The notes below the pieces were generated by a model that was not told where the DNA came from, ran no database searches, and worked only from the letters and a program-made list of their open reading frames with translations. DNA of 64,000 bases from an uncultured Candidatus Puniceispirillum sp. (GTDB taxonomy: Bacteria; Pseudomonadota; Alphaproteobacteria; Puniceispirillales; Puniceispirillaceae), in NCBI GenBank assembly GCA_905182545.1, contig CAJJBY010000010.1, forward strand, positions 1-64,000, given 5' to 3'. Positions within the stretch are counted from its first letter, which is position 1. Every line of letters begins with the position of its first letter. A program made the translations under genes and the position numbers. Of the stretch, positions 1 through 64,000 are shown piece after piece.

Positions 1-485
1 GATCCCTGGATACCTAAAGTGTCCCTTAGTACTATGAGTGTATAGTTACTAAGAGAGTTATTAAGTCTAAGAGTGTTGCTATAAGTTAATTATCTTTAAT
101 AACCTTCTTCTTAGTACCCTTAGTACCCTTAGTATCCTCAGGTCTCTAGGTATCCGTTAGATCTATGAACTCTTAAAGAACACCTTAGTGTTCCAGTCGA
201 GTTTCAAACAAGTATCATCGCCTGTGTCCACCACAGCAGATTACTTAGATTTACCCGATCTGATAAACATCTATGTTACTGATTCAGTTATATTAAGTAG
301 ATACACTGCTTAGATATGCCTTTAATGACTCATAGAGAGTCACTGAGAGCCTCTAGAGGCCTCTGGAGTATACTGATAGCCCTATACGCCCTAGCGACTC
401 TGTGTGAGTCTCCTAGGGCCTTTTAGGTTTGAGGGTAATTGGTGTTCTCTTTACCTGATTGTTTGAGTGTGTGTATGGTTTCCAC
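1..485. other. Hairpin-rich non-coding flank of the island
   Basis: No convincing gene is seen here. The stretch is AT-rich and full of short dyads: TGACTC-5 nt-GAGTCA at 326-342, the 12-bp palindrome GCCTCTAGAGGC at 349-360, and a terminator-like stem at 388-419. A 9-bp unit TTAGTACCC is repeated in tandem about three times at 111-137, the last copy imperfect. CTAG, normally rare in proteobacterial chromosomes, occurs several times. The same CTAG/hairpin style returns at 4860-4970. It resembles the intergenic DNA of phages or satellites; this is inference. Confidence 0.5.
388..427 (+). terminator. Rho-independent terminator-like hairpin
   Basis: The outer stem GCCCTAG (388-394) pairs with CTAGGGC (413-419), with an inner GACTC/GAGTC stem and a TGTG loop. 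It is followed by CTTTTAGGTTT. It would stop transcription entering from the left before the gene at 486. The T-tract is interrupted, so strength is uncertain. Confidence 0.5.
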
Positions 486-821
486 ATGAGATCTAATTAT
501 TTTTTGATAATAATGTTGTCGATATTCGTTTCGAATGCACATGCACAAACGCCGCGATACTCCGAGTTAGAGTGCGTTGCTAATGCTCAAGCCATTGCGT
601 TGGACTATGGGAAGGAAGAGCTAAACAAGCAAATGACTATCAATTTCAGCAGAGGGCTCGCGATGGACCTCCATAGGTGGCTGATGTCTGAGGCCTCCAA
701 AATCACCTCACAACAGCAACTCAAGAAATACAATCTTAGGGTTTCAGACTACCGATTGGATAATTACAATCGAAGAATGGAGAGAGTTGGTTATTGTCTC
801 TCGTGGTATGTGATGGAGTAA
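486..821 (+). CDS. Small secreted protein, function unknown
   Basis: The 111-aa product begins with a hydrophobic signal peptide (about residues 5-20) ending in a clear AHA-QTP cleavage site, so the mature protein should be periplasmic or secreted. An upstream TTG at 459 would add nine polar residues before the signal peptide; ATG 486 fits better. The mature part is rich in Arg, Tyr and Leu with a pair of Cys and no motif I recognise. It is the first gene after the hairpin-rich flank and lies in the mobile island. No Shine-Dalgarno sequence is obvious. Confidence 0.55.
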   Translation: MRSNYFLIIMLSIFVSNAHAQTPRYSELECVANAQAIALDYGKEELNKQMTINFSRGLAMDLHRWLMSEASKITSQQQLKKYNLRVSDYRLDNYNRRMERVGYCLSWYVME

Positions 822-921
822 AGGCATGCAAAACTTAAAATTGATTAATGAATATTTGTTTCCTTTCCCTGTTAGCTGTTTATGACCTCAGCGCTTACGG
901 GCGCAGGCATTCCAGAGTTTC

Positions 922-1239
922 TTGAGGCGATCTCAAAAACGCTTAGTTGTTGGTTACTCGCAAACTTACAAGGAAGGCCACGCGTCATTCGAATATGTGG
1001 AAGTGAATGGAAAGCGTTATAATAAAATTTATCAAAGAGGCTTTGGGCTGCCAGGCGACACCCCACATATTGTCATAGAAAAACAAAAGGACAAAAGGGT
1101 AAAGCTAGAGTTCCATCAATCATCCTCTTACTGGGGGTACGCCTCTGAGGGGGTGGCAGTAGTCATTGAAACAAAAAGTTTTAGTGAAAAAGATGGACCA
1201 AAATGGGAAAGGGACAGGAGATACTGTGAAAAACAATAG
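922..1239 (+). CDS. Hypothetical island protein, possibly 5'-truncated
   Basis: The open frame of up to 105 aa has TTG as its only start near 922. The C-terminal half is Lys/Glu-rich and hydrophilic. A short frame from ATG 826 with a hydrophobic N-terminus lies upstream in the same phase, but a TGA near 880 separates the two. This may therefore be a gene broken by a nonsense or frameshift change. No family is recognised. Coding is supported mainly by frame length. Confidence 0.3.
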   Translation: MRRSQKRLVVGYSQTYKEGHASFEYVEVNGKRYNKIYQRGFGLPGDTPHIVIEKQKDKRVKLEFHQSSSYWGYASEGVAVVIETKSFSEKDGPKWERDRRYCEKQ

Positions 1240-1361
1240 ACAAGCAAAACAACCAGAAATCTCCATTGAAAAGGTAGTTGCAAGACGATTAGGGATATTG
1301 CTTTTTGGTTAGCGCTAGCGTTGATTGCCACAAACGTGGGCGCACAGACATATAAAGAAAA

Positions 1362-1664
1362 ATGCTGTCTGCCTTGTTCAACCTTTCGATGGTCAAACCC
1401 GAGAATCGTGTAAATGTTTTAGTAACAAAAGGCATCGCAGCAATAATGCATGTAGAGGGTGACTATAAAACATTTCTATCCAAGCCCCATGTTTTGCAGA
1501 TCGAGTTGAGCAAACAAATTGAGAACATGGCCACCCACAGGTTAGAGGATGGATCTGTGTTTGCTATCGACTTTAAATCTGGTGAGGCAATCTATTACAA
1601 ACCGCCAATCAAAAAAGGTGGCGTGAGGTACAGATGTCAGGAAGTTCAGCTAGTTCAAGAATAA
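1362..1664 (+). CDS. Hypothetical island protein, probably missing its signal peptide by frameshift
   Basis: The 100-aa frame has no recognised domain. Just upstream, at about 1298-1360, another frame encodes a typical signal-peptide stretch (AFWLALALIATNVGAQ) that runs out of frame soon after. A secreted protein split by an indel explains both pieces. The mature portion is mixed hydrophilic with a KPPIKKGG segment near the end. Function is unknown. Confidence 0.35.
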   Translation: MLSALFNLSMVKPENRVNVLVTKGIAAIMHVEGDYKTFLSKPHVLQIELSKQIENMATHRLEDGSVFAIDFKSGEAIYYKPPIKKGGVRYRCQEVQLVQE

Positions 1665-1724
1665 GTTATGTTTCATTAACCCGACCTTTGCTGATCCAAA
1701 GAAATTCGACATTTAGCTTTTGGG

Positions 1725-2183
1725 CTACTGTATGAATTTGGTGTTCAATGTTACCCCTGCGTTTATGGTACCTGTAGATAAAATAATTGGTTTTTTATTT
1801 GTAATGCCAGACGCAAAAACTGCTTGTTGTATGCTGTCAAGGCTACTTCTTTTATCCAAGCCCCCCTCAATTACATATTTCTCTGTGACAATATCAACTA
1901 TGACATATACGCGCTCCGCTAAGTTTGGAACGGTATAATATATTCGAACCTCTCTTTGGCCCCGCAGTTTAAGAGCAAGGCTGTCATTGAAATAGGACTC
2001 GGACTGAATTTCTTTTGGTAATGAAGCTGGCTCATTTTTGCCACTCGTGGGCCTGTGGCAATGATATTCTTTGGTTTTATGATTGTTGTGACACCCTTCT
2101 TTATTAAGGCCCCCACCATGTGCAAAAGCATTAGACACAATCAACAATACAGTTATGAAAAAAAGAATGTGTTGCACTAACAA
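1725..2183 (-). CDS. Secreted YHYH-type protein
   Basis: The 152-aa product starts with a signal peptide (about residues 4-21, cleavage near NAFA-HGGG). Directly after it comes a His/Cys-rich motif, HGGGLNKEGCHNNHKTKEY followed by HCHR. This matches the YHYH-domain family of small secreted proteins found in marine bacteria and phages, whose role is not established; metal binding is plausible. The remaining ~110 residues have no recognised fold. The start codon is TTG or the GTG two codons later, with a weak ribosome site. Confidence 0.55.
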   Translation of the reverse strand: MLVQHILFFITVLLIVSNAFAHGGGLNKEGCHNNHKTKEYHCHRPTSGKNEPASLPKEIQSESYFNDSLALKLRGQREVRIYYTVPNLAERVYVIVDIVTEKYVIEGGLDKRSSLDSIQQAVFASGITNKKPIILSTGTINAGVTLNTKFIQ

Positions 2184-2247
2184 CGTTCACTATGGGACTG
2201 CGGAAACTTTATCAGCCAATAAATAAAAGTAATGTGTAGCCCCAACA

Positions 2248-2847
2248 TTAGTTAACACTTCCAGTGATAATCATCCAAGAGCCGTCCATCTGATATTTAA
2301 CGTGCTTGGGAGCAACATCATTAAACCTAGTTACAATAAAATCTAACATCATTCGATTGAAGCTTTTGGAGTCAGAGATGCCCCATTGCCTGGTCACTGC
2401 TCTCGAGATTGGCTTCAAGAGATTTGTAATATCGGCCGTTACTTTGTATTTGGAAATTTTATTACCAGACCGACTGAATTCTATAAATCCTGGTGGCTTT
2501 GGGCATTTGTAATCAAATTGACCATATTGTTTTTTGCATGATCCTCCTGTTTCCTTAAAAATCTGCTTTGCAGCCATTGAAGAATGCATGAACTGATCAA
2601 ACGAAGAAAATGGATGCACAGAGGGAAGTTTATTATAAATCACCGCTAAATCATTCCGTGAAATGACTTTTGTTCCAATGGTGACAATACAAACACACTT
2701 TCTGATGTTGCTGGGAGCACCATTCCTTATACAAATAGAAAATATAATCAGGAGTTTTAAATAACTCCGAACTGGTAAACAAAAATTAAGAATGATTTGT
2801 TTTAGATCAGTCAGTAATCCATCCCCACAAGCCACGGCTTTCAACAC
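2248..2847 (-). CDS. Hypothetical island protein with N-terminal hydrophobic segment
   Basis: The 199-aa frame has a hydrophobic segment around residues 25-40 (LPVRSYLKLLIIFSICI) that could be a signal anchor, so the true start may lie inside the frame. Several Cys and a Lys-rich C-terminal half follow, ending in a predicted strand-rich tail. No family is recognised. Its 5' end overlaps the 3' end of the upstream small secreted gene by 41 bp, suggesting that the two are co-transcribed or that its annotated start is too far upstream. Confidence 0.45.
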   Translation of the reverse strand: MLKAVACGDGLLTDLKQIILNFCLPVRSYLKLLIIFSICIRNGAPSNIRKCVCIVTIGTKVISRNDLAVIYNKLPSVHPFSSFDQFMHSSMAAKQIFKETGGSCKKQYGQFDYKCPKPPGFIEFSRSGNKISKYKVTADITNLLKPISRAVTRQWGISDSKSFNRMMLDFIVTRFNDVAPKHVKYQMDGSWMIITGSVN

Positions 2848-3085
2848 ACTTATTTTTCTCAGTATCTAAAAACCAGCCGTTGTAGCACTTACCACCATTT
2901 TTAATGTAACGTTTCCCTGATGATGTGGAATTATCACCATGTGGTGCGTGGCAACGCCCTTCAACATTGTGCCAACCATTATAACATTTACCTGCGTTGG
3001 GGGTTCCGTTTGCAACAGCATTTGAGTGAGAAAAAGCAATTGCAAATAAAACCAACGAAATTAGCCTAAAGGAAAACCTGCGCAT
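2807..3085 (-). CDS. Small Cys-rich secreted protein with duplicated GKCYNGW motif
   Basis: The 92-aa product has a signal peptide (about 1-25, cleavage near NAVA-NG). The mature protein contains two copies of a short module: GKCYNGWHNVEGRCH and GKCYNGWFLDTEKNKC. The paired Cys in each copy suggest two disulfide-bonded loops. A G-rich ribosome site lies shortly before the ATG. Function is unknown; a cell-surface or effector-like role is speculative. Confidence 0.5.
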   Translation of the reverse strand: MRRFSFRLISLVLFAIAFSHSNAVANGTPNAGKCYNGWHNVEGRCHAPHGDNSTSSGKRYIKNGGKCYNGWFLDTEKNKCVESRGLWGWITD

Positions 3086-3335
3086 AACGCACCCCCCATA
3101 AATGAAATATTGACCGCCAAATTATTGTGTCGCTTGACCAAGCTTGTCAACCAAATCACCAACCCACCACCGTAGAGCACCCATCACCAGCCCTACACCC
3201 AGCCACCAGGCACAACTTGGGCTCATTACAATATTGCCATCACTGCTGCAAAAAAAACAAAGTCAATAATAAAAATTGATGAGAGTAGTATTTTTTCATC
3301 GCCCCTACTATCATATAGTGCTCTGCAAGAGTTCC

Positions 3336-3407
3336 TTATCCTAATATTACGTGTGCAATGATTACAGTCCCGACAACATGTAATAGTAAGTATGTTAGCA
3401 ACTCCAT
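3336..3407 (-). CDS. Possible 23-residue single-helix membrane peptide
   Basis: An ATG at 3407 sits 6-7 nt after an AGGAG ribosome site and opens a 23-codon frame that is almost entirely one hydrophobic helix (MELLTYLLLHVVGTVIIAHV and three more residues). The strong ribosome site is the main support. Such peptides occur in phage lysis regions and in type I toxins. The frame is short enough to arise by chance. Confidence 0.25.
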   Translation of the reverse strand: MELLTYLLLHVVGTVIIAHVILG

Positions 3408-3518
3408 ATGTCGCTCCTCTTGAATAGTGGTCCAAGCGCTTACAATAGAACCCAGACTGTGATTATTGTTTCTAACTCTTCTAACTCCACTTCTTGCTAT
3501 TATGTTTTTTTCACCCAT

Positions 3519-3944
3519 TCATAAGAATATTGCGACTATTAGAGAGTATATAAATATTTCTAACATCACTTTCTCTCCGTCTAATTTTCTAAACTGATTA
3601 AATTGGGAGAAACATATCGAGCGCTAAAAAAAAGATGGTCCACTCCAAAAATGTCACTGACTCTCTCCTTCCCTTGCTGTCGAATTCACTTCGGTACTGT
3701 GCTGTTAGGTCTAATCCTAAACTTTAGTAATTTGGTTTCATGTCAGAATGACCACAATAAGAGCGTTCAGAAGTAACAAGCCTAAAAATTCCATTGCTAA
3801 CTCCAACAGGACTGATAAGTGAGCTGCGTCCATAGTTCTAATTGTGGAAGGTAGCTGTAGAATTAGTCTTAAATGTGAAAAATTGAGGCTATTGTGGGGC
3901 AAAGCATAGTCTTCTAAATCTGATCAGATCTCACCGACTTCTTT
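3519..3944. other. Gene-free island interval
   Basis: No open frame of believable length or composition is seen on either strand. A perfect 12-bp palindrome, ATCTGATCAGAT, lies at 3918-3929, just past the 3' end of the extensin-like gene. Otherwise I see nothing. Confidence 0.4.
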
Positions 3945-4547
3945 TTACCTTAGCTGTGAAGAAACACAGCCGACTCCAAGACCAGTATCTAAATGAAAGT
4001 GATCATGATGTGCTCTGTCTGTTTCTGGTGTGAGGACATTAGAGAAATGCTTGCAGGCTATTGCAGCTGTTTCAGCAAGCCTTTGTCCCTTGAATGTACT
4101 ACTACCCCATTCAGCTTTTATGTCCGCTCCATCCACCTTTGAGATGTCGATAGCAGTTCCAAAGCTATGTTCACTTAAGAGCCCAGAGCCCCTCATTTTC
4201 CTGCAGTTAACTGTTCCCATGTGTGTGAAGGATTTGACTTGAGCATCCTGCAACCAGCTGGTGAGTTTTAATGCTGTTGGACAGGACAAGACGAATGGGC
4301 TTGATGCAACGATGTTCTCAAAGCCCTCCACTCTAACAGCATTCATTACAGGGCAGATGTCTGACCCCTGATTGCCAAGGGTCCTAAACTTAACACCACG
4401 TTTTCTGAGTGAGGATATACATTGCTCTCCACCCCCAGTCAGCAGGGTAGGCCTATAAGCATTGAATAATCTGATTAGATCACTGCTTAACAAGGAAGTT
4501 AAACTACTGCTGATCAATCCAAACAATGAGACTACCAATAACAACAT
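3945..4547 (-). CDS. Extensin-like / M15-type peptidase-fold protein with membrane anchor
   Basis: The 200-aa product has an N-terminal hydrophobic anchor or signal (about residues 1-22) and a C-terminal domain matching the extensin-like C family, which is related to D-Ala-D-Ala carboxypeptidases. Visible hallmarks are a Cys-rich start (GGGEQC), SCPTALKLTSWLQ, LLSEHSFGTAIDIS (the His and Asp of the metal site) and a late HHDHFHLDTG (second His pair). In this fold such residues hold a zinc ion and cut peptidoglycan peptides; activity here is inferred. It lies directly downstream of a one-helix membrane protein on the same strand, an arrangement seen in phage holin-endolysin pairs. Confidence 0.7.
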   Translation of the reverse strand: MLLLVVSLFGLISSSLTSLLSSDLIRLFNAYRPTLLTGGGEQCISSLRKRGVKFRTLGNQGSDICPVMNAVRVEGFENIVASSPFVLSCPTALKLTSWLQDAQVKSFTHMGTVNCRKMRGSGLLSEHSFGTAIDISKVDGADIKAEWGSSTFKGQRLAETAAIACKHFSNVLTPETDRAHHDHFHLDTGLGVGCVSSQLR

Positions 4548-4569
4548 TTATTGATTTAATACTGACGTA

Positions 4570-4704
4570 TCATGCACCCATTAGTATGTTTTCGACGGTC
4601 ATAATCCAAGTGGTAGCATCAGCGTTTGTTGAGGCTACGAGTAGTGCGATATACACCATTACTGAAGCCATTGTCCCAAGCACCCATTTTAGTAATTCTG
4701 TCAT
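4570..4704 (-). CDS. 44-aa membrane protein upstream of the extensin-like gene (holin-like candidate)
   Basis: An ATG at 4704 is preceded by TTAGGAGAG, a strong ribosome site at normal spacing. The 44-residue product has one hydrophobic helix (about residues 7-26, VLGTMASVMVYIALLVA) and polar ends. The stop is 22 bp before the start of the extensin-like gene, so the two are probably one transcript. A short membrane protein followed by a peptidoglycan-fold enzyme suggests a lysis cassette, but no holin family match is claimed. The overlapping 63-codon frame on the plus strand is treated as a shadow. Confidence 0.5.
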   Translation of the reverse strand: MTELLKWVLGTMASVMVYIALLVASTNADATTWIMTVENILMGA

Positions 4705-4943
4705 CAAACTCTCCTAAGATTGTATTAGGTAAATTTGGATGCTGAATATGCCGAAAGTTAGTTGGAATTATGATATTTGGTGTTCTTTTTGTGTTCTTAA
4801 AGCGTCAAACCACCCCTCTCCATAAGTACCCAACGTCAGTTCCACACCCCCACCACCAGACACACCAGAGACTCTCTAGAGACCTATAGGAGTTCCTTAA
4901 GTACCCCTGAGTATCAGGGTGCTCAGAGAGTTCTTTAAGAGTT
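4705..4943. other. Gene-free interval with CTAG/hairpin sequence
   Basis: No gene is seen. Short dyads include CTCTCTAGAGA near 4872 and CCCTGA-GTA-TCAGGG at 4905-4919. The style matches the left flank at 300-420, suggesting the same mobile source. Confidence 0.4.
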
Positions 4944-5001
4944 ATGTACATACTCGTGTACATTATGTGCGTGTTGACAGTGACTCACAGTATCCTAAAG
5001 T
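4944..5001 (+). promoter_or_regulatory. Operator-like dyad and TTGACA promoter
   Basis: A perfect inverted repeat, ATGTACA (4944-4950), 6-nt spacer, TGTACAT (4957-4963), lies just before a consensus -35 box TTGACA at 4974-4979. A weak -10 (TAAAGT, 4996-5001) follows at 16 bp. This would drive transcription into the 91-bp repeat and the gene at 5121. A repressor site overlapping a promoter is the likely meaning; the cognate regulator is not in view. Confidence 0.45.
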
Positions 5002-5055
5002 GAAGCTATTGCTTATTTAGCAGTGAGACTGGTGCAGTATTGAAGCGTAGAACTG

Positions 5056-5146
5056 CTTCCCGAGCGCGCCATTTCCTTAGAGATACTCTTGGATAACTCA
5101 TTGTTCTGTAAGCATTCCGTGTGTTTACCGAGCAAGGGATGTGTCC
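5056..5146 (+). repeat. 91-bp inverted repeat, left arm (tRNA-Arg 3' end plus integrase 5' end)
   Basis: This segment is identical, in reverse orientation, to 6745-6835. Its first ~16 nt equal the 3' end of the tRNA-Arg gene including the encoded CCA (CTTCCCGAGCGCGCCA). The rest equals the sequence downstream of the tRNA up to the first codons of the integrase. Attachment sites flanking an integrated element are normally direct repeats; these are inverted. The identity stops sharply at both ends. Confidence 0.9.
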
Positions 5147-5582
5147 TTTGAAGCTTTTTAAAAAACATAAAATATTGAGCAGGATCCAAGAAGAAGCTCT
5201 TTATGCATTTGTAATGCAGCAGATCGACACCGAGCCTCAACGAACTGGGTTATACGCTTTAGCTCTTGTTGAGGCAGAGGGTGATGAGAAAAAAGCTTAT
5301 GCGGCTTACATTAGACGCAGAGTTCAGGCAACAAAAGATGCATTTACGATCGATGAAATCATAGCAGAGGAATACAAAAAGGCTAAAGTTGAAGAAGATG
5401 GCTTTACACAACCAGGCGTGAGCCAAGCTGAAGAATACAGAGGCTACCAATACGTCAAGCGAGGCGGACAATTGATTATTACTGGACAGCCCCCATCTGA
5501 TTCCTCAAAAACTGTCTGTGGACTTGAGTTTTCTAACTTTGATCAACTAAAATTCTTTGTTGATAAGCGATGTGACGATTGA
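5121..5582 (+). CDS. Hypothetical 153-aa protein sharing its 5' end with the integrase
   Basis: Translation probably begins at GTG 5121 or ATG 5139, both inside the 91-bp repeat, so the first nine residues (MFTEQGMCP) are the same as those of the integrase frame at 6770. The body is charged and helical, with a segment ALALVEAEGDEKKAYAAYIR and then RRVQ that resembles small helical proteins of marine alphaproteobacteria. No function is recognised. A promoter and operator-like dyad lie about 120-175 bp upstream. The stop is 6 bp from that of the convergent integrase remnant. Confidence 0.55.
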   Translation: MFTEQGMCPLKLFKKHKILSRIQEEALYAFVMQQIDTEPQRTGLYALALVEAEGDEKKAYAAYIRRRVQATKDAFTIDEIIAEEYKKAKVEEDGFTQPGVSQAEEYRGYQYVKRGGQLIITGQPPSDSSKTVCGLEFSNFDQLKFFVDKRCDD

Positions 5583-5588
5583 GTCCCA

Positions 5589-6770
5589 TCAGTAATAGTC
5601 ACCCATCCATTTGATCCACTTACCCAACACCTCCAACGAATACCCCTCCCCATATCCTTGACCAACACCAGCTGTTCTCCAGCCTCCAATAGCATCCACA
5701 ATGTCACTAGGACACTCAACTGCTCTTAATCTGTCTCTGATACTGTGTCTGAAGCTATGAACAACACATCCATCAGGTACATGTTCATGCAACCACTTGT
5801 TTAATCCACCACTAGCTGAGTTAGTCTTTACACGCCTGTTCATTGCAGTATCTTGGAAAACAGAACAGTACTATCATCTGTTGATTCACTAGACGTTTAG
5901 CAGCCCATAAGAGACCAACGAAGAGGTATCTGTCGTTGACTGCCTTTGGTCTTTAGTGTCCTCCATGGATGAGGCTTTAAGGTCTATGTGTGGGATTGGA
6001 TCATCTAGTTTGATATCAGATTTCAACAAGCCTGCTGCCTCACCTAATCTCATTCCTGTGTCACTGATAAGTGCTATCAACCACCTCATGTCATCATCTT
6101 GAGACTGACACAAAGCTTGTATCTTTTTTATGTCATCTGCTGGGATAGGTTTCGAGTAACTGCTTTATCATCTTCAGGGAAGTAGGTCTTTGAGAATGCA
6201 TTTGAGCAACCTAAACCTTCTTCTGTGATTAGATATTGATGATTGCTCTAACAGATGAGAAGACACGCTTTACTGTCTTGATACTCATGCCTTGGTCTAT
6301 CAACCAGTCTCTGAATACAGAAGCATCAGCAGATGAGTATTGTTCAATAGACCTATTGCCTAAAACCTTAACTACATACTCAACATTCCTAGTTGCTGTT
6401 CTGATAAACACCTTGTCCTTACCAACACCTTTCAGCTTCAGGTAAAGCTCTAATGCATCAGATAATGTGGGTGTATTGCCTCTTCAGCAGCTGCATCAGA
6501 CCTGACAAGATGAATAGCAGGTATATCCATCTTCTGAAGTCTCAGACCAAGCCAGTAATCTTCTAACCTTTGAAGGATAGAGTTGCACGCTCTCAGAGCT
6601 CTAGCTAAAGATCTGGTCTTCAGGCTGAAGGAAATACGTTTTGATGAGTAATAAGGCTGCACATCAACAGGAACACGCCTTACGAAATAGAAGATACCAT
6701 CCTTAGATTGGATGTATTGCTGGGTATAATTGTACATGAGCTTTGGACACATCCCTTGCTCGGTAAACAC
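5589..6770 (-). pseudogene. int: Tyrosine-type integrase, broken by several frameshifts
   Basis: Reading through the frame changes gives a near full-length site-specific recombinase of about 390 residues. The pieces are an N-terminal SAM-like part (FYFVRRVPVDVQPYY, then LARALRACNSILQRLE), a core-binding part (RSIEQYSSADASVFRDWL), the first catalytic Arg (DTGMRLGEAAGL), the HSFRHSIRDRLR motif with His and second Arg, and the presumed nucleophile Tyr in GQGYGEGY. At least five frame changes are needed, for example near 6465, 6215, 6150, 5970 and 5925. Its 5' end lies in the 91-bp repeat next to the tRNA, the usual position for an island integrase. Decay is likely; a sequencing-error contribution is possible. 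Confidence 0.8.
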
Positions 6771-6835
6771 ACGGAATGCTTACAGAACAATGAGTTATCC
6801 AAGAGTATCTCTAAGGAAATGGCGCGCTCGGGAAG
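6745..6835 (-). repeat. 91-bp inverted repeat, right arm at tRNA-Arg
   Basis: This is the reverse-complement partner of 5056-5146. It overlaps the last 16 nt of the tRNA-Arg gene and the first eight or so codons of the integrase remnant, so this arm is the original chromosomal junction (attachment site). Confidence 0.9.
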
Positions 6836-6896
6836 ATTCGAACTCCCGACCCCTAGATTCGTAGTCTAGTGCTCTATCCAGCTGAGCTACGAGCGC
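6820..6896 (-). tRNA. tRNA-Arg (anticodon ACG)
   Basis: The 77-nt cloverleaf is on the minus strand. The acceptor stem GCGCTCG pairs with CGAGCGC and is followed by discriminator G and an encoded CCA. The D arm contains AGCTCAGCTGGATAGAG, the anticodon stem CTAGA/TCTAG encloses the loop CTACGAA with anticodon ACG, and the T arm contains GTTCGAATC. ACG (inosine-modified) reads CGN Arg codons. Its 3' end serves as the integration site of the island to its left. Confidence 0.97.
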
Positions 6897-7184
6897 GTCT
6901 TTAGCCTTTGGCCGTTCACCAGCTTACCTTGCGGCTTTGGCAGTGAACGCCGATCAACGTGGCGCAACATAGGTCAAGCCCGAAGCGCTTGCAAGTGAAT
7001 ATTCGCCCGACTTTACCGACTTTTTTATTGATCATTCCAATTGGTCTTTTTACATAGACTAAATCGGCTATAAAAAAATACCGGATCAAGCATATGCTTT
7101 GGCTTTGCAGCTTTTGCGGCAAACCGATATGATGGCGCCCACAAAAGGCCCCTGGGGCTTTGTCTTTGGTCAAAGGTGGGAATC

Positions 7185-7664
7185 ATGACAGAACAGCGTA
7201 TCAAATCATTTCCGGTTTCATGGGAAGAATTACATCGCACCTCAAAGGCTTTGGCCTGGCGGCTGCTGGAGCTTGGCCCGTTTGACGGACTGATTGCGGT
7301 CACGCGTGGCGGGCTTGTGCCAGCGGCGATTGTTGCCCGTGAATTGGAAATCCGGCTGATCGATACTGCCTGCATTTCATCCTATGCCGGCAATGAGCGT
7401 GGCAAGCTTGATGTTCTGAAACCATCGCTCTTGGCCGGCGATGGCAGCGGCTGGTTGATTGTTGATGATCTTGTCGATACGGGCGAAACCGCCAAGGCGC
7501 TAAAGCTGATGTTGCCAAAGGCGCATCTAGCAACCGTATATGCAAAACCGGCTGGGCGGCCACTTGTCGATACATTTGTAACCGAAGTCTCGCAAGATAC
7601 TTGGATTTTCTTTCCGTGGGATCTTGAACCGCAGCCATCAACCCCAATCATTGGCCAACGCTAG
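7185..7664 (+). CDS. gpt: Xanthine phosphoribosyltransferase
   Basis: This enzyme joins xanthine or guanine to PRPP in purine salvage. The 159-aa product shows the PRPP-binding signature IVDDLVDTG (about residues 92-100), an early TRGGLVPA loop (40-47) and a C-terminal WIFFPW purine-site segment, all typical of the XGPRT family. ATG 7185 follows AAGGTGGG at good spacing; a GTG three codons earlier is the alternative. It stands alone after the tRNA and is not visibly part of the downstream rpmH operon. The first 288 bp between tRNA and this gene hold nothing I can recognise. Confidence 0.88.
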
Positions 7665-7792
7665 ACTAAAATTCATGCGAAGCATGTAAAAAACCAGCGA
7701 TATAGCTTGTAGAGGTAATTATACGCGGCAATGTTTGCTGCTATTTTGTAAAATAGCGCGCCAAAATCATTACTGGCCCAATGCAAATATCA

Positions 7793-7821
7793 TTGACAGA
7801 TGCAGCCATGCGGCCTATACC
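7793..7821 (+). promoter_or_regulatory. Sigma-70-type promoter for rpmH
   Basis: TTGACA (7793-7798) and TATACC (7816-7821) are separated by exactly 17 bp, about 48 bp before the rpmH start. It is the clearest promoter in the window and should drive rpmH-rnpA-yidD-yidC. No DnaA-box cluster was seen in the 200 bp before rpmH. Confidence 0.7.
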
Positions 7822-7868
7822 CCGCACTCAGTAATTTTCTATATTCACTTTCATAAAGGAGCGTTCAA

Positions 7869-8003
7869 ATGAAACGCACCTATCAGCCTAGCGTATTGGT
7901 TCGCAAGCGCCGTCACGGTTTTCGTTCACGCATGGCCACTGTTGGTGGTCGTCGGGTCATTCAGGCTCGTCGTGCAAAGGGTCGTGCGCGCCTCTCAGCG
8001 TAA
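7869..8003 (+). CDS. rpmH: 50S ribosomal protein L34
   Basis: The 44-aa, highly basic product begins MKRTYQPS and contains the L34 core [13 protein letters not shown] and [13 protein letters not shown]. It is a structural protein of the large ribosomal subunit. The ATG follows the ribosome site AAAGGAG. It is first in the conserved rpmH-rnpA-yidD-yidC order, 36 bp before rnpA, downstream of a consensus promoter. Confidence 0.97.
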
Positions 8004-8039
8004 CTATATCCACAAGGATACCTGTGTTTGGTGTCTGAC

Positions 8040-8464
8040 ATGAAAACCATACCGTCGCGCGCCGGATTCCTTGCGGCGCGGTCCAAGGGCGAAAAAGCCC
8101 TTGCCAGAGGCCTTGTGATCCAAGCCGTCACCCACGATTTGGATGTTTGGCGGATCGGGCTAACCGCTACCAAAAAAATTGGCAATGCCGTCACCCGTAA
8201 TCGGGCTCGACGGCGTATGCGCGCTTTGGCGCGTGATCATCTGTCACCATTAGCAAAAAATGGCATTGATTATGTGTTGATTGCCCGTCATGACACCGCA
8301 ACGGCGAATTGGCAGGACATGATTAATGGGTTGCAAAAAGCAATCCGCTATCTTCACCGCACCATCGCCACTGGCACAAATCCAGGGGCAAGTCAAATGC
8401 TAAGCCAAACGCCAAGCCCGACCCCAAGCCAATGGCGGACAGACAATCACAGGATAAATCATGA
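8040..8464 (+). CDS. rnpA: Ribonuclease P protein component (apparent frameshift near the C-terminus)
   Basis: RnpA binds the catalytic RNase P RNA for tRNA 5' maturation. The signature GNAVTRNRARRRMR (about residues 48-61) and the N-terminal SRAGFLAA are clear. Starts at TTG 8028 or GTG 8031 are also possible, the latter nearer to the AAGGA at 8014. As written the frame stays open to 8729, running over almost all of yidD. Moving to the -1 frame after about 8380 gives a Lys/Pro-rich tail ending in a TGA that overlaps the yidD ATG (ATGA), as expected for a coupled operon, giving about 141 aa. I therefore infer a missing base and place the end at 8464. Confidence 0.8.
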
Positions 8465-8766
8465 ACCGGTTTGGCGCTTTTACGCAAAAGGTGGCGGCCG
8501 GTTTCCTTCTTGGGCTGATTGCAATTTATCGTTTATTTATCTCGCCACTTTTGGGAGCAAATTGTCGGCATTTGCCAACATGCTCACAATATGCGAAAGA
8601 TGCGGTAATCGCACACGGACCCTTGCATGGATCTTACTATGCGCTAAAACGTATTTTGCGCTGTCACCCTTGGGCCGAACCAAAGGTCGATCCGGTGCCA
8701 CCATTCTTGAACAGGCAGAAAGCCATTAAAAATATTAATGCCAAAAACCAAAGGTTAGGTGAATGA
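8461..8766 (+). CDS. yidD: Membrane protein insertion efficiency factor YidD
   Basis: The 101-aa product shows the YidD core: IAIYRLFISPLLGANCRHLP followed by TCSQYA, then HGPLHGSYYALKRILRCHPW. It is an inner-membrane-associated protein that helps YidC-dependent insertion of membrane proteins. It overlaps rnpA upstream (ATGA after the inferred frame correction) and yidC downstream by 4 bp, so the three are translationally coupled. Confidence 0.93.
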   Translation: MNRFGAFTQKVAAGFLLGLIAIYRLFISPLLGANCRHLPTCSQYAKDAVIAHGPLHGSYYALKRILRCHPWAEPKVDPVPPFLNRQKAIKNINAKNQRLGE

Positions 8767-10520
8767 CTCCCGAAAATCGTAATCTGATTCTAGCCGTTGC
8801 GCTGTCAATGGCTGTTTTGTTTGGCTGGCAGATATTGGTCATTCAGCCCGAACTGGAAAAAGAACAGGCGCAACAAGCCCTGATCGCGGAACAGCAGGCG
8901 GCAACTGCCAAGACACAGAATGTTGATGGCACGCCAGCAATCACCAGCACCGGTGATGCACCCAATCTGACGCCAGGCTTGGCAGGACAGGATGCCGCAA
9001 CAGCCGATACCGCCAAACGCGTCACCATTGACGCGCCATTGGTTCAAGGTTCGTTCTCGCTTCAGGGCGCGCGGATAGATGATGTTATTCTGACCAGCTA
9101 TCGCGAAACTTTGGATGCCGAATCAGATAATATTCACTTTTTGAAAAAGACCAGTTCACAAGCACCCTTTTTCGCCGAATTTGGCTGGGCCAGTTCAGAT
9201 GCAGGCCAGCCAATGCCATCAGCGCAAACCCTATGGGCGTCTGATCGCGATCTGTTATCACCATCAAGTCCGGTGACGCTGCGCTGGGACAATGGCAAAG
9301 GTTTGGTTTTCACCCGCAAGATTTCGATCAATGACGATTATCTGATCACTTATGATGACGCGGTTGCCAGCGGCCTTAGCACGGCAATTACCATGTATCA
9401 TTTTGGTTTGGTACGCCGTCAAGGAACACCGCCAACTAGCGGCATCTATATTCTGCATGAAGGAGCGCTTGGCGTTTTTGACGAAACCCTAAAAGAAGAA
9501 GATTATTCTGACTTAAGAGACGCACCTGCGGGCGGCATTAAAGTCGCACCAGAGGCTGCCGGTGGCTGGATCGGTATTACCGATAAATATTGGCTTGCCG
9601 CATTATTGCCATCACAGCAGGAAAAATTCACCTACAGCTTTCAATCACTACCGGGCAAGACCGACCGTTATCAGGTCGATTACATCGATAATGTTGGTTT
9701 GACCTTGGCTGCCGGTTCGGCAGTCAGCACCCAAGGACGGCTTTTTGCCGGTGCCAAAAAAGTGGCTTTGCTAGATTACTATAAAGAAGAATTGGGGATT
9801 CCAAATTTCGATCTGGCGATTGATTTTGGCTGGTTCTATTTCCTGACCAAGCCGTTCTTCTATGCTATTGACTGGCTGTTTGATTTGTTTGGTAATTTTG
9901 GCGTGGCGACACTGGCCTTTACCGTTGTTGTAAAGCTTGCCTTTTTCCCACTTGCAAATAAATCCTATCGCTCGATGGCAAAGATGCGGATTCTGACACC
10001 CAAACTGCAATCGCTTCGCGAACGGTTTGGTGATGACAGAATGAAACTGAACCAAGAAATGATGGCGCTTTATAAGGCTGAAAAAGTCAATCCGGCGGCA
10101 GGCTGTTTGCCTGTGCTATTGCAGATTCCAGTCTTTTTCGCGCTTTACAAGGTTTTGTTTGTGACCATCGAAATGCGGCACGCACCATTTTTTGGGTGGA
10201 TCGCTGATTTGTCAGCACCTGACCCAACTTCAATTTTTAATGTGTTTGGCTTGTTACCCTATTCCGTCGATTTTCTGCCGCCATTTTTACAATTGGGCTT
10301 ATGGCCAATTTTCATGGGTATTTCCATGTTTCTGCAAATGCGCTTGAATCCGACGCCACCTGATCCTATTCAGGCTAAAATTTTCCAGTGGATGCCAGTG
10401 TTTTTTACCTTCCTGCTAGCCACTTTCCCAGCTGGTTTGGTGATTTACTGGACATGGAACAACCTTCTTTCAATGGCGCAGCAATGGTACATTTTGAAAC
10501 AAGTGGCGAAGAGCAGCTAG
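8763..10520 (+). CDS. yidC: Membrane protein insertase YidC
   Basis: The 585-aa product has an N-terminal membrane helix (about residues 7-27), a variable Gln/Ala-rich linker, a large periplasmic beta-domain and, from about residue 350, the conserved five-helix insertase domain (FYFLTKPFFYAIDWLF, then GVATLAFTVVVKLAFFPLAN). The length is normal for alphaproteobacteria. It inserts and folds inner-membrane proteins with or without Sec. The start overlaps yidD by 4 bp, and its 3' end overlaps engB. Confidence 0.97.
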   Translation: MTPENRNLILAVALSMAVLFGWQILVIQPELEKEQAQQALIAEQQAATAKTQNVDGTPAITSTGDAPNLTPGLAGQDAATADTAKRVTIDAPLVQGSFSLQGARIDDVILTSYRETLDAESDNIHFLKKTSSQAPFFAEFGWASSDAGQPMPSAQTLWASDRDLLSPSSPVTLRWDNGKGLVFTRKISINDDYLITYDDAVASGLSTAITMYHFGLVRRQGTPPTSGIYILHEGALGVFDETLKEEDYSDLRDAPAGGIKVAPEAAGGWIGITDKYWLAALLPSQQEKFTYSFQSLPGKTDRYQVDYIDNVGLTLAAGSAVSTQGRLFAGAKKVALLDYYKEELGIPNFDLAIDFGWFYFLTKPFFYAIDWLFDLFGNFGVATLAFTVVVKLAFFPLANKSYRSMAKMRILTPKLQSLRERFGDDRMKLNQEMMALYKAEKVNPAAGCLPVLLQIPVFFALYKVLFVTIEMRHAPFFGWIADLSAPDPTSIFNVFGLLPYSVDFLPPFLQLGLWPIFMGISMFLQMRLNPTPPDPIQAKIFQWMPVFFTFLLATFPAGLVIYWTWNNLLSMAQQWYILKQVAKSS

Positions 10521-11161
10521 CCATCGCAAATGAAGCTGGTCGGCTGCTTTTTGCCGGCCAGTGTGATTTTATCGCTGCCGCCAATAATATGAAGGCATTG
10601 CCGCCGGTTACCTTGCCGGAAATCTGCTTTGCTGGCCGATCGAATGTTGGCAAATCCTCATTGGTGAATGGATTGACCGGACGGCGAATGCTGGCGCGAA
10701 CATCACAAACGCCAGGTCGGACGCGGCAATTGATTTTTTTCAATCTTGCCGATCGTCTGCAACTGGTTGATTTGCCCGGCTATGGCTATGCCTCGGCGCC
10801 AAAAACCGACATTAAGGCTTGGACCAATCTGACCCGCAAATATCTTGCTGGCCGCCCATCCTTGCAGCGGGTGTTTTTGCTGATTGATAGTCGGCGCGGT
10901 ATTGGCCCAGCCGATCATGATATCATGGCACTTCTTGATGAAACGGCGGTGTCATGGGCGGTGGTGATAACCAAAGCCGATAAACAAAAAGCTGAGTCCT
11001 TGGCGAAAACATGCAAAGAAACCAAAACAAAAATCAGTAAATATGTTGCTGCCTATCCCGAATTATTCATCACCTCATCTGAAGATGGAACCGGCATTGA
11101 GGCATTGCGGGCGCATTTGTCGGGATTTGCCCTGCCAAAGGCCGATCGAACCAACCCCTAA
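10484..11161 (+). CDS. engB: Ribosome biogenesis GTPase EngB/YsxC
   Basis: This GTPase acts in late assembly of the large ribosomal subunit. The 225-aa product has G1 GRSNVGKSS (about 51-59), a TRQL segment, G3 DLPGYGYA (about 96-103) and G4 ITKADK. ATG 10484 gives a family-typical length and overlaps the end of yidC by 37 bp; in-frame ATG 10454 is the alternative and would add ten residues. It lies between yidC and argB, a common alphaproteobacterial order. Confidence 0.93.
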   Translation: MVHFETSGEEQLAIANEAGRLLFAGQCDFIAAANNMKALPPVTLPEICFAGRSNVGKSSLVNGLTGRRMLARTSQTPGRTRQLIFFNLADRLQLVDLPGYGYASAPKTDIKAWTNLTRKYLAGRPSLQRVFLLIDSRRGIGPADHDIMALLDETAVSWAVVITKADKQKAESLAKTCKETKTKISKYVAAYPELFITSSEDGTGIEALRAHLSGFALPKADRTNP

Positions 11162-11332
11162 AGCGGAAAACGCGATTAAACACCCGAAACCAAATTAAAT
11201 TGCGCCAAGCTATTGCGCTCTTGGCCGGATTGCCGATAATCAGCGCGGTAAATAGGCGCAAGGCCTTTGGCATCTGCGCTCTTTTTTCAAAAAATCCGGC
11301 CTGATATGGCCTTTGCTGTAAAGGCGATGAAG

Positions 11333-12241
11333 ATGGAAAACTCAACTGACCAGATGCAGGTTGATCTGCTGGCAAAAACCGGAATGCTTATCGAGGCCCT
11401 TCCGTTTATGCGCCGCTATTCTGGCAAAACCATCCTGATTAAATTTGGCGGCCATGCGATGGGCAAGGCTGATTATGTGAATGCCTTTGCCGCTGATATC
11501 GCTTTGCTGGATCAGGTTGGCGCGCTTCCGGTTGTGGTGCATGGCGGCGGACCACAAATTGGTGAGATGCTAAAAAAATTACAAATCGAATCAAGCTTTA
11601 TTGATGGTCTGCGGGTAACCGATGAGGCCACAATTTCGATTGTTGAAATGGTTCTTGCTGGCGGCATTAACAAGGCGCTTGTCGCCGCCATTGCTGGTGC
11701 TGGAGGGCGCGCCGTTGGTGTGTCTGGCAAAGATGGCGGGCTGATTACCGCACGCAAATTGATGGCAATGGCAAAAGCCAGCGACAGTGCGATTCAACAA
11801 GCGGTTGATCTTGGCTTTGTTGGCGAGCCGTCACATGTTGATGTGACTGTGTTAAATGCGCTGATGCAGCATCATTTGATTCCGGTTGTCGCACCGGTTG
11901 GCAGTGGCGAAGATGGCAAGACCTATAATATCAATGCTGATACCGCAGCCGGTGCCATTGCCGCGGCTTTGAATGCAACGCGTATGTTAATGCTTACCGA
12001 TGTAACAGGTGTTTTGGACAAAAACGGCAAATTGATTAGCAGCCTGACGATTAGTCAAGCCGAAGCCTTGATCCATGACGGCACGGTTTCTGGCGGCATG
12101 ATTCCAAAAGTTAAAACCTGTATTGATGCTGTTCAAGGCGGCGCTGAAGGCGCGGTGATCATGGATGGCCGCGCACCACATGCGCTTCTTGTAGAATTAT
12201 TCACCGAACATGGTATGGGAACCATGATCACCGCCGATTAA
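11333..12241 (+). CDS. argB: Acetylglutamate kinase
   Basis: ArgB phosphorylates N-acetylglutamate, the second step of arginine synthesis. The product (about 302 aa) shows IKFGGHAMG (about 36-44), [10 protein letters not shown], the feedback-site region [11 protein letters not shown], and [15 protein letters not shown] with LTDVTGV, all typical of the amino acid kinase family. The start chosen follows AAGG at 8 nt; ATG 11327 and frames back to 11267 are possible. It lies between engB and a HAD phosphatase gene on the same strand. Confidence 0.95.
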
Positions 12242-12261
12242 TGTATTTTTGATTAGGAAGA

Positions 12262-12948
12262 ATGATAACCGCCATGACCGCTGCTTTTCCAACCCAATCG
12301 ATCGGTGACTGGATTTTCGATCTTGATAACACCATCTATCCGGCCAAAACAAATCTGTTTCGCCGCGTTTCGGTTCGGATTACCGAATTTGTTGCGGCGC
12401 ATTATAATGTTGCTGATGATGATGCGCGGGTGATCCAAAAGGATTTGTTTCACCGCTATGGAACCACAATGCGCGGCATGATGAGCGAAGAAAATATTCA
12501 GCCCAAAGCCTATCTTGATTATGTTCATGATATTGATGTCAGTGATCTTGACCATGACCAAGAGCTTGATTCAATGTTAACCGCTTTGCCCGGGCGGAAA
12601 CATATTTTCACCAACGGTACCATACCGCATGCGGAAAATATTCTATCGGCCTATGGTGTTCGTCATCACTTTGATCAGATTTTTGATATTGTTGCCGCCG
12701 ATTATATTCCCAAGCCAGATCAATATGCCTTTGATTGTTTTTTAAAGCAGACCGGCATTGACCCTAATGGTGCGGTCATGATCGAAGATATGGCCGCTAA
12801 TCTACAGCCCGCAGCCGCGCTTGGCATGCGCACGGTTTGGCTGGCAAGTGATATTGAATGGGCTAATCGCGGCTCAGATGAAGCTTATGTGCATTTTAAA
12901 GCCGATGACCTAAAAGGGTTTTTGCGCTCGCTTGCCCTTGCTGGGTGA
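12262..12948 (+). CDS. HAD-family hydrolase (pyrimidine 5'-nucleotidase type)
   Basis: The 228-aa product has the HAD motif I FDLDNTIYP (about 19-27), motif II TNGT (about 115), and motif III/IV KPDQYAFD and MIEDMAANL. The WIFDLDNTIYPA start and the helical cap are those of the Sdt1/pyrimidine 5'-nucleotidase-like subfamily often found beside argB and dapD in alphaproteobacteria. The substrate is not shown by the sequence; a nucleotide monophosphate is the likely class. It starts 20 bp after argB. Confidence 0.85.
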   Translation: MITAMTAAFPTQSIGDWIFDLDNTIYPAKTNLFRRVSVRITEFVAAHYNVADDDARVIQKDLFHRYGTTMRGMMSEENIQPKAYLDYVHDIDVSDLDHDQELDSMLTALPGRKHIFTNGTIPHAENILSAYGVRHHFDQIFDIVAADYIPKPDQYAFDCFLKQTGIDPNGAVMIEDMAANLQPAAALGMRTVWLASDIEWANRGSDEAYVHFKADDLKGFLRSLALAG

Positions 12949-12977
12949 TTAATGGAAAAGACTGAAGGGAAGGCATC

Positions 12978-13040
12978 ATGGACGCATGGGCCGGGAAACG
13001 CTATAACGACAAGGGCGGGCAATTGGTCTGTCAAACGTAA
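12978..13040 (+). CDS. Possible 20-codon leader peptide before dapD
   Basis: An ATG at 12978 follows GAAGGGAAGG at a plausible distance and opens a 20-codon frame ([20 protein letters not shown]) ending 11 bp before dapD. It contains only two Lys codons, so a classic lysine attenuator is not obvious. It could set up coupled translation of dapD, or be chance. Confidence 0.3.
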
Positions 13041-13051
13041 GGAGAAAAAGC

Positions 13052-13912
13052 ATGGATTTGGCGCAACTTGAAACCGAAATTAACGCCGCATGGGATAATC
13101 GTGATGCGGTAAATACCTCGACCAAAGGGGCGGTTTGTGACGCGGTTGCAACGGCGCTTGCTTTGCTTGATTCGGGAACGGCGCGTGTCGCAGAACCGGC
13201 TGGCGATCATCAATGGGCGGTGAATCAATGGCTGAAAAAGGCGGTGCTTTTATCATTCCGTCTGAATGACATGCAAGCCATCCCAAGCGGAACCATTTAT
13301 GAAGGTGCGGGCGAATCTGTATGGTGGGACAAGGTGCCACCAAAATTTAGCGGCTGGGATGAAGCGCGTTTCCGCGAAGCCGGATTTCGCGCCGTGCCGG
13401 GCTGTATTGTTCGCCATTCGGCCTTTATTGCGCCAAATGCCGTCTTGATGCCAAGCTTTGTGAATCTTGGCGCCTATGTTGGCAGCGGAACAATGGTTGA
13501 TACATGGGCAACGGTTGGATCATGCGCACAGATTGGCAAGAATGTTCATCTGTCAGGCGGGGCTGGCATTGGCGGGGTTCTGGAACCATTACAGGCCGGA
13601 CCGGTTATTATCGAAGATGATTGCTTTATCGGTGCCCGTTCAGAAGTTGTTGAAGGTGTGGTTGTTGAAACTGGTGCGGTTTTGTCGATGGGTGTGTTTA
13701 TTGGCGCCTCGACCAAAATTGTTGATCGGGTAACAGGTGAAGTGCATATTGGTCGCGTACCAGCCTATTCAGTTGTTGTACCTGGCAGCCTTCCCGGCAA
13801 GCCATTGGCCGATGGATCACCTGGCCCGTCGCTTTATTGCGCCGTAATCATCAAGAAAGTTGACGAAAAGACCCGTGCAAAAACATCTGTAAATGATCTT
13901 TTGAGAGATTAA
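13052..13912 (+). CDS. dapD: 2,3,4,5-tetrahydropyridine-2,6-dicarboxylate N-succinyltransferase
   Basis: DapD transfers succinyl from succinyl-CoA in the lysine/diaminopimelate pathway. The 286-aa product has an N-terminal helical domain, the segment [12 protein letters not shown] and a left-handed beta-helix of hexapeptide repeats ([20 protein letters not shown], then [19 protein letters not shown]). This length and order are normal for DapD. A purine-rich site, GTAAGGAG, precedes the ATG. It is followed 4 bp later by dapE, so both succinylase-branch enzymes are co-transcribed. Confidence 0.96.
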
Positions 13913-13916
13913 AACC

Positions 13917-15059
13917 ATGCCATCCTTCGCGGTTCAACTTGCGCAAAGACTTGTGCGCTGCCCATCGGTAACGCCCGTTGAAGGCGGAGCGCTTGATCTG
14001 TTGCAGGATGAATTCACCAAGCTTGGTTTTGACTGCACAAGATTGCCTTTTGGCGCTGGGGAAAAGCGGATCGATAATCTGTTTGCCCACCGCGGAAAAG
14101 GTGGGCGTCATTTTGCCTTTGCTGGTCACACTGATGTTGTGCCGGTTGGTGATGCCGCGCAATGGCAGCATGACCCTTTTGGCGGCGCGCTTGTTGATGG
14201 CAAATTATATGGCCGTGGCACAGCTGATATGAAAGGCGGCATCGCCGCTTTTGTTGCCGCCGTATCCAGCCTTGACGGCGCTGACGATGCCGGCTCGATC
14301 AGCTTTATCATCACCGGTGATGAAGAGGGCGATGCTGATTTCGGCACGGTTAAGATGGTTGAATGGTTACAGGCGAATGATCAAGTGCCGGATGTGTGCG
14401 TTGTTGGCGAGCCAACCAATCCATCACGCCTTGGCGATGTGATTAAAAACGGCCGCCGTGGCAGCCTGTCCTGCCAGTTGCGCGTTGATGGGGCGCAAGG
14501 CCATGTTGCCTATCCGCATCTAGCCGATAACCCGATTACCCGCTTGATCGCGATGTTAGCACCAGTGAATGGCACCGCGCTTGATGGCGGCAATGATTAT
14601 TTTGACCCGTCAACAGCGAATGTGACCAGCATCGATACCGGCAATGAGGCTGGCAATATCATTCCCGCATCAGTATCGGCCAAATTCAATATCCGGTTTA
14701 ATACCGAACATAATTCAGATGATTTAACTGGCTGGCTGGAAGAACATTTCAACCGTGTTGGTGGCGATTGGACGGCGAAATGGCGTGCCTCAGCACAGCC
14801 CTTTTTGACGCCTGCCGGCAGCTTTACCGAATTGATGCAGACAGCAATTGAATCGGTTACAGGGCAAAAGCCAATTCTGTCAACAAGTGGCGGCACATCG
14901 GATGCACGCTTTATTACAAATATCTGTCCCGTTGCCGAATTTGGCCTTGTTGGTCAAACCATGCATCAGGTTGATGAGCATGTTGACGCAGCTGACATCG
15001 ACCAGCTTGCGAAAATCTATCATGAAATGCTGGTTCGTTTTTTTAAGGGTGACTCTTAA
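13917..15059 (+). CDS. dapE: Succinyl-diaminopimelate desuccinylase
   Basis: This M20-family zinc enzyme removes succinate from N-succinyl-LL-DAP. The 380-aa product shows AGHTDVVPVG (metal His and Asp), YGRGTADMKGG (bridging Asp), TGDEEGDADFG (catalytic Glu pair), VVGEPT and the late GGTSDAR plus metal His region, with an inserted dimerisation domain in between. Its stop codon abuts the ATG of the next gene. Confidence 0.96.
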   Translation: MPSFAVQLAQRLVRCPSVTPVEGGALDLLQDEFTKLGFDCTRLPFGAGEKRIDNLFAHRGKGGRHFAFAGHTDVVPVGDAAQWQHDPFGGALVDGKLYGRGTADMKGGIAAFVAAVSSLDGADDAGSISFIITGDEEGDADFGTVKMVEWLQANDQVPDVCVVGEPTNPSRLGDVIKNGRRGSLSCQLRVDGAQGHVAYPHLADNPITRLIAMLAPVNGTALDGGNDYFDPSTANVTSIDTGNEAGNIIPASVSAKFNIRFNTEHNSDDLTGWLEEHFNRVGGDWTAKWRASAQPFLTPAGSFTELMQTAIESVTGQKPILSTSGGTSDARFITNICPVAEFGLVGQTMHQVDEHVDAADIDQLAKIYHEMLVRFFKGDS

Positions 15060-15626
15060 ATGGCATCATTGCCCAATCTATCACCATCAAGCCTGTTCGC
15101 ACTGATTCGGGTGACATTGCTTGTCATGCTTGGCCGAAAGCCAGCGATTGGCAGTTATGCCACATCACCAGCGGGGATTTGGCAAGCGATTGCAGCATCG
15201 ATTGTCTTTACGCTTTTGGTCACGATTTATCCGGGGCTTGAGGCGACCCCAAGCCTGTTTTTTGCCGCGCTTCTTCTGCAATTGATTGGCGTTGTCCTGC
15301 TGGTGCTTTTGATCAATCTGTTATTAAAAGCACTTGGCAGACCAGATAAATTATTACCGTTTATCGTGCCATTTTTATGGATTGAAAATCTACAACAGCT
15401 TCTTGGCGGCATTGTTCAAAGCCTGACCGTAATGACCGGTGATCAAACGCTAATGATTTTGATTTTGCCGGTTGCGGTCTGGACTTGCTATTGGTTGTGG
15501 CGCATTGGCCGCGATATTGTCGGCAAGGGCGGCTTGGTAGCGGCAGGTTTCATCACCCTGTCATTCATGATCGATGTCAGCCTTCTTTATATGCTTCAGT
15601 CGCGACTGCCAGCCATCGGCGGATAA
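15060..15626 (+). CDS. Inner-membrane protein of unknown function (four to five helices)
   Basis: The 188-aa product is hydrophobic, with helices at about residues 40-58, 65-88, 100-120, 130-148 and 158-180. I do not recognise the family with certainty; it is reminiscent of Yip1-type membrane proteins. The ATG follows the dapE stop directly, so expression is coupled to dapE. Its 3' end overlaps the convergent truA gene by 31 bp, so both coding sequences share that segment on opposite strands. Confidence 0.6.
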   Translation: MASLPNLSPSSLFALIRVTLLVMLGRKPAIGSYATSPAGIWQAIAASIVFTLLVTIYPGLEATPSLFFAALLLQLIGVVLLVLLINLLLKALGRPDKLLPFIVPFLWIENLQQLLGGIVQSLTVMTGDQTLMILILPVAVWTCYWLWRIGRDIVGKGGLVAAGFITLSFMIDVSLLYMLQSRLPAIGG

Positions 15627-16360
15627 TCAACACCAACAAGATACAAGCCTTCGGGCGGGGCGGTTGGGCCAGCGGCACTGCGGTCACAGGCAGAAAGCGC
15701 GGTTTTCACATCATCAGCGTGCCATTTCCCCGTGCCAACAAGCGCCAATGTTCCAGTGATATTGCGCACTTGGTGATGCAGGAATGACCGCGCCTCGGCA
15801 TGAATGTGAATTTCATCACCAACCTTTTCAACATCCAAACGATCAAGCGTCCGCAAGGGTGATTCAGCCTGACATTGGCTTGCCCGAAAGCTGGTGAAAT
15901 CATGTCGCCCAATCAAATGTTTGGCAGCGCTTGCCATCGACATTGGATCAAGCGGGTGTTTGTGATGCCAAACCCGCCCAGCATCAAGCGCTGGCGGTTG
16001 GCGGCGCGGCAAAATCCGGTATAGATAGCGCCTGCCAATGGCACTGAATCGGGCATGAAATTCAGCTGGCACCTCAACCGCATGTCGAATGCTGATCGGC
16101 ATTCTGGCAAGATGGGCGTTCAGCGCCTCCATCACCCTGTTGGCGGTGAATTTATCGGGAACATCAAGATGCGCTGCCTGCGCGGTGGCATGAACCCCCG
16201 AATCGGTGCGCCCTGCCCCGGCAACCGCAATTGGTGCCAGCAAAAAAGCCGCAGCGGCATCTTCAATTCGAGCCTGAACCGAATCGGCATTTTCCTGACG
16301 CTGCCATCCTGAAAAAGGGCCGCCATCATATTCAATGGTGATCAGAATACGCCGCGTCAT
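15596..16360 (-). CDS. truA: tRNA pseudouridine(38-40) synthase
   Basis: TruA isomerises uridines 38-40 in the anticodon arm. The 254-aa product has IEYDGGPFSGWQRQ near the start, the catalytic GAGRTDSGVHA (Asp nucleophile, about residues 49-59), FHARFSAIGRRYLYRI and FLHHQVRNITGTL. It overlaps fmt upstream by 4 bp and forms the end of a def-fmt-truA set. Its own 3' end overlaps the convergent membrane protein gene. Confidence 0.95.
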   Translation of the reverse strand: MTRRILITIEYDGGPFSGWQRQENADSVQARIEDAAAAFLLAPIAVAGAGRTDSGVHATAQAAHLDVPDKFTANRVMEALNAHLARMPISIRHAVEVPAEFHARFSAIGRRYLYRILPRRQPPALDAGRVWHHKHPLDPMSMASAAKHLIGRHDFTSFRASQCQAESPLRTLDRLDVEKVGDEIHIHAEARSFLHHQVRNITGTLALVGTGKWHADDVKTALSACDRSAAGPTAPPEGLYLVGVDYPPMAGSRD

Positions 16361-17409
16361 ATGTTTTCTGGGCTGGTTTCAGGATGAAAAAACGCACCAA
16401 TCGCCAGCGCGGCCCCGTTCAGAAAATCACTTGCCGTCATGCTGGTTTTTCCCGCCGGTTGTACCTTTGTGATCTTCAGCGCATCTTGCCCACAAGCAAT
16501 CATCATAGCGCCATCGGCGGTCTTGCCTAGAAAGCTGCCGGCCGGCGCAATCTTTGGCGCTGCTGGCAGCGCCATAGGGCTTGCCTCTAAAATGCGTAAT
16601 CGTCCTTTTGGCGCATAACACCATGCGCCTGGATAGGGTGCAAAAGCACGGATATGACAATCAAGAACATCGGCAGGCTGCTGCCAATCAATCATCGCCT
16701 CGGCCGAGCTGATTTTGGCAGCATAGATGATGCCGTCATCAGCTTGCGGTGTTGGTGATGCCAAACTATTTGGCACGCCGTCAATCACCGCACCAAGACA
16801 TTCCGCGGTCAGATCGGCCAACCGGTCATGCAGGCTGGCGGCATTATCATGCTTGCTGATTGCTGTCTGGCGAACGCCAACAACCGGGCCAGTATCAAGT
16901 CCAGTTTCCATAATCATTGCCGAAATGCCAGTTTCGCTGTCGCCAGCTTGGATGGCACGCTGAATCGGTGCGGCACCACGCCACCGCGGCAATAAAGATG
17001 CATGCCCGTTCAAACAGCCAAACCGCGGAATGGCCAAAACGGTTGCTGGCAATAACAGCCCATAGGCGACAACAACGAATAAATCGGCATCATGGCTTGT
17101 AAGCTGCGCCTCAATTTCAGCAGATTTTAAACTATCGGGGGTAAAAATTGGCAAGCCCTCAGCATCGGCATAGGCGGCAACTGGCAACGGCGTTGTTTTC
17201 ATGCCACGGCCAGATTTTTTGGCAGGCTGGCTATAGACAGCGCAAACCTCATGCGTTTTGACGAGATGATCAAGCGTCGGAATGGCAAAGGCCGGACTGC
17301 CCATAAAGACAATCCGCTGTTTTGCGCTTTTCTGGGGTGGCGTACCGGCCATTTTAGCATCTACCATTTCAGCGTCTGCCATTTCAGCATCTGAATGCGA
17401 GGCGGTCAT
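16357..17409 (-). CDS. fmt: Methionyl-tRNA formyltransferase
   Basis: Fmt formylates initiator Met-tRNA using 10-formyl-THF. The 350-aa frame carries the start RIVFMGSPAFAIPTLDHL, the catalytic Asn/His region NGHASLLPRWRGAAPIQ, and the C-terminal tRNA-binding domain. The first ~28 residues (Asp/Ala/Met-rich with a repeated AEMVDAKM-like pattern) look non-conserved, so the real start may be about 26 codons downstream. It lies 13 bp after def, the usual partner. Confidence 0.94.
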   Translation of the reverse strand: MTASHSDAEMADAEMVDAKMAGTPPQKSAKQRIVFMGSPAFAIPTLDHLVKTHEVCAVYSQPAKKSGRGMKTTPLPVAAYADAEGLPIFTPDSLKSAEIEAQLTSHDADLFVVVAYGLLLPATVLAIPRFGCLNGHASLLPRWRGAAPIQRAIQAGDSETGISAMIMETGLDTGPVVGVRQTAISKHDNAASLHDRLADLTAECLGAVIDGVPNSLASPTPQADDGIIYAAKISSAEAMIDWQQPADVLDCHIRAFAPYPGAWCYAPKGRLRILEASPMALPAAPKIAPAGSFLGKTADGAMMIACGQDALKITKVQPAGKTSMTASDFLNGAALAIGAFFHPETSPENI

Positions 17410-17422
17410 GCATGACCTCCGT

Positions 17423-17953
17423 TTAGTTGCGCGATGTCGTTTGACGCATTTCCTTCATGACCCGTCGCAAAATCATATCACGTTTCAAGCGGGAAATATG
17501 ATCGATAAACAGCACGCCATTCAAATGATCAATCTCATGCTGAACACAGGCCGCCAACAGCCCATTGGCAACAAGTGACTGCATCTCACCAGCCTCGTCA
17601 AGATAGCGCACTTCAACTTCGGCTGGTCGTTCAACATCGGCCGTTTGGTCGGGAATAGAAAGACAGCCTTCTTCCAAGATGGCGCGGGCATCTGATTCGC
17701 GAATAATTTCAGGATTAATCATTTTGAATAATTCGGGCGCATCATCCTTACCACAATCCATGACAATGACACGCTGGCCAATATTAACCTGCGGCGCAGC
17801 AAGGCCAATGCCCGGCGCGTCATACATGGTTGCCGCCATATCATCCAGAAGCTGGCGAATGCCATCGGTGATTTCGGTCACCGGCTTTGCCGTTTCGCGT
17901 AAAATCGGATCTGGCACTTTGCTAATTGGTATAAGCTTGGCAGTGGCTGGCAT
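17423..17953 (-). CDS. def: Peptide deformylase
   Basis: Def removes the N-formyl group from new proteins. The 176-aa product has all three metal motifs: GIGLAAPQ, EGCLS (ligand Cys) and QHEIDHLNG (two His and catalytic Glu). ATG 17953 follows AGGAA at 8 nt and gives the normal length. The frame extends 32 codons further upstream to 18049, but that part lacks family similarity. It is first in def-fmt-truA and divergent from rmuC. Confidence 0.94.
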   Translation of the reverse strand: MPATAKLIPISKVPDPILRETAKPVTEITDGIRQLLDDMAATMYDAPGIGLAAPQVNIGQRVIVMDCGKDDAPELFKMINPEIIRESDARAILEEGCLSIPDQTADVERPAEVEVRYLDEAGEMQSLVANGLLAACVQHEIDHLNGVLFIDHISRLKRDMILRRVMKEMRQTTSRN

Positions 17954-18140
17954 AAGTAAAATTCCTAAATGTGACTTCGGCCAAAGGAAACGGGCATTGC
18001 TGTTTGGTGCGACACCGTTTAATCCGGTTTGGTCAGTTTCGGTTTTCATGGATTAGAAGATGGTGTCGTTGCAGTCAAGTTGCTAGCATGTCAAACTTGG
18101 CGCTGGGAAAAGCCAGACCATTTTTGAAACGGCTTTACAG

Positions 18141-19217
18141 GTGATGAAGATGACTGGCATGGAACTGATTTTGATCGCAGGCTTGTTTGGCGTGATTGGG
18201 CTTGGCGTGCTGTTTTTACGACGTGGGAAACTGCCGGAAAATCGTCAAGATTTTGCCGAATTGCGTGGCCAGCTTGCCCAAATGGCAGGCCAGTCTAATG
18301 AATTGCAACGGCTGATTGCCGAACAGATGGCGCAAAGCGAAGGCCGCCTTGGCAACCGGCTTGAACAATCGCTTCGTGACCAGAATGACCGAACGACCAA
18401 ATCATTGACCGGCATGGCGGAAAAGCTGGCGGTCATCACCGAGGCCAACACCCATATTTCGGCGTTAACCAATCAGGTAACGCAGCTTCAAAATATTTTA
18501 TCCAACAAACAGGCGCGTGGCAGTTTTGGCGAGGTGCAGTTGGAAAATCTGGTTCGTGATGCGCTTCCGGAAAATGCGTTTGATTTTCAGGCAACGCTTG
18601 GCAATGGTCGGCGCGTCGATTGTTTGCTTCGCCTGCCAAATCCACCCGGGCCAATCGCCATTGATTCGAAATTTCCGCTTGAGGCCTATCGCCGTTTGAC
18701 CAGCGCGGCGAATGATGCCGAACGTGACGCGGCAAAGCGGTTGCTGGAAAATGATGTGAAAAAACATATTCAGGATATTGCCGAAAAATATATTATCCCG
18801 GGTGAAACCGCCGAAAGCGCCATTTTATTTTTACCGTCCGAATCGGTTTATGCCGAAATCAATATTCAATTGCCAAAGCTGGTCGAGGCCAGCCGCAAGG
18901 CGCGTGTCTATATGGCAGGGCCGGATAATCTGATGCTGTTGCTGCATACGGTCAGAGCCATTTTGCGTGATGCCCGCATGCATGAGGCGGCAGGTCTGAT
19001 CCAGACACAGGTCGATCTGATGATGAAGGATGTGCATCGTCTCGAAGATCGTGTTGCCAAATTGGCAACGCATTTTTCCCAAGCCGAAAAAGATATTTCA
19101 GATATCCAAACATCGACTGGCAAGATTATTTCACGCGGCAATAAAATTGACGAAATCGAAGTTCTGGATGCCGATGAGGCAACACCAGCCGTGCCAAAAA
19201 CTGATTTGATAAGCTAG
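18141..19217 (+). CDS. rmuC: RmuC-family DNA recombination protein
   Basis: The 358-aa product has an N-terminal membrane helix (about residues 7-25), a coiled-coil (about 40-125) and the conserved RmuC domain (QARGSFGEVQLENLVRDALP, then RVDCLLRLP, and AIDSKFPLEAYRRL). In E. coli RmuC limits inversions at short inverted repeats and has a nuclease-like core; the Asp-x-Lys of DSKFP belongs to that core. It is a single gene, divergent from def and convergent with recR. Confidence 0.9.
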   Translation: MMKMTGMELILIAGLFGVIGLGVLFLRRGKLPENRQDFAELRGQLAQMAGQSNELQRLIAEQMAQSEGRLGNRLEQSLRDQNDRTTKSLTGMAEKLAVITEANTHISALTNQVTQLQNILSNKQARGSFGEVQLENLVRDALPENAFDFQATLGNGRRVDCLLRLPNPPGPIAIDSKFPLEAYRRLTSAANDAERDAAKRLLENDVKKHIQDIAEKYIIPGETAESAILFLPSESVYAEINIQLPKLVEASRKARVYMAGPDNLMLLLHTVRAILRDARMHEAAGLIQTQVDLMMKDVHRLEDRVAKLATHFSQAEKDISDIQTSTGKIISRGNKIDEIEVLDADEATPAVPKTDLIS

Positions 19218-19290
19218 GCGCGGGCTTGGTTGCAAAGATACAATGATATGGCGTGATTATATGGCATGGCTGGGGGCGTAATTATGCCGG

Positions 19291-19887
19291 CTAAAATTCT
19301 AGCTTGGCGCGCGCTTTTAACGCCTGTGCCAGCGTGCCATCATCAAGATAATCCAGCTCGCCACCAACCGGCATTCCATGCGCCAATCGGGTGATATCAA
19401 GCGACAGATTTGCCAGTTTTTCGCCGATATAATGCGCCGTGGTTTGCCCATCAACTGTTGCTGATAACGCCAGAATAATTTCGGCAATATCGGCATGTCC
19501 GGCGCGGCGAACCAAGCGGTCAATATGCAAATCTTCAGGCCCACGCCCATCAAGCGCGCTAAGCGTGCCGCCTAGAACATGATACAGCCCACGATAAACC
19601 GACGCCCGCTCCATCGCCCATAAATCGCCAACATCCTCAACAACACAAATGCGGCTACGGTCACGACGGCTATCAGCGCAGATGCTGCAATGATCGGTGA
19701 TATCAAGGTTGCCACATTCAACACAGGCGCGAACATTGCTGGCCACATTATGCAGCTCTTCGGCAAGTGGCAGCATAAGACGGTCGCGATTTTTCAGCAA
19801 AAACAAGACAGCTCGCCGCGCCGATCTTGGCCCAAGCCCCGGAAGGCGGCCAAGCCTGCGGATTAGATTTTCAAGCGAATTATGCAT
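19291..19887 (-). CDS. recR: Recombination mediator RecR
   Basis: RecR helps load RecA at gaps (RecFOR pathway). The 198-aa product shows LIRRLGRLPGLGPRSARR (helix-hairpin-helix), a four-Cys zinc site (CVECGNLDITDHCSIC) and the Toprim segment ICVVEDVGDLWAMER. It lies 1 bp from the ybaB gene in the standard dnaX-ybaB-recR order. Confidence 0.96.
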   Translation of the reverse strand: MHNSLENLIRRLGRLPGLGPRSARRAVLFLLKNRDRLMLPLAEELHNVASNVRACVECGNLDITDHCSICADSRRDRSRICVVEDVGDLWAMERASVYRGLYHVLGGTLSALDGRGPEDLHIDRLVRRAGHADIAEIILALSATVDGQTTAHYIGEKLANLSLDITRLAHGMPVGGELDYLDDGTLAQALKARAKLEF

Positions 19888-19888
19888 T

Positions 19889-20215
19889 TCAGAACGGCAG
19901 ATTCATACCAGGTGGAAGCGGCAGCCCGCCGGTAATATCTCTCAGCAGACGCGCCTTTTCACTCGCTGCCTCTTCAAGCGCGTTATTCGTGGCAAGACAG
20001 ATCATATCTTCCAGCATATCAACATCATCAGGTGTCAAAGCTGCCGGATCAAGCTTTAGCCGAACCAGCTTGCCATCGCCGCTAACCGTTGCGCTGACAA
20101 CACCGCCACCAACCATTGCGGTAAATTCCATCGCGGCAAGATCGGCATGCATGCTTTCCATCCGGCCTTGCATTTCTTGCACTTTTTTCATCATGCCAGC
20201 CATATTGCGCATCAT
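19889..20215 (-). CDS. ybaB: YbaB/EbfC nucleoid-associated protein
   Basis: The 108-aa protein has the family's Met/Lys-rich N-terminal helix (MAGMMKKVQEMQGRME) and the beta-rich core with AMVGGGVVSATVSGDGKLV. Family members are dimeric DNA-binding proteins of the nucleoid. The start overlaps the end of dnaX by 4 bp, and recR follows within 2 bp. Confidence 0.94.
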   Translation of the reverse strand: MMRNMAGMMKKVQEMQGRMESMHADLAAMEFTAMVGGGVVSATVSGDGKLVRLKLDPAALTPDDVDMLEDMICLATNNALEEAASEKARLLRDITGGLPLPPGMNLPF

Positions 20216-21943
20216 CCCGACATCTCCTCATCATCATCATTATTTTGTCCAGCTTCCAAAAGCCCATTATCATCTGCAAGCGTAACTGCCGCATCCGTGG
20301 CTTCGGGGTTTTTGATTTCATCAATGCTGGCACCGGGAAAAATATCTAGAATCTGCGCCACTAAAGGCTCGCTAGCGATGGTGTCGCGAAGTTTTTCATC
20401 AGCATCGCGCTGTTCTTCGGCAAGGGTTTGCGCACCGCCAGATTCGGACAGTGACACAAGCCAGCGTTGACCTGTCCATTGGCTAAGATATCGGGCAATA
20501 TCGCCTGCCAGTTGATCAGGCGCGGCACCAACAAGACCGATTTGTAAATTGCCCGGTTTTAATGACACCAGCTTTACATGATTGCGGACTCGGGCTGCCA
20601 ACAACATCTCGCCATTGGTTTCGGCAAGCGCCACAATCTCGGCAAGCGAGCTTGGCATGCCCACCCCTGTGTCGATTGGGGCTGTCTTGATTTCTGTTGT
20701 GTAATTGGCGCTGTCTCGACTGATGATGCAACAGGTGCCGATGGTGCCGGCGCTGCTGTTGCCGATGATGCGCTTGGCGGCGATGATGGGCTGGTCTTTG
20801 GCAATTTCTGCATCAATTCGCCCGGGGTTGGCATATGCGCTGTATGCGCCAGCCGAATGATCAGCATTTCACAAGCCGCGCCGGATTGGGCGCTTGGCCA
20901 AGCTCGCCATGGCCTTTTAGCAATAGCTGCCATGCCCGTCCAAGGCGGGCGATGCCTGACTCGGCAAGACCGGCAATCATTTCGCGTTCGCTTTCGATCA
21001 GGGCGCTCATCACTCCACCTGCGGCCTGCATGCTGGCAAGATGGATCAGATCCAAAAGATCAGTGACCAGCATTTCCGGCTCGGCACCACGGCTATAGGC
21101 AATGTTAAAAGCGGCAAGCGCCGAAGGGGCATCACCAGCCAGCGCGGCCGTGAGAACAGTTTGTGACTCGCGCCGTCCGGGTCGCCCAAGCATATCAGCA
21201 ACCATATCATTGGTCAGCTTGTCCGCGGTCATTGCCGCGGCCTGATCAAGCAAGGATAGCGCGTCACGAACCGATCCTTCGGCGGCGCGCGCAATGGCAG
21301 CAAGCGCATCTTCATCCGCCGCAATCGATTCGCGTTGGCAGATCATGCCAAGATGTCCAGCCAGCATGGCCGCCGGAACACGGCGCAAATCATAGCGCTG
21401 GCACCGCGATAAAATCGTGACCGGCACTTTTCTGATTTCGGTTGTGGCAAAGATGAATTTTACCGCGTCAGGCGGTTCTTCCAAGGTTTTCAAAAGCGCG
21501 TTAAAGGCGCTTTTCGACATCATATGCACTTCGTCAATAATATAGATTTTATAGCGTGCCGAAACGGGCCGATAGCCAACACCTTCGATAATTTCGCGGG
21601 CATCATCAACACCGGTATGGCTGGCAGCGTCAATTTCCAGAACATCAACATGACGTCCTGCCGCGATGGATTTGCATGGCTCGCACTGACCACATGGTTC
21701 AAGCGTGGCGTCACCATTCCCATCAGCACCAATGCAGTTCAGCCCTTTGGCAAGAAGGCGGGCCGTTGATGTTTTGCCAATGCCGCGAACACCGGTCAGC
21801 ACAAAAGCATGCGCAAGCCTGCCAAGTGAAAGAGCATTACCAAGCGTGCGAACAAGCGCATCCTGACCAATCAGTTCGGAAAAAGTATCGGGACGATATT
21901 TGCGGGCCAATACGCGATAGGCTGGCTTGGCGGTGTCAGTCAT
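20212..21943 (-). CDS. dnaX: DNA polymerase III subunit gamma/tau, two apparent frameshifts
   Basis: This is the clamp-loader ATPase. From ATG 21943 (the frame extends 48 non-conserved codons further up) the product shows ARKYRPDTFSELIGQ, Walker A TGVRGIGKTSTAR, a Cys zinc module (CGQCEPC), the IIDEVHMMS box and LSRCQRYDLRR. After HGELGQAPNP the frame ends early. Conserved text resumes in the -1 frame (CEMLIIRLAHTA, PTPGELMQKL), then again in a further -1 frame as the tau C-terminal domain from about 20664. Two missing bases restore about 577 aa. Neither site is a classic A-AAA-AAG slippery sequence, so sequence error is more likely than programmed frameshifting. Confidence 0.88.
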
Positions 21944-22117
21944 CGGCTGGTAAACACCTATCTCTTGCTCATGGCCACGCGAAGATTTGTGACCGGTCGG
22001 ATCAGTCGCAATTGGCGTTATCAAGCTGGCGCCATCTTCAGCCAAGCCGAATCCCGATAACGGGAAAGGCCATTGGGGCCATGCCAAGCGAAATGCGCCA
22101 AAACGCCAAAAGTCAGT

Positions 22118-22206
22118 GGAAGACTGGATGACCCGTAAACATCCTACTGCGGCTGCTTCCTTTCGGACCTGACCGGATTGGCAGGGGCAACGTCCGCCCA
22201 GCCTTC
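22118..22206 (-). ncRNA. ffs: Signal recognition particle RNA, small bacterial type
   Basis: The minus strand carries the universal SRP RNA core GGTCAGGTCCGAAAGGAAGC (GGAA-type apical region, Ffh-binding site) flanked by pairing arms. 5' GGCTGGGCGGACG pairs imperfectly with 3' CGGGTCATCCAGTC. The hairpin of about 88 nt is the standard 4.5S-like form. It scaffolds Ffh for co-translational membrane targeting. It lies upstream of dnaX on the same strand, a common place in alphaproteobacteria. Confidence 0.92.
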
Positions 22207-22215
22207 CTGCCTATC

Positions 22216-22244
22216 TGTATGAAACAAAGCAGCGGTTTCGACAA
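22216..22244 (-). promoter_or_regulatory. Likely promoter of the SRP RNA
   Basis: On the minus strand TTGTCG (22244-22239) and CATACA (22221-22216) are 17 bp apart, about 10 bp before the RNA start. The boxes match the consensus moderately. Confidence 0.45.
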
Positions 22245-22303
22245 GTTTTTTATGGCCAAAGGCTGGGTTATTACCGCAATAAATGCTGAATTCGGACTTG
22301 TGG

Positions 22304-23149
22304 TTATGACCGTGATGGGCTTGCCGGATAGCTGCCTAGAACATGGACTTCGTCTTTGCTGCAATAAAAGCGCAATTCTTCCATCGCGTTCTGCATTGCC
22401 GGATCATCAATATGTGCCTGAACATCCATATAGAATTGCGCCTGCTCGGCAACGCCAGCACGAATATAGGATTCAAGCTTGGTCAGATTAACCCCATTTG
22501 TTGCGAATCCGCCCAAAGCTTTATAAAGTGCGGCTGGCACGCTTCGCAATTGAAACACCAGCGTTGTGATCATATCGCCGCCAGCGACTGGAACCGATGG
22601 TGTTGCCGACATGAGCAAAAATCGCGTGGTGTTATGTTCATCATCTTCAGCCGATTCAAACAGAATATCGAGACCATAGATTTCAGATGCCAAGCGCGAT
22701 GCAATGGCGCCAATTTTCGGATCACCAGCGGCGGCAACATCCTTGGCCGCGCCTGCGGTATCGGGATGCATGACGGGGGTTAGGCCAAGCGCACGAACAC
22801 GGTTGCGGCATTGCGCAAGCCCCTGTGCATGGCTGTGAACATGGGTCAATTGATCAAGCGTCGCACCGCGCGGTGCCATGATGTGATGATTGACCCGGTG
22901 AAAATGCTCACCAATGATATAAAGCCCGGATGATGGCAATAGATGATGGATATCGGCAACGCGCCCAGCAATCGAATTTTCGACAGGCACCATCGCAAGG
23001 CTGGCGCGTCCATCTTGAACTTCGGTCAGCATATCTTCAAATGACGCGCAGGCAACAGGCTCCATATCTAGCTTTACGGCCTGACATGCCATATGCGAAT
23101 AGGCACCGGGGACGCCTTGAAAGGCGATTTTGTTAGCTGCATCTGACAT
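22304..23149 (-). CDS. pheA: Prephenate dehydratase
   Basis: It converts prephenate to phenylpyruvate in phenylalanine synthesis. The 281-aa product has the periplasmic-binding-like catalytic domain with FQGVPGAYSH, VPVENSIAGRV and the active TTRF motif (174-177), followed by a C-terminal ACT domain (from about residue 193) with GVNLTKLESY where ESRP is usual. It is the monofunctional form with no chorismate mutase domain. It lies 155 bp upstream of kdsB's end region and is probably transcribed separately. Confidence 0.94.
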   Translation of the reverse strand: MSDAANKIAFQGVPGAYSHMACQAVKLDMEPVACASFEDMLTEVQDGRASLAMVPVENSIAGRVADIHHLLPSSGLYIIGEHFHRVNHHIMAPRGATLDQLTHVHSHAQGLAQCRNRVRALGLTPVMHPDTAGAAKDVAAAGDPKIGAIASRLASEIYGLDILFESAEDDEHNTTRFLLMSATPSVPVAGGDMITTLVFQLRSVPAALYKALGGFATNGVNLTKLESYIRAGVAEQAQFYMDVQAHIDDPAMQNAMEELRFYCSKDEVHVLGSYPASPSRS

Positions 23150-23251
23150 CGAATTTCCTCTGGCTTAACGGGCTTATATCACGGTCTGATCATCCCTGCC
23201 GTCATCAAGACCGGCCCGAAGCGCCGTTTTTACGAGGGTGACGCTGTGCTG

Positions 23252-24004
23252 TCAATCTTTGTGGTGCGCTGCGGCAGCGCGCATGCGGGCCGCTTCAAGA
23301 TCTTCGGCTGTATCAATACCGCCAGGTGCGGTATCAATTTTGCCAATGGCAATGGTCATTCCAGCCTCAAGCGCGCGAAGCTGTTCCAGCTTTTCCGCCT
23401 GCTCTAATGGCGATGGTGGCAGTGCAACAAAACGGGCAAGCGCATCACGGCGCCAGCCATAGACGCCAATATGATGAAATAAGGCTGTTGTACCAGTGGG
23501 AATGGCAGCGCGGCTAAAATAAAGCGCGGTTCCAAAATCGGCATCTTGCCAGCTAACAACGGCTTTGACCACTTGCGGCCTTGCGGCTTCTTCAGCGCTG
23601 GCTGGCGTGACCAGCGTTGCCAGATCGGTTTCGCCACGATCGAGCGTCGCGCCAAGCAAATGCGGAATTTCGGGCAACAAATCGGGAAGATCGCCTTGCA
23701 AATTCAAAATCTGCGTAAAGCGCCTATCCGGATCAATTGTTTCGATGGCTTCAAAAACCCGATCAGATCCAGATGGGTGATCGGTACGGGTCATAACCGC
23801 CTTACCACCGGCAGATATGATCACATCGGCAATGGCGCGATCATCTGTCGCAACATAGACTGGTGCCAAATCGGCCGCCATTGCGCGTTCCCAAACATGC
23901 TGAATCATAGCTTTTCCACCGATTTCAGCAAGTGGTTTGCCTGGCAAACGGCTTGCTGCGAGCCGTGCCGGAATAATGATGATTTTTGCGTCATTTTTTG
24001 CCAT
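23252..24004 (-). CDS. kdsB: 3-deoxy-manno-octulosonate cytidylyltransferase
   Basis: KdsB activates KDO with CTP for lipid A/core synthesis. The 250-aa product has the nucleotidyltransferase start IIPARLAASRLPGKPL, YVATDDRAIAD, TRTDHPSGSDRV and the late GGIDTAEDLEAAR. The presence of KDO synthesis shows a Gram-negative LPS-bearing cell. It is followed on the same strand by pheA after about 100 bp. Confidence 0.95.
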   Translation of the reverse strand: MAKNDAKIIIIPARLAASRLPGKPLAEIGGKAMIQHVWERAMAADLAPVYVATDDRAIADVIISAGGKAVMTRTDHPSGSDRVFEAIETIDPDRRFTQILNLQGDLPDLLPEIPHLLGATLDRGETDLATLVTPASAEEAARPQVVKAVVSWQDADFGTALYFSRAAIPTGTTALFHHIGVYGWRRDALARFVALPPSPLEQAEKLEQLRALEAGMTIAIGKIDTAPGGIDTAEDLEAARMRAAAAHHKD

Positions 24005-24211
24005 GATTTCGGCAATTCATCACATATTTCGGTTTTGCGCAAAGCAATTTATCGAAATAACGTGACGAAGCATGAGATAGGGGGTTGAGGGGCGGCTCGA
24101 TTTTCGCTAATTAACCACGCATTAGTTGGTTTTTCGACCGCATGATTTTCGACCACAGGCCTTGCCCTTGCGGGCTGGTTCAAATTGGGAGCCCGGTTTC
24201 GGGAATGACGC

Positions 24212-24781
24212 ATGGATGAATTGCGCTTGAATAAAGTGTTTGCAGGGTTTTTGTTTGCTGCCTTGTTGTTAATGGCAGGCGTCAAGATCGCTGATGTGAT
24301 GGTGCCGCATCAAGAACTTGCTGAAAATGCCTATGTTATCGAGGTTGCTGAAACCACCGATACAGCCGCTGCAGCACCGGTTGATACCGGCCCTGAGCCA
24401 ATTCTGGCGCTTTTGGCGGGTGCCGATCTTGGTGCTGGCGAAAAATTATCGAAGAAATGTTCGGCTTGTCATGTCTTTGATGCTGGCGGCCAAAACAAAG
24501 TTGGTCCGGCATTGTGGAATGTTGTGAACCGGCCATTGGGCGCATCTGAAGGCTATGCCTATTCTGACGCGCTTGCCGGTTTTGGCGGCGCTTGGGACTA
24601 TGCCGCGCTGAACGCATTTCTGGCCAAACCAAAAGGCTATATCAGCGGCACAAAGATGAATTTTGCCGGATTGAAAAAGCCACAAGACAGGGCGAATTTG
24701 ATCGCATGGATGCGGGCCAAGGCTGATAGCCCTGCCGCATTGCCAAGCGCCGATGATATCGCAGCTGAAGGTGCCAACTAG
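24212..24781 (+). CDS. Membrane-anchored class I cytochrome c (CycM-like)
   Basis: The 189-aa product has one N-terminal membrane helix (about 9-28), an Ala/Pro-rich linker and a c-type cytochrome domain with heme motif CSACH (83-87) and the axial-Met region SGTKMNFAGL (Met about 149). This matches the alphaproteobacterial CycM type, which passes electrons from the bc1 complex to cytochrome oxidase. Its end overlaps the longest version of the next gene. Confidence 0.88.
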   Translation: MDELRLNKVFAGFLFAALLLMAGVKIADVMVPHQELAENAYVIEVAETTDTAAAAPVDTGPEPILALLAGADLGAGEKLSKKCSACHVFDAGGQNKVGPALWNVVNRPLGASEGYAYSDALAGFGGAWDYAALNAFLAKPKGYISGTKMNFAGLKKPQDRANLIAWMRAKADSPAALPSADDIAAEGAN

Positions 24782-24791
24782 CCCATCTGAC

Positions 24792-25616
24792 ATGACGCCT
24801 GAACTGACCGGATCTGCCGGTCAGTGTACACCGGCTGACATGATTGCCTTTCTGGCCGATTTGCCGTTGGTAAGCCGGCCTGTTATTTCCAAATGGTTCC
24901 GCCAGAATCCGGCGATTGAAACCAAACAGGATTCATCCCCCGTTACGATTGCCGACCAAAGCGTTGAACGCGATTTGCGCGCCACCATTGCCGCACGATT
25001 CCCCGATGACATGATCATGGGTGAAGAATTTGCCACCACTGGCAATCAAGACAGCGCCTATTGCTGGATCATTGATCCCATTGATGGCACCAAGGCCTTT
25101 ATCAGTGGCAAGCCTGCCTTTGGAACACTAGTCGGGCTTTTACATCACAATCTGCCTGTTGCCGGTCTTGTTGATATGCCGGTTTTTACCGAATGCTATA
25201 TCGGCTTAAACGGATTTTCGGGCAAGCATCACGCCGAATTAAACGGCACCGCCATTGCCCCCAGCGGGCAAAGCGCGCTTGACGCCGCCAGATTGGCAAC
25301 AACATCGCCGCGCGCATTAAGCGCCGAACGTTTGGTTGATTTTGACCGGCTTGCCGATCAGGTGGCGGTCACCAATTACGGTGGTGATTGTCACAATTAC
25401 GCATTGCTTGCGGCGGGTCATATTGATCTGGTGATGGAAGATAGTCTTGCCGCGCATGACATGATGGCGGTTGTTGCCCTGATGCTGGCGGCAGGCGCTA
25501 CCGTCAGTGATCTTGACGGCCAGCCAATCCAGCTTGGTCAATCCACCAGCATTCTTGCCGCCGCAACACCGCAATTGCATCAAGCGGCCTTGGCCTTGAT
25601 ATCGGCACGCGACTAA
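24792..25616 (+). CDS. hisN: Inositol-monophosphatase-family phosphatase (histidinol-phosphatase type)
   Basis: The product has the family metal motifs GEEF, DPIDGTKAFISGKPAFGTL, and the late EDSLAAHDMMAVV. The pattern DPIDGTKAF and the size (274 aa) match the HisN group, which dephosphorylates histidinol phosphate. CysQ-like or inositol phosphatase activity cannot be excluded. ATG 24753, overlapping the cytochrome gene, would add 13 residues. Confidence 0.8.
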   Translation: MTPELTGSAGQCTPADMIAFLADLPLVSRPVISKWFRQNPAIETKQDSSPVTIADQSVERDLRATIAARFPDDMIMGEEFATTGNQDSAYCWIIDPIDGTKAFISGKPAFGTLVGLLHHNLPVAGLVDMPVFTECYIGLNGFSGKHHAELNGTAIAPSGQSALDAARLATTSPRALSAERLVDFDRLADQVAVTNYGGDCHNYALLAAGHIDLVMEDSLAAHDMMAVVALMLAAGATVSDLDGQPIQLGQSTSILAAATPQLHQAALALISARD

Positions 25617-25659
25617 TCGGCGGTTCCACATTTCCGTCACGAGCAACAAGGAATATCCC

Positions 25660-26586
25660 ATGACGACAATCGGATTTTATGGCGGTTCAAAAATTGACGG
25701 ATGGCGAACCAAGCTTGGCCGTCATCTTGATGATTTCACCCTTGTCGATCTGATGTCACCTGAGGGCCAGCTTGCCGATATTGCACTTGTTTGGGCACCG
25801 CCAAAAGGCCAGCTTGCCAAGATGCCGAATTTGCGCGGCATCATCATGCAGGGTCAGGGTGTGGACTATATGATGCGCGATCAAACCGTACCGCGCGATG
25901 TTCCACTGGTACGGCTGGTTGATCCCGATATGTCAAATGCGCTGAGCCATTGGGCTATTTTGGCGGCACTCGATTTCTGGCGCGACGCCGCCTATTACCG
26001 TGATTGTCAAACCAGCAAAACATGGCAACCCATTGTGCAAAGACCGGCAAGCGGTGCGAAAATCGGCATCATGGGCGTTGGTGCCATTGGCGGCATTATG
26101 GCACAGCGTTTTGCCGCGCTTGGATTTGATGTACGCGGCTGGGCGCGCAGCATGCGGCAGATTGACAATGTTGAAATCTTTGCTGGTGATGACGGTCTTG
26201 CGCCCTTTCTTGATGGGCTGAATATTCTGGTTTCGGTATTGCCGCTAACACCGGCAACAACAGGCATTATGAATCACCAGCTTTTCAATCAGCTTGCCAA
26301 AGGCGCCTATATCATTAATGGTGGCCGCGGCCCGCAATTGGTCGAGGCAGATTTGCTTGACGCCATTGGCACTGGGCAGATTGCCGGTGCGGCTTTGGAC
26401 GTGTTTGCCATTGAACCTTTGCCAGCCGATCATGCCTTTTGGTCACATCCCAAAATCACCATCTGGCCGCATGTTGCCGCACAAACCAATCCAAACACCG
26501 CCGCCATGCAGGTGGCAGCGGCGATCACCGCCATCATGGCCGGACGCGAACCCGAAAACAGGGTCGATTGGGCGCGCGGCTATTAA
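25660..26586 (+). CDS. ghrA: D-2-hydroxyacid dehydrogenase, glyoxylate/hydroxypyruvate reductase A type
   Basis: The 308-aa product has an NAD(P)-binding GVGAIGGIMAQRF (about 133-145), RGWAR binding the phosphate of NADPH, NGGRGPQLVEADLLDAI (catalytic Arg nearby), and WPHVAAQTNP with the catalytic His. The short N-terminal domain and the order match the GhrA group that reduces glyoxylate and hydroxypyruvate. Its stop touches the convergent aminopeptidase gene. Confidence 0.85.
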   Translation: MTTIGFYGGSKIDGWRTKLGRHLDDFTLVDLMSPEGQLADIALVWAPPKGQLAKMPNLRGIIMQGQGVDYMMRDQTVPRDVPLVRLVDPDMSNALSHWAILAALDFWRDAAYYRDCQTSKTWQPIVQRPASGAKIGIMGVGAIGGIMAQRFAALGFDVRGWARSMRQIDNVEIFAGDDGLAPFLDGLNILVSVLPLTPATTGIMNHQLFNQLAKGAYIINGGRGPQLVEADLLDAIGTGQIAGAALDVFAIEPLPADHAFWSHPKITIWPHVAAQTNPNTAAMQVAAAITAIMAGREPENRVDWARGY

Positions 26587-27967
26587 GCGGTCTGAAAGGA
26601 TTCGATAAAGCCATAAAGCGCGCGAAGCCCCATCGCCTCGCCGCCCTTTGGCCGACCCGGACGCGATGCCAAATTCCACGCCATCACATCAATATGCGCC
26701 CAATTGGTGTTTTTACCGGCAAAGCGGCGCAAGAAAAGCGCGGCCGTAATCGCCCCGCCATATCCCGACAGGCCGGTGCTCGACAAGGCCGCATAGCCAG
26801 CATCAAGATGCCGGTCATAATCATCAAATAAAGGCAATCGCCACAGCGGATCTTCGGCCACATCTGCCGCGCCAAAATTGCCGCCGCGGTATTGTCATGG
26901 TTACAGAACAGGGCTGGCAATTCAGTTCCCAGCGCAACCCGCGCAGCACCGGTAAGGGTGGCAAAATCAATCAGGAAATCAGGCGCATCTTCCAACGCAT
27001 AGGCAATCGCATCAGCAAGAACCAACCGCCCCTCAGCATCGGTATTGCCAACTTCAACCTTGAGGCCAGCGCGGGTGTCGATGATATCAAGCGGGCGCAT
27101 TGACCGGTCGGAAACGGCATTTTCGGCCGCCGCCACAAGAACACGAAGCTGGATATCAACATGGCTTGCCATCAATGCTGCGGCAAGACCAAGAACCGTT
27201 GCCGCCCCGCCCATATCTTTTTTCATCATCTCCATTGCCTTTGATGGTTTCAGGTCAAGCCCGCCCGAATCAAAGGTGATGCCCTTGCCAATGAGGGTAA
27301 TCTTCGGGCCTTTTTTTCCCCAGCGAAGATCCATCAGCCTTGGCCCAATTTCGGCAGCGCGGCCAACAATATTGATTGCCGGAAATTCGGTTTCCAAGGC
27401 TGCTCCGCTATGCGTTTCTAGCGTGGCATCATGCGTTTTAGCCAAGGTCTCCATTGTCGTTTGCAACGCTGCAGGTGTCATATGGTTTGGTGGCTGGTTA
27501 ATCAGATCACGGCAAAGATAAATCCCGCCCATCTGGCCAATCAAACGGTCGGCATGAATGCCATCTGGCAGGGTCAGGTAATTGACAGCCGGCGCAGGGG
27601 CGCTTCGATAGGCATGAAACTGATATTGCCCAAGCCCCCATCCAAGCGCGAGGCTTTCCAGCAAGCCAGCGTCAAGATCATCCGATGCGGCGGTAAATTG
27701 CCAATGGCCTTTTGGCAGGCTGGCCGCCAAGGCAGCGCCATCCCAAACAGCATGATTGCCAAAAATGCCAATGGCAAAATCAATGCGCCCATCAGTGGCG
27801 GCAAAATAGATCGATTTACCGGGTTTGGCGTGAAAATTCTGCGCGCTGATCCAGCCTTGATGGGCATCACTGGCCTTGGCTTGCCAGATTGCAAAATCAT
27901 CCGCTGTCATCAGGTGAATTTCGGTTCCCGCTGATCCGGCGCTTTTCAGGCCAAAATTTTCGATCAT
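26583..27967 (-). CDS. Leucyl aminopeptidase family protein (M17), frameshifted near the C-terminus
   Basis: This di-metal peptidase belongs to the PepA/PepB family. It shows ITLIGKGITFDSGGLDLKPS, MKKDMGGAATVLGL, and the metal signature NTDAEGRLVLADA. After AAAIL the frame drifts and ends wrongly at 26684. The true C-terminus (DPLWRLPLFDDYDRHLDAGY, then NWAHIDVMAWN) is in the -1 frame down to 26583. One base is missing near 26880 in TTGGCGCGGC. Corrected length is about 461 aa. Confidence 0.88.
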
Positions 27968-28089
27968 TTTGTTAAATCCTTTTCAAAAATCGCTATTGAT
28001 TTGACCCGACAAAACCACAGATCAAAATTGCCAATATGCCGCCAAAAATGACCCATAGCCGGCCGTGCAGCCGTTACCAAACTAACAGA

Positions 28090-29142
28090 TTAATCGCCAA
28101 TGCCAACAGCTTTAGCCTTGTTGTGAACATGGTCAATCATCCACCAAAGGCTTAGGCCGCGAAGCGCAAGATAGCCAACAAAACTGGCCATTAATCCAGT
28201 CAAACCAAAGGATAGATAAAAAATGGCCATGGCAAAGCTGGCCGAGGCAATGATCATCGCATTACGCATCTGGGTGCCGCATGTCGCACCAACAAAAATA
28301 CCATCCATCTGAAAGGCCAGAAAAGACGCCAGCGGAAGGCTGACAACCCAAGGCCAATAGGCATCGGCAAATGCAATCAAGGCTGGTTGGCTTGTCATGA
28401 GTGACAGAATAAGCGGCTGGCCCACCCACAGCAAAACCGATAATAGCAAGGCCATCATACCGGCAAGATAATTTGTTCGGCGAATCACAATGCGAAGCAT
28501 GGTCGGATTCTTCCGGCCAATCGCCTCGCCAACAAGCGCTTCAGCAGCATGTGCAAATCCATCAATGGCAAAAGCAAGAAGTCCAAAAATCGACAGCATA
28601 ATCTGACAGGTGGCAAGCGCCAGATCATCCATTTTCGCAGCTTCATTTAGCAACAAGGCCTCACTGCCAATCAGCAAGATGGTGCGAATGAAAATATCGC
28701 GGCCAAGCGTGAAAAACTGGCGATAAGCCGCAAAATCAAGCCATAAGGGCAGGCGCGCACCAGCAAGCGGCCTTATCAATCGTCCAAGCTGGCCTGGCCA
28801 GATGCAGGTGATGCGCCAGATCATAAATCCAAACCCGCCCCATTGCGCCACCACTGATGCCATGGCAACACCATCCTGACCAGTGCCATACATTTGGGCA
28901 ACAAGACCGGTTGTTCCCATCCGCAAAAAGCCAAGCCCAAAATAGATGAAATTAAACACGATCATGCCAAGCCCAACACCGCCGATAAACACCGGATCAT
29001 CAAGCCGTCCCATCATCGCCACATCAACCGCCCCAACAAGCGGGATGGTGACATTGGATAACATGATCGGCCATGCCAGCTGCCAGATATGGCGCCATCG
29101 GGTATGATCTAGCGAGCTGGTGGCGGTTTTGGATATGCGCAT
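28090..29142 (-). CDS. MATE-family efflux protein with an internal in-frame deletion
   Basis: The product is a 350-aa multidrug/toxin exporter relative; intact MATE proteins have about 440-460 residues and twelve helices. The first part (LAWPIMLSNVTIPLVGAVDV, then GLGFLRMGTTGLVAQMYGTG) is joined directly to GVAMASVVAQWGGF, a segment that normally follows helix 5-6. About 80-90 residues are therefore missing near 28880 without loss of frame. The C-terminal half is intact. Function as a pump is doubtful. Confidence 0.75.
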   Translation of the reverse strand: MRISKTATSSLDHTRWRHIWQLAWPIMLSNVTIPLVGAVDVAMMGRLDDPVFIGGVGLGMIVFNFIYFGLGFLRMGTTGLVAQMYGTGQDGVAMASVVAQWGGFGFMIWRITCIWPGQLGRLIRPLAGARLPLWLDFAAYRQFFTLGRDIFIRTILLIGSEALLLNEAAKMDDLALATCQIMLSIFGLLAFAIDGFAHAAEALVGEAIGRKNPTMLRIVIRRTNYLAGMMALLLSVLLWVGQPLILSLMTSQPALIAFADAYWPWVVSLPLASFLAFQMDGIFVGATCGTQMRNAMIIASASFAMAIFYLSFGLTGLMASFVGYLALRGLSLWWMIDHVHNKAKAVGIGD

Positions 29143-29452
29143 TTCATGTCCGTTGATAGTGGGGCGGGCGTGGCGGTGATGTCAGCACAAAAAATGTCTG
29201 CCGCCAAGATGGGTCATGCGCCTTGCCATCAGACCAATGGCAAAATCATGGTTTAAAAGACAAGATAGGAAATGCCAAATTGCGGCAAGACATAAATATG
29301 ACAGGATCAAACGCCGCACCGCCCCGCAATCATCGGGCATGTTTGATGCATCTTTGACGCATTATTCGATGATCCGCATTGCCTAACCCTTACGAAACTT
29401 GTTATGCCTTGCCTATGCTTTTTGCATTTGCGGCATAAGAGGATTACGGATT
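29143..29452. other. Intergenic interval between MATE gene and glycosyltransferase
   Basis: This is the divergent control region for two genes. I see no RNA gene, repeat or clear promoter; only the ribosome site GAGGATT before the TTG start at 29453 stands out. Confidence 0.35.
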
Positions 29453-31127
29453 TTGCCCTTCTTTCATTCGCGTCTGGCTCTATATGCCCTTATGGCAATC
29501 CTGTCAGTGGTGGTTTTGATCGGCCATCAGGCCTTACCGCCAATGGATCGTGACGAATCACGTTTCGCACAAGCCAGCAAACAGATGCAGCAAACCGGTG
29601 ATTATGTCACGGTTCGGTTTCAAGATGAATTGCGGGCGAAAAAACCAGCTGGCATTTACTGGCTGCAATCATCATTTGCCCGCATTTTGGGGCCGGATGC
29701 GATTGCCTCTTACCGTTTTGTGAATCTATTGGCGCTATTGGGGGCTGTTTTTGCGCTTTATCATATTGGCTTGCAGCTATATGACCCGCGATCAGCCTTG
29801 GCGGCGGCGGCGCTATTTTCAGGCGGATTTCTGGTGCTTGGCGAAGTGCATCTTGCCAAAACCGATACGGTTTTAATGGCGCTGGCGCTTGCCCAGCAAT
29901 GGGCGTTGATGAAGCTTTATCTGGCATGGCAACAGGGCCAGCCGCCACCGCGTCATGGCTGGCTATGGTTTTGGCTTGCCATGGCCGCAGGGATTTTGGT
30001 CAAAGGGCCGGTTCTGCCGGTTCTGGCATTGCTTAGCGTGGCAGCGCTATGCCTGTGGCATCGACAGTTTCGCTGGCTTGCCATAATTCGGTTCTGGCGC
30101 GGATTTGCGATCGTTCTTCTTTTATGTTTGCCATGGGCGCTGCTGGTATCAGCGGCAACGGATGGCGCCTTTTTATCAACAGCAATATCGGGTGATTTGC
30201 TTGCCAAGGTCAAATCAGGGCAGGAATCCCACGGCGCCTCACCAGGTACATATGCGCTTGTTCTGGCTATATTGATCTGGCCAGCAACGCCGCTTTTGAT
30301 ATGGGCAGCCGGTCAGGTTAAAACCTTTACTGGCCGCGCTGAAACACGGTTTTTACTGGCTTGGATTGTGCCATTCTGGGTGATGATCGAGCTGATTCCA
30401 ACCAAATTACCGCATTACCCTTTACCGGTTTTGCCAGCGCTGATTTTACTATTGATTGGCGGGGTTGCCGTTCTTGCCAAACCCGCAGATGGCACCGCCA
30501 AATGGCGGTATTATCTTGGCATCAGCCTTCGGTATCTTGGCGTTGCGGTTGGGCTGGTGATGGCGCTGGTGGTCATTTGGGGGGCAATGACATTTGGCGG
30601 CGAGACAAGCCGTCAGGCGCTTGGTTTCGCCTTTTTTGGTTTGCTTGCCGCGGCGTTGGCAGCATGGTTTGGCCATTTATGGATTCGCCAAGCCCTGTGG
30701 CGCCCCTTTTTTGGCATGATTGGCGCCGCAATGCTGTTTCATATGATTGTCTTTTCAGGGGTCTTTCCAGCCTTATCCCGCATTCATATTTCCAGCGCGA
30801 TTGCCGCGAAGATCGCCGCCTTCCCCACCCCGACCAGCCGCAATTGCGACAAGCGGCTATCAGGAACCGTCACTGGTATTTCTGCTTGGCCGCGACCTGT
30901 TGCTTCTTGACCCAACAGAAGCGGCGCTATTCTTGATCGAGGCACCGGGCGGGCTGGCGATTATCGAACAACGGCACCAAGCCGCTTTTCTTGACGCTGC
31001 CAGCCAGTTGAAACTTGGGCTTGCCGCACCGGTACAATTATCCGGATTTAACATATCAAAAGGCCAAGAAGTGGTTATTTTATTGTATCGTACCGAGATA
31101 TTTGACGCGACTGTTAGCAAGGAGTAA
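29453..31127 (+). CDS. ArnT/PMT-type membrane glycosyltransferase, one frameshift
   Basis: It is a polytopic membrane protein of about 557 aa after correction. It has MDRDESRFAQASKQMQQTG (the catalytic Asp-Glu loop of GT-C enzymes), RFQDELRAKKPAGIYWLQ and GEVHLAKTDTVLMALALAQQ, then about ten helices. ArnT-type enzymes move a sugar from a polyprenyl phosphate to lipid A or proteins. TTG 29453 follows GAGGA. As written the frame ends at 30910, but the expected C-terminal domain (ATSGYQEPSLVFLLG) continues in the +1 frame to 31127, an extra base being likely in CCCCACCCC near 30828. It leads a three-gene set with a GT2 and a LAB_N protein. Confidence 0.85.
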
Positions 31128-31166
31128 AAGCAGAGACCTTTAACAGTCGACGTAATAGTTCCAGTA

Positions 31167-32039
31167 ATGGCATCAAATCCAGCTTCAAAAACCACCAAAC
31201 GAAAAGTCGCCAAACCAAAGGCCGCCCAAAAGGTTGTTTCCGCATCGGTGCGGGCAAACCGCAACCCTGTCGAGATTTCCATTCTGGTACCCGTTATGAA
31301 TGAGGCTGGCAATATTCGGCCATTGATTGATGAAATTTGTACCGCCTTTGCCGGTCGTCATTTCGAAATAATCTATATTGATGATGCCAGCAATGATGCC
31401 ACCGCAGATGAATTGACTGCAGCACTTGACGCGGTTCTGCAATTGCGGGTGCTTCGTCACACGCAACGCGCTGGGCAAAGCGCGGCAATCCGATCTGGCC
31501 TGTTGCAGGCAAATGGCGATCTGATTGGCGTTCTAGATGGTGATGGTCAAAATGTACCAGCCGATTTTCCAGCATTGGAATCTTCGGTTATCGCGGCAAG
31601 CAAAGATGGCAAAATAGTCATGGCAGCAGGCATTCGCCAACGCCGTGATGATAGCGCCATGCGTCTATTAGCATCGCGTGGGGCAAAATGGGTGCGGGCA
31701 AGCCTTCTTGCCGATACCCATCCAGATTCAGGTTGTGGAATCAAGATTCTGCCACGCGCATTGTTTTTGCAATTGCCCTTTTTCAATCATATGCATCGGT
31801 TTATGCCAAGTCTGGTTCGCCGCCATGGCGGGGTGGTTCTTGGTGTGCCGGTGGCGCATCGCCCACGCATTGCAGGCACGTCGAAATATCGTATTCTTGA
31901 CCGGTTGCTTGTTGGCATTTCCGATGTTTTGGGGGTGATCTGGCTATTGCGCCGCGCGCCCGCCCAAGGTGCGGTTCATGAAGTGATGGCGACGCCGCCC
32001 ACAAACAAAAAGACCAAACCAAAGGAAGCAGCGCAATGA
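31167..32039 (+). CDS. Family 2 glycosyltransferase (polyprenyl-phosphate sugar synthase type)
   Basis: The 290-aa product has a basic N-terminal tail, then the GT-A fold motifs ISILVPVMNEAGNI, IIYIDDASNDAT, RHTQRAGQSAAIRSGL and the DxD segment GVLDGDGQNVP. This subfamily makes dolichol- or undecaprenyl-phosphate sugars, the donors for ArnT-like enzymes, which fits the upstream gene. There is no clear C-terminal membrane helix pair as in ArnC. It overlaps the next gene by 4 bp. Confidence 0.85.
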   Translation: MASNPASKTTKRKVAKPKAAQKVVSASVRANRNPVEISILVPVMNEAGNIRPLIDEICTAFAGRHFEIIYIDDASNDATADELTAALDAVLQLRVLRHTQRAGQSAAIRSGLLQANGDLIGVLDGDGQNVPADFPALESSVIAASKDGKIVMAAGIRQRRDDSAMRLLASRGAKWVRASLLADTHPDSGCGIKILPRALFLQLPFFNHMHRFMPSLVRRHGGVVLGVPVAHRPRIAGTSKYRILDRLLVGISDVLGVIWLLRRAPAQGAVHEVMATPPTNKKTKPKEAAQ

Positions 32040-32419
32040 TCGCTTTTTTGTCGGCATCAATCGAAATGGCGGTGCGCAGCTTTGCCAATGCGTTGCTGGC
32101 GATATTTCCGTTTTTACCAGCCAGCCTTGCAACCAATCCCGAACAGATCATGATCATAATTGGCTTTGCCGGACAGGGGCTATTTGCCATGCGCTTTATT
32201 GTGCAATGGCTAACCTCCGAAGGTCAGGGTCGGTCAGTTATCCCGATTGCTTTTTGGTATTTTTCGATTGGTGGCGGGTCGGTTTTGCTTCTTTACGCAA
32301 TTTGGCGGCAAGATCCAGTGATCATTTGCGGACAGGGGCTTGGCCTATTCATCTATCTTCGCAATCTGTTTTTGATCCGAAAATCGCAAAGCAATGCCGT
32401 CGAAGCTGATAAGGCCTAA
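32036..32419 (+). CDS. Lipid A biosynthesis N-terminal-domain (LAB_N) membrane protein
   Basis: The 127-aa protein has three or four helices and the LAB_N signature FAGQGLFAMRFIVQWLTSE with SVIPIAFWYFSIGGG. Stand-alone LAB_N proteins occur with ArnT/ArnC-like genes and may act as small flippase-like partners for lipid-linked sugars (inferred). It is translationally coupled to the GT2 gene. Its stop overlaps the convergent EVE gene. Confidence 0.85.
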   Translation: MIAFLSASIEMAVRSFANALLAIFPFLPASLATNPEQIMIIIGFAGQGLFAMRFIVQWLTSEGQGRSVIPIAFWYFSIGGGSVLLLYAIWRQDPVIICGQGLGLFIYLRNLFLIRKSQSNAVEADKA

Positions 32420-32838
32420 AGGCTGGTTTTGCCCATTTCCATAATGATTGCCCATTGTTCGGCTGAAACTGGCGTAACTGATAGGCGTGACTGGCGCACC
32501 AAAGCCATGTCGACCAACCGGTCGTCAGATTTGATTTGCGCAAGCGTCACCGGCACCGCCATCGGCTTTATCGCCCGAATATTGACCATGCCAAACCGGC
32601 CGCTGGCATCGGTTGGATCAGGATGATAGAGCGCCGAAACTTCAGCAATACCGACAATCTGTTTTTCATTGACCGAATGATAGAAAAACACCAAATCGCC
32701 AATTTCCATGGCTTTCATATTATTGGATGCCTGATAATTGCGAACACCATCCCAGCCTTCGCCAGCCGCGCCACGATCCATCTGGTTTTGCCATGACCAT
32801 GATGATGGTTCAGATTTCATAAGCCAATATTGCATCAT
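32416..32838 (-). CDS. EVE-domain protein
   Basis: The 140-aa product begins QYWLMKSEPSSWSW and contains GWDGVRNYQASNNMKAME and DLVFFYHSVNEKQIVGIAEV, the hallmark of EVE (PUA-like) proteins related to human THYN1. These bind modified bases such as 5-methylcytosine derivatives or modified RNA; the target here is unknown. It is a single gene preceding gpsA on the same strand, convergent with the LAB_N gene. Confidence 0.9.
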   Translation of the reverse strand: MMQYWLMKSEPSSWSWQNQMDRGAAGEGWDGVRNYQASNNMKAMEIGDLVFFYHSVNEKQIVGIAEVSALYHPDPTDASGRFGMVNIRAIKPMAVPVTLAQIKSDDRLVDMALVRQSRLSVTPVSAEQWAIIMEMGKTSL

Positions 32839-32868
32839 ACTGTCTTGCTGATTATCGGTTAATCGAGC

Positions 32869-33861
32869 CTATTCGGCACCGGCACGGCGGGCAAGCAAGC
32901 TTGCCACAACCGCATGTAAATTCTGACCATCATTAACCAGATTGTCCACCGCATTTGTGATCGGCAGATCTACCCCTTTGGCTTTTGCCAATGCGGCAAG
33001 CTGGGCAACAGTACGACTTCCTTCGGCAAGCTTGGCTGGCGGTGCTTCGCCGCGCCCAAGTGCCATGCCAAATGCCATATTGCGCGAATGTGGCCCAGCG
33101 CAAGTCAAGGCCAGATCGCCAACACCAGCAAGCCCGAAAATCGTATCAGGCTTGGCACCCATCAAACTGGCAAATCGGGCGATTTCGGCAAGCCCGCGTG
33201 TCAGAATGGCGGCCTTGGCATTATCGCCAAATCCGGCACCAACAGCGCAGCCTGCGGCGATCGCAATGACATTTTTCATGGCACCGGCAAGCGCAACACC
33301 AACCGGATCATCATTGCTGTAAAGCCGTAAATTACTGCCTTCAAAAGCGTCTTGAATGCGGTTGGCGGTTGCCAGGTCATTGCTTGCTGCAACCAATGCT
33401 GCTGGCAATCCGGCAAAAACCTCATCAGCAAAGCTTGGCCCCGAAAACACCACCAATGGATGGTCTGGCAGCAATCGCGACGCAAGGTCGGTAAGCAGCA
33501 TGGCGCTGCCATCATCAGCCTTGCCAATGCCTTTTGCACAGAGACTAACCGCCGCTGGTGGGTGATTTTTCTGACGCTCGGCGATCATCATAAAACTGGC
33601 TTGATTGGCCACCACCGGAACCGCAACAAAAATCAGCTCGGCATCATCAAGACAGGCCGGATCAAGCGTTGCGGCAATGGGCGCTGCTGGCGGCGAATCT
33701 GGCAATTGCAAACAACGACCAATTGCCAGCGCATCAACACTTTCCTGACGGCGCGCCAAAACCATTGTTTGCTGGCCAGCGCGGTTCAACGCGGTGGCGA
33801 TGGCCACTCCCCAACTGCCTGCGCCAATCACAACAGCACGAGCCACAATAGCGCGGGTCAT
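32869..33861 (-). CDS. gpsA: Glycerol-3-phosphate dehydrogenase [NAD(P)+]
   Basis: It makes sn-glycerol-3-phosphate for phospholipids. The 330-aa product shows the Rossmann start VIGAGSWGVAIATALNRAG, FSGPSFADEV, GAMKNVIAIAAG (catalytic Lys) and GLAGVGDLALTC with SRN. It overlaps the end of tsaD by 4 bp, as in many alphaproteobacteria. Confidence 0.95.
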   Translation of the reverse strand: MTRAIVARAVVIGAGSWGVAIATALNRAGQQTMVLARRQESVDALAIGRCLQLPDSPPAAPIAATLDPACLDDAELIFVAVPVVANQASFMMIAERQKNHPPAAVSLCAKGIGKADDGSAMLLTDLASRLLPDHPLVVFSGPSFADEVFAGLPAALVAASNDLATANRIQDAFEGSNLRLYSNDDPVGVALAGAMKNVIAIAAGCAVGAGFGDNAKAAILTRGLAEIARFASLMGAKPDTIFGLAGVGDLALTCAGPHSRNMAFGMALGRGEAPPAKLAEGSRTVAQLAALAKAKGVDLPITNAVDNLVNDGQNLHAVVASLLARRAGAE

Positions 33862-34933
33862 TGGCGCACCCCCCGACCGGGTGGTGGGCTGGCATCAGGA
33901 TCAAGCGGCCATCTGGGGCTCGGCGCAAAAGCCAAATCATCGGGCCGGTCAAACCGTTCAAGCGCCGCCCAAGCAATCATCGCCGCATTATCGGTGCATA
34001 ATTTGGCTGGCGGCACCGAAAGGCGGAAATTGGCATCGGTTGCAACACGCTGCAAAACCGCAAAAATATGCTGATTGGCAGCAACACCCCCAGCAATGAC
34101 AAGCACTGGCTGATTGGCATCATCATGCGGAAATTCTTCTCGCGAAAGCGGGTTAATGCCGCCTTGGTGCGATCGGCAAGACAATCAGCAATCGCCGCTT
34201 GCAAACTGGCAGCAAGATCGGCAATCGGTGCCGCCTCAGGCCCGCCAAGCTGGCTTAGCCGATTGACCAAAGCCGTTTTCAAACCGGAAAAGGAAAAATG
34301 GCATCCGGCACTGCCCTTTAGCGGACGTGGCAGCGCAATTACTTTTGCATCACCCGATTTGGCAGCCGCTTCAATCGCAGGCCCACCCGGATAGCCAAGC
34401 CCCATTGCCTTGGCGCATTTATCAAAAGCCTCGCCAGCCGCATCATCCATGGTTGTGCCATAGCGGCGATAATCACCAGGCCCCACTACCGCCAATAGCT
34501 GGGTATGACCGCCTGAAACCAAAAGCAGCAAATAGGGAAAAGCCACATCATCGGCAAGCCGCGGACTAAGCGCATGGCCTTCAAGATGGTTAACCGCAAA
34601 ATAGGGAATCTGCCGTGCAGCGGCAATCGCCTTGGCGGTGACAGTGCCAACCGCAACCCCGCCAATCAGCCCGGGCCCACCGGTTGCCGCAACAGCGTCG
34701 ATATCACCCATCGTCAAACCAGCCGTGGCAAGCGCGTCACGAATCACCTGATCAATCATTTCCAGATGCGCCCGCGCGGCAACTTCGGGAACAACACCGC
34801 CATGTTTTGCATGGGATTCGATTTGTGACGCAATTTCATTGGCGTAAATGGTTTTGTCAGCCGCAACAATCGCCGCAGCGGTTTCGTCGCAACTGCTTTC
34901 AATGCCAAGCATAATTACGGGGCTTTGGGCCAT
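33858..34933 (-). CDS. tsaD: tRNA N6-threonylcarbamoyladenosine synthase subunit TsaD, one frameshift
   Basis: TsaD forms t6A37 in ANN-decoding tRNAs and is normally essential. ATG 34933 follows AGAGGAAT. The product shows [32 protein letters not shown] (metal His), [10 protein letters not shown] and [19 protein letters not shown]. Near 34140 (GAGAAGAA) the frame slips: the expected [19 protein letters not shown] and ANQHIF continue in the -1 frame to 33858. One missing base restores about 358 aa. The intact downstream text argues for a sequence error. Confidence 0.9.
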
Positions 34934-35085
34934 GAATGATATTCCTCTAAAAAACTTATTCACCTTATCCGAAGCCGGATTGAGATGCCAGTCCTGTCAA
35001 CAAAACAGCCAAACATGGCGGTTTTTCTGAAAAGCTGGTTTTTTGGCTTTGCATTTGCGAGCCAGCCCTTTAGATATGGCGTGCT

Positions 35086-36021
35086 ATGGAAGTTGATGTT
35101 TCTTTTTTTGATGCTAATCCAGTGCGGTTGGCAAGCCGTGCGTCGCAGCTGGCGATGGTGCAGGCTGAAATGGTTTGCACCGCGCTTCAGCCAGCCGCCG
35201 TGACGGTGCGTCCAGTAACAAGTGAAGGCGACCGAATTCTCGATCGCTCGCTTGTTGAGGCTGGCGGCAAAGGGCTGTTTATCAAAGAACTTGAACGGTC
35301 AATTCTGGCTGGCGAATCCGACGCTGCTGTTCATTCAATGAAAGATATGGAAACGCATTTTGCCGCTGGTACCGAAATCGGGGCTGTCATGGTGCGCGAA
35401 GATCGCCGTGATGCGCTTGTCGGGCCATATCGCAGCCTTGATGATTTGCCAAAAGGCGCCCGCATTGGCACCGCCTCGGTACGCCGCGCCGCAATCCTGC
35501 TTCATTACCGGCCTGATCTTCAAATCAATCTCATCCGTGGCAATTTGAACCGGCGGCTTGGTTTGCTGGCGGCGGGTGATTATGACGCCCTTATTCTTGC
35601 CGTTGCTGGCATTAAACGGCTTGGGGTTGATATTGCTTATGCGCCAATTGACGCCGAGATCATGCCATCGGCGGTGGCACAAGGCGCACTTGCCATTCAG
35701 ATCGCCGCAGCCGATACGCCGCGCGCCATTGCGGTCAAAAATCTTGTTTCGACTTTGACCTGTCCAACCGCGCTTGTTGAAGTCACCGCCGAACGCGCAC
35801 TTTTAGGCTTTCTTGATGGATCATGCCAAACGCCTATTTCGGCAAGCGCCGTTTTAGATGCGACCGGCCATATCACGCTTGATGGCATGGTTTTGCGCCC
35901 TGATGGCAGTGCGGCGCATCGAAAGCAAATGCGCGCCCCTGCTGATCAAGCTGAGACATTGGGCGCTGAATTGGGCGCTGAATTGATTGGCCTTGCCGGT
36001 GGCCGCAAATTTTTGGTTTAA
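35086..36021 (+). CDS. hemC: Hydroxymethylbilane synthase (porphobilinogen deaminase)
   Basis: HemC builds the linear tetrapyrrole for heme. The 311-aa product has RLASRASQLAMVQAE, VHSMKDMETHF, GTASVRRAAIL and the cofactor-binding LDGSCQTPI (Cys about 247). It is divergent from tsaD and first in the hemC-hemD-mitofilin-hemY series. Confidence 0.96.
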   Translation: MEVDVSFFDANPVRLASRASQLAMVQAEMVCTALQPAAVTVRPVTSEGDRILDRSLVEAGGKGLFIKELERSILAGESDAAVHSMKDMETHFAAGTEIGAVMVREDRRDALVGPYRSLDDLPKGARIGTASVRRAAILLHYRPDLQINLIRGNLNRRLGLLAAGDYDALILAVAGIKRLGVDIAYAPIDAEIMPSAVAQGALAIQIAAADTPRAIAVKNLVSTLTCPTALVEVTAERALLGFLDGSCQTPISASAVLDATGHITLDGMVLRPDGSAAHRKQMRAPADQAETLGAELGAELIGLAGGRKFLV

Positions 36022-36076
36022 TTCTTTCTAGTTTAAATTTACCGGTCTTAACCTCAATGGCGCAAAAGGGATGATA

Positions 36077-36850
36077 ATGGCAAAATTCACCCTGATTATC
36101 CGGCCGCAACCGGATGCTGATCGTGATGTTGGCTGGCTAAACCGCTATGGCGTGCCAGCGCTTGCCGGTCCGGTGATGATTGGCGCGCCGGTTTCGTCCC
36201 CCTCATTGGCGCATGATCTTGGGAATCCGGCAGATTTTACCGGCATTATTTTCACCAGCCGCCATGCGGTTGACGCGGTTGCCAAGGCGACCGATGCCAC
36301 CCCATGGATTTCAAAACCAGCCTTTGTTGTCGGATCGGCAACAGCCACCGCAGCAAAACAAGCCAGATTTAAAAACATCATCATTGGCAGTGGCGGCGGC
36401 GCAGGCTTGGTTGAACCGATCCGGCAAGCTTTGGCAGATACCAGTCGTGCAAAACCGCAAAAGGCCAATTTATTATGGCCAAGTGCGCTTGAGATTAGTT
36501 TTGATATGACAGCGGCCATGCGCCGCCATGATATCGCTGTTCAGCGTTGGCCAGCCTATCAGATGACGGCCAATGCCGATCTTGCGCCGCCGGTTTGTGC
36601 GGCGCTGGCAAAAAATTGCATTTCCGCAGTGGTTGCGATGTCGCCAAGATCGATCCAGATTTTGCGGGAAAATATGGACACTGCTGGGCTGGGGTCTGCC
36701 CGAAACAAGATTGACCTGATCGCTGGCAGTGACGCGATTGCTGCCGCGGCAGGTGATGGGTGGAACCATGTCTATGCAGCACGCCACCCGCGCCGAAGCC
36801 GGCTTCTGGCGATTGCGGTTCTGCGTCATCGGCGATTTGATCTAGTATAA
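36077..36850 (+). CDS. hemD: Uroporphyrinogen-III synthase
   Basis: The 257-aa product is divergent, as is usual for HemD. It shows IIRPQPDADR at the start, GIIFTSRHAVDAVA, FVVGSATATAAKQ and VAMSPRSIQIL, in the two-lobed HemD pattern. It closes and inverts ring D of hydroxymethylbilane. ATG 36077 follows AAAAGGG; ATG 36071 is possible. Position after hemC supports the call. Confidence 0.88.
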   Translation: MAKFTLIIRPQPDADRDVGWLNRYGVPALAGPVMIGAPVSSPSLAHDLGNPADFTGIIFTSRHAVDAVAKATDATPWISKPAFVVGSATATAAKQARFKNIIIGSGGGAGLVEPIRQALADTSRAKPQKANLLWPSALEISFDMTAAMRRHDIAVQRWPAYQMTANADLAPPVCAALAKNCISAVVAMSPRSIQILRENMDTAGLGSARNKIDLIAGSDAIAAAAGDGWNHVYAARHPRRSRLLAIAVLRHRRFDLV

Positions 36851-37012
36851 ACCAGCATGCAGATTTTGTGTCGGCCATATGCGGTGACGCTGGTATCTTG
36901 TCATGCGGCTATGATATGATTTGTGAAGATATGGTTTGCGGGGATTGGCTCTGCCAATGATCGCATCCAATCATGGCAGGCAAACGGCACATAAGGTTCA
37001 GCAAAAAGCATC

Positions 37013-38169
37013 ATGGCAAAATCAAAGCAACCATCCGCCAAAATGGGCGATACGATTGACGGCGATGCGGTTGAAAAACCCGCAAGACAAACGGCGCCGC
37101 CACATGCCAGCACATCAAAAGATAGCCAGACCGAACCATCCCCTAGAGGCCCTTCTTATAGCGCTAGCTCTTTGATCGCGCTTGCGGCCTTGGCCTTGTC
37201 GGTTTTTGCCGTTGGTCTTGCCGGTTTTATCATTTGGCAGCAACGCCAAAACACAGCGGATATCGCCACCCTTATGCCGGTTAGCAACAGCGATGCAGGG
37301 GAATTGGCGGATATTGCGAATTCAGATCTTGTTGACCGACTTGCCGCACTTGAAAGCCAGCTTGCCACCGACCGGCAAAGCCAGCAATCGGCACTTGAAG
37401 CCTTGCAAGGCCAGATGGCCGCGCCATCACCAACACCCAACGATAACAGCCAAAATAATGATTTTCGCAGCGATGCCAAAGCAGATATTGCCACCATTCG
37501 CAATGATATGGATCAGCGCTTTGCCGCGCTTGAAGCAGCACTCGCCAGCCAAGCCCTGCCAGTAAAAGCGGGTGAAGGATGCCAGCGATAATGCCGATAG
37601 CCTGCCAGCGGCCGACACGCAACCCGCCAGCGCCGGCAAGCAAATGACCGCGCCAACAGGTCTTCTGATTGTCAGCGGCCTTCTTGCCGATAATCTGGCT
37701 GGCCAGCCGCTTGATCGCTGGTTGTCATTGCTACAGGGCCTTGCCGATCGCGGTGCCAACATAACCGGCCTTGCGCCATTGCAAAACGCGGCAAATCCGA
37801 TGCCAGACAGCCCAGCTTCAATTGCTGCAAAAAGCCTATGATTTGGTGCCGCAAATGACCGCCGCGTTAAATCATGCTGCCGATAATGCCGGATTTTTGG
37901 AAAAAACCGGTGCCAAGCTTGGCCAGCTTGTCCAGCTTCGGGAAATTGGCGATGGCGCTGGTGGCAATGCCGCCGCGCTTGACGATTTTGAAACGGCCCT
38001 TGCGCTAAAGGATCTTGGCAGCGCGATCAATGCTGCGGGTCAATGGTCAGGGCCTGATCTGCCATCACTTGATGCGTGGCTGGCCGCCGCCAAGGCGCGT
38101 CAGACACTTGATAAGGCGGTCAATGGGCTGGTGACAGGCTATCTTGCTACTGCCATTGATGTTCAATAA
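37013..38169 (+). CDS. Mitofilin/Mic60-like protein, two frameshifts
   Basis: After an N-terminal Lys/Pro-rich tail comes one membrane helix (about residues 55-78, SLIALAALALSVFAVGLAGF), then a coiled-coil (about 100-190) and a C-terminal mitofilin-type domain (GAKLGQLVQLREIG, then TALALKDLGSAI). Alphaproteobacterial Mic60 shapes intracytoplasmic or envelope membranes, and its gene typically sits between hemD and hemY, as here. The frame breaks at about 37567 (extra A or G in AAAAGCGGG) and at about 37808 (extra C in AGCCCAG); both are +1. Corrected length is about 384 aa. Confidence 0.8.
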
Positions 38170-38196
38170 TGCCAAGAGCTGGATTGCACTTAGATC

Positions 38197-39454
38197 ATGT
38201 TTAAAAAGCTTCTGATTCTGTTTACGATCGTCATTGCCGCCGCCGCTGCGGCAAGTTGGCTTGCCAGCCAGCCAGGGGTGGTGCAGATCGAATGGCTTGG
38301 CTGGCGCATGGAATTACCAACAAGTCTGGCTGTTGCGCTGATTGTTATCTTTGCGCTTATTCTGGTGTTTTTTGATCGGCTATTGCGCGCCATCCACTCG
38401 ATACCGCGCTGGCTTGGCGGACGGCTTCGTCAACGCCGTGACGATGCTGGCCATCGTGCGCTGACATTGGGGTTAATGGCGGTATCAGCAGGCGAACCGG
38501 CCGAGGCGCGCAAACATGCCAGCCGCGCCGAGCGGTTGTTGAAAGAACCAAAACTCACCGGCCTTTTGGTGGCGCAAGCAGCACATCTTGCCGGTGATCA
38601 CCAAGCAGCGCGGCGTTATTTCACCTCGATTCTGGATGATCGCGAAACAGCCTTTCTTGGCCATATCGGGTTAATGCGATTGGCGCTTGATGACCATGAT
38701 CCGATCAAAGCTCGCCAATCGGCAAAAGCTGCGCTGGCGCTCAAGCCAAATTCGGTGCTGGCGGCTGATCATCTTTTCAAGCTGGAGACTGGCCGCAATG
38801 ATTGGAACGCGGCGCTTCCAGCGTTGGACGTGATGGCGCGCCAGCAGAAAAAAACCAAATCAAAAACAGCGCCTGATCAATCGGCGCTTATCGCACGTCA
38901 GCGTTGCGCGCTGCATTTTTTAAAAGCTGGTGAATTGCTGGACGAGTGATCGCAAATCAGCCGATAAAGAGCTTTTGACAGCGTTAAAGATTGACCCGGG
39001 ATTCCTGCCAGCCGTGACCATGCTTGCCGATCATTATCTTGATGACAAAGCGCATGGGCGCGCAGCAAAAATTCTGGAAACAGCGTTCAAAATTCACCCC
39101 CATGACAGCATTGCAACAAGGCTAAAGGCGGCATGGAAAAGCAATGATGGCCAATTTATTGCAAAGCTGACCAAACTGTTGGCACAGATTGAGTCAACCC
39201 AACAGAAAACGGCCCATTATCTGGTTGCCAAACAGGCACGCGATGCGGGTCTTGATGGTGAGGCTGAACGATTATTCAGCGCGGCGCGCGATCTTGATGG
39301 CGGTGATGAAGATGCCAATTCACTATGGCACTGCACATCTTGCAAAAGCAGGCATGATGATTGGCAGGCATTTTGCCCCGCTTGTGATGAATTTGCCACT
39401 TTGGTTTGGCAGCGGCCAGCCGGAACAAGCCCGCTTATCAAACATGATTCATAG
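38197..39454 (+). CDS. hemY: HemY-type TPR membrane protein, one frameshift
   Basis: HemY-N-domain protein (not the protoporphyrinogen oxidase of the same name). It has two N-terminal helices (about residues 4-22 and 45-64), RAIHSIPRWLGGRLRQRR and then TPR-like helices. A C-terminal zinc ribbon (WHCTSCKSRHDDWQAFCPAC) is typical of the alphaproteobacterial form. The frame ends early at 38949; TPR text continues in the +1 frame (KSADKELLTALKIDPGFLPA). One extra base near GGACGAGTG restores about 418 aa. The exact role in heme or envelope biology is unsettled. Confidence 0.82.
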
Positions 39455-39639
39455 CCCGACAGCTATCCACGCATTCATGGCGTGCTATCGACAGTTTCAC
39501 GCGGAATTGTTGATGTCTCAACGCAAAATATTGCGCTAGTTTGTCGCGTTTATCCGAAGCGTTACCCACGAATAATATTTGCGATAAACATACTTGTTCT
39601 TGGGTAATAGGCATAGGGCTTGGCAATAAGTCAGACCGC

Positions 39640-40365
39640 CTATTGCGGTGGTAACCTTAATTCAGCCGCAACATGATGTTGATCAAGTGAGTTTTGAATA
39701 CCCCCGTTCGCAATCAACTCGCCAATAACATTATTTAGAAACGCAACGGCTGCTTGTTTGGTCTTGGCGACGCCGCAGGCTTGCAGAACACTTGTGAAAG
39801 GTGGCTCAATGATCCGGTAGTCGCTGTCTGTGGCAATCTCACCCAATAATTTTGACTTCAGGCTCGCCAGAACATTCGCGCCCCCAGATTTGAATAATTC
39901 ATGCGATGCCGCAATTGTCGGTGTCCGTATCATGTTGGCATTCGCGAAATTGCTGGTCAGCCAAAGATCATAGGCACTGCGCCCATAGGCGGCGATGGAA
40001 ATGCCGCGCTGATCGATTTCGGCATTCGTGCGATAGGGATCATTCTTGCGAACCATGAAATTGGCATCGATCTGAACATAGGGCCGCGTGAAGGCAATCT
40101 GTTTGGCACGGGCAGGCTCGACAGCAATATTGCCAATATCCCAAATATTTTCATTCACGCAATCAGCCAATTGGCCAGGATTTTCAAAACAGATGAAGTC
40201 ACAAGGCACATCTAGCTTGACGGCAATCTGGCGGGCAAGATCAGGCGAAACCCCATCTAGTGTGCCATCAGGGCCCTGACCTGTTACCAGCAGGAAATTA
40301 GCCATGTTTATGCCAACCCGAAGCCTGCCTGTCGGTGCCAATAAAGCGCGAAGATTCTGGGTCAT
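39640..40365 (-). CDS. Family 3 solute-binding protein lacking a signal peptide
   Basis: The 241-aa product has the SBP_bac_3 fold: LAPTGRLRVGINMANF, GVSPDLARQIAVKL, WDIGNIAVEPARAKQIAFT and ACGVAKTKQAAVAFLNN. There is no N-terminal hydrophobic segment; residue 1 is only a few residues before the first strand. It therefore appears cytoplasmic, or its signal is encoded elsewhere. It lies 25 bp after the ABC ATPase stop, at the end of the dipeptide-type transporter operon. Signal-less relatives of this size occur in proteobacterial catabolic clusters. Ligand unknown. Confidence 0.75.
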   Translation of the reverse strand: MTQNLRALLAPTGRLRVGINMANFLLVTGQGPDGTLDGVSPDLARQIAVKLDVPCDFICFENPGQLADCVNENIWDIGNIAVEPARAKQIAFTRPYVQIDANFMVRKNDPYRTNAEIDQRGISIAAYGRSAYDLWLTSNFANANMIRTPTIAASHELFKSGGANVLASLKSKLLGEIATDSDYRIIEPPFTSVLQACGVAKTKQAAVAFLNNVIGELIANGGIQNSLDQHHVAAELRLPPQ

Positions 40366-40390
40366 TTAATGAGCCTCTTTAGCGGCAAAA

Positions 40391-42404
40391 TTACAGATCA
40401 ACCTGCGGAATATGGCAATGGATGATATGCCCTGGTGCGATTTCCTGTGCAGTGGGTATATCGGTTTTGCAAATGCTACCAAGCTTGCGCGGGCATCGTC
40501 GCTGGAACGGGCAGCCCGTTTTCGGTGGTGATAATTCAACCGCATCATCAGCCGTCAGGCGTGGCGCAACATCCGGATCAGGTTCCAGCACCGCCCCAAG
40601 AAGCGCATCGGTGTAGGGATGGAAGGGCGCCGAATAAACCGCAGCAACTGGGCCAATTTCACAAATGCGGCCCTGATATAAAACGGCCACCCGATCTGAA
40701 ATGGCCTTCACCACAGCAAGATCATGTGACACGAAAATATAGGTTGTTCCGTCTTGCCGTTTCAACACATCAAGAAGATCAAGCACGGCCGCCTGTACCG
40801 ATACATCAAGTGCCGATGTCACTTCATCACAAAGAATGATTTCCGGGTCTGCAGCAAAAGCGCGGGCGATTGCAACACGTTGCTTTTCGCCGCCCGAAAG
40901 CTGGCTTGGGAGGCGTTCAAGATAATGTTCGCCAAGCCGAACCTGTTCGAGGATGGCGATGCTACGGTCGCGAAGGGCCGTGCCAGAAAGCCCGTAATAG
41001 AGGCGAAGTGGCTGCGCCAGAATCTGGGCAACCGTATGACGCGGATTAAGGCTATCATCAGGATTTTGGAAGATGATTTGCACTTGACGAAGATAGGCTG
41101 CTGGCCGTTTTTCGACCATCGTGTCCAATGGTTCGGTCTGGTTCAAAATGATGTTGCCTGATTGAGCTGGCACCATTCCGGCAATGGTTTTCAAGATGGT
41201 TGATTTGCCACTGCCGCTCTCGCCAACCAGCCCCAATGTTTCGCCCTTTTTTATGTCAATCGTGATCCTGTCAACGGTGCTTGGCGGGGTGTCTTGCGGT
41301 GCAAACAGCTTTGAACAAAAGCCCGGGTCGGCTATAGCTAACCGCCAGATTGGCAAGTGAAAGAGCGCTGTCCTTATCCGCGGCAACGGGATTTGACCTT
41401 GCTGATTTTTCAGGCTTTCGATTGAGCTGGCCGATCTGGTCATGATGAAAACAGCGAACGGCCTCGCCACTATCAAGATGATCCAGTGGCGGCAGTGATG
41501 AATGGCAGGTTTGATCAGCCAGCTTGCACCGATCAGCAAAAGCGCAGCCCGTAATGGTTTCGCTTGGCATTGGTGGCCGTCCGTCCAGTGCCTGCGGCAG
41601 GCTGGCTTCATTTAGCCGTGGTATTGATGCCAGCAGACCATGTGCATAGGGGTGACGCGGCGATAAAAGCACCTGTTTTGCGCTACCGGTCAAAACGGTT
41701 TCGCCAGCATACATCACCATGACTTTGTTGCAGACGCGTGCGATTGCGCCAAGATCATGGCTGACATACAGCATCGCAAGATTTCGGTCTTTCGCCAAAT
41801 CACGAAGCAGCTCCATGATATGGGCTTGCGTGGTGACATCAAGACCGGTGGTTGGCTCGTCAAGAAGCAACGCTTCGGGGTTGCTGGCAAGCGCCATTGC
41901 AATGGCCACTCGTTGTTGCTGGCCGCCCGACAATTCATGCGGATAGCGATCGGTAAGCCCAACCGGATCCGGAAGGCGAACCTGACTCAAAAGATCAATG
42001 ACACCAGCGTCAAAGCCTGTTGCCGGAAGATCGCTATGCAGGCGCAAGGCTTCGCTGATCTGCTGTCCAATGCGCAGATTCGGGGTCAAGGACTGTCCTG
42101 AATTTTGTGGGATCAGCGCAAGCCGCCCCCCGCGAAGGCGTTGCAGCGCATTGCGCTCAATATCCAGCATGTCGATCCCGTCAAACTGAACCTGTCCTGA
42201 AATCACATGAAGCCCACGTTTGAAATACCCCATCGCGGCCAGCGCCAAGGTGCTTTTCCCCGATCCGCTTTCCCCAACAAGCCCAATGCTATCGCCTCTG
42301 GTAATGCTCAGATTTACATCACGCAGAACCGGAATGGTTTTGCCGCTTCGGCTAGTATAGCCAACTGAGAGATCCTTTATGTCAATGAATGGACTTTGTG
42401 GCAT
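40391..42404 (-). CDS. Fused double ABC ATPase of dipeptide/glutathione type (GsiA-like), one frameshift
   Basis: Two DppD/DppF-type ATPases lie in one gene. Module 1 shows LVGESGSGKSTLALAAMGYF, LSGGQQQRVAIAMAL and LLLDEPTTGLDV; module 2 shows LVGESGSGKSTILKTIAG, LSGGEKQRVAIARAF and EIILCDEVTSALDV. Each ends with the Cys-rich oligopeptide-transporter C-terminal motif (CAFADRCKLADQTC; CPFQRRCPRKLGSIC). The linker is interrupted near 41310 by an extra A in TTCAAAGC; correcting it gives about 670 aa. Start ATG 42404 is 1 bp after the permease stop. It powers the adjacent permeases. Confidence 0.85.
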
Positions 42405-42405
42405 T

Positions 42406-43290
42406 TTACATCGGTGCCTTTTGTGCGCGGTCAATACCAAGCGCCTTGGCCAAGGCATCGGCAGACAGGTTAATGCCAATAATCAGTGATGACAGGCCAA
42501 TGACCGGTGCGATAACCCCCCATGGGGCAAAGGACATAAAACCGCGCGCATCCGAGACCATCAATCCCCAATCAGGAGTTGGCGGTGACACGCCAAAGCC
42601 AAGAAAGGAAAGCGAGGAAAAGGCAAGCAGCATCCATGACCAGCGCATGGCACCTTCAACCATCAATGTATCAAGAACATTGGGCAGAAGTTCGCGCCAG
42701 ATAATGCTGATCCGGCTATGGCCTCGTGCCTTTGCCGCCCAAACAAAATCGCGCGCAATGATGTCATGTGTTGCGGCGCGGGCAACGCGTATCACAGGAA
42801 TCCCGTAAAAGAACGTCAAGGTTGGAATCAGCACGCCGATACCAGTGCCAAAAGTGACAATCAAGACCAGCATTTTCAGAATCCACGGCAATGACAAGAA
42901 CGCATCGACAATCCGCATCAACACTTCATCAACACGTCCACCGACAAGCCCAAGTAAAATGCCAATAAACCCGCCCCAGATCACGGCAAGCGGTGTTGCA
43001 ATGCCGGTCACAAGCAAGGCCTCGCGCCCACCCATCAAAGTGCGTGACAAAATATCCCGGCCCAGATGATCCGCGCCAAGCCAATGTTCGCTGGACGGAG
43101 GGCTTAACATCAGGCTTGAGTTCTGCAATTTGAAATCATACGGCGCAATCGAGGGGCTTAGCAGTGCGAGCAAGATATGAAACAGCACCAAACTCAGGCC
43201 GATACGCCCTGATGGCCGTGCCAGAATATCCTTCATAACCGTAATAAAACGACCATGTTCCTGCTGATGGCTGGTAGAAGATACGGTCAT
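42406..43290 (-). CDS. Dipeptide-type ABC permease (DppC/OppC-like)
   Basis: The 294-aa membrane protein has an N-terminal helix then GADHLGRDILSRTLMGGR, the hallmark of the DppC class, five further helices, and the EAA loop region RGHSRISIIWRELLPNVLDT. Together with the DppB-type partner it forms the channel. It overlaps the upstream permease stop by one base and is followed at once by the fused ATPase. Confidence 0.92.
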   Translation of the reverse strand: MTVSSTSHQQEHGRFITVMKDILARPSGRIGLSLVLFHILLALLSPSIAPYDFKLQNSSLMLSPPSSEHWLGADHLGRDILSRTLMGGREALLVTGIATPLAVIWGGFIGILLGLVGGRVDEVLMRIVDAFLSLPWILKMLVLIVTFGTGIGVLIPTLTFFYGIPVIRVARAATHDIIARDFVWAAKARGHSRISIIWRELLPNVLDTLMVEGAMRWSWMLLAFSSLSFLGFGVSPPTPDWGLMVSDARGFMSFAPWGVIAPVIGLSSLIIGINLSADALAKALGIDRAQKAPM

Positions 43291-44250
43291 TATTTTCTCA
43301 TATACATCGTGCGGAGTTTAGGATTGGCAATCATCGTCAACAGATCCGCTGCAAGATTCACGCATACATAAACGCTGGCAACGATCAGTGCGATTGACTG
43401 CACAACCGGCAGGTTTCGGTCAGAAATTGAATCGATCATCAGCCGCCCAAGGCCGGGATAGTTGAAAACGACTTCGATCACAACAACACCGCCGAGCAAC
43501 CAAGCGATGGTCAATGCCACAACATTGATCGCCGGCAATAACGCGTTAGGAAGCGCATGCCGAAACACCATCTGCCAATAGGGAACGCCTTTCAAAGTTG
43601 CCATCTGAACATAGTCGCTGGCCATCACATCGATAACCGATGAGCGCACCATGCGCATGATATGAGCGCACATCACAAAGGATAAAACGATCACCGGCAG
43701 CAGAGATTTCAGGAAAGAATTCGCTTGCTGGTGCCGCTGCCGAGGTCAGGACAATGCCAGGCAGCCAGCCAAGCCAGACACTAAACACAAGAATAAGCAA
43801 TGTTGCTGAAACAAATTCGGGAATGGTCATGGCAAAAATAGCCAAAGTTGACGCGATGATGTCGGGAATACGGTCACGCCATAGGCCGCTGATCACACCA
43901 AGAAGCAGCGCCAGCGGAATGCCCACAGCCATGGCGCAGAAAGCCAGAAGGAGAGAGTTTTTCAGCCGGTCGCCGACAATTGTGCTGATTTTGGTTGTGC
44001 CATCGGCGGCAAGACCAAGATCGCCAGTAATCGCGCCCTGTGTCCATTCGGCAAAGCGGTCAATCGGCGGCCGATTTAGATCAAGATCCTTGCGGCATTG
44101 AGCAAGAAGCTCTTCATCCGCCTGATATTCACCAAGAAACTGAGTGCAGGCATCGCCTGGAAGCATCTCAACACCAGCAAAAATGATGAGAGAAACAATA
44201 CATACCGTCACGCCACCAAGGAAAACCCGTCTTATCAGCATGAAAAGCAC
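43290..44250 (-). CDS. Dipeptide-type ABC permease (DppB/OppB-like), one frameshift
   Basis: It begins MLFMLIRRVFLGGVTVCIVS, has the periplasmic DppB segment LGEYQADEELLAQCRKDLDL and multiple helices. After TSAAAPASEF the frame goes wrong, and the expected continuation (SFVMCAHIMRMVRSSVIDVM, then YVQMATLKGVPYWQMVFRHA with the EAA loop) is in the +1 frame. An extra T near 43718 (ATTCTTTCC) explains it; corrected length is about 319 aa. Confidence 0.88.
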
Positions 44251-44287
44251 AGCACATCTACCTTTTGCTTGTTGGTTTGGTTCCCAT

Positions 44288-44332
44288 AAAAAAGGGCCAG
44301 CTCTACAGCGTGTTGCGCCATCAAGCTGGCCC
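44288..44332 (-). terminator. Rho-independent terminator after the binding-protein gene
   Basis: On the minus strand the stem GGGCCAGC pairs with GCTGGCCC around a 23-nt loop and is followed by TTTTTTA. It lies between the solute-binding protein gene (ending 44359) and the permease (starting 44250). It would end most transcripts after the binding protein, giving it higher expression than the membrane parts. Confidence 0.8.
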
Positions 44333-44358
44333 CATCATGTTTAGATGAGTGGGTCCAA

Positions 44359-45837
44359 TTATTTGACCGTTACTTTATGCCAACGGATAGAATGGTTTTC
44401 TACCGCATCAATGCCGTTAACATTGGCACCCATCACATAAAGCTTGGACACATGATAAGGAATCAATGTACCAGCGGTTTGGTAAAGATGCTCTTGTGCC
44501 TGAACGTAAAGCGCCCGGCGTTTGTCAAAATTCAACTCACGGCGTGCCTTGCCTAGAAGGGCATCAAAATCAGCATCTTTATAATAGGATTCGTTCCATT
44601 TTGCTGTTGAAAGATAGATTTCATGCAAGGCCGAGTCAGCTGGACGCTCGTTCCAGCGTGTTGCCGAAACTGGCTTTTGCATCCATGTATCTTTCCAATA
44701 TCCATCGGATGGTACCTGTTTGATATTCACCCGGATACCCGCCTTTGCGGCCTGCTGCTGATAGGCCTCGGCAAGGGTTGGCCAAGTTGGTTCCAATGTT
44801 GCCACATAGACATCCACATCAATACCATTGGCAAAACCCGCTTCGCTTAGAAGTTTTTTTGCACCGGCAATATCTTGTGGACATTTAATATCAGCACGAT
44901 ACTGGTCATCAGGCTTTACCGGCGTGTCACAGGCAATCGTGGCCGATCCGCCCATGATAAGCTTGACCAGTTCACCGCGGTCTGCCGCCATACGAACCGC
45001 TTGGCGAACACGAATGTCGCTAAAAGGAGCAACATCAGTCCGGAACACCAGACCGCGCCAATTGCCGGTCGGCACTTCCATCATTTTGAATTTATTGTTG
45101 CTAGCAAACATAGGCTTTTGCTGATTGGTCACCTTATCCTCAAAGTGAATCTGTCCGCCAAGCAAAGCTTGCAAGCGTGCCTGACCATCACCAATGCCGA
45201 TGATTTCCATCTTTGCAACGCCCGGCGCACCTTCCCAATAATCCATATTGGCTTCGAGCTTGGTAGTGCCAGCAGCGTCAAATTTTACCAGCTTGAACGG
45301 GCCAGTGCCAATGCCTGATGCCGCGATGCTGTCGCCTGATCCCTCTGGGATAATCCGCAAACGATAATCCATCAGCTGAAGTGGTAAATCGGCAAATGGT
45401 GTCGACAGTTTAAAGGTTATTGTTGATTTGTCCGGTGCTTCCATCTTTTCAATCATCTTGATGGCCGATCGCGCTGGCGATTTATTTTCCGGATCCAGGA
45501 CACGGTTGAATGTGTAGATAACATCGCCAGAATCAAAGGCGCTGCCATCGTGAAATTTAACGCCATCGCGCAACTTCAAAGTCCATTCGGTGGCTTGTGA
45601 ATTTGCTGACCATGAAACGGCAAGATCCGGGCTTGGTGACCCCTTCATATCCGGCCGGATAAGGCGGCTCATCAGCTTTTCCGTAATCTGCATGACACGG
45701 CCGCGTGAAGCCGGATCAAGGCTGGATTTGTCGCCAAACCCATATTCATGGGCCTGTATGAAAGTGCCGCTTGGCGCGGCGATTGCACCGCCACTAGCGA
45801 ACACAATCAGTGTTGCTGCAATAAGGTATTTTTTCAT
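44359..45837 (-). CDS. Family 5 solute-binding protein of the dipeptide-type ABC transporter
   Basis: The 492-aa product has a signal peptide (1-20, cleavage after GGAIA) and the SBP_bac_5 fold: LAVSWSANSQATEWTLKLRD followed by GVKFHDGSAF, VIYTFNRVLDP, and IRVRQAVRMAADRGELVK. It binds the substrate (peptide, or another small organic compound) in the periplasm. The ATG follows AGGAGG inside the duplicated leader. A terminator follows it before the permeases. Confidence 0.92.
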   Translation of the reverse strand: MKKYLIAATLIVFASGGAIAAPSGTFIQAHEYGFGDKSSLDPASRGRVMQITEKLMSRLIRPDMKGSPSPDLAVSWSANSQATEWTLKLRDGVKFHDGSAFDSGDVIYTFNRVLDPENKSPARSAIKMIEKMEAPDKSTITFKLSTPFADLPLQLMDYRLRIIPEGSGDSIAASGIGTGPFKLVKFDAAGTTKLEANMDYWEGAPGVAKMEIIGIGDGQARLQALLGGQIHFEDKVTNQQKPMFASNNKFKMMEVPTGNWRGLVFRTDVAPFSDIRVRQAVRMAADRGELVKLIMGGSATIACDTPVKPDDQYRADIKCPQDIAGAKKLLSEAGFANGIDVDVYVATLEPTWPTLAEAYQQQAAKAGIRVNIKQVPSDGYWKDTWMQKPVSATRWNERPADSALHEIYLSTAKWNESYYKDADFDALLGKARRELNFDKRRALYVQAQEHLYQTAGTLIPYHVSKLYVMGANVNGIDAVENHSIRWHKVTVK

Positions 45838-45842
45838 TGCGA

Positions 45843-46066
45843 ATTCCTCCTCGTGATGCAGTCCCTTTATAATTCAAATGAATCAGTGACTTGCATTTGA
45901 CTATGCAGAAAATCAGTCGACCGACAGACTCTTGCTTTACCCAATTATTGGCATTCAACTATGGGATTGCCGAGAATTGATAACAAATATAATTTGCAAA
46001 TAAATACATTTGTATAACGTATAGGTTTTATTTTTTAATTCGGATTGCCTATTCAGACAAAACTGC
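45843..46066 (-). repeat. Duplicated leader/promoter region, copy A (before the ABC binding protein)
   Basis: This segment is a direct repeat of 49048-49272, with four substitutions and one single-T indel by eye. It contains the AGGAGG ribosome site, a dyad ATACATTTGTAT at about 46005-46016, and a GTCGAC-centred element near 45917. It forms the whole 5' region of the binding-protein gene and ends where TRAP-side sequence begins. It is the longest repeat in the core part of the window. Confidence 0.93.
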
Positions 46067-46147
46067 CCAACATTTTAATGATGGGCTAACGCTTCAAGGT
46101 TACGCTCTATCTTGCGACCTATCGGGTCAGAGAGACTTATCGGATCA
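46067..46147. other. Short spacer between copy A and the TRAP operon 3' end
   Basis: This 81-bp segment has no gene. With copy A it makes a 310-bp gene-free gap. Confidence 0.4.
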
Positions 46148-47419
46148 TTATCTGGTTAGCAAAGACGGGAGCCAGGTGGAGGCTTCGGGAATCAGGATCA
46201 TCAAAATCCCATAAAGAATGCCAACGCCGACAAAAAGTGGCACCTCGCGGAATGCCTTGGCCGGGTTTTCCTGAATGACGCTGGCGCTTGTGTAAATGCC
46301 GACACAGACCGGCGGGGTGATCATGCCGATCCCGGCAAAGGCGACGAACACCACATATAGGTGCAGCAGGCTCTGGTTGAAGGACAGGGTGATCGCGGCA
46401 AAGATCGGCACGGTGAGATAAAAAACTGGAACGATCTCGACAAAGGTTCCGAGCAGCAGGCAAATGATCGCCAGCGCCACCCAGAACAGCGCAAACGTCG
46501 CGCCCATATCGGTGAAATAACTGACGATCTGTTGCGGGATCTGGCTGTAGGTCAGGACCACGCTGAGGAAGGTGGCGGTCGCAATGATGGCGAAAATGAT
46601 CGCTGTGATCGTCGCCGTTTCTTTGAGCGCAAGGCACAGCGATGCGAAGGTCAGTTCCCGGTAGATGAAAAATCCCATCACGATCGCCCAAACGCCAGCA
46701 ACTGCTGCTGACTCAGATGGGGTCAGCAGGCCAGCATAAATGCCGCCAAGAATGATAATTGGGGTGAATAATCCGGGCAGCGCGCCAAGAAAGCTGCGCC
46801 AGCGTTCCGCCGCCGAGGCCGGTTCCGGGTTCCGGATGTTGCGGCATTTGATCAGGACAACAATGACCATGAAGGCGAGAAGGATCAGCCCCGGGATGAC
46901 CCCGGCAGCAAAGGTCTGCGAGACCGGAACATTGGTAAGGGCGCTGAACAATATCGCGGCATTTGAGGGTGGGATCAGAGCTTCGAGAAGCGCGGCCGAG
47001 GCCGCCAGAACAATGACAAAGGGTCTGGGATAACCCTGATCGAGCATCTTTGGCATCATGATCGTGCCTACAGCCGTGATAGCGGCCAGAATGGAGCCAC
47101 AGAAAGCGGCAAAAAACCCCATGGCGATAACCATGGCAATGCCAAGACCGCCCGGCCAATGGCCGACAAGCGCCGTGGCAAAATCCACCAGGCGTTTGGC
47201 AGCGCCGCCACGGAGCATCACCATCCCGGCGAAAATGAACAAAGGCACGGCAACCAGAATGTGCTTTGTCATCGCGCCGAAGGAGACCTGAATCAAGGTT
47301 GACCAGGGCAGGCCAAGACCGAGAATGGCGGCGGCCGAGCTGCCAATACCGAATACCAAAAAGATCGGCACCGACATTAGCAACAGCAGGAGCGAAGAGA
47401 AGATTGCAAGCGCGTACAT
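46148..47419 (-). CDS. dctM: TRAP transporter large permease (DctM-like)
   Basis: The 423-aa, twelve-helix-type membrane protein shows AVPLFIFAGMVMLRGGAAKR, GFFAAFCGSILAAITAVGTI, LIPPSNAAILFSALTNVPVS and ITPPVCVGIYTSASV, all typical of DctM. It uses an ion gradient to import substrate delivered by DctP. It lies 3 bp after dctQ. Two spot-counted 60-nt lines (46261, 46441) are each 60% GC, above neighbouring transporter genes. Confidence 0.94.
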   Translation of the reverse strand: MYALAIFSSLLLLLMSVPIFLVFGIGSSAAAILGLGLPWSTLIQVSFGAMTKHILVAVPLFIFAGMVMLRGGAAKRLVDFATALVGHWPGGLGIAMVIAMGFFAAFCGSILAAITAVGTIMMPKMLDQGYPRPFVIVLAASAALLEALIPPSNAAILFSALTNVPVSQTFAAGVIPGLILLAFMVIVVLIKCRNIRNPEPASAAERWRSFLGALPGLFTPIIILGGIYAGLLTPSESAAVAGVWAIVMGFFIYRELTFASLCLALKETATITAIIFAIIATATFLSVVLTYSQIPQQIVSYFTDMGATFALFWVALAIICLLLGTFVEIVPVFYLTVPIFAAITLSFNQSLLHLYVVFVAFAGIGMITPPVCVGIYTSASVIQENPAKAFREVPLFVGVGILYGILMILIPEASTWLPSLLTR

Positions 47420-47422
47420 GGG

Positions 47423-47980
47423 TTAAATCTTCTCCAGGCTTTTGGTTGGGCTAGTCTGGGACGGATCATTGGGCGTTGGGCCACCCAGCGCCACGAGTTC
47501 AGCCAGAATCAGCTCCAGCGCGAATAAGATCATTATCCCAAAGCCGCAAGGAAAGGCCAGATACACCCACCATACCGGGATTTCGATTTCCAGCTCCATG
47601 ACCTGTCCCAGCATAAAATAGAGGCTGGTGGCCTCAACCCCTGCGACAAGAAAGACGATGGATGACAGCAGGGCGATCACCGCAATAATCAGTCTGAGGA
47701 CCGATAATTGCCGTGGGGCCAGAAGATTGTTCAGGATATCCACCTTGATATGGGCGCCGGATTTCAACAACGGCCCCAGAAGTGGGAAGACAAGCCAGCT
47801 AGTGAGGATTGGTGGCAGTTCGATGAACCAATCATAGCCAGTGCCGGAGGCATATCTGATGAGCGCGCTCAAGAACAGCGCAAGCACCATGTTGGCAACA
47901 ATGAAAATCGCCAGCAGATAAATCGCTTTCTCAAGCCATTCATTCAGCTTGGACAAAGACGCAAGCGCGGCTTTCAACAC
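47423..47980 (-). CDS. dctQ: TRAP transporter small permease (DctQ-like)
   Basis: The 185-aa product has four helices in the DctQ pattern, with YDWFIELPPILTSWLVFPLL and GAHIKVDILNNLL as the conserved core. It partners DctM in the membrane. It lies 36 bp downstream of dctP and 3 bp upstream of dctM. Confidence 0.92.
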   Translation of the reverse strand: MLKAALASLSKLNEWLEKAIYLLAIFIVANMVLALFLSALIRYASGTGYDWFIELPPILTSWLVFPLLGPLLKSGAHIKVDILNNLLAPRQLSVLRLIIAVIALLSSIVFLVAGVEATSLYFMLGQVMELEIEIPVWWVYLAFPCGFGIMILFALELILAELVALGGPTPNDPSQTSPTKSLEKI

Positions 47981-48016
47981 AGCGCCTGCCTTGTTGTTTT
48001 GAGTGCGGGATGCAAG

Positions 48017-49045
48017 CTAGTTGGCAGCATATTGCTGGGCCTTGACCAGCGTATCCTCATCGAACATGTCTGCCATTGCCGGCATCACCTCATCCTGCAT
48101 CAATTTATTGAACTTTGCTTTCTCGGCACCGCTGAGTTCGGTGACAACGCCGCCACGCTCAATAAATTTCTTCAAGGTATCCTCACCCGCGCCCAGAATG
48201 TTATCGGTTGCGATCTGGCCGACTTCAGCGCCAACAGTCAAAACCAGCTCCCGCAAATCATCAGGCAGGCTGCTCATCCAATCGCGGTTGGCCATGATGT
48301 AAGCATCGGCAAAATACTGATAGGGCTTTTGACCATAGGCCAGATATTCCCACCAGCTGTAGGCTTCAATTGATCCCGGAGGGCTGTTGATCGTGTCGAT
48401 CATGCCGGTCTGAAGCGAAGTGTAGACCTCACCAGTTGGCAGTGAGACAGCGTTGGCACCAAGCGCCTTCCACATCGGAAGCTCACTCTTCAACAGGCGG
48501 CGGGCTTTCAGCCCCTTCATCACGTCAATGCCGGTCAATTCACGGGCGCTGCTGAAGGTCATCACCGGACCAACAGGGTTATACATGATCAGCTGCGATT
48601 TGCTCTTTCTGGTGATATCCCCCCAGATTTCCTGGCCCTTGTCCGAATTCAGGAAAAATCCACGCTGCTGTTCATAGGAGGCAAACAGACCGGGATAGGA
48701 GGCAACATTGAAATTCTTGTTGATCGGCGGAAAGCTGACAACGCCGACAACGCCGCCAAGTTCAACAGCGCCGGAGGTGATGGCGCCAAGAACCTCTCTG
48801 ATGCCGAAAAGCTGTTTGGAGGGGTAATATTCGATCTTTAGCCGCCCACCGGACCTTTTTGTCACCTCATCGGCAAACATCTGTGAATGGATCGAGCTTT
48901 GATGGGTTGGACTCCAATGTCCAGACATGCGCGCGACAATCTGGTCAGCAACGGCCTGAAATGAAGTGAGCGATATTGTCAGGGCAATGCCCAATGCAAC
49001 CGGTTTGGTGGCGCCACGCAAGGTGGCCGAAAGAAGCCTTCTCAT
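48017..49045 (-). CDS. dctP: TRAP transporter solute-binding protein (DctP-like)
   Basis: The 342-aa product has an N-terminal signal peptide (about 1-33) and the DctP fold: FADEVTKRSGGRLKIEYYPS, GAVELGGVVGVVSFPP, ARRLLKSELPMWKALGANAV and LQTGMIDTINSPPGSIEAY (ligand-contact helix). TRAP systems commonly take up organic acids; the substrate here is not evident. The ATG follows AGGAGG in leader copy B. Confidence 0.93.
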   Translation of the reverse strand: MRRLLSATLRGATKPVALGIALTISLTSFQAVADQIVARMSGHWSPTHQSSIHSQMFADEVTKRSGGRLKIEYYPSKQLFGIREVLGAITSGAVELGGVVGVVSFPPINKNFNVASYPGLFASYEQQRGFFLNSDKGQEIWGDITRKSKSQLIMYNPVGPVMTFSSARELTGIDVMKGLKARRLLKSELPMWKALGANAVSLPTGEVYTSLQTGMIDTINSPPGSIEAYSWWEYLAYGQKPYQYFADAYIMANRDWMSSLPDDLRELVLTVGAEVGQIATDNILGAGEDTLKKFIERGGVVTELSGAEKAKFNKLMQDEVMPAMADMFDEDTLVKAQQYAAN

Positions 49046-49047
49046 TT

Positions 49048-49272
49048 ATTCCTCCTCGTGATGCAGTCCCTTTATAATCCAAATGAATCAGTGACTTGCA
49101 TTTGACTATGCAGAAAATCGGTCGACCGACAGACTCTTGCTTTACCCAATTATTGGCATTTCAACTATGGGATTACCAAGAATTGATAACAAATATAATT
49201 TGCAAATAAATACATTTGTATAACGTATAGGTTTTATTTTTTAATTCGGATTGCCTATTCAGACAAAACTGC
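49048..49272 (-). repeat. Duplicated leader/promoter region, copy B (before dctP)
   Basis: This is the partner of 45843-46066 in the same orientation, one base longer (extra T near 49161). With copy A it exactly brackets the dctPQM operon. The same putative dyads and AGGAGG site are present, so both binding-protein genes should respond to the same regulator. Confidence 0.93.
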
Positions 49273-49378
49273 TCAGACTAATTTGCTTGCAAGATGAAAC
49301 AGTAACCAAAGCGAAGGGCCCGACGTGACGCCAAAGCTGCTGGATGACGAAGACCATAACCAGATTTTAGGGAATAAT

Positions 49379-50137
49379 ATGCGTGGGCTGGTTCAGATAT
49401 TTGCTGTTGGCGGCGGAGGCTTTACCCATTCGCAAGATGGTGGCGGCAGTGATGGGCTGCTTGAAGATCGTCTGCTGGCGTTGGTTGGGCCGGTTGCCAA
49501 ACTGAAAATCGGCTATATCGGCCACGCCAATAATGATCGGGCGGATCGTCTCAAGGCTTTTTATGCGCGGTTTGAGGGCTGTGCGCGAACAACGCATTTG
49601 CCGATAACGGCAGATGCGGCGATGGCACAGGATTTTTTGCAGGATCTGGATATTCTTTATGTTGGCGGGGGAACAACAACAGCAATGCTGTCACATTGGC
49701 GCAAATCAGGCATTGCCGATTTATTGGTGGCAGCGATACGCCGGGGGCTTGTCGCATCCGGGGTTAGTGCCGGAGCGATTTGCTGGTTTTCCGACTTGCT
49801 GTTGAAAACCGGAGATGATTGTTTTGAACCCCAGTTTGAACAGCATAAGGGGCTTGGGCTTATTGCCGGAAGCGCCTGCCCGCATTTCAGTAGCGAGCCA
49901 GCCCGAAAACAGGCCTTTGAAGCGGCGATTGCCAGTCAGAAATTACAATCAGGAATCGCCATTGATGATGGTGTTGGCGTGCATATTATCAATGGTGTTG
50001 TTGCCGAGATTGTGTGCGCCCGCAGCAGCGGGTCGGCTTATCTGCTAGCACCAGATGGTGACATGAATACCCATCAGGCGCTCACTGACGGTCATCGGCT
50101 TGGAATGGGGTCAACAAACGGGGATGCAAGCGTATGA
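49379..50137 (+). CDS. Peptidase S51-family protein (dipeptidase E / cyanophycinase-like)
   Basis: The 252-aa product has FAVGGGGFTHSQDGG at the start, ILYVGGGTTTAMLSHWR and the nucleophile elbow GVSAGAICWF (Ser), then IDDGVGVHIING. This is the class I glutamine amidotransferase-like fold of PepE. Such enzymes cut Asp-X dipeptides or cyanophycin-type peptides. ATG 49379 follows AGGGA; GTG 49325, after GAAGGG, would add 18 residues. It is divergent from dctP across leader copy B. A peptidase beside a peptide-type ABC transporter fits peptide use (inference). Confidence 0.8.
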   Translation: MRGLVQIFAVGGGGFTHSQDGGGSDGLLEDRLLALVGPVAKLKIGYIGHANNDRADRLKAFYARFEGCARTTHLPITADAAMAQDFLQDLDILYVGGGTTTAMLSHWRKSGIADLLVAAIRRGLVASGVSAGAICWFSDLLLKTGDDCFEPQFEQHKGLGLIAGSACPHFSSEPARKQAFEAAIASQKLQSGIAIDDGVGVHIINGVVAEIVCARSSGSAYLLAPDGDMNTHQALTDGHRLGMGSTNGDASV

Positions 50138-50270
50138 GACGGGGTGAAGGGTCGGGCCGATCAAGAATGGGGCGCAACAGGCGGGACAAAAACGCCGCTG
50201 TTAACCCTGTCGAAAGCGAGATGATATTGCGCAAGGCACTTCCTATTTTGCTGCCGCCAAGAGATCAAAC

Positions 50271-51185
50271 CTAAGGCGCAGATTTGATAATCGAATCATT
50301 TTTGAAAGCTGTGATTATGATGTCTGCCAATTGTCTGGTTTCCTGCGTCATCATGTCAATGCCACGGGTAATGATCGCAATGTGATATTTCATATTCTGC
50401 ACAATCGGCCGGATCATAACGCCACCTGACGCAACCGACATGCGCGCCGAAAACGGATCAACAATGGCCGGAACACCAGCCTCACGAACCAGTGCTGCAC
50501 CAGCCAGAACATTGGCAACACTATAGCGCGCATTGCTCTGAAATTTTTCAGCGAGGCTGGCGTCCATGCCTTGCATTTCAAGCGGGTAGACACTGCCAAA
50601 TGTCACAAATTCTACCTGGCCGGCAACATCCCTTAAATCGATGGGGTCTTCTGATTTTGCCAGAATATGATCCTCAGGGATTAAGGCGACATAATTCACC
50701 ATGGTCTGGTAAAGGATATCCACACCAACATAAGGCGGCGACCGCGAGACAATGCCAAGGTCAAATTGCTGCAGCCGGATTGCGTCGACAATGGCCGGTG
50801 TATTATGCGTATATATGATCGAATGGGTCAAATCATCTTGCCGGCGCATCTGGCCAAGAACCCGCGGCAAAAGCGATGTCGAAAATGTTGGAATGACACC
50901 AATGGAAATCTTGCCAACCGCCTTTTTGCGAATTGAGGCTGCCAGATCATCAAGCCGCTCAATATTGAGGAACGTGCTTTCAACCGCCAAATGAAAACGT
51001 CGTGCCTCAACAGTCGCGATAATGCCGCGCCCCTGACGAACAAAAAGGGCAAAACCAAGATTTAATTCAAGGTCGCGAATAAGCCGCGTGACACTTGGCT
51101 GTGAGACCAGCATTTGCTTTGCTGCACCAGTAATCGAACCAGTTTGCATAACAGCGTTAAAGGCCTTGAGTTGGCGAAAATTCAT
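50271..51185 (-). CDS. LysR-family transcriptional regulator
   Basis: The 304-aa product has the N-terminal winged helix (FRQLKAFNAVMQTGSITGAA, KQMLVSQPSVTRLIRDLE) and the periplasmic-binding-like effector domain from about residue 90 (KISIGVIPTFSTSLLPRVLG). It is divergent from the hydroxyacid oxidase gene with only 64 bp between starts, the classic LysR arrangement, so it probably controls the 51.2-55.7 kb operon and perhaps the nearby transporters. The effector is unknown. Confidence 0.93.
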   Translation of the reverse strand: MNFRQLKAFNAVMQTGSITGAAKQMLVSQPSVTRLIRDLELNLGFALFVRQGRGIIATVEARRFHLAVESTFLNIERLDDLAASIRKKAVGKISIGVIPTFSTSLLPRVLGQMRRQDDLTHSIIYTHNTPAIVDAIRLQQFDLGIVSRSPPYVGVDILYQTMVNYVALIPEDHILAKSEDPIDLRDVAGQVEFVTFGSVYPLEMQGMDASLAEKFQSNARYSVANVLAGAALVREAGVPAIVDPFSARMSVASGGVMIRPIVQNMKYHIAIITRGIDMMTQETRQLADIIITAFKNDSIIKSAP

Positions 51186-51249
51186 TTTATCCCCTTTTGC
51201 TTAATCATACCTTTTTTCTATCAATTCATCCAATAATTATATTTGCCTA

Positions 51250-52479
51250 ATGATTAAGCCGACTGATAGCGTTTGTGCATGGCATCGACTGGGGTGGGTA
51301 TTGGGCAAACAACTATTTTCTGTAGCTGAGGCACGGCAAGTCGCAAAACGGCGGCTGCCGCGCATGATGTTTGATTTTATCGATGGCGCATCGGGTGATG
51401 AATCACTGCGTGATCTCAATTCAGCAATGATTGACCATATCAGATTGATGCCCCGCGTTCTGATTGATATTTCTGAGCGCGCAATGTCGGCATCTATTCT
51501 GGGACAGGAAACAGGTCTTCCTTTCGGGATCGCGCCAATGGGTATGTGCGCGCTGTCATGGCCGGGGGCTGATTTCAGTCTGGCGCGTGAAGCGGCAAAG
51601 CGGCGCATTCCTTTATGTGTGTCAACAGCATCGTCAATGGCGCTTGAACAGGTAATCGAGCTAGCCGAGGGTCATGCTTGGTTTCAGCTTTATGCTGATC
51701 AGTCAAACGGGTTTGTTGATGAATTGATCGACCGCGCCATTGCTGCCGATTATAAAGTGCTGATCCTGACCGTTGATGTGCCCATCCCTTCAGTGCGGAC
51801 ACGCGACAAACGCAACGGGTTTTCCTTTCCAATGAACTGGGGCGCGTCACAGATATGGGACTTTGCCAGCCACCCTAGATGGTCGCTTGAAACCGCGCTC
51901 CACGCGATCCGGCATCAAATGCCACAGCCAATGAACTATGCCACATCAAGCCAGAAGACAACCTTTGTGCGGAATGCTAGCCGAGCCGGTGCCGACTGGA
52001 ATTTTCTTGCCACTTTGCGTGACCGCTGGCCGGGTAAGCTGGTGGTCAAAGGGGTGCAATCGGTTGAGGATGCATTTCGCATAAAGACAATCGGGGCTGA
52101 TGCCATTTATGTGTCGAACCATGGTGGCCGCCAGCTTAATGCCGCGCCGGTGGCAATTGACTCGCTTGTCGAAATCCGCAATGCGGTTGGTGGCACGTTT
52201 CCGTTGATTTTTGATGGCGGTATCCGCAATGGCGAACATGTCATCAAAGCGCTAGCTGCTGGGGCAGATTTTGTCATGCTGGGTCGCAGTGTGATGTATG
52301 GCCTTGGTGCAGGCGGTGCGGCTGGTCTTGGGCAAATTCTGGATTTGATCGAAGCTGAAGCAAGTTCGGTGATGGGTTTGCTTGGATGCCGAAATATTGC
52401 CGAACTGGGCGCTGCAAATTTAGCTGAAAATTATGAAACATTGATGTTGCGAACGATGCTGGAAAGGGCTGCCGAATGA
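51250..52479 (+). CDS. FMN-dependent alpha-hydroxyacid oxidase/dehydrogenase
   Basis: The 409-aa product of the LldD/glycolate oxidase family oxidises an L-2-hydroxyacid to the 2-oxoacid. Visible motifs are FDFIDGASGDE, GIAPMGMCALSWPGAD, WFQLYADQ, DVPIPSVRTRDKRNGF, the active-site SNHGGRQL (His 291) and IFDGGIRNGEHVIKALAAGA plus DFVMLGR. A TTG start at 51301 (after GGTGG) would remove 17 poorly conserved residues. It is first in a four-gene operon and overlaps the ThDP gene by 4 bp. The exact hydroxyacid is not determinable. Confidence 0.9.
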   Translation: MIKPTDSVCAWHRLGWVLGKQLFSVAEARQVAKRRLPRMMFDFIDGASGDESLRDLNSAMIDHIRLMPRVLIDISERAMSASILGQETGLPFGIAPMGMCALSWPGADFSLAREAAKRRIPLCVSTASSMALEQVIELAEGHAWFQLYADQSNGFVDELIDRAIAADYKVLILTVDVPIPSVRTRDKRNGFSFPMNWGASQIWDFASHPRWSLETALHAIRHQMPQPMNYATSSQKTTFVRNASRAGADWNFLATLRDRWPGKLVVKGVQSVEDAFRIKTIGADAIYVSNHGGRQLNAAPVAIDSLVEIRNAVGGTFPLIFDGGIRNGEHVIKALAAGADFVMLGRSVMYGLGAGGAAGLGQILDLIEAEASSVMGLLGCRNIAELGAANLAENYETLMLRTMLERAAE

Positions 52480-54218
52480 CGCCACCCAAAAAGATAAGGG
52501 GCGGCGCATTGCTTGCGCGTGCCTTGCAGGAAAAGGGCGTTGAACATGTGTTCACCCTGTCAGGCGGGTTTTGCAATCCTGCGCTTGAAGGATTTATGGA
52601 ATGCCAGATGAAGGTGATCAACTGCCCGCATGAGCAGGTGGCTGGACATTTCGCCGACGGCCATACGCGGATCACGCGCAAACCTGCGGTTTGTCTTGTC
52701 GGGCCAGAGGGCTTTGCGAATGCCGTGCCAGCAATGATGGAGGCTTGGGGCGAACGTTCACCGGTGATTTTTGTCACTGGATCAAGCACGTTGAAACGTC
52801 AAGGTGCAGGCGGATTCAAGGAAATTGACGATGTTGCAATCGCCGCGCCACTAACGAAATATAGCGCCACCATAACCGATGGCGAACGCATCAATGAATT
52901 TGTTGACCGCGCCGTCAAAATTGCCACCAACGGCTATCCCGGGGCGGTTCATCTTAGCCTTCCTGTTGATATTATGTTTTCCCATTTTGCCGAAGATGCT
53001 GGCCGTGATGAGCGGCCATTTGATCTGAGCATACAACTGCCAGCGCGCGCATGGCCAGAACCAGCACGCCTTCAGCAATTGCTGCAAAAGCTCAATGCTT
53101 CCAAACGGCCGGTTCTGATTGGCGGACATGGTGTTTGGTGGGCCAAGGCCGAGGCAAAGCTTGAAGAGGCTGGCCGCCTGCTTGGCATTCCGGTGTTTAA
53201 CATCCCCTATCACCAAAAACTGCTAGGCGAAGAATGCGAAGCCTATATGGGGCTTGCCGATATCCATCAATATCATCCTTCCGCCGATGCGTTTCGTGAC
53301 GCTGATCTGGTGCTGATGGTTGGTGGCCGACTTGATAATCAGATGAATTTTGGCAATCCACCATTATTTCCGTCAAGCGCCGAACTGGTATGTGTCAACG
53401 GATCGCACGAAGAAATAGAGTTTAACCGCGCGGCTGATTTTGCCTTGTTATGTGATCCGGCTGCGTTTCTGGAAACCTTGGTTGCGCATCGGCAGAATCC
53501 CGATTTTCGCCTGCCCCGCGATTGGTATGATTTGAACCGGCAATGGCGCGCCGAATGGGTTGATAAGATGCTTGCCGATCTTGACCATGAAACGGCGCAG
53601 CCAGCATTTGAGGGTCGGATTCATCCCTTGCAATTAGCCCTTGATGTGCAGGGCGCGATGGGTGATGGCGACTGGCTGGTGATTGATGGTGGCAACACGC
53701 ATTTCTGGTCGGAAATTGCAGTAAATATTGCCGGCTTTCAGGGGAAAAAACTTGGTGGGATTTTGCATCCGGGCACCTTTAGCCTTTTGGGGGTTGGCGT
53801 GTCGTTTGCGGTATCGGCAAAAAATGTTGATCCCAACCGCAATGTTGTGCTGATCAGCGGCGATGGTGCCTTTCTGTCAGGGGGGTTGTCGATTGAGGCT
53901 GCCTTTCAAGAAAATCGTCCCATCGTAGTCGTGATTGATAATAATGGCGGGCTTGACTGTATTTCCCAGCAGCAGGAAAGGCTATTTGCCAGCGGCACGC
54001 ATTATGCCACCGATTTCCGTGATATTCCGTTTCACGCGATGTTTGAGGGGCTTGGCGGGCATGGTGAATTGGTCACAAGGCGCGAAGACATCATTCCGGC
54101 GGTGCAACGTGCCATGGCTAGTGGCAAGACGGCTTGTGTGAATGTCAAAGTGAAGGGGGTTATCAGCCCGATTGTTTTGGCAACCACATCAAAACGCGAC
54201 AAGGCGTCAATTGAATAA
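52476..54218 (+). CDS. Thiamine-diphosphate-dependent enzyme (acetolactate synthase-like fold)
   Basis: The 580-aa product has the three-domain fold of ThDP decarboxylases/lyases: GALLARALQEKGVEHVFTLS with catalytic Glu 53 (PHEQVAGHFADGHTRI), a middle domain (RPVLIGGHG) and the ThDP/metal motif GDGAFLSGG...DNNGG (about 462-490). Retention of the Glu argues against a glyoxylate carboligase. Coupled to an oxidase making 2-oxoacids, it may decarboxylate or cleave that product (inference). It could equally be an oxalyl-CoA decarboxylase- or lyase-like enzyme; specificity is not shown. Confidence 0.85.
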   Translation: MTPPKKIRGGALLARALQEKGVEHVFTLSGGFCNPALEGFMECQMKVINCPHEQVAGHFADGHTRITRKPAVCLVGPEGFANAVPAMMEAWGERSPVIFVTGSSTLKRQGAGGFKEIDDVAIAAPLTKYSATITDGERINEFVDRAVKIATNGYPGAVHLSLPVDIMFSHFAEDAGRDERPFDLSIQLPARAWPEPARLQQLLQKLNASKRPVLIGGHGVWWAKAEAKLEEAGRLLGIPVFNIPYHQKLLGEECEAYMGLADIHQYHPSADAFRDADLVLMVGGRLDNQMNFGNPPLFPSSAELVCVNGSHEEIEFNRAADFALLCDPAAFLETLVAHRQNPDFRLPRDWYDLNRQWRAEWVDKMLADLDHETAQPAFEGRIHPLQLALDVQGAMGDGDWLVIDGGNTHFWSEIAVNIAGFQGKKLGGILHPGTFSLLGVGVSFAVSAKNVDPNRNVVLISGDGAFLSGGLSIEAAFQENRPIVVVIDNNGGLDCISQQQERLFASGTHYATDFRDIPFHAMFEGLGGHGELVTRREDIIPAVQRAMASGKTACVNVKVKGVISPIVLATTSKRDKASIE

Positions 54219-54238
54219 CCGTGAACAGGGGGCAAATT

Positions 54239-54586
54239 ATGGCCGTTTTATCTTCTCACTTTTTGAACGCAATCGATGGAACCCATGCTGGCGCAGTGGC
54301 GGTTAGGCTGATGTCAATTGGCGATGATGGCCAGCGCGAAACGTTATTCACCGCCGAAAGTGACGCGCATGGACGATTTTCCCTTGGCTTTGATGCTGTC
54401 AGTGGGCAATCATATGAAATGGTGATCGCCAGCGGTGCCTATTTCAAGACAGCGGATTTACCAAGGTCAGGGGCACAGATTCTCGACGAAATCGTGGTGC
54501 GCTTTACCACGCCTGATCCGGACAGCAGCTATCATATTCCCGTCATCATGGCACCCAACAGCTATTCATGCTGGTGGTCGGCTTAA
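54239..54586 (+). CDS. Transthyretin/HIUase-like protein with altered C-terminal signature
   Basis: The 115-aa product aligns over the full length of 5-hydroxyisourate hydrolases: LSSHFLNAIDGTHA (His 7), HGRFSLGF (Arg 46), the YHIPVIMAPNSYS strand (His 99). The enzyme signature YRGS at the very C-terminus is replaced: it ends SYS-CWWSA rather than SYS-TYRGS. The core His-Arg-His set is kept. No urate or allantoin gene is nearby, so hydrolysis of a different cyclic compound is possible. ATG 54239 follows AGGGGGC. Third in the operon. Confidence 0.8.
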   Translation: MAVLSSHFLNAIDGTHAGAVAVRLMSIGDDGQRETLFTAESDAHGRFSLGFDAVSGQSYEMVIASGAYFKTADLPRSGAQILDEIVVRFTTPDPDSSYHIPVIMAPNSYSCWWSA

Positions 54587-54615
54587 TGGTCATAATATAT
54601 AGTGAGGCGTAACTG

Positions 54616-55731
54616 ATGAGCGAATCAGGGCTAAACATGTCGAGCCGTATCCGGCGCACCCCTTATACTGACAAGGTTGAACAGCATGGTGTTCGCGGGT
54701 TCAGTGTGGTCAATCATATGCTGTTGCCAAAGGCCTTTGCAGCTTCGGTTGAAGAGGATTACTGGCATCTTCGCCAAGATGTTCAAATCTGGGATGTTGC
54801 CTGCCAAAGGCAGGTTGAAATTTCGGGGCCTGATGCGACACATTTGATTCAGTTAATGACGCCGCGCGACCTTCGCCAAGCGCGTGTTGGGCAAGGGCTT
54901 TATGTCCCGCTGATCGACGAGCATGCTGGCATCGTGAATGATCCGGTGCTGTTGAAACTGGCTGAAGACCGTTTTTGGCTGTCGATTGCCGACTCGGATG
55001 TTCTGCTGTGGGCAAAGGGGCTGGCGGTGGGCGCAGGTCTTGATGTGATTGTCAATGAAGCTGATGTCGCGCCACTTGCCGTTCAAGGGCCAAAGGCCGA
55101 CCAGTTAATGGCTAGTCTGGTTGGGGATCAGATACAGCAATTGCCCTATTTTGGGTTTGCCATGTTTGACCTTCTTGGCACAAGCCAACTGATTGCGCGA
55201 TCAGGTTACAGCAAGCAGGGCGGTTTTGAAATTTACCTTGCTGGCGGCGAAATGGGGTCTGACCTTTGGGATCTTATCTGGGATGCTGGTCAGCCCTATA
55301 ATATTAAGCCCGGCTGTCCAAATCTGATCGAGCGTATCGAAGGCGGGCTGATGTCTTACGGCAATGAATTCACCCTTGCCAATAATCCACTGGAATGCGG
55401 CTTTGACCGTTTGTGCCATCTTGGTGACGAAATCAATTATATTGGCCGTGCCGCGCTTCGCCAGATTGCCGCTGACGGGCCGGTTCAAGCCATTCGCGGA
55501 ATCCGCTTTGGCGGTGATAAGGCACCGCCATGTGGCAAACCATTTCCAGTAACCGATCTGCATGGCGTGCCGGTTGGGCAGATTACATCTGGAATCTATT
55601 CCCCGCGTTTGAACTGCAATATTGGCATATCGATGATCAATAAAACCCATTGGGACTATGACACCGCCCTGCTGGTTCATACGCCCGATGGCTTGGTGCG
55701 CGATGCCGTGGTTTCCAAATTGCCTTTTTGA
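54616..55731 (+). CDS. dmdA: DmdA-family THF-dependent demethylase (DMSP demethylase or close relative)
   Basis: The 371-aa GcvT-fold product shares many blocks with SAR11-type DmdA as I recall it: NHMLLPKAF, VQIWDVACQRQVEISG, LMTPRDL, SIADSDV, ARSGYSKQGGFEIYL, PGCPNLIERIEGGLMSYGNE, NPLECGFDR. Plain glycine-cleavage T proteins do not share these. DmdA moves a methyl of dimethylsulfoniopropionate to tetrahydrofolate, leaving methylmercaptopropionate. The motif RSGYSKQGG has Tyr where I recall Trp, so a different methylated substrate is possible. ATG follows GAGG. Last gene of the operon. Confidence 0.75.
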   Translation: MSESGLNMSSRIRRTPYTDKVEQHGVRGFSVVNHMLLPKAFAASVEEDYWHLRQDVQIWDVACQRQVEISGPDATHLIQLMTPRDLRQARVGQGLYVPLIDEHAGIVNDPVLLKLAEDRFWLSIADSDVLLWAKGLAVGAGLDVIVNEADVAPLAVQGPKADQLMASLVGDQIQQLPYFGFAMFDLLGTSQLIARSGYSKQGGFEIYLAGGEMGSDLWDLIWDAGQPYNIKPGCPNLIERIEGGLMSYGNEFTLANNPLECGFDRLCHLGDEINYIGRAALRQIAADGPVQAIRGIRFGGDKAPPCGKPFPVTDLHGVPVGQITSGIYSPRLNCNIGISMINKTHWDYDTALLVHTPDGLVRDAVVSKLPF

Positions 55732-55910
55732 TCATGGCTGTGGCCAACCCTGTTTTCTAAGTGACAAGGGGTCTTTGTGCAAAAGCGTGGCCGTTTGAGG
55801 CCTCACATTGCTGCCGCTATTCATAGATTTTGTCGATTGGCAAAGCCATCATCTACCCTGTTGACCTTCCCCTTGGGGGAAGATCTATGTTTCGGCAATA
55901 GGAGAGATTT

Positions 55911-56357
55911 ATGGCTATCACAATCGACAGTTTAAACATCCATTGGCAGTGCAAACATACATGGAAGCGCGCAAGCTATAACACCAGCTGGTGTTTGCTT
56001 GGCTGTTCGATTGGTGATCTGGGAACAATATTTTACTTTCAAACCATGGGCATTGACTGGCCGGTTCTATGGATCATGTCGCTTGCCATTATGAATGGTC
56101 TTTTGACTTCGATTATTTTGGAAACAATCATTCTGGCGCGCCAGATGGCGTTCAAAATCGCATTGAAGACGGCGTTTGGCATGTCCTTGATTTCGATGAT
56201 TTCAATGGAAGCGGCGATGAATCTTACCGACTTTATGCTCACAGGCGGGGCCTTGCTCACTTGGTGGGCCGTGCCGCTTATGCTTGTTGCCGGTTTTATC
56301 ACGCCGTTGCCTTATAATTACTGGCGCCTGAAGGCATTGGGCAAAGGCTGTCATTAA
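55911..56357 (+). CDS. DUF4396 membrane protein
   Basis: The 148-aa product begins with a soluble Cys/His/Trp-rich stretch (HWQCKHTWKRASYNTSWCLLG) and has four membrane helices, the first being about residues 31-50. This pattern is that of the DUF4396 family, whose members often lie near copper or heme genes; its Cys/His could bind metal. The ATG follows AGGAGAG. It precedes two cytochrome genes on the same strand. Confidence 0.75.
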   Translation: MAITIDSLNIHWQCKHTWKRASYNTSWCLLGCSIGDLGTIFYFQTMGIDWPVLWIMSLAIMNGLLTSIILETIILARQMAFKIALKTAFGMSLISMISMEAAMNLTDFMLTGGALLTWWAVPLMLVAGFITPLPYNYWRLKALGKGCH

Positions 56358-56417
56358 AATCACCGCATTTCGATTATGGCCTTTCACTACAGATCATCAG
56401 AAGGACACCCCCTTAAC

Positions 56418-56864
56418 ATGACTTTACGCAAAACCACCCTTGTCACAGCCCTCACTCTTTCATGCGGTTTTTCCGTGCTTGCCTATGCGCATAGCGGTGC
56501 CACCGGCATTGTCAAAGAACGGATGGATTTCTTCACGCAAAATAAAGACAATCTTAAAGCCATCAAGACGCATTTTCGGAATGGTGATCTTGATGCGATT
56601 GTTCCACTTGCTAAGCAAATTCGTGATTGGGCGGAAAAGATGCCAGCCTATTTTCCAGCGGGAAGCGATGGCAAACCATCCGAAGCATCACCACAAATAT
56701 GGTCGGATTTTTCTGGATTTGAGCGTGCCGCTGATGCCAATTATCAAGCCGCTAATCAATTGGTGCTTGCCGCCAAAGCGGGTGATTCCGAGGCCGCGAT
56801 AAACGCGTTTAAAGCCACCGCCACGACCTGCAAAAGCTGTCACAAATCATATAGATTGGATTAA
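56418..56864 (+). CDS. Cytochrome c' (class II cytochrome c)
   Basis: The 148-aa product has a signal peptide (about 1-22, cleavage near AYA-HS), a four-helix-bundle pattern and a single C-terminal heme motif CKSCH (about 139-143), the order typical of cytochrome c'. These proteins bind NO and may protect cells against nitrosative stress or carry electrons. ATG 56418 follows AAGGA. A second cytochrome gene follows within 5 bp. Confidence 0.9.
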   Translation: MTLRKTTLVTALTLSCGFSVLAYAHSGATGIVKERMDFFTQNKDNLKAIKTHFRNGDLDAIVPLAKQIRDWAEKMPAYFPAGSDGKPSEASPQIWSDFSGFERAADANYQAANQLVLAAKAGDSEAAINAFKATATTCKSCHKSYRLD

Positions 56865-56868
56865 TGCG

Positions 56869-57354
56869 ATGCGCAAAACCACCCTTGCCTATTTATGTCT
56901 GGCGCTGGCGCTTGCCACCCCAATGCCAAGCATTGCCGATGATCTTGTTGAATTGCGCCCCGATGACCCAGTCTATGTAAAGCTTGGGCAAAAAGTCTAT
57001 ATGGATCAATGCGCAAGCTGTCATGGGGTAAATCTTGAAGGGCAAGCTGGCTGGCGCAATAAGATGGTTGATGGCATGCGGCTCGCCCCGCCACATGATA
57101 AATCAGGCCACACATGGCATCATCCAGATGTGTTGCTTTACAAGTTAACCAAATATGGATTTACCGCGATGATTGGCAGTGACTATAAGGTCAGCATGCC
57201 AATTTATGATAATGTGTTAAAAGACGAAGAAATCATCGCAGCCCTGTCTTATATCAAATCGACATGGCCAGATGATGTCAGGCAAATCCACGATAAAATC
57301 AATGCTGATTACAAGCTGAACAACGCCATGGAAAACAAGAAAAGCAGCTCTTAA
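56869..57354 (+). CDS. Periplasmic class I cytochrome c
   Basis: The 161-aa product has a signal peptide (about 1-23) and heme motif CASCHG (48-53) followed by NLEGQAGWRNK. The candidate axial Met is MIGSDYKVSMPIYDN; the C-terminal helix contains EEIIAALSYIKSTWP. It resembles small mono-heme cytochromes that receive electrons from periplasmic dehydrogenases. It is in one unit with cytochrome c'. Confidence 0.88.
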   Translation: MRKTTLAYLCLALALATPMPSIADDLVELRPDDPVYVKLGQKVYMDQCASCHGVNLEGQAGWRNKMVDGMRLAPPHDKSGHTWHHPDVLLYKLTKYGFTAMIGSDYKVSMPIYDNVLKDEEIIAALSYIKSTWPDDVRQIHDKINADYKLNNAMENKKSSS

Positions 57355-57701
57355 TCTGTCAGATCGTCGCGGACGCCAGCGCTAGCCGTCTTAATTTTTG
57401 ACCAGCAAGACACTGATTTCCGCATCAACCATCCCATGATGATGCTGGTGATCCATTTTTCGTAAAGCGCTGGTGATAATCTTGTCACCGGTTCATAATC
57501 AAGCTTGTTATAATAAGCAAAAACTTCAATTTGCAGGTCATTTATTTGCCGTTCGGCAAGCAGATCCTTGATTTCATAGCTGGTTCGGTTGCGAAACCAG
57601 CGTTCAAATCTTTTGTTTAATTTCCGCTCAATCCAATACATATGATTTGATCGGTAATCGGCCTCGATCACCTCGAGCAATGCATGATCACCGGCTGTCA
57701 T
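57351..57701 (-). CDS. Hypothetical 116-aa protein
   Basis: I do not recognise the family. The product is helical, rich in Arg, Tyr and Glu, with IERKLNKRFERWFRNRTSYE and then a stretch ending in LMRKSVSCWSK. It is convergent with the cytochrome gene, overlapping by 4 bp. Confidence 0.5.
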   Translation of the reverse strand: MTAGDHALLEVIEADYRSNHMYWIERKLNKRFERWFRNRTSYEIKDLLAERQINDLQIEVFAYYNKLDYEPVTRLSPALYEKWITSIIMGWLMRKSVSCWSKIKTASAGVRDDLTD

Positions 57702-57815
57702 AGATTAATCGCTCCAGTTGCTGTAGGCAGGGGCTACCCCCTTATTGTGAAAACGGCCCACCAGATATAATGTGATGATCGCAAATGCCAAACCGCACCC
57801 GAAAAATCAAACATC

Positions 57816-58259
57816 ATGAATGAAACCGGCGCGCTTTTTGGCCTGTTTCTCTCAGCTTTTCTTGCCGCCACAATTTTACCGGCGCAATCCGAGCTTGGCC
57901 TTGGATATTTGGTGATTACATCAAAATATTCAATGGGGCTGTTGATCCTGTTTGCCAGTCTTGGCAACACGCTTGGCGCGATCATCAATTGGGTCATTGG
58001 GCGCAGCATTGCATCATCGGTTATGCGAATGGAAAAAATAAAGGCATCACCGCGCTACCAGTCGATTACCCGCTGGTATCAGAAATTTGGACGCTGGACG
58101 CTTTTGCTTAGCTGGGTGCCAATCATTGGCGATCCGATCACCGTGATGGCCGGCATTTTTAAAGAACCTCTGAAAAACTTTGTTTTGATTGTGGCGCTAG
58201 CAAAAACCACCCGCTATGTGGTGATTGCGCTTTTTGCTGAAAAATTTGCTTTTGGATAG
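57816..58259 (+). CDS. YqaA-family (VTT/SNARE-associated) membrane protein
   Basis: The 147-aa product has three to four helices and the YqaA pattern: LSAFLAATILPAQSELGLGY, LFASLGNTLGAIINWVIGR, RWYQKFGRWTLLLSWVPIIG followed by DPITVMAGI. Related DedA/VTT proteins are membrane lipid scramblases or transporters. It is probably a single gene; the GST gene follows after 84 bp. Confidence 0.87.
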   Translation: MNETGALFGLFLSAFLAATILPAQSELGLGYLVITSKYSMGLLILFASLGNTLGAIINWVIGRSIASSVMRMEKIKASPRYQSITRWYQKFGRWTLLLSWVPIIGDPITVMAGIFKEPLKNFVLIVALAKTTRYVVIALFAEKFAFG

Positions 58260-58343
58260 GCGCCACAGACCGCTATGGTTTGACTCGTTACTTTTCCCAG
58301 TTAAAAACACCGTCACCATAAGAATGCAAAAAGGAATGGATGC

Positions 58344-58973
58344 ATGATTGATTTTTATACATGGACAACCCCGAATGGCCGTAAAGTATCGATCCTTCTC
58401 GAAGAGCTTGGCGTCGATTACGAAGTGCATCCCATCAATATCACCCAAGGCGATCAAAATAGCCCTGCATTTTTGAAAATCAGCCCAAATAACAAAATCC
58501 CAGCCATCATCGACCGTGACAATGGTATGAGTTTGATGGAATCAGGCGCTATTCTTGTCTATTTAGCTGAAAAATATGGGAAATTTCTGCCAAAAGACAG
58601 CGCCGGACGCGCCGAGGTCAATGAATGGCTGATGTGGCAAATGGGCGGGTTTGGACCGATTCTTGGTCAGGCACATCATTTCCTGCATTTCAATCCGGGC
58701 AAATCAGATTATGCCGAAGAACGCTTTCGCAGCGAAGTGGCACGGCTTTATAGTGTCCTTGATCAGCGGCTTGAAGGGCGCAATTATATTTGTGATGATT
58801 ATTCGATTGCCGATATGGCCTGCTGGCCATGGGTATCGCGCTATGAATGGCAACAGGTCAATCTTGCCGATTATCCAAATGTTCGATCATGGTATCAACG
58901 CCTTCTGGCACGCGATACGGTGCAAAAAGGTTATCAAGTGCCAAAACATATGGGCGAAATCCCACAAGGCTGA
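58344..58973 (+). CDS. Glutathione S-transferase (YfcG/Ure2p-like)
   Basis: The 209-aa product has the thioredoxin-like N-domain (YTWTTPNGRKVSILLEELG, NNKIPAIIDRD, SLMESGAILVYLAEKYG) and an all-helical C-domain (YICDDYSIADMACWPWV). TTPNGRKV is characteristic of the YfcG/Nu group, which acts as disulfide-bond reductase with glutathione. GGA precedes the ATG. Confidence 0.9.
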   Translation: MIDFYTWTTPNGRKVSILLEELGVDYEVHPINITQGDQNSPAFLKISPNNKIPAIIDRDNGMSLMESGAILVYLAEKYGKFLPKDSAGRAEVNEWLMWQMGGFGPILGQAHHFLHFNPGKSDYAEERFRSEVARLYSVLDQRLEGRNYICDDYSIADMACWPWVSRYEWQQVNLADYPNVRSWYQRLLARDTVQKGYQVPKHMGEIPQG

Positions 58974-59120
58974 TCCAGATTTTTTCAACCATCGGCTGTC
59001 CTACCCATGAGCCGGATGGGGCGGCCATTACCGTCTATAATATTTAAGGCGCTATTTGTCTCATGCTAGCCTTTGGTCACTTGGCAATAAAAAACCATCT
59101 GGTGACTGAGGGGAAGCAAG

Positions 59121-59429
59121 ATGAAACTTACAATTACTGCGCTCAGTCCCGATTATTTTGGCGTCACTGTGAATAGCCAAGAATTGCACAAGACCAAACA
59201 GTCCATTTTCAAAGTAAATATGTCCGATGCCGATCTTCACCAGCTAACCGAAAGCCGTGTCGACAAAGATCATCTAATTGAATTCGCCTATATCTTTTTG
59301 CTGGACCACGAACTTGTTGGTGCAATTCAATCTGCTGTCAACATTCAAACCATCAGCCATTATTTTCCTGAATTTCCCGAAACGGTGAAAAGCTGGATTG
59401 ATGAAATGCCAAATAGCGATTTTGAATAA
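59121..59429 (+). CDS. Hypothetical 102-aa protein
   Basis: The small acidic protein begins MKLTITALSPDYFGVTVN and ends with a helical segment ISHYFPEFPETVKSWI. No known domain is recognised. A clear ribosome site GAGGGGAAG precedes the ATG, so it is very likely translated. A prior 147-bp gap suggests its own promoter. Confidence 0.6.
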   Translation: MKLTITALSPDYFGVTVNSQELHKTKQSIFKVNMSDADLHQLTESRVDKDHLIEFAYIFLLDHELVGAIQSAVNIQTISHYFPEFPETVKSWIDEMPNSDFE

Positions 59430-60007
59430 GCGCATATCGCATGTCTACTGCCAAAATCAGTAGGTGCTGCCTTGCCATCATAAATCATCCACACCAGTCT
59501 GGACCGGTAAAAAGGCGAAAAATATGGCATGAAATTTGCAAGGGTCCTCCCAAGGTTAAACCCCTAATTCGTGCAAAGTATCCCAAAAAGAGAATTTGCC
59601 GCGAACTAGCAGTGGTTTGGACCTCCGATGAGAACCCTCATCAGCCTTAACGGTTGGTGGGGGTTTTTCTTTAGGCGAAATATACAAATTCCAGCATTTA
59701 TCACCATTTCGATGGCCGTCTTCGTGACGGCGCGTTATGTGGCGATCCTGTCCTATGTCGAACAGCCGGATGTGTTGGAAACGCCCAAACGCGTCAAACA
59801 CCTTTATGGTCATGTTTTCCCAATCCATCTCAAACGCGCCAGTTTGCGGGGTGCGTCCTATCTTGATTAGAAAAACGCCGCACAATTGACAGAATTTGTC
59901 ATCTAACGCAGACTTTCAGGACAATCGGCTTGCTGCATAACATCAGCATCGCAGCCTATAGATCAACCCGTCATGACAATGACAAAGGGGAAAGTTAGAG
60001 GCAAATT
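59430..60007. other. Intergenic region without a confident gene; holds a hairpin
   Basis: Overlapping frames exist on both strands (59628-59870 plus, 59556-59885 minus), neither with a recognised domain or good ribosome site. AACCCTCATCAGCC (59632-59645) can fold onto GGTTGGTGGGGGTT (59651-59664) with several G-U pairs, followed by TTTCTTT, a terminator-like element for the plus strand. The region may hold remnants of an inserted sequence; I cannot show this. Confidence 0.35.
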
Positions 60008-60430
60008 ATGACACCATTTATTGCAAAATTGATTGAACGAAGCTGTGTCACAACACATGCCGATTGTCCGCTTGATGATTTGATCACAATTCTTGCCAAA
60101 CGCCGCATTGGCACTGTGGTGGTGGTTGATCGTGATCATCAGGTTATTGGCATCGTCTCGGAACGCGACATCATTCAGCATTTATCAACCGGCTGCACAA
60201 CAGCTGATACCTTCACCAAAAATATTATGACAAGCAAGGTGATCACAGTTGAAACTAACGTCACATCAGCGCAGCTTATGCAGTTGATGACCGAGCGTCG
60301 CATCCGTCATGTGCCAATCACCCGTGACGGCAAGCTTGTTGGCATTGTGTCGATTGGCGATGTCGTCAAACGGCTTTTGGAAAAATATGAACAAGAAGCC
60401 GAATTGATCAAACAATTCATCAATTCATAG
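60008..60430 (+). CDS. CBS-domain pair protein
   Basis: The 140-aa product consists of two CBS domains (about 8-60 and 72-130) with RRIGTVVVVDRDHQVIGIVS followed by ERDI, and RRIRHVPITRDGKLVGIVSI followed by GDVV. Such stand-alone pairs bind adenine nucleotides and act as energy or redox sensors, often on unknown partners. A GAGG-type site precedes the ATG. It is convergent with the LysE gene. Confidence 0.92.
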   Translation: MTPFIAKLIERSCVTTHADCPLDDLITILAKRRIGTVVVVDRDHQVIGIVSERDIIQHLSTGCTTADTFTKNIMTSKVITVETNVTSAQLMQLMTERRIRHVPITRDGKLVGIVSIGDVVKRLLEKYEQEAELIKQFINS

Positions 60431-60459
60431 CCAGCAAATGAGCATGGATTTTGGCTTCA

Positions 60460-61080
60460 TCAGCTTATGAAAATAAATCCGCCAACACAGATCAGAACAA
60501 CACCGGTAATGCGGTTAATGCGCTTGCGCAAAATTGGCGAATTAAGCATTTTTGACATATGATCAAACATCAGCGCCAACACCAAATTGCCAAGAAATGG
60601 CACCAAGGCTGATAGCCCACCAATAACAGCAATATCAATTGGCTGTAATGCCGCTACGGTAAAAAAACCCGGCAAAATACCCATATAAAATAAAATGGCT
60701 TTTGGATTACCCAGAATAACAAAAATGCCTGCAAACAGCCCAGCCAACATTCCCGGACGGGTTATTTGATAAGGAAGAACTATCGTTTCTATCCCTGACC
60801 GCAAGAGACTGACCCCCATTGCAAAAAACACAAATACCGCCACATATTTCATCCAGAAAACCAAATCAGCATGAAAGCTAGCCACCTGATTCAGCGTCAA
60901 AAGCGCCGCAACGGCCCAGGCAAAATCACCAAATGCAACCCCAAGCGCCAATGGCCAAGCGCCAGCAAATCCGCCCTTCAGACCGCGCGCAAGCATTGCC
61001 ACCCACACCGGTCCGGGCGTCAGAAACAGCAAAAACAGCGCGGCACTATAAAGCCCTATTTCACTAGCGGTTATTGTCAC
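60460..61080 (-). CDS. LysE/RhtB-family amino acid exporter
   Basis: The 206-aa, six-helix membrane protein shows the LysE start ALFLLFLTPGPVWVAMLARG, GLKGGFAGAWPLALGVAFGD and GNPKAILFYMGILPGFF. Family members export amino acids such as threonine, homoserine or lysine. It is a single gene. Confidence 0.92.
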   Translation of the reverse strand: MTITASEIGLYSAALFLLFLTPGPVWVAMLARGLKGGFAGAWPLALGVAFGDFAWAVAALLTLNQVASFHADLVFWMKYVAVFVFFAMGVSLLRSGIETIVLPYQITRPGMLAGLFAGIFVILGNPKAILFYMGILPGFFTVAALQPIDIAVIGGLSALVPFLGNLVLALMFDHMSKMLNSPILRKRINRITGVVLICVGGFIFIS

Positions 61081-61213
61081 TGAATTGACAGCCTTTTCTC
61101 GAAAAAATATGGCAAGTGGTAAATCGGGTCAGATCTCTTATTCCAACAGCTTTTGTTCCCATGGCATTTGGGAGAGGAGGAGTCAAAAATCAATCATCGG
61201 ATTTGGGTAATAT

Positions 61214-61402
61214 CTAGACGTCATCGCAACGGCGTTTGCCACTATGGCGGTTGTCACTATGCCGTCTCTCATTATGGCGCTTTTCGAATTGTTTTTTCAT
61301 ATAACCAACAAGATGAAAAGCCACCATGGTAATCAGAAAATAAGAGGCAAATTGATCAACAAGATGGTCGGTTAACGGCTGTTCGGACTCGTCCTCACCC
61401 AT
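61214..61402 (-). CDS. 62-aa membrane protein with a His/Arg repeat tail
   Basis: The product has an acidic N-terminus, one membrane helix (about 18-36, FASYFLITMVAFHLVGYM) and a C-terminal tail made of three pentapeptides (KRHNE, RRHSD, NRHSG) encoded by 15-bp repeats at 61240-61284. AGGA lies 8 nt before the ATG. The family is unknown; the basic tail could bind nucleic acid or acidic lipid at the membrane face. Confidence 0.45.
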   Translation of the reverse strand: MGEDESEQPLTDHLVDQFASYFLITMVAFHLVGYMKKQFEKRHNERRHSDNRHSGKRRCDDV

Positions 61403-61650
61403 GGTTTATCCTGTTATCTCTTATATCAATCCAACGATTTCACTTTAGCCGGACTGCTATGGCAATTACCATGAAAACCCGCATCGTGAATGGGAAAACA
61501 TGCCAGCAACGCCAAGCGTCAATTTCATCATGCGATTATCAATCATTGATCAAGATGCTTGCACCACGTCAAAAGTCAGGCCAAGCTTCATTACGAGAGT
61601 TGTTTGTTTTATTTTTATATTTTGGCGCTGTATCAGTTCCGTAAAACAGG

Positions 61651-62874
61651 ATGCCTATGATGATTGACAGTTTGACCCGCCCGTTTCGTGCCAAGGCTGT
61701 AGATGATATCTATATCAATATCAGCCATTTTCTTGATCATTTTATCATGCTTATTTTTGCCAAGGCCGCCTATGATGCTGGTCGTCATTTCGGGTTTAGC
61801 TATGATGAAATCATCGTTTATGGCGCTGTTGGATTTTTGCTATTTGGCGGCATGGCCCCAATTGCCGCCCAACTTGCCGACCGGTTCTCACGCTCATTAT
61901 TGATGGTGATCTTTCATTTCGGCATTGGCCTTGGCGCCATTTTGGCAGGACTATCACAAAATATCTATCATCTTACCGCTGCCATTGGCGTGATTGGTAT
62001 TTTTGCCGCGATCTATCACCCTGTTGGCATTCCAATGCTTGTTAAAAGCAATAAAAAGATTGGTTACCGGCTTGGGGTAAATGGCGTGTTTGGCAATATG
62101 GGGGTAGCCGCCGCGCCGTTAATTACCGGATTATTGCTGACCGTTGGCGATTGGCGGATATGTTTTATCCTGCCTGGATTATTTTGTTTCGCCTATGGCG
62201 TGGCGTTTGCCAAATCTCTGAAACTTGATAAAGATGGCCCCGCAAGGCCGCGAAGCAGTGCGGCTGATTCCTTTGCCCCAAATTGGAAACGCGCCTTGGC
62301 GGCGTTAGCATTATCAACAGCTAGTGGCGGCTTTATCTTTGGCGCGATGACCTTTGTCGTGCCGCGCTATTTTGAAATTTCAATGACCAATCTTTCAACA
62401 TCGGTTGCCATTACCGGCCTTTTGGCGTCAATAGTTTATGCGGTTGCGTCATTTTCACAAATTGCAGTTGGCTGGTTGATTGACCGCTATTCGGCGAAAA
62501 ATATTTTATTCGTAATGGCTGTTGGGCAGGTTTTATTCATCTATCTTGCAGCGCAATTTAATGATCTGGCGCTGTTTGTGGCAATGCTTTTGGCAATGAG
62601 TTTTGTTTTTGGTCAAATCCCGATCACGGATGCAATCTTGTCGCGCTATGTCCCCGATGCGTGGCGCGGCCGTGTTTTCAGTGTAAAATTTTTGCTGAAT
62701 CTATCAATTGGCGCTAGCGTTTTGCCGGTTTGCGGATTGATCCTGCAAGCTGACTTTGCCATGACAACCCTGTTCAGCCTGATGAGCGTTGTTGCCATTT
62801 TGATTGTTCTGGCAGCGGTTATTCTGCCACAACAGCAAAGCGATCAACGGCTTGATCACGCGGCTGCCGAATAG
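61651..62874 (+). CDS. MFS transporter
   Basis: The 407-aa, twelve-helix product shows typical loop motifs: PIAAQLADRFSRSLL between helices 2 and 3, and AVGWLIDRYSAKNILF in the second half. HPVGIPMLVKSNKKIG near the middle of the first half is seen in fosmidomycin-resistance-like and related efflux carriers. The substrate is unknown. The 248 bp before it hold no gene I trust. Confidence 0.88.
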   Translation: MPMMIDSLTRPFRAKAVDDIYINISHFLDHFIMLIFAKAAYDAGRHFGFSYDEIIVYGAVGFLLFGGMAPIAAQLADRFSRSLLMVIFHFGIGLGAILAGLSQNIYHLTAAIGVIGIFAAIYHPVGIPMLVKSNKKIGYRLGVNGVFGNMGVAAAPLITGLLLTVGDWRICFILPGLFCFAYGVAFAKSLKLDKDGPARPRSSAADSFAPNWKRALAALALSTASGGFIFGAMTFVVPRYFEISMTNLSTSVAITGLLASIVYAVASFSQIAVGWLIDRYSAKNILFVMAVGQVLFIYLAAQFNDLALFVAMLLAMSFVFGQIPITDAILSRYVPDAWRGRVFSVKFLLNLSIGASVLPVCGLILQADFAMTTLFSLMSVVAILIVLAAVILPQQQSDQRLDHAAAE

Positions 62875-62884
62875 GCAAATGACC

Positions 62885-64000
62885 TTAATGATCGGCGAAA
62901 AAAAGCTTGGCTTCGCGGCGAAGCACCTTGCCAACCGGACTTCGCGGCAGCGCATCGGTGATGTAAATCCGCTTTGGTGCCTTGACCGAATCAAGCCGTG
63001 ATTTGACAAAGGCAATCAAGCCTGCCTCGTCAATATTGGCCTGTTTTGACAGTTCGACCGCAGCATGAACCGCCTCGCCCCATTTATCATCAGTAAGGCC
63101 AAAGACAACACATTCAACAACATCGGGATGCTGGCCTAAAACCGCCTCAACATCATTTGGATAGACATTGAATCCGCCAGTCACGACAACATCGCGGATC
63201 CGGTCTTTGATAAAGACAAAACCGCGATCATCAATATAGCCAATATCACCTGTATGAAGCCACCCATCTATAATCGTCTCGCTGGTTTTTGCGGGCATTT
63301 TATAATAGCCCTTCATCACCAAATCACCGGCAAGCACCAATTCCCCTTCTTCACCCGCCAACAAAAGCTTGCCACTCGCATCCATGATGCCGATGTCGGT
63401 CATGCATGTGGCGCGGCCGGTTGAAGCGTGATTTGCCGGATTCTGCCAATCCTTGGAACGCATGCAAATGGCAATTTGCGGCACTTCGGTTTGTCCAAAA
63501 CAGGTTTCCATCGCATGATTGAAAATCGGCATGGCACGCGCAACAACATCAGGCCGGATGGTGGCTCCACCAATAATGAAATGGCGAAGTGATGACAGGT
63601 CAATGTCGTTGATCCGGTCATCTTCGAGCATCATATAGCAAAGCGTTGGTGGCACAAAAATTGTTGTCGCATGCATTGTTTCAATCGCATCCAGAATCGT
63701 CGCAGGGCTTGGTTGACCCATAAATAGCTGCGTGCCGCCAACCGCGAAAATTGGCAAAATCATCGTATTGGCACCATGTGTCATTGGCGCTGCCAATAGA
63801 TGACGATCCTTGGCATCAAACCCGAATGAAGCAATCATCGACGTAATACAGCTATTAAAAACTCGATAACTTTGCATCACACCTTTTGGCACGCCAGACG
63901 ACCCGCCGGTGAATTTGATTGCTTGCAGATCGTCGCTATCAGCCAGATGGCGCTTTGGCATCTTGCCCGCATTGGCCTCTAGTAACGCCGCCATATGACT
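62885..64000 (-). CDS. AMP-binding acyl-CoA synthetase, 5' end beyond the window
   Basis: About 370 C-terminal residues are visible, with the ATP-binding loop IKFTGGSSGVPKGV, HTGDIGYIDDRGFVFIKDR (hinge Asp), VVTGGFNVYPNDVEAVLGQH and the catalytic Lys near the end in SPVGKVLRREA. It forms acyl-AMP and then acyl-CoA. The chain length or substrate cannot be read; medium/long-chain fatty acid or methylmercaptopropionate ligases share this pattern. It is convergent with the MFS gene. Confidence 0.88.
   Translation of the reverse strand, partial: SHMAALLEANAGKMPKRHLADSDDLQAIKFTGGSSGVPKGVMQSYRVFNSCITSMIASFGFDAKDRHLLAAPMTHGANTMILPIFAVGGTQLFMGQPSPATILDAIETMHATTIFVPPTLCYMMLEDDRINDIDLSSLRHFIIGGATIRPDVVARAMPIFNHAMETCFGQTEVPQIAICMRSKDWQNPANHASTGRATCMTDIGIMDASGKLLLAGEEGELVLAGDLVMKGYYKMPAKTSETIIDGWLHTGDIGYIDDRGFVFIKDRIRDVVVTGGFNVYPNDVEAVLGQHPDVVECVVFGLTDDKWGEAVHAAVELSKQANIDEAGLIAFVKSRLDSVKAPKRIYITDALPRSPVGKVLRREAKLFFADH

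Follow-up and report, generated by a model that had tools for sequence, protein, structure and literature searches.

A conserved gene set for hydroxyacid oxidase, ThDP, HIUase-like and DmdA-like proteins in SAR116 and other bacteria

Genes and candidate control elements at the locus

The window, a 64,000-nucleotide stretch of DNA from a SAR116 genome, contains four plus-strand genes that, judged from their sequences, are genuine and form one predicted operon. They encode an FMN-dependent 2-hydroxyacid oxidase/dehydrogenase (51298..52479; PF01070, FMN_dh, 1.7e-119), a ThDP-dependent enzyme of the acetolactate synthase/2-hydroxyacyl-CoA lyase branch (52476..54218; PF02776/00205/02775), an HIUase/transthyretin-like protein with W-W-S in place of Y-R-G-S (54239..54586; PF00576, 6.1e-15), and a DmdA-family (GcvT-like) THF-dependent demethylase of a separate operon-linked clade (54616..55731; NF009133; GCV_T, 1.8e-39). 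The last 4 bases of the oxidase gene (52476-52479) are also the first 4 of the ThDP gene. All four ORFs lie where the original prediction placed them, and with its starts the ThDP and HIUase-like genes are separated by 2 bases and the HIUase-like and DmdA-like genes by 29.

Two of those starts probably lie upstream of the true ones. The oxidase frame is open from ATG 51250, which lies only 4 bases downstream of a conserved 27-base element, and the entire open frame of the oxidase in genome G408 is 393 residues long, its alignment beginning at residue 2 of a query started at 51298; the true start is therefore likely to be GTG 51298. The HIUase-like ORF can be extended to GTG 54221, but most relatives start at MAxLSSH or nearby, which corresponds to ATG 54239 in the window, the likely true start.

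A divergent gene for a LysR-type regulator (50271..51185, minus strand; PF00126, PF03466) lies upstream. The same cluster is found in 26 of the 80 loci that carry the ThDP gene, a number that, like all neighbour counts given here, is a lower bound, because greedy ORF calling overlooks genes where GC content is high and many contigs are cut short. The 27-base element (51219..51245), unique in the window, lies between lysR and the oxidase gene. With up to 5 mismatches it occurs in 13/13 loci that keep lysR (the window and L009-L022), and it is absent from L017 and L023, both of which lack lysR; L013 is cut. The element is likely a LysR or promoter site, and this candidate site together with the divergent gene makes the LysR control proposed earlier likely.

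Further upstream are genes for an S51-family peptidase/amidase-like protein (49325..50137, plus strand; PF03575, 3.5e-30) and a remnant of mttB (50134..50274, plus strand). S51 genes are present in 47/80 loci; in 24 of 45 they lie at most 60 bp from the gene for the oxidase. The mttB remnant, which carries an in-frame internal deletion, was recognized by similarity to MttB of locus L009: it is 79% identical to the first 28 residues of that protein, and 17 of the last 19 residues match. Genes for MttB occur upstream in 13/80 loci; MttB normally requires a corrinoid partner. A second GcvT-type gene is located upstream in 22/80 loci, and genome G188 combines a GcvT-type gene with the only homocysteine S-methyltransferase found. 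Genes for MTHFR-like proteins (the match is below the Pfam cut-off) and formyltransferase/ACT (PurU-like) proteins follow the DmdA-like gene in 4/80 loci. These recurring extra demethylases and C1-folate genes fit the earlier suggestion of a methylated substrate.

An importer was also expected nearby, and two recur. Minus-strand genes encode a TRAP solute-binding protein (DctP, 48017..49045; PF03480), small permease (DctQ, 47423..47980; PF04290) and large permease (DctM, 46148..47419; PF06808), next to an SBP5-type ABC substrate-binding protein (44359..45837, minus strand; PF00496) whose cluster is found in 41/80 loci. Orthologous TRAP genes are present in 16/80 loci, a figure that excludes a 31% copy in L075 from the 17 loci of the large-permease cluster; DctM is 74-78% identical in 12 loci from SAR11, Pelagibius, Rhizobiaceae and Rhodobacterales. 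Solved structures gave no hint of a substrate: for the transporter proteins the matches are remote and of several kinds (sialic acid, isethionate, opine, peptide, nickel), and for the S51 protein they are weak.

Linkage of the genes across genomes

The four genes behave as a linked unit in distant relatives too. Among the 80 ThDP loci, an HIUase-like gene is downstream of the ThDP gene in 79, an FMN oxidase gene upstream in 72 and a DmdA-like gene downstream in 73. Scattering in relatives, set beforehand as refutation, was mostly not seen: all four genes stand together in 69 loci, and the gene set and its conservation are established at the level of sequence. The HIUase-DmdA gap has a median of 21 bases (range -13 to 487, 73 loci).

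A set of 385 Alphaproteobacteria genomes contains six with the ThDP gene, and the WWS-type HIUase-like gene is found in these six and no others; the two are adjacent in 6/6, with a DmdA copy directly downstream in five and an oxidase directly upstream in five. The linkage between the ThDP and HIUase-like genes is not due to chance (Fisher p 2.3e-13, uncorrected for kinship, with four of the six genomes in the window's own family). A phylum-wide search yielded one further genome (2/398, the window's own included), and the ThDP protein has no match among plasmids.

Hosts of the ThDP loci are SAR116, SAR11, Rhodobacterales, Hyphomicrobiales, Kiloniellales, Gammaproteobacteria and one member of the Chloroflexota, and operon carriers include Planktotalea frisia, Nioella sediminis and Kiloniella spongiae. 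Since the record titles include Lake Pavin, ponds, Methylocystis and Chloroflexota (an Anaerolineales bin), the marine setting originally envisaged for the substrate is too narrow.

Neither the oxidase nor the DmdA-like step is universal, as the FMN oxidase is missing at 8/80 loci and a DmdA-like gene is absent nearby in 7/80. One of the latter is cut by the contig end; downstream DNA is present in the other six (L057, L059, L060, L064, L072 and L082). L064 and L072 contain only an asparaginase-like gene followed by the ThDP and HIUase-like genes. Downstream of the ThDP-HIUase-like pair, L060 has genes for a GlcD-like FAD oxidase and a member of the TauD family, and no FMN oxidase was found there; the same Pelagibius genome has a complete operon at L054, so L060 may represent a different route.

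Divergence of the encoded proteins from known families

Most flavin active-site residues of the oxidase are conserved. We take the active-site residues of this family, with their numbering and roles, to be Tyr24, Tyr129, Asp157, Arg164, Lys230, His254 and Arg257, and these are kept in nearly all rows, Tyr24 excepted. Y148, D176, K267, H291, R294 and R326 are conserved wherever a row has a residue at the position, and R183 in 70/71. The Tyr24 equivalent is Phe43 in the window and Phe in 67/69 rows, with Tyr in two operon oxidases; this Phe was dropped as an operon-specific mark, because four outside homologues (L161-L164) share it.

Other outside oxidases, 49-50% identical in two genomes and 43% in a third, reside in operons with TRAP, SDR and ComDE genes (L158-L160), a gene content that rests on profiles for eight L158 genes and two L160 genes and otherwise on reading by eye. 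ComDE is present in L158 and ComE in L160. These oxidases occupy the slot that one study annotates as slcD in R. pomeroyi (PMC4334477). The oxidase of operon-bearing genome G188 is 51% identical to that of the window, so identity alone cannot separate sulfolactate-type from operon oxidases, and support in the oxidase trees is weak, with outgroup rows L161, L163 and L164 in misread frames. Ldh_2 family genes are near the operon in 9/80 loci.

By sequence, the ThDP protein is a highly conserved family of its own (mean column identity 81% over 12 members). The window protein matches TPP_enzyme_N/M/C (3.4e-32, 6.8e-28 and 6.5e-25) and scores under the cut-off of all 25 NCBIfam models shown. Its active-site residues are retained: the catalytic Glu of CPHEQ and the GDG...NN motif are conserved in at least 95% of 81 rows. 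The best solved-structure match (197 bits) is in the branch of 2-hydroxyacyl-CoA lyase, oxalyl-CoA decarboxylase and acetolactate synthase. Acetolactate synthesis and oxalyl-CoA decarboxylation were ruled out as functions, with scores far under the curated cut-offs. The structure model was poor (pLDDT 65.7) and was left unused.

A C-terminal YRGS is a mark of the 5-hydroxyisourate hydrolase family. The HIUase-like protein is predicted to have the transthyretin/HIUase fold (pLDDT 92.6, with HIUases the top PDB matches) and retains the conserved His, Arg and His positions, but scores 55.7 bits on the HIUase model TIGR02962, below the cut-off of 87.45. None of 79 rows has the RGS ending (the L024 row is frameshifted before its end); 62 end in WW[SGP] and 76 contain a GTHA-like motif, and YSxW is also present. 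An ordinary HIUase with a YRGS ending lies beside UraD elsewhere in the window's genome, and uric-acid catabolism was rejected as a role for the operon protein on that account. Two Trp residues might have formed an aromatic cage around an onium group, an idea weakened by the variability of the second Trp. Searches against plasmids gave 19 matches at 29-40% identity, uraH wherever a gene name is shown.

The DmdA-like protein scores 570.2 bits on NF009133, the curated DmdA model (cut-off 410), and 371 bits against the DmdA structure 3tfh. In a midpoint-rooted tree the operon proteins (30 sampled rows, all in one clade; the paralogue row L130, in a wrong frame, was excluded) form a separate clade on the DmdA side (support 99/98), and of the three closest DmdA homologues in the window's genome only the operon copy is on that side. 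Tyr32 is replaced by Val in 73/74 operon rows, a set that counts a distant homologue from L071 but not the truncated L010, and is Tyr in 30/31 comparison rows, the remaining row being misread; Gln for Glu63 likewise distinguishes the operon rows. Glu204 and Tyr206 of the folate site are retained in the window protein. W171, described as the key DMSP residue in one account of DmdA (PMC7487153), was equated by offset count with residue 197, which is Tyr in the window; as six roseobacter-type rows also have Tyr there, this change was dropped as a sign of new specificity. The DmdA-family assignment made originally is correct. By sequence, however, the HIUase-like and DmdA-like proteins count as diverged paralogues of separate origin, and the reactions of their families are not simply transferable to them.

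Candidate pathway and comparison with known systems

A 2-hydroxyacid theme is suggested by the active-site residues of the oxidase, the GlcD-like oxidase of L060, the Ldh_2 genes and the outside oxidases in ComDE operons. A methyl theme is suggested by the DmdA family, MttB, the GcvT-type genes, the homocysteine S-methyltransferase and the MTHFR-like and PurU-like genes. We infer every reaction, the order of the steps and the substrate of the following pathway. With about an even chance of being correct, and setting aside the DMSP precursor discussed below, the operon is a catabolic module for a 2-hydroxycarboxylate that bears a methylated onium group (dimethylsulfonio or trimethylammonio). 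The compound would enter through the SBP5-type ABC or the TRAP importer, with amide hydrolysis by the S51-type protein in some lineages. The FMN enzyme would form a 2-oxoacid from the 2-hydroxyacid by oxidation, in the manner of SlcD acting on sulfolactate, and the ThDP enzyme would decarboxylate or cleave that oxoacid, as ComDE does with sulfopyruvate. The WWS-type HIUase-like protein might then hydrolyse or otherwise process the ThDP product, and the DmdA paralogue could transfer a methyl group to THF, either alone or with MttB, homocysteine S-methyltransferase or a second GcvT-type enzyme removing another methyl. Folate C1 enzymes would oxidize the methyl-THF, and LysR presumably senses some compound of the pathway.

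One alternative, which we consider very unlikely, is that the substrate is 4-dimethylsulfonio-2-hydroxybutyrate (DMSHB), a DMSP precursor that the oxidase, ThDP enzyme and HIUase-like protein convert by oxidative decarboxylation to DMSP, with the DmdA-like protein a true DMSP demethylase. The high score on the curated model agrees with this, as does the tree, in which the operon clade joins roseobacter-type DmdA (93/81) and leaves the SAR11 clade of 3tfh outside, and the window genome's two next DmdA homologues fall outside the group so formed. However, Val32 is near-invariant in the operon rows, where comparison rows have Tyr, and at least 11 of 27 operon genomes retain a separate DmdA of SAR11 type (five) or roseobacter type (six). 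Moreover, the MttB genes and freshwater hosts would be left unexplained, and DsyD, the sole domain named for the step, is ureidoglycolate-lyase-like and belongs to another family.

It is improbable, too, that the operon acts on a hydantoin-, imidazole- or purine-like compound, either an N-methylated heterocycle or the product of opening its ring, and that the HIUase-like protein keeps ring-opening amide hydrolysis. That protein does have the HIUase fold with His, Arg and His in place, amide-hydrolase-like genes recur (S51 proteins and the asparaginases of L064 and L072), and an Asp/Glu/hydantoin racemase-family gene lies downstream in L059. Against this stand the absence of the RGS ending from all 79 rows and the profiled neighbours, which cover part of the neighbour families and include no purine, allantoin or hydantoinase genes except the OHCU decarboxylase beside the ordinary HIUase of the window's genome. 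Alternatively, and quite improbably, the oxidase, ThDP enzyme and HIUase-like protein serve one pathway, for sulfolactate-like or plain hydroxyacids, in which case the DmdA-like gene is a hitch-hiker engaged in ordinary DMSP demethylation. The six loci that pair the ThDP and HIUase-like genes without it would be explained, as would the close relatives of the oxidase in sulfolactate operons, but its frequency among the ThDP loci, its single clade in the 30 sampled rows and the gap before it argue against this reading.

The module is carried by some genomes of SAR11, SAR116 and roseobacters, groups of abundant marine heterotrophs, and suggests that dissolved organic matter contains a methylated compound whose breakdown was not found described in the literature searched. 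Among the papers listed in those searches, no title or opening of an abstract describes the four-gene set, and a pathway for a methylated hydroxy-acid looks undescribed. Because the operon paralogue passes the curated DMSP-demethylase model, surveys of DMSP-demethylation genes may be counting a different reaction, and in the HIUase-like family a purine enzyme would have been recruited into another pathway. It is possible but unlikely that an undescribed onium 2-hydroxyacid pathway is widespread; in the boldest form of this reading, the oxidase, ThDP enzyme and WWS-type HIUase-like protein would constitute an unrecognized oxidative decarboxylase that converts DMSHB or its ammonium analogue to DMSP or a betaine for the operon DmdA, and part of the surveyed dmdA of SAR116, SAR11 and roseobacters would belong here. 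With concrete enzymes, conserved partners and named carrier strains, the module is testable.

The ThDP enzyme shares the catalytic Glu and ThDP motif of its branch, but is a separate family far below every curated cut-off shown. The HIUase-like protein shares its fold and the conserved His, Arg and His with UraH/PucM, but carries the GTHA-like motif and YSxW, lacks the YRGS ending and is partnered with the ThDP enzyme instead of UraD. The DmdA-like protein shares its fold family, folate-site Glu and Tyr (in the window protein) and curated score with the DMSP demethylases of Pelagibacter ubique (3tfh) and roseobacters and neighbours them in the tree, yet forms its own clade with Val32 and Gln63, and its gene resides with the other three, whereas at L153, read by eye, the gene after dmdA is CoA-ligase-like. 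Also among the closest systems is the hps/slc/ComDE route for DHPS and sulfolactate (SlcD, then sulfopyruvate decarboxylase), which has in common with the operon a TRAP importer, an FMN oxidase of the same family and adjoining ThDP-dependent decarboxylation of a 2-oxoacid. No ComDE or hps genes are among the profiled operon neighbours, and the sulfolactate pathway itself was dropped for lack of ComDE there. Sulfolactate-type oxidases (L158-L160) have Tyr at the Tyr24 position, where operon oxidases mostly have Phe, and in place of ComDE the operon has a single-chain acetolactate-synthase-like ThDP protein, together with the HIUase-like and DmdA-like genes.

Layout and conservation of the operon

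In the window, which comes from a 2.0-Mb genome, consecutive plus-strand genes (51298-55731) encode an FMN 2-hydroxyacid oxidase, a ThDP enzyme, an HIUase/transthyretin-like protein and a DmdA-family protein, with a LysR gene divergent from them (50271-51185, minus strand). The oxidase and ThDP genes overlap by four bases. A conserved element, the length of a relative's open frame and the starts of homologues place the probable start of the oxidase at 51298, not 51250, and that of the HIUase-like protein at 54239, not 54221. The four genes very likely form one functional unit.

A scan with the ThDP protein yielded 148 relatives, and the best 80 were used for neighbourhood counts. The HIUase-like gene is 3' of the ThDP gene in 79 of the 80 loci, and the exception (L071) stops 764 bases past the ThDP gene. 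The oxidase gene is 5' of the ThDP gene in 72 loci, and a DmdA-like gene is at most 1.2 kb downstream in 73. The original prediction held that these genes belong together, and their co-occurrence across relatives largely bears this out, with the full set in 69 of the 80 loci. Among the 80, no oxidase gene was found in L060, L063, L064, L071, L072, L073, L076 and L087, and no DmdA-like gene in L057, L059, L060, L064, L071 (cut), L072 and L082. Judged by record titles, the hosts are SAR116, SAR11, Rhodobacterales, Hyphomicrobiales including Methylocystis, Kiloniellales, Gammaproteobacteria and one Anaerolineales bin, whose locus lacks the DmdA-like gene. Three cultured SAR11 Ia genomes have four aminomethyltransferases apiece according to PMC3160333, whose passages on them mention none in an operon of this kind; therefore, the operon may belong to other SAR11 lineages.

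An independent, evenly drawn sample of 385 Alphaproteobacteria genomes contains the ThDP gene in six. With an HIUase-like family profile, scores are 131 to 161 bits in exactly these six, where the match adjoins the ThDP gene, and at most 85.3 bits for all other matches listed; at E 1e-12 the profile matches in 97 genomes, including the six. The association of the two genes (Fisher p 2.3e-13) is uncorrected for kinship, and four of the six genomes belong to the window's own family. DmdA is directly 3' in five of the six, as is the oxidase directly 5'; one genome (G393) has neither within the distance limits applied. DmdA-family matches occur in 48 genomes (43 without the ThDP gene) and oxidase matches in 12 (seven without it).

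Genes and elements near the operon

Neighbours among the 80 loci include genes for SBP5-type ABC transport (41 loci), S51-family peptidase/amidase-like proteins (47), LysR (26) and TRAP binding proteins (16). A 27-base element, which occurs once in the window, lies in the lysR-oxidase gap of all 13 lysR-keeping loci among the window and L009-L023; it is absent from L017 and L023, which lack lysR, and L013 is cut.

An mttB-family gene is present in 13 of the 80 loci, and in L009-L012, L014 and L020-L022 it is flanked by the S51 gene and lysR. An in-frame internal deletion has reduced it to a 46-residue remnant in the window (50134-50274); L009, whose ThDP protein is 99% identical to the window's, retains 517 residues, and the next MttB homologue in the window's genome has only 42% identity. 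GcvT-type genes lie upstream on the same strand in 22 SAR11 loci, and one locus (L026) has the run GcvT-type, S51, oxidase, ThDP, HIUase-like, DmdA, thiolase and aminotransferase. In genome G188, SBP5 is followed by homocysteine S-methyltransferase and GcvT-type genes, then the oxidase. Four Hyphomicrobiales loci (one profiled, three assigned by clustering) have MTHFR-like (below the Pfam cut-off) and formyltransferase/ACT (PurU-like) genes after DmdA. Mainly because extra demethylase and C1 genes recur near the operon, we infer that its substrate is methylated, perhaps a quaternary ammonium compound.

Some loci have other gene contents. In Pelagibius (L060, 6908-14481), a second ThDP-HIUase-like copy has a TctA-type transporter gene upstream and GlcD-like FAD oxidase and TauD-family genes right after the HIUase-like gene, replacing the FMN oxidase and DmdA. 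The FAD oxidase would fit a 2-hydroxyacid step performed by another enzyme, and L060 may serve another substrate, because the same strain has the full operon in L054. An asparaginase-family gene, called from a profile search of the same stretch in G393 (L154), is immediately 5' of the ThDP-HIUase-like pair in L064 and L072, and no oxidase or DmdA was found near the pair there. L082 (read by eye) has two phytanoyl-CoA-dioxygenase-like genes divergent from the oxidase gene (7099-8738), close to TctA-like and aspartate-dehydrogenase-like genes.

DmdA-like and HIUase-like proteins

The DmdA-like protein is a DmdA family member in a clade of its own. In a midpoint-rooted tree, all 30 sampled operon rows form one clade (support 99/98) that groups with a roseobacter-type clade (93/81), and SAR11 DmdA (3tfh, from Pelagibacter ubique, and five others) falls outside this group. 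At position 32, where 30 of 31 comparison rows have Tyr (the remaining row is misread), 73 of 74 operon rows have Val; at position 63, 72 of the 74 operon rows have Gln, and the 31 comparison rows include 27 with Glu and 3 with Gln. DmdA with a neighbouring CoA ligase is a familiar setting for DMSP demethylation genes. Genome G238, without a ThDP gene, has a 57% identical DmdA that keeps Tyr32 and precedes a CoA-ligase-like gene (read by eye). At E 1e-40, DmdA-family genes number two to four in 23 of 27 genomes, counted via their loci, and one in four. Two further family genes of the window's genome, G000:C9:142928-144019 (41%) and G000:C1:178290-179360 (39%), fall outside the clade of roseobacter-type and SAR11 DmdA. 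All 74 operon rows have Tyr at residue 197, which by offset count we read as the DMSP-contact Trp of PMC7487153; it was rejected as a discriminator because six roseobacter-type rows share Tyr.

The HIUase-like protein differs from ordinary HIUases. It scores below the cut-off of the curated HIUase model, and its C-terminus reads YSxW-x-S in place of YRGS. We take a YRGS ending and the equivalents of His13, Arg52 and His105 to be marks of HIUase; these three residues are invariant in 14 aligned members. Among 79 rows, none ends in RGS, 62 have WW[SGP] and 76 have a GTHA-like motif. The predicted structure (pLDDT 92.6) retains the HIUase fold, with HIUases as top PDB matches. A canonical YRGS HIUase is encoded elsewhere in the genome, adjoining an OHCU decarboxylase gene.

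Possible substrates and the sulfolactate analogy

Our confidence is evenly balanced that the operon serves catabolism of a methylated 2-hydroxyacid, the case for 4-dimethylsulfonio-2-hydroxybutyrate (DMSHB), a DMSP precursor, being graded separately. The substrate may be a sulfonium acid such as DMSHB or an ammonium acid. The DMSHB decarboxylase is mostly unidentified, according to PMC11306096. No description of the four-gene set was found in the openly licensed papers searched.

Catalytic residues are conserved in the oxidase apart from the equivalent of Tyr24, which is Phe in 67 of 69. Phe is a subgroup trait and was rejected as a mark of the operon, because it is shared by four other outside homologues (L161-L164), and sulfolactate-type L158-L160 have Tyr. 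Identity to the window's oxidase is 51% in operon-bearing G188, 50% in G181 and 49% in G279, the last two having no ThDP gene; such values cannot on their own tell the operon oxidase from outside oxidases. In G181, G279 and G337 (43%), the oxidase's operon also holds TRAP, SDR and sulfopyruvate decarboxylase genes.

In the DHPS/sulfolactate-type operons L158-L160, sulfopyruvate decarboxylase genes are directly 5' of an SlcD-type oxidase, as determined by profile searches for eight L158 and two L160 genes, others being read by eye. This arrangement is helpful for naming FMN oxidases. In R. pomeroyi, slcD (membrane-bound sulfolactate dehydrogenase) is annotated after hpsNOPQ (PMC4334477). Since SlcD-type oxidases occur in sulfopyruvate decarboxylase operons, the steps of the operon's oxidase and ThDP enzyme may be likened, as a working analogy, to the route from sulfolactate via sulfopyruvate to sulfoacetaldehyde.
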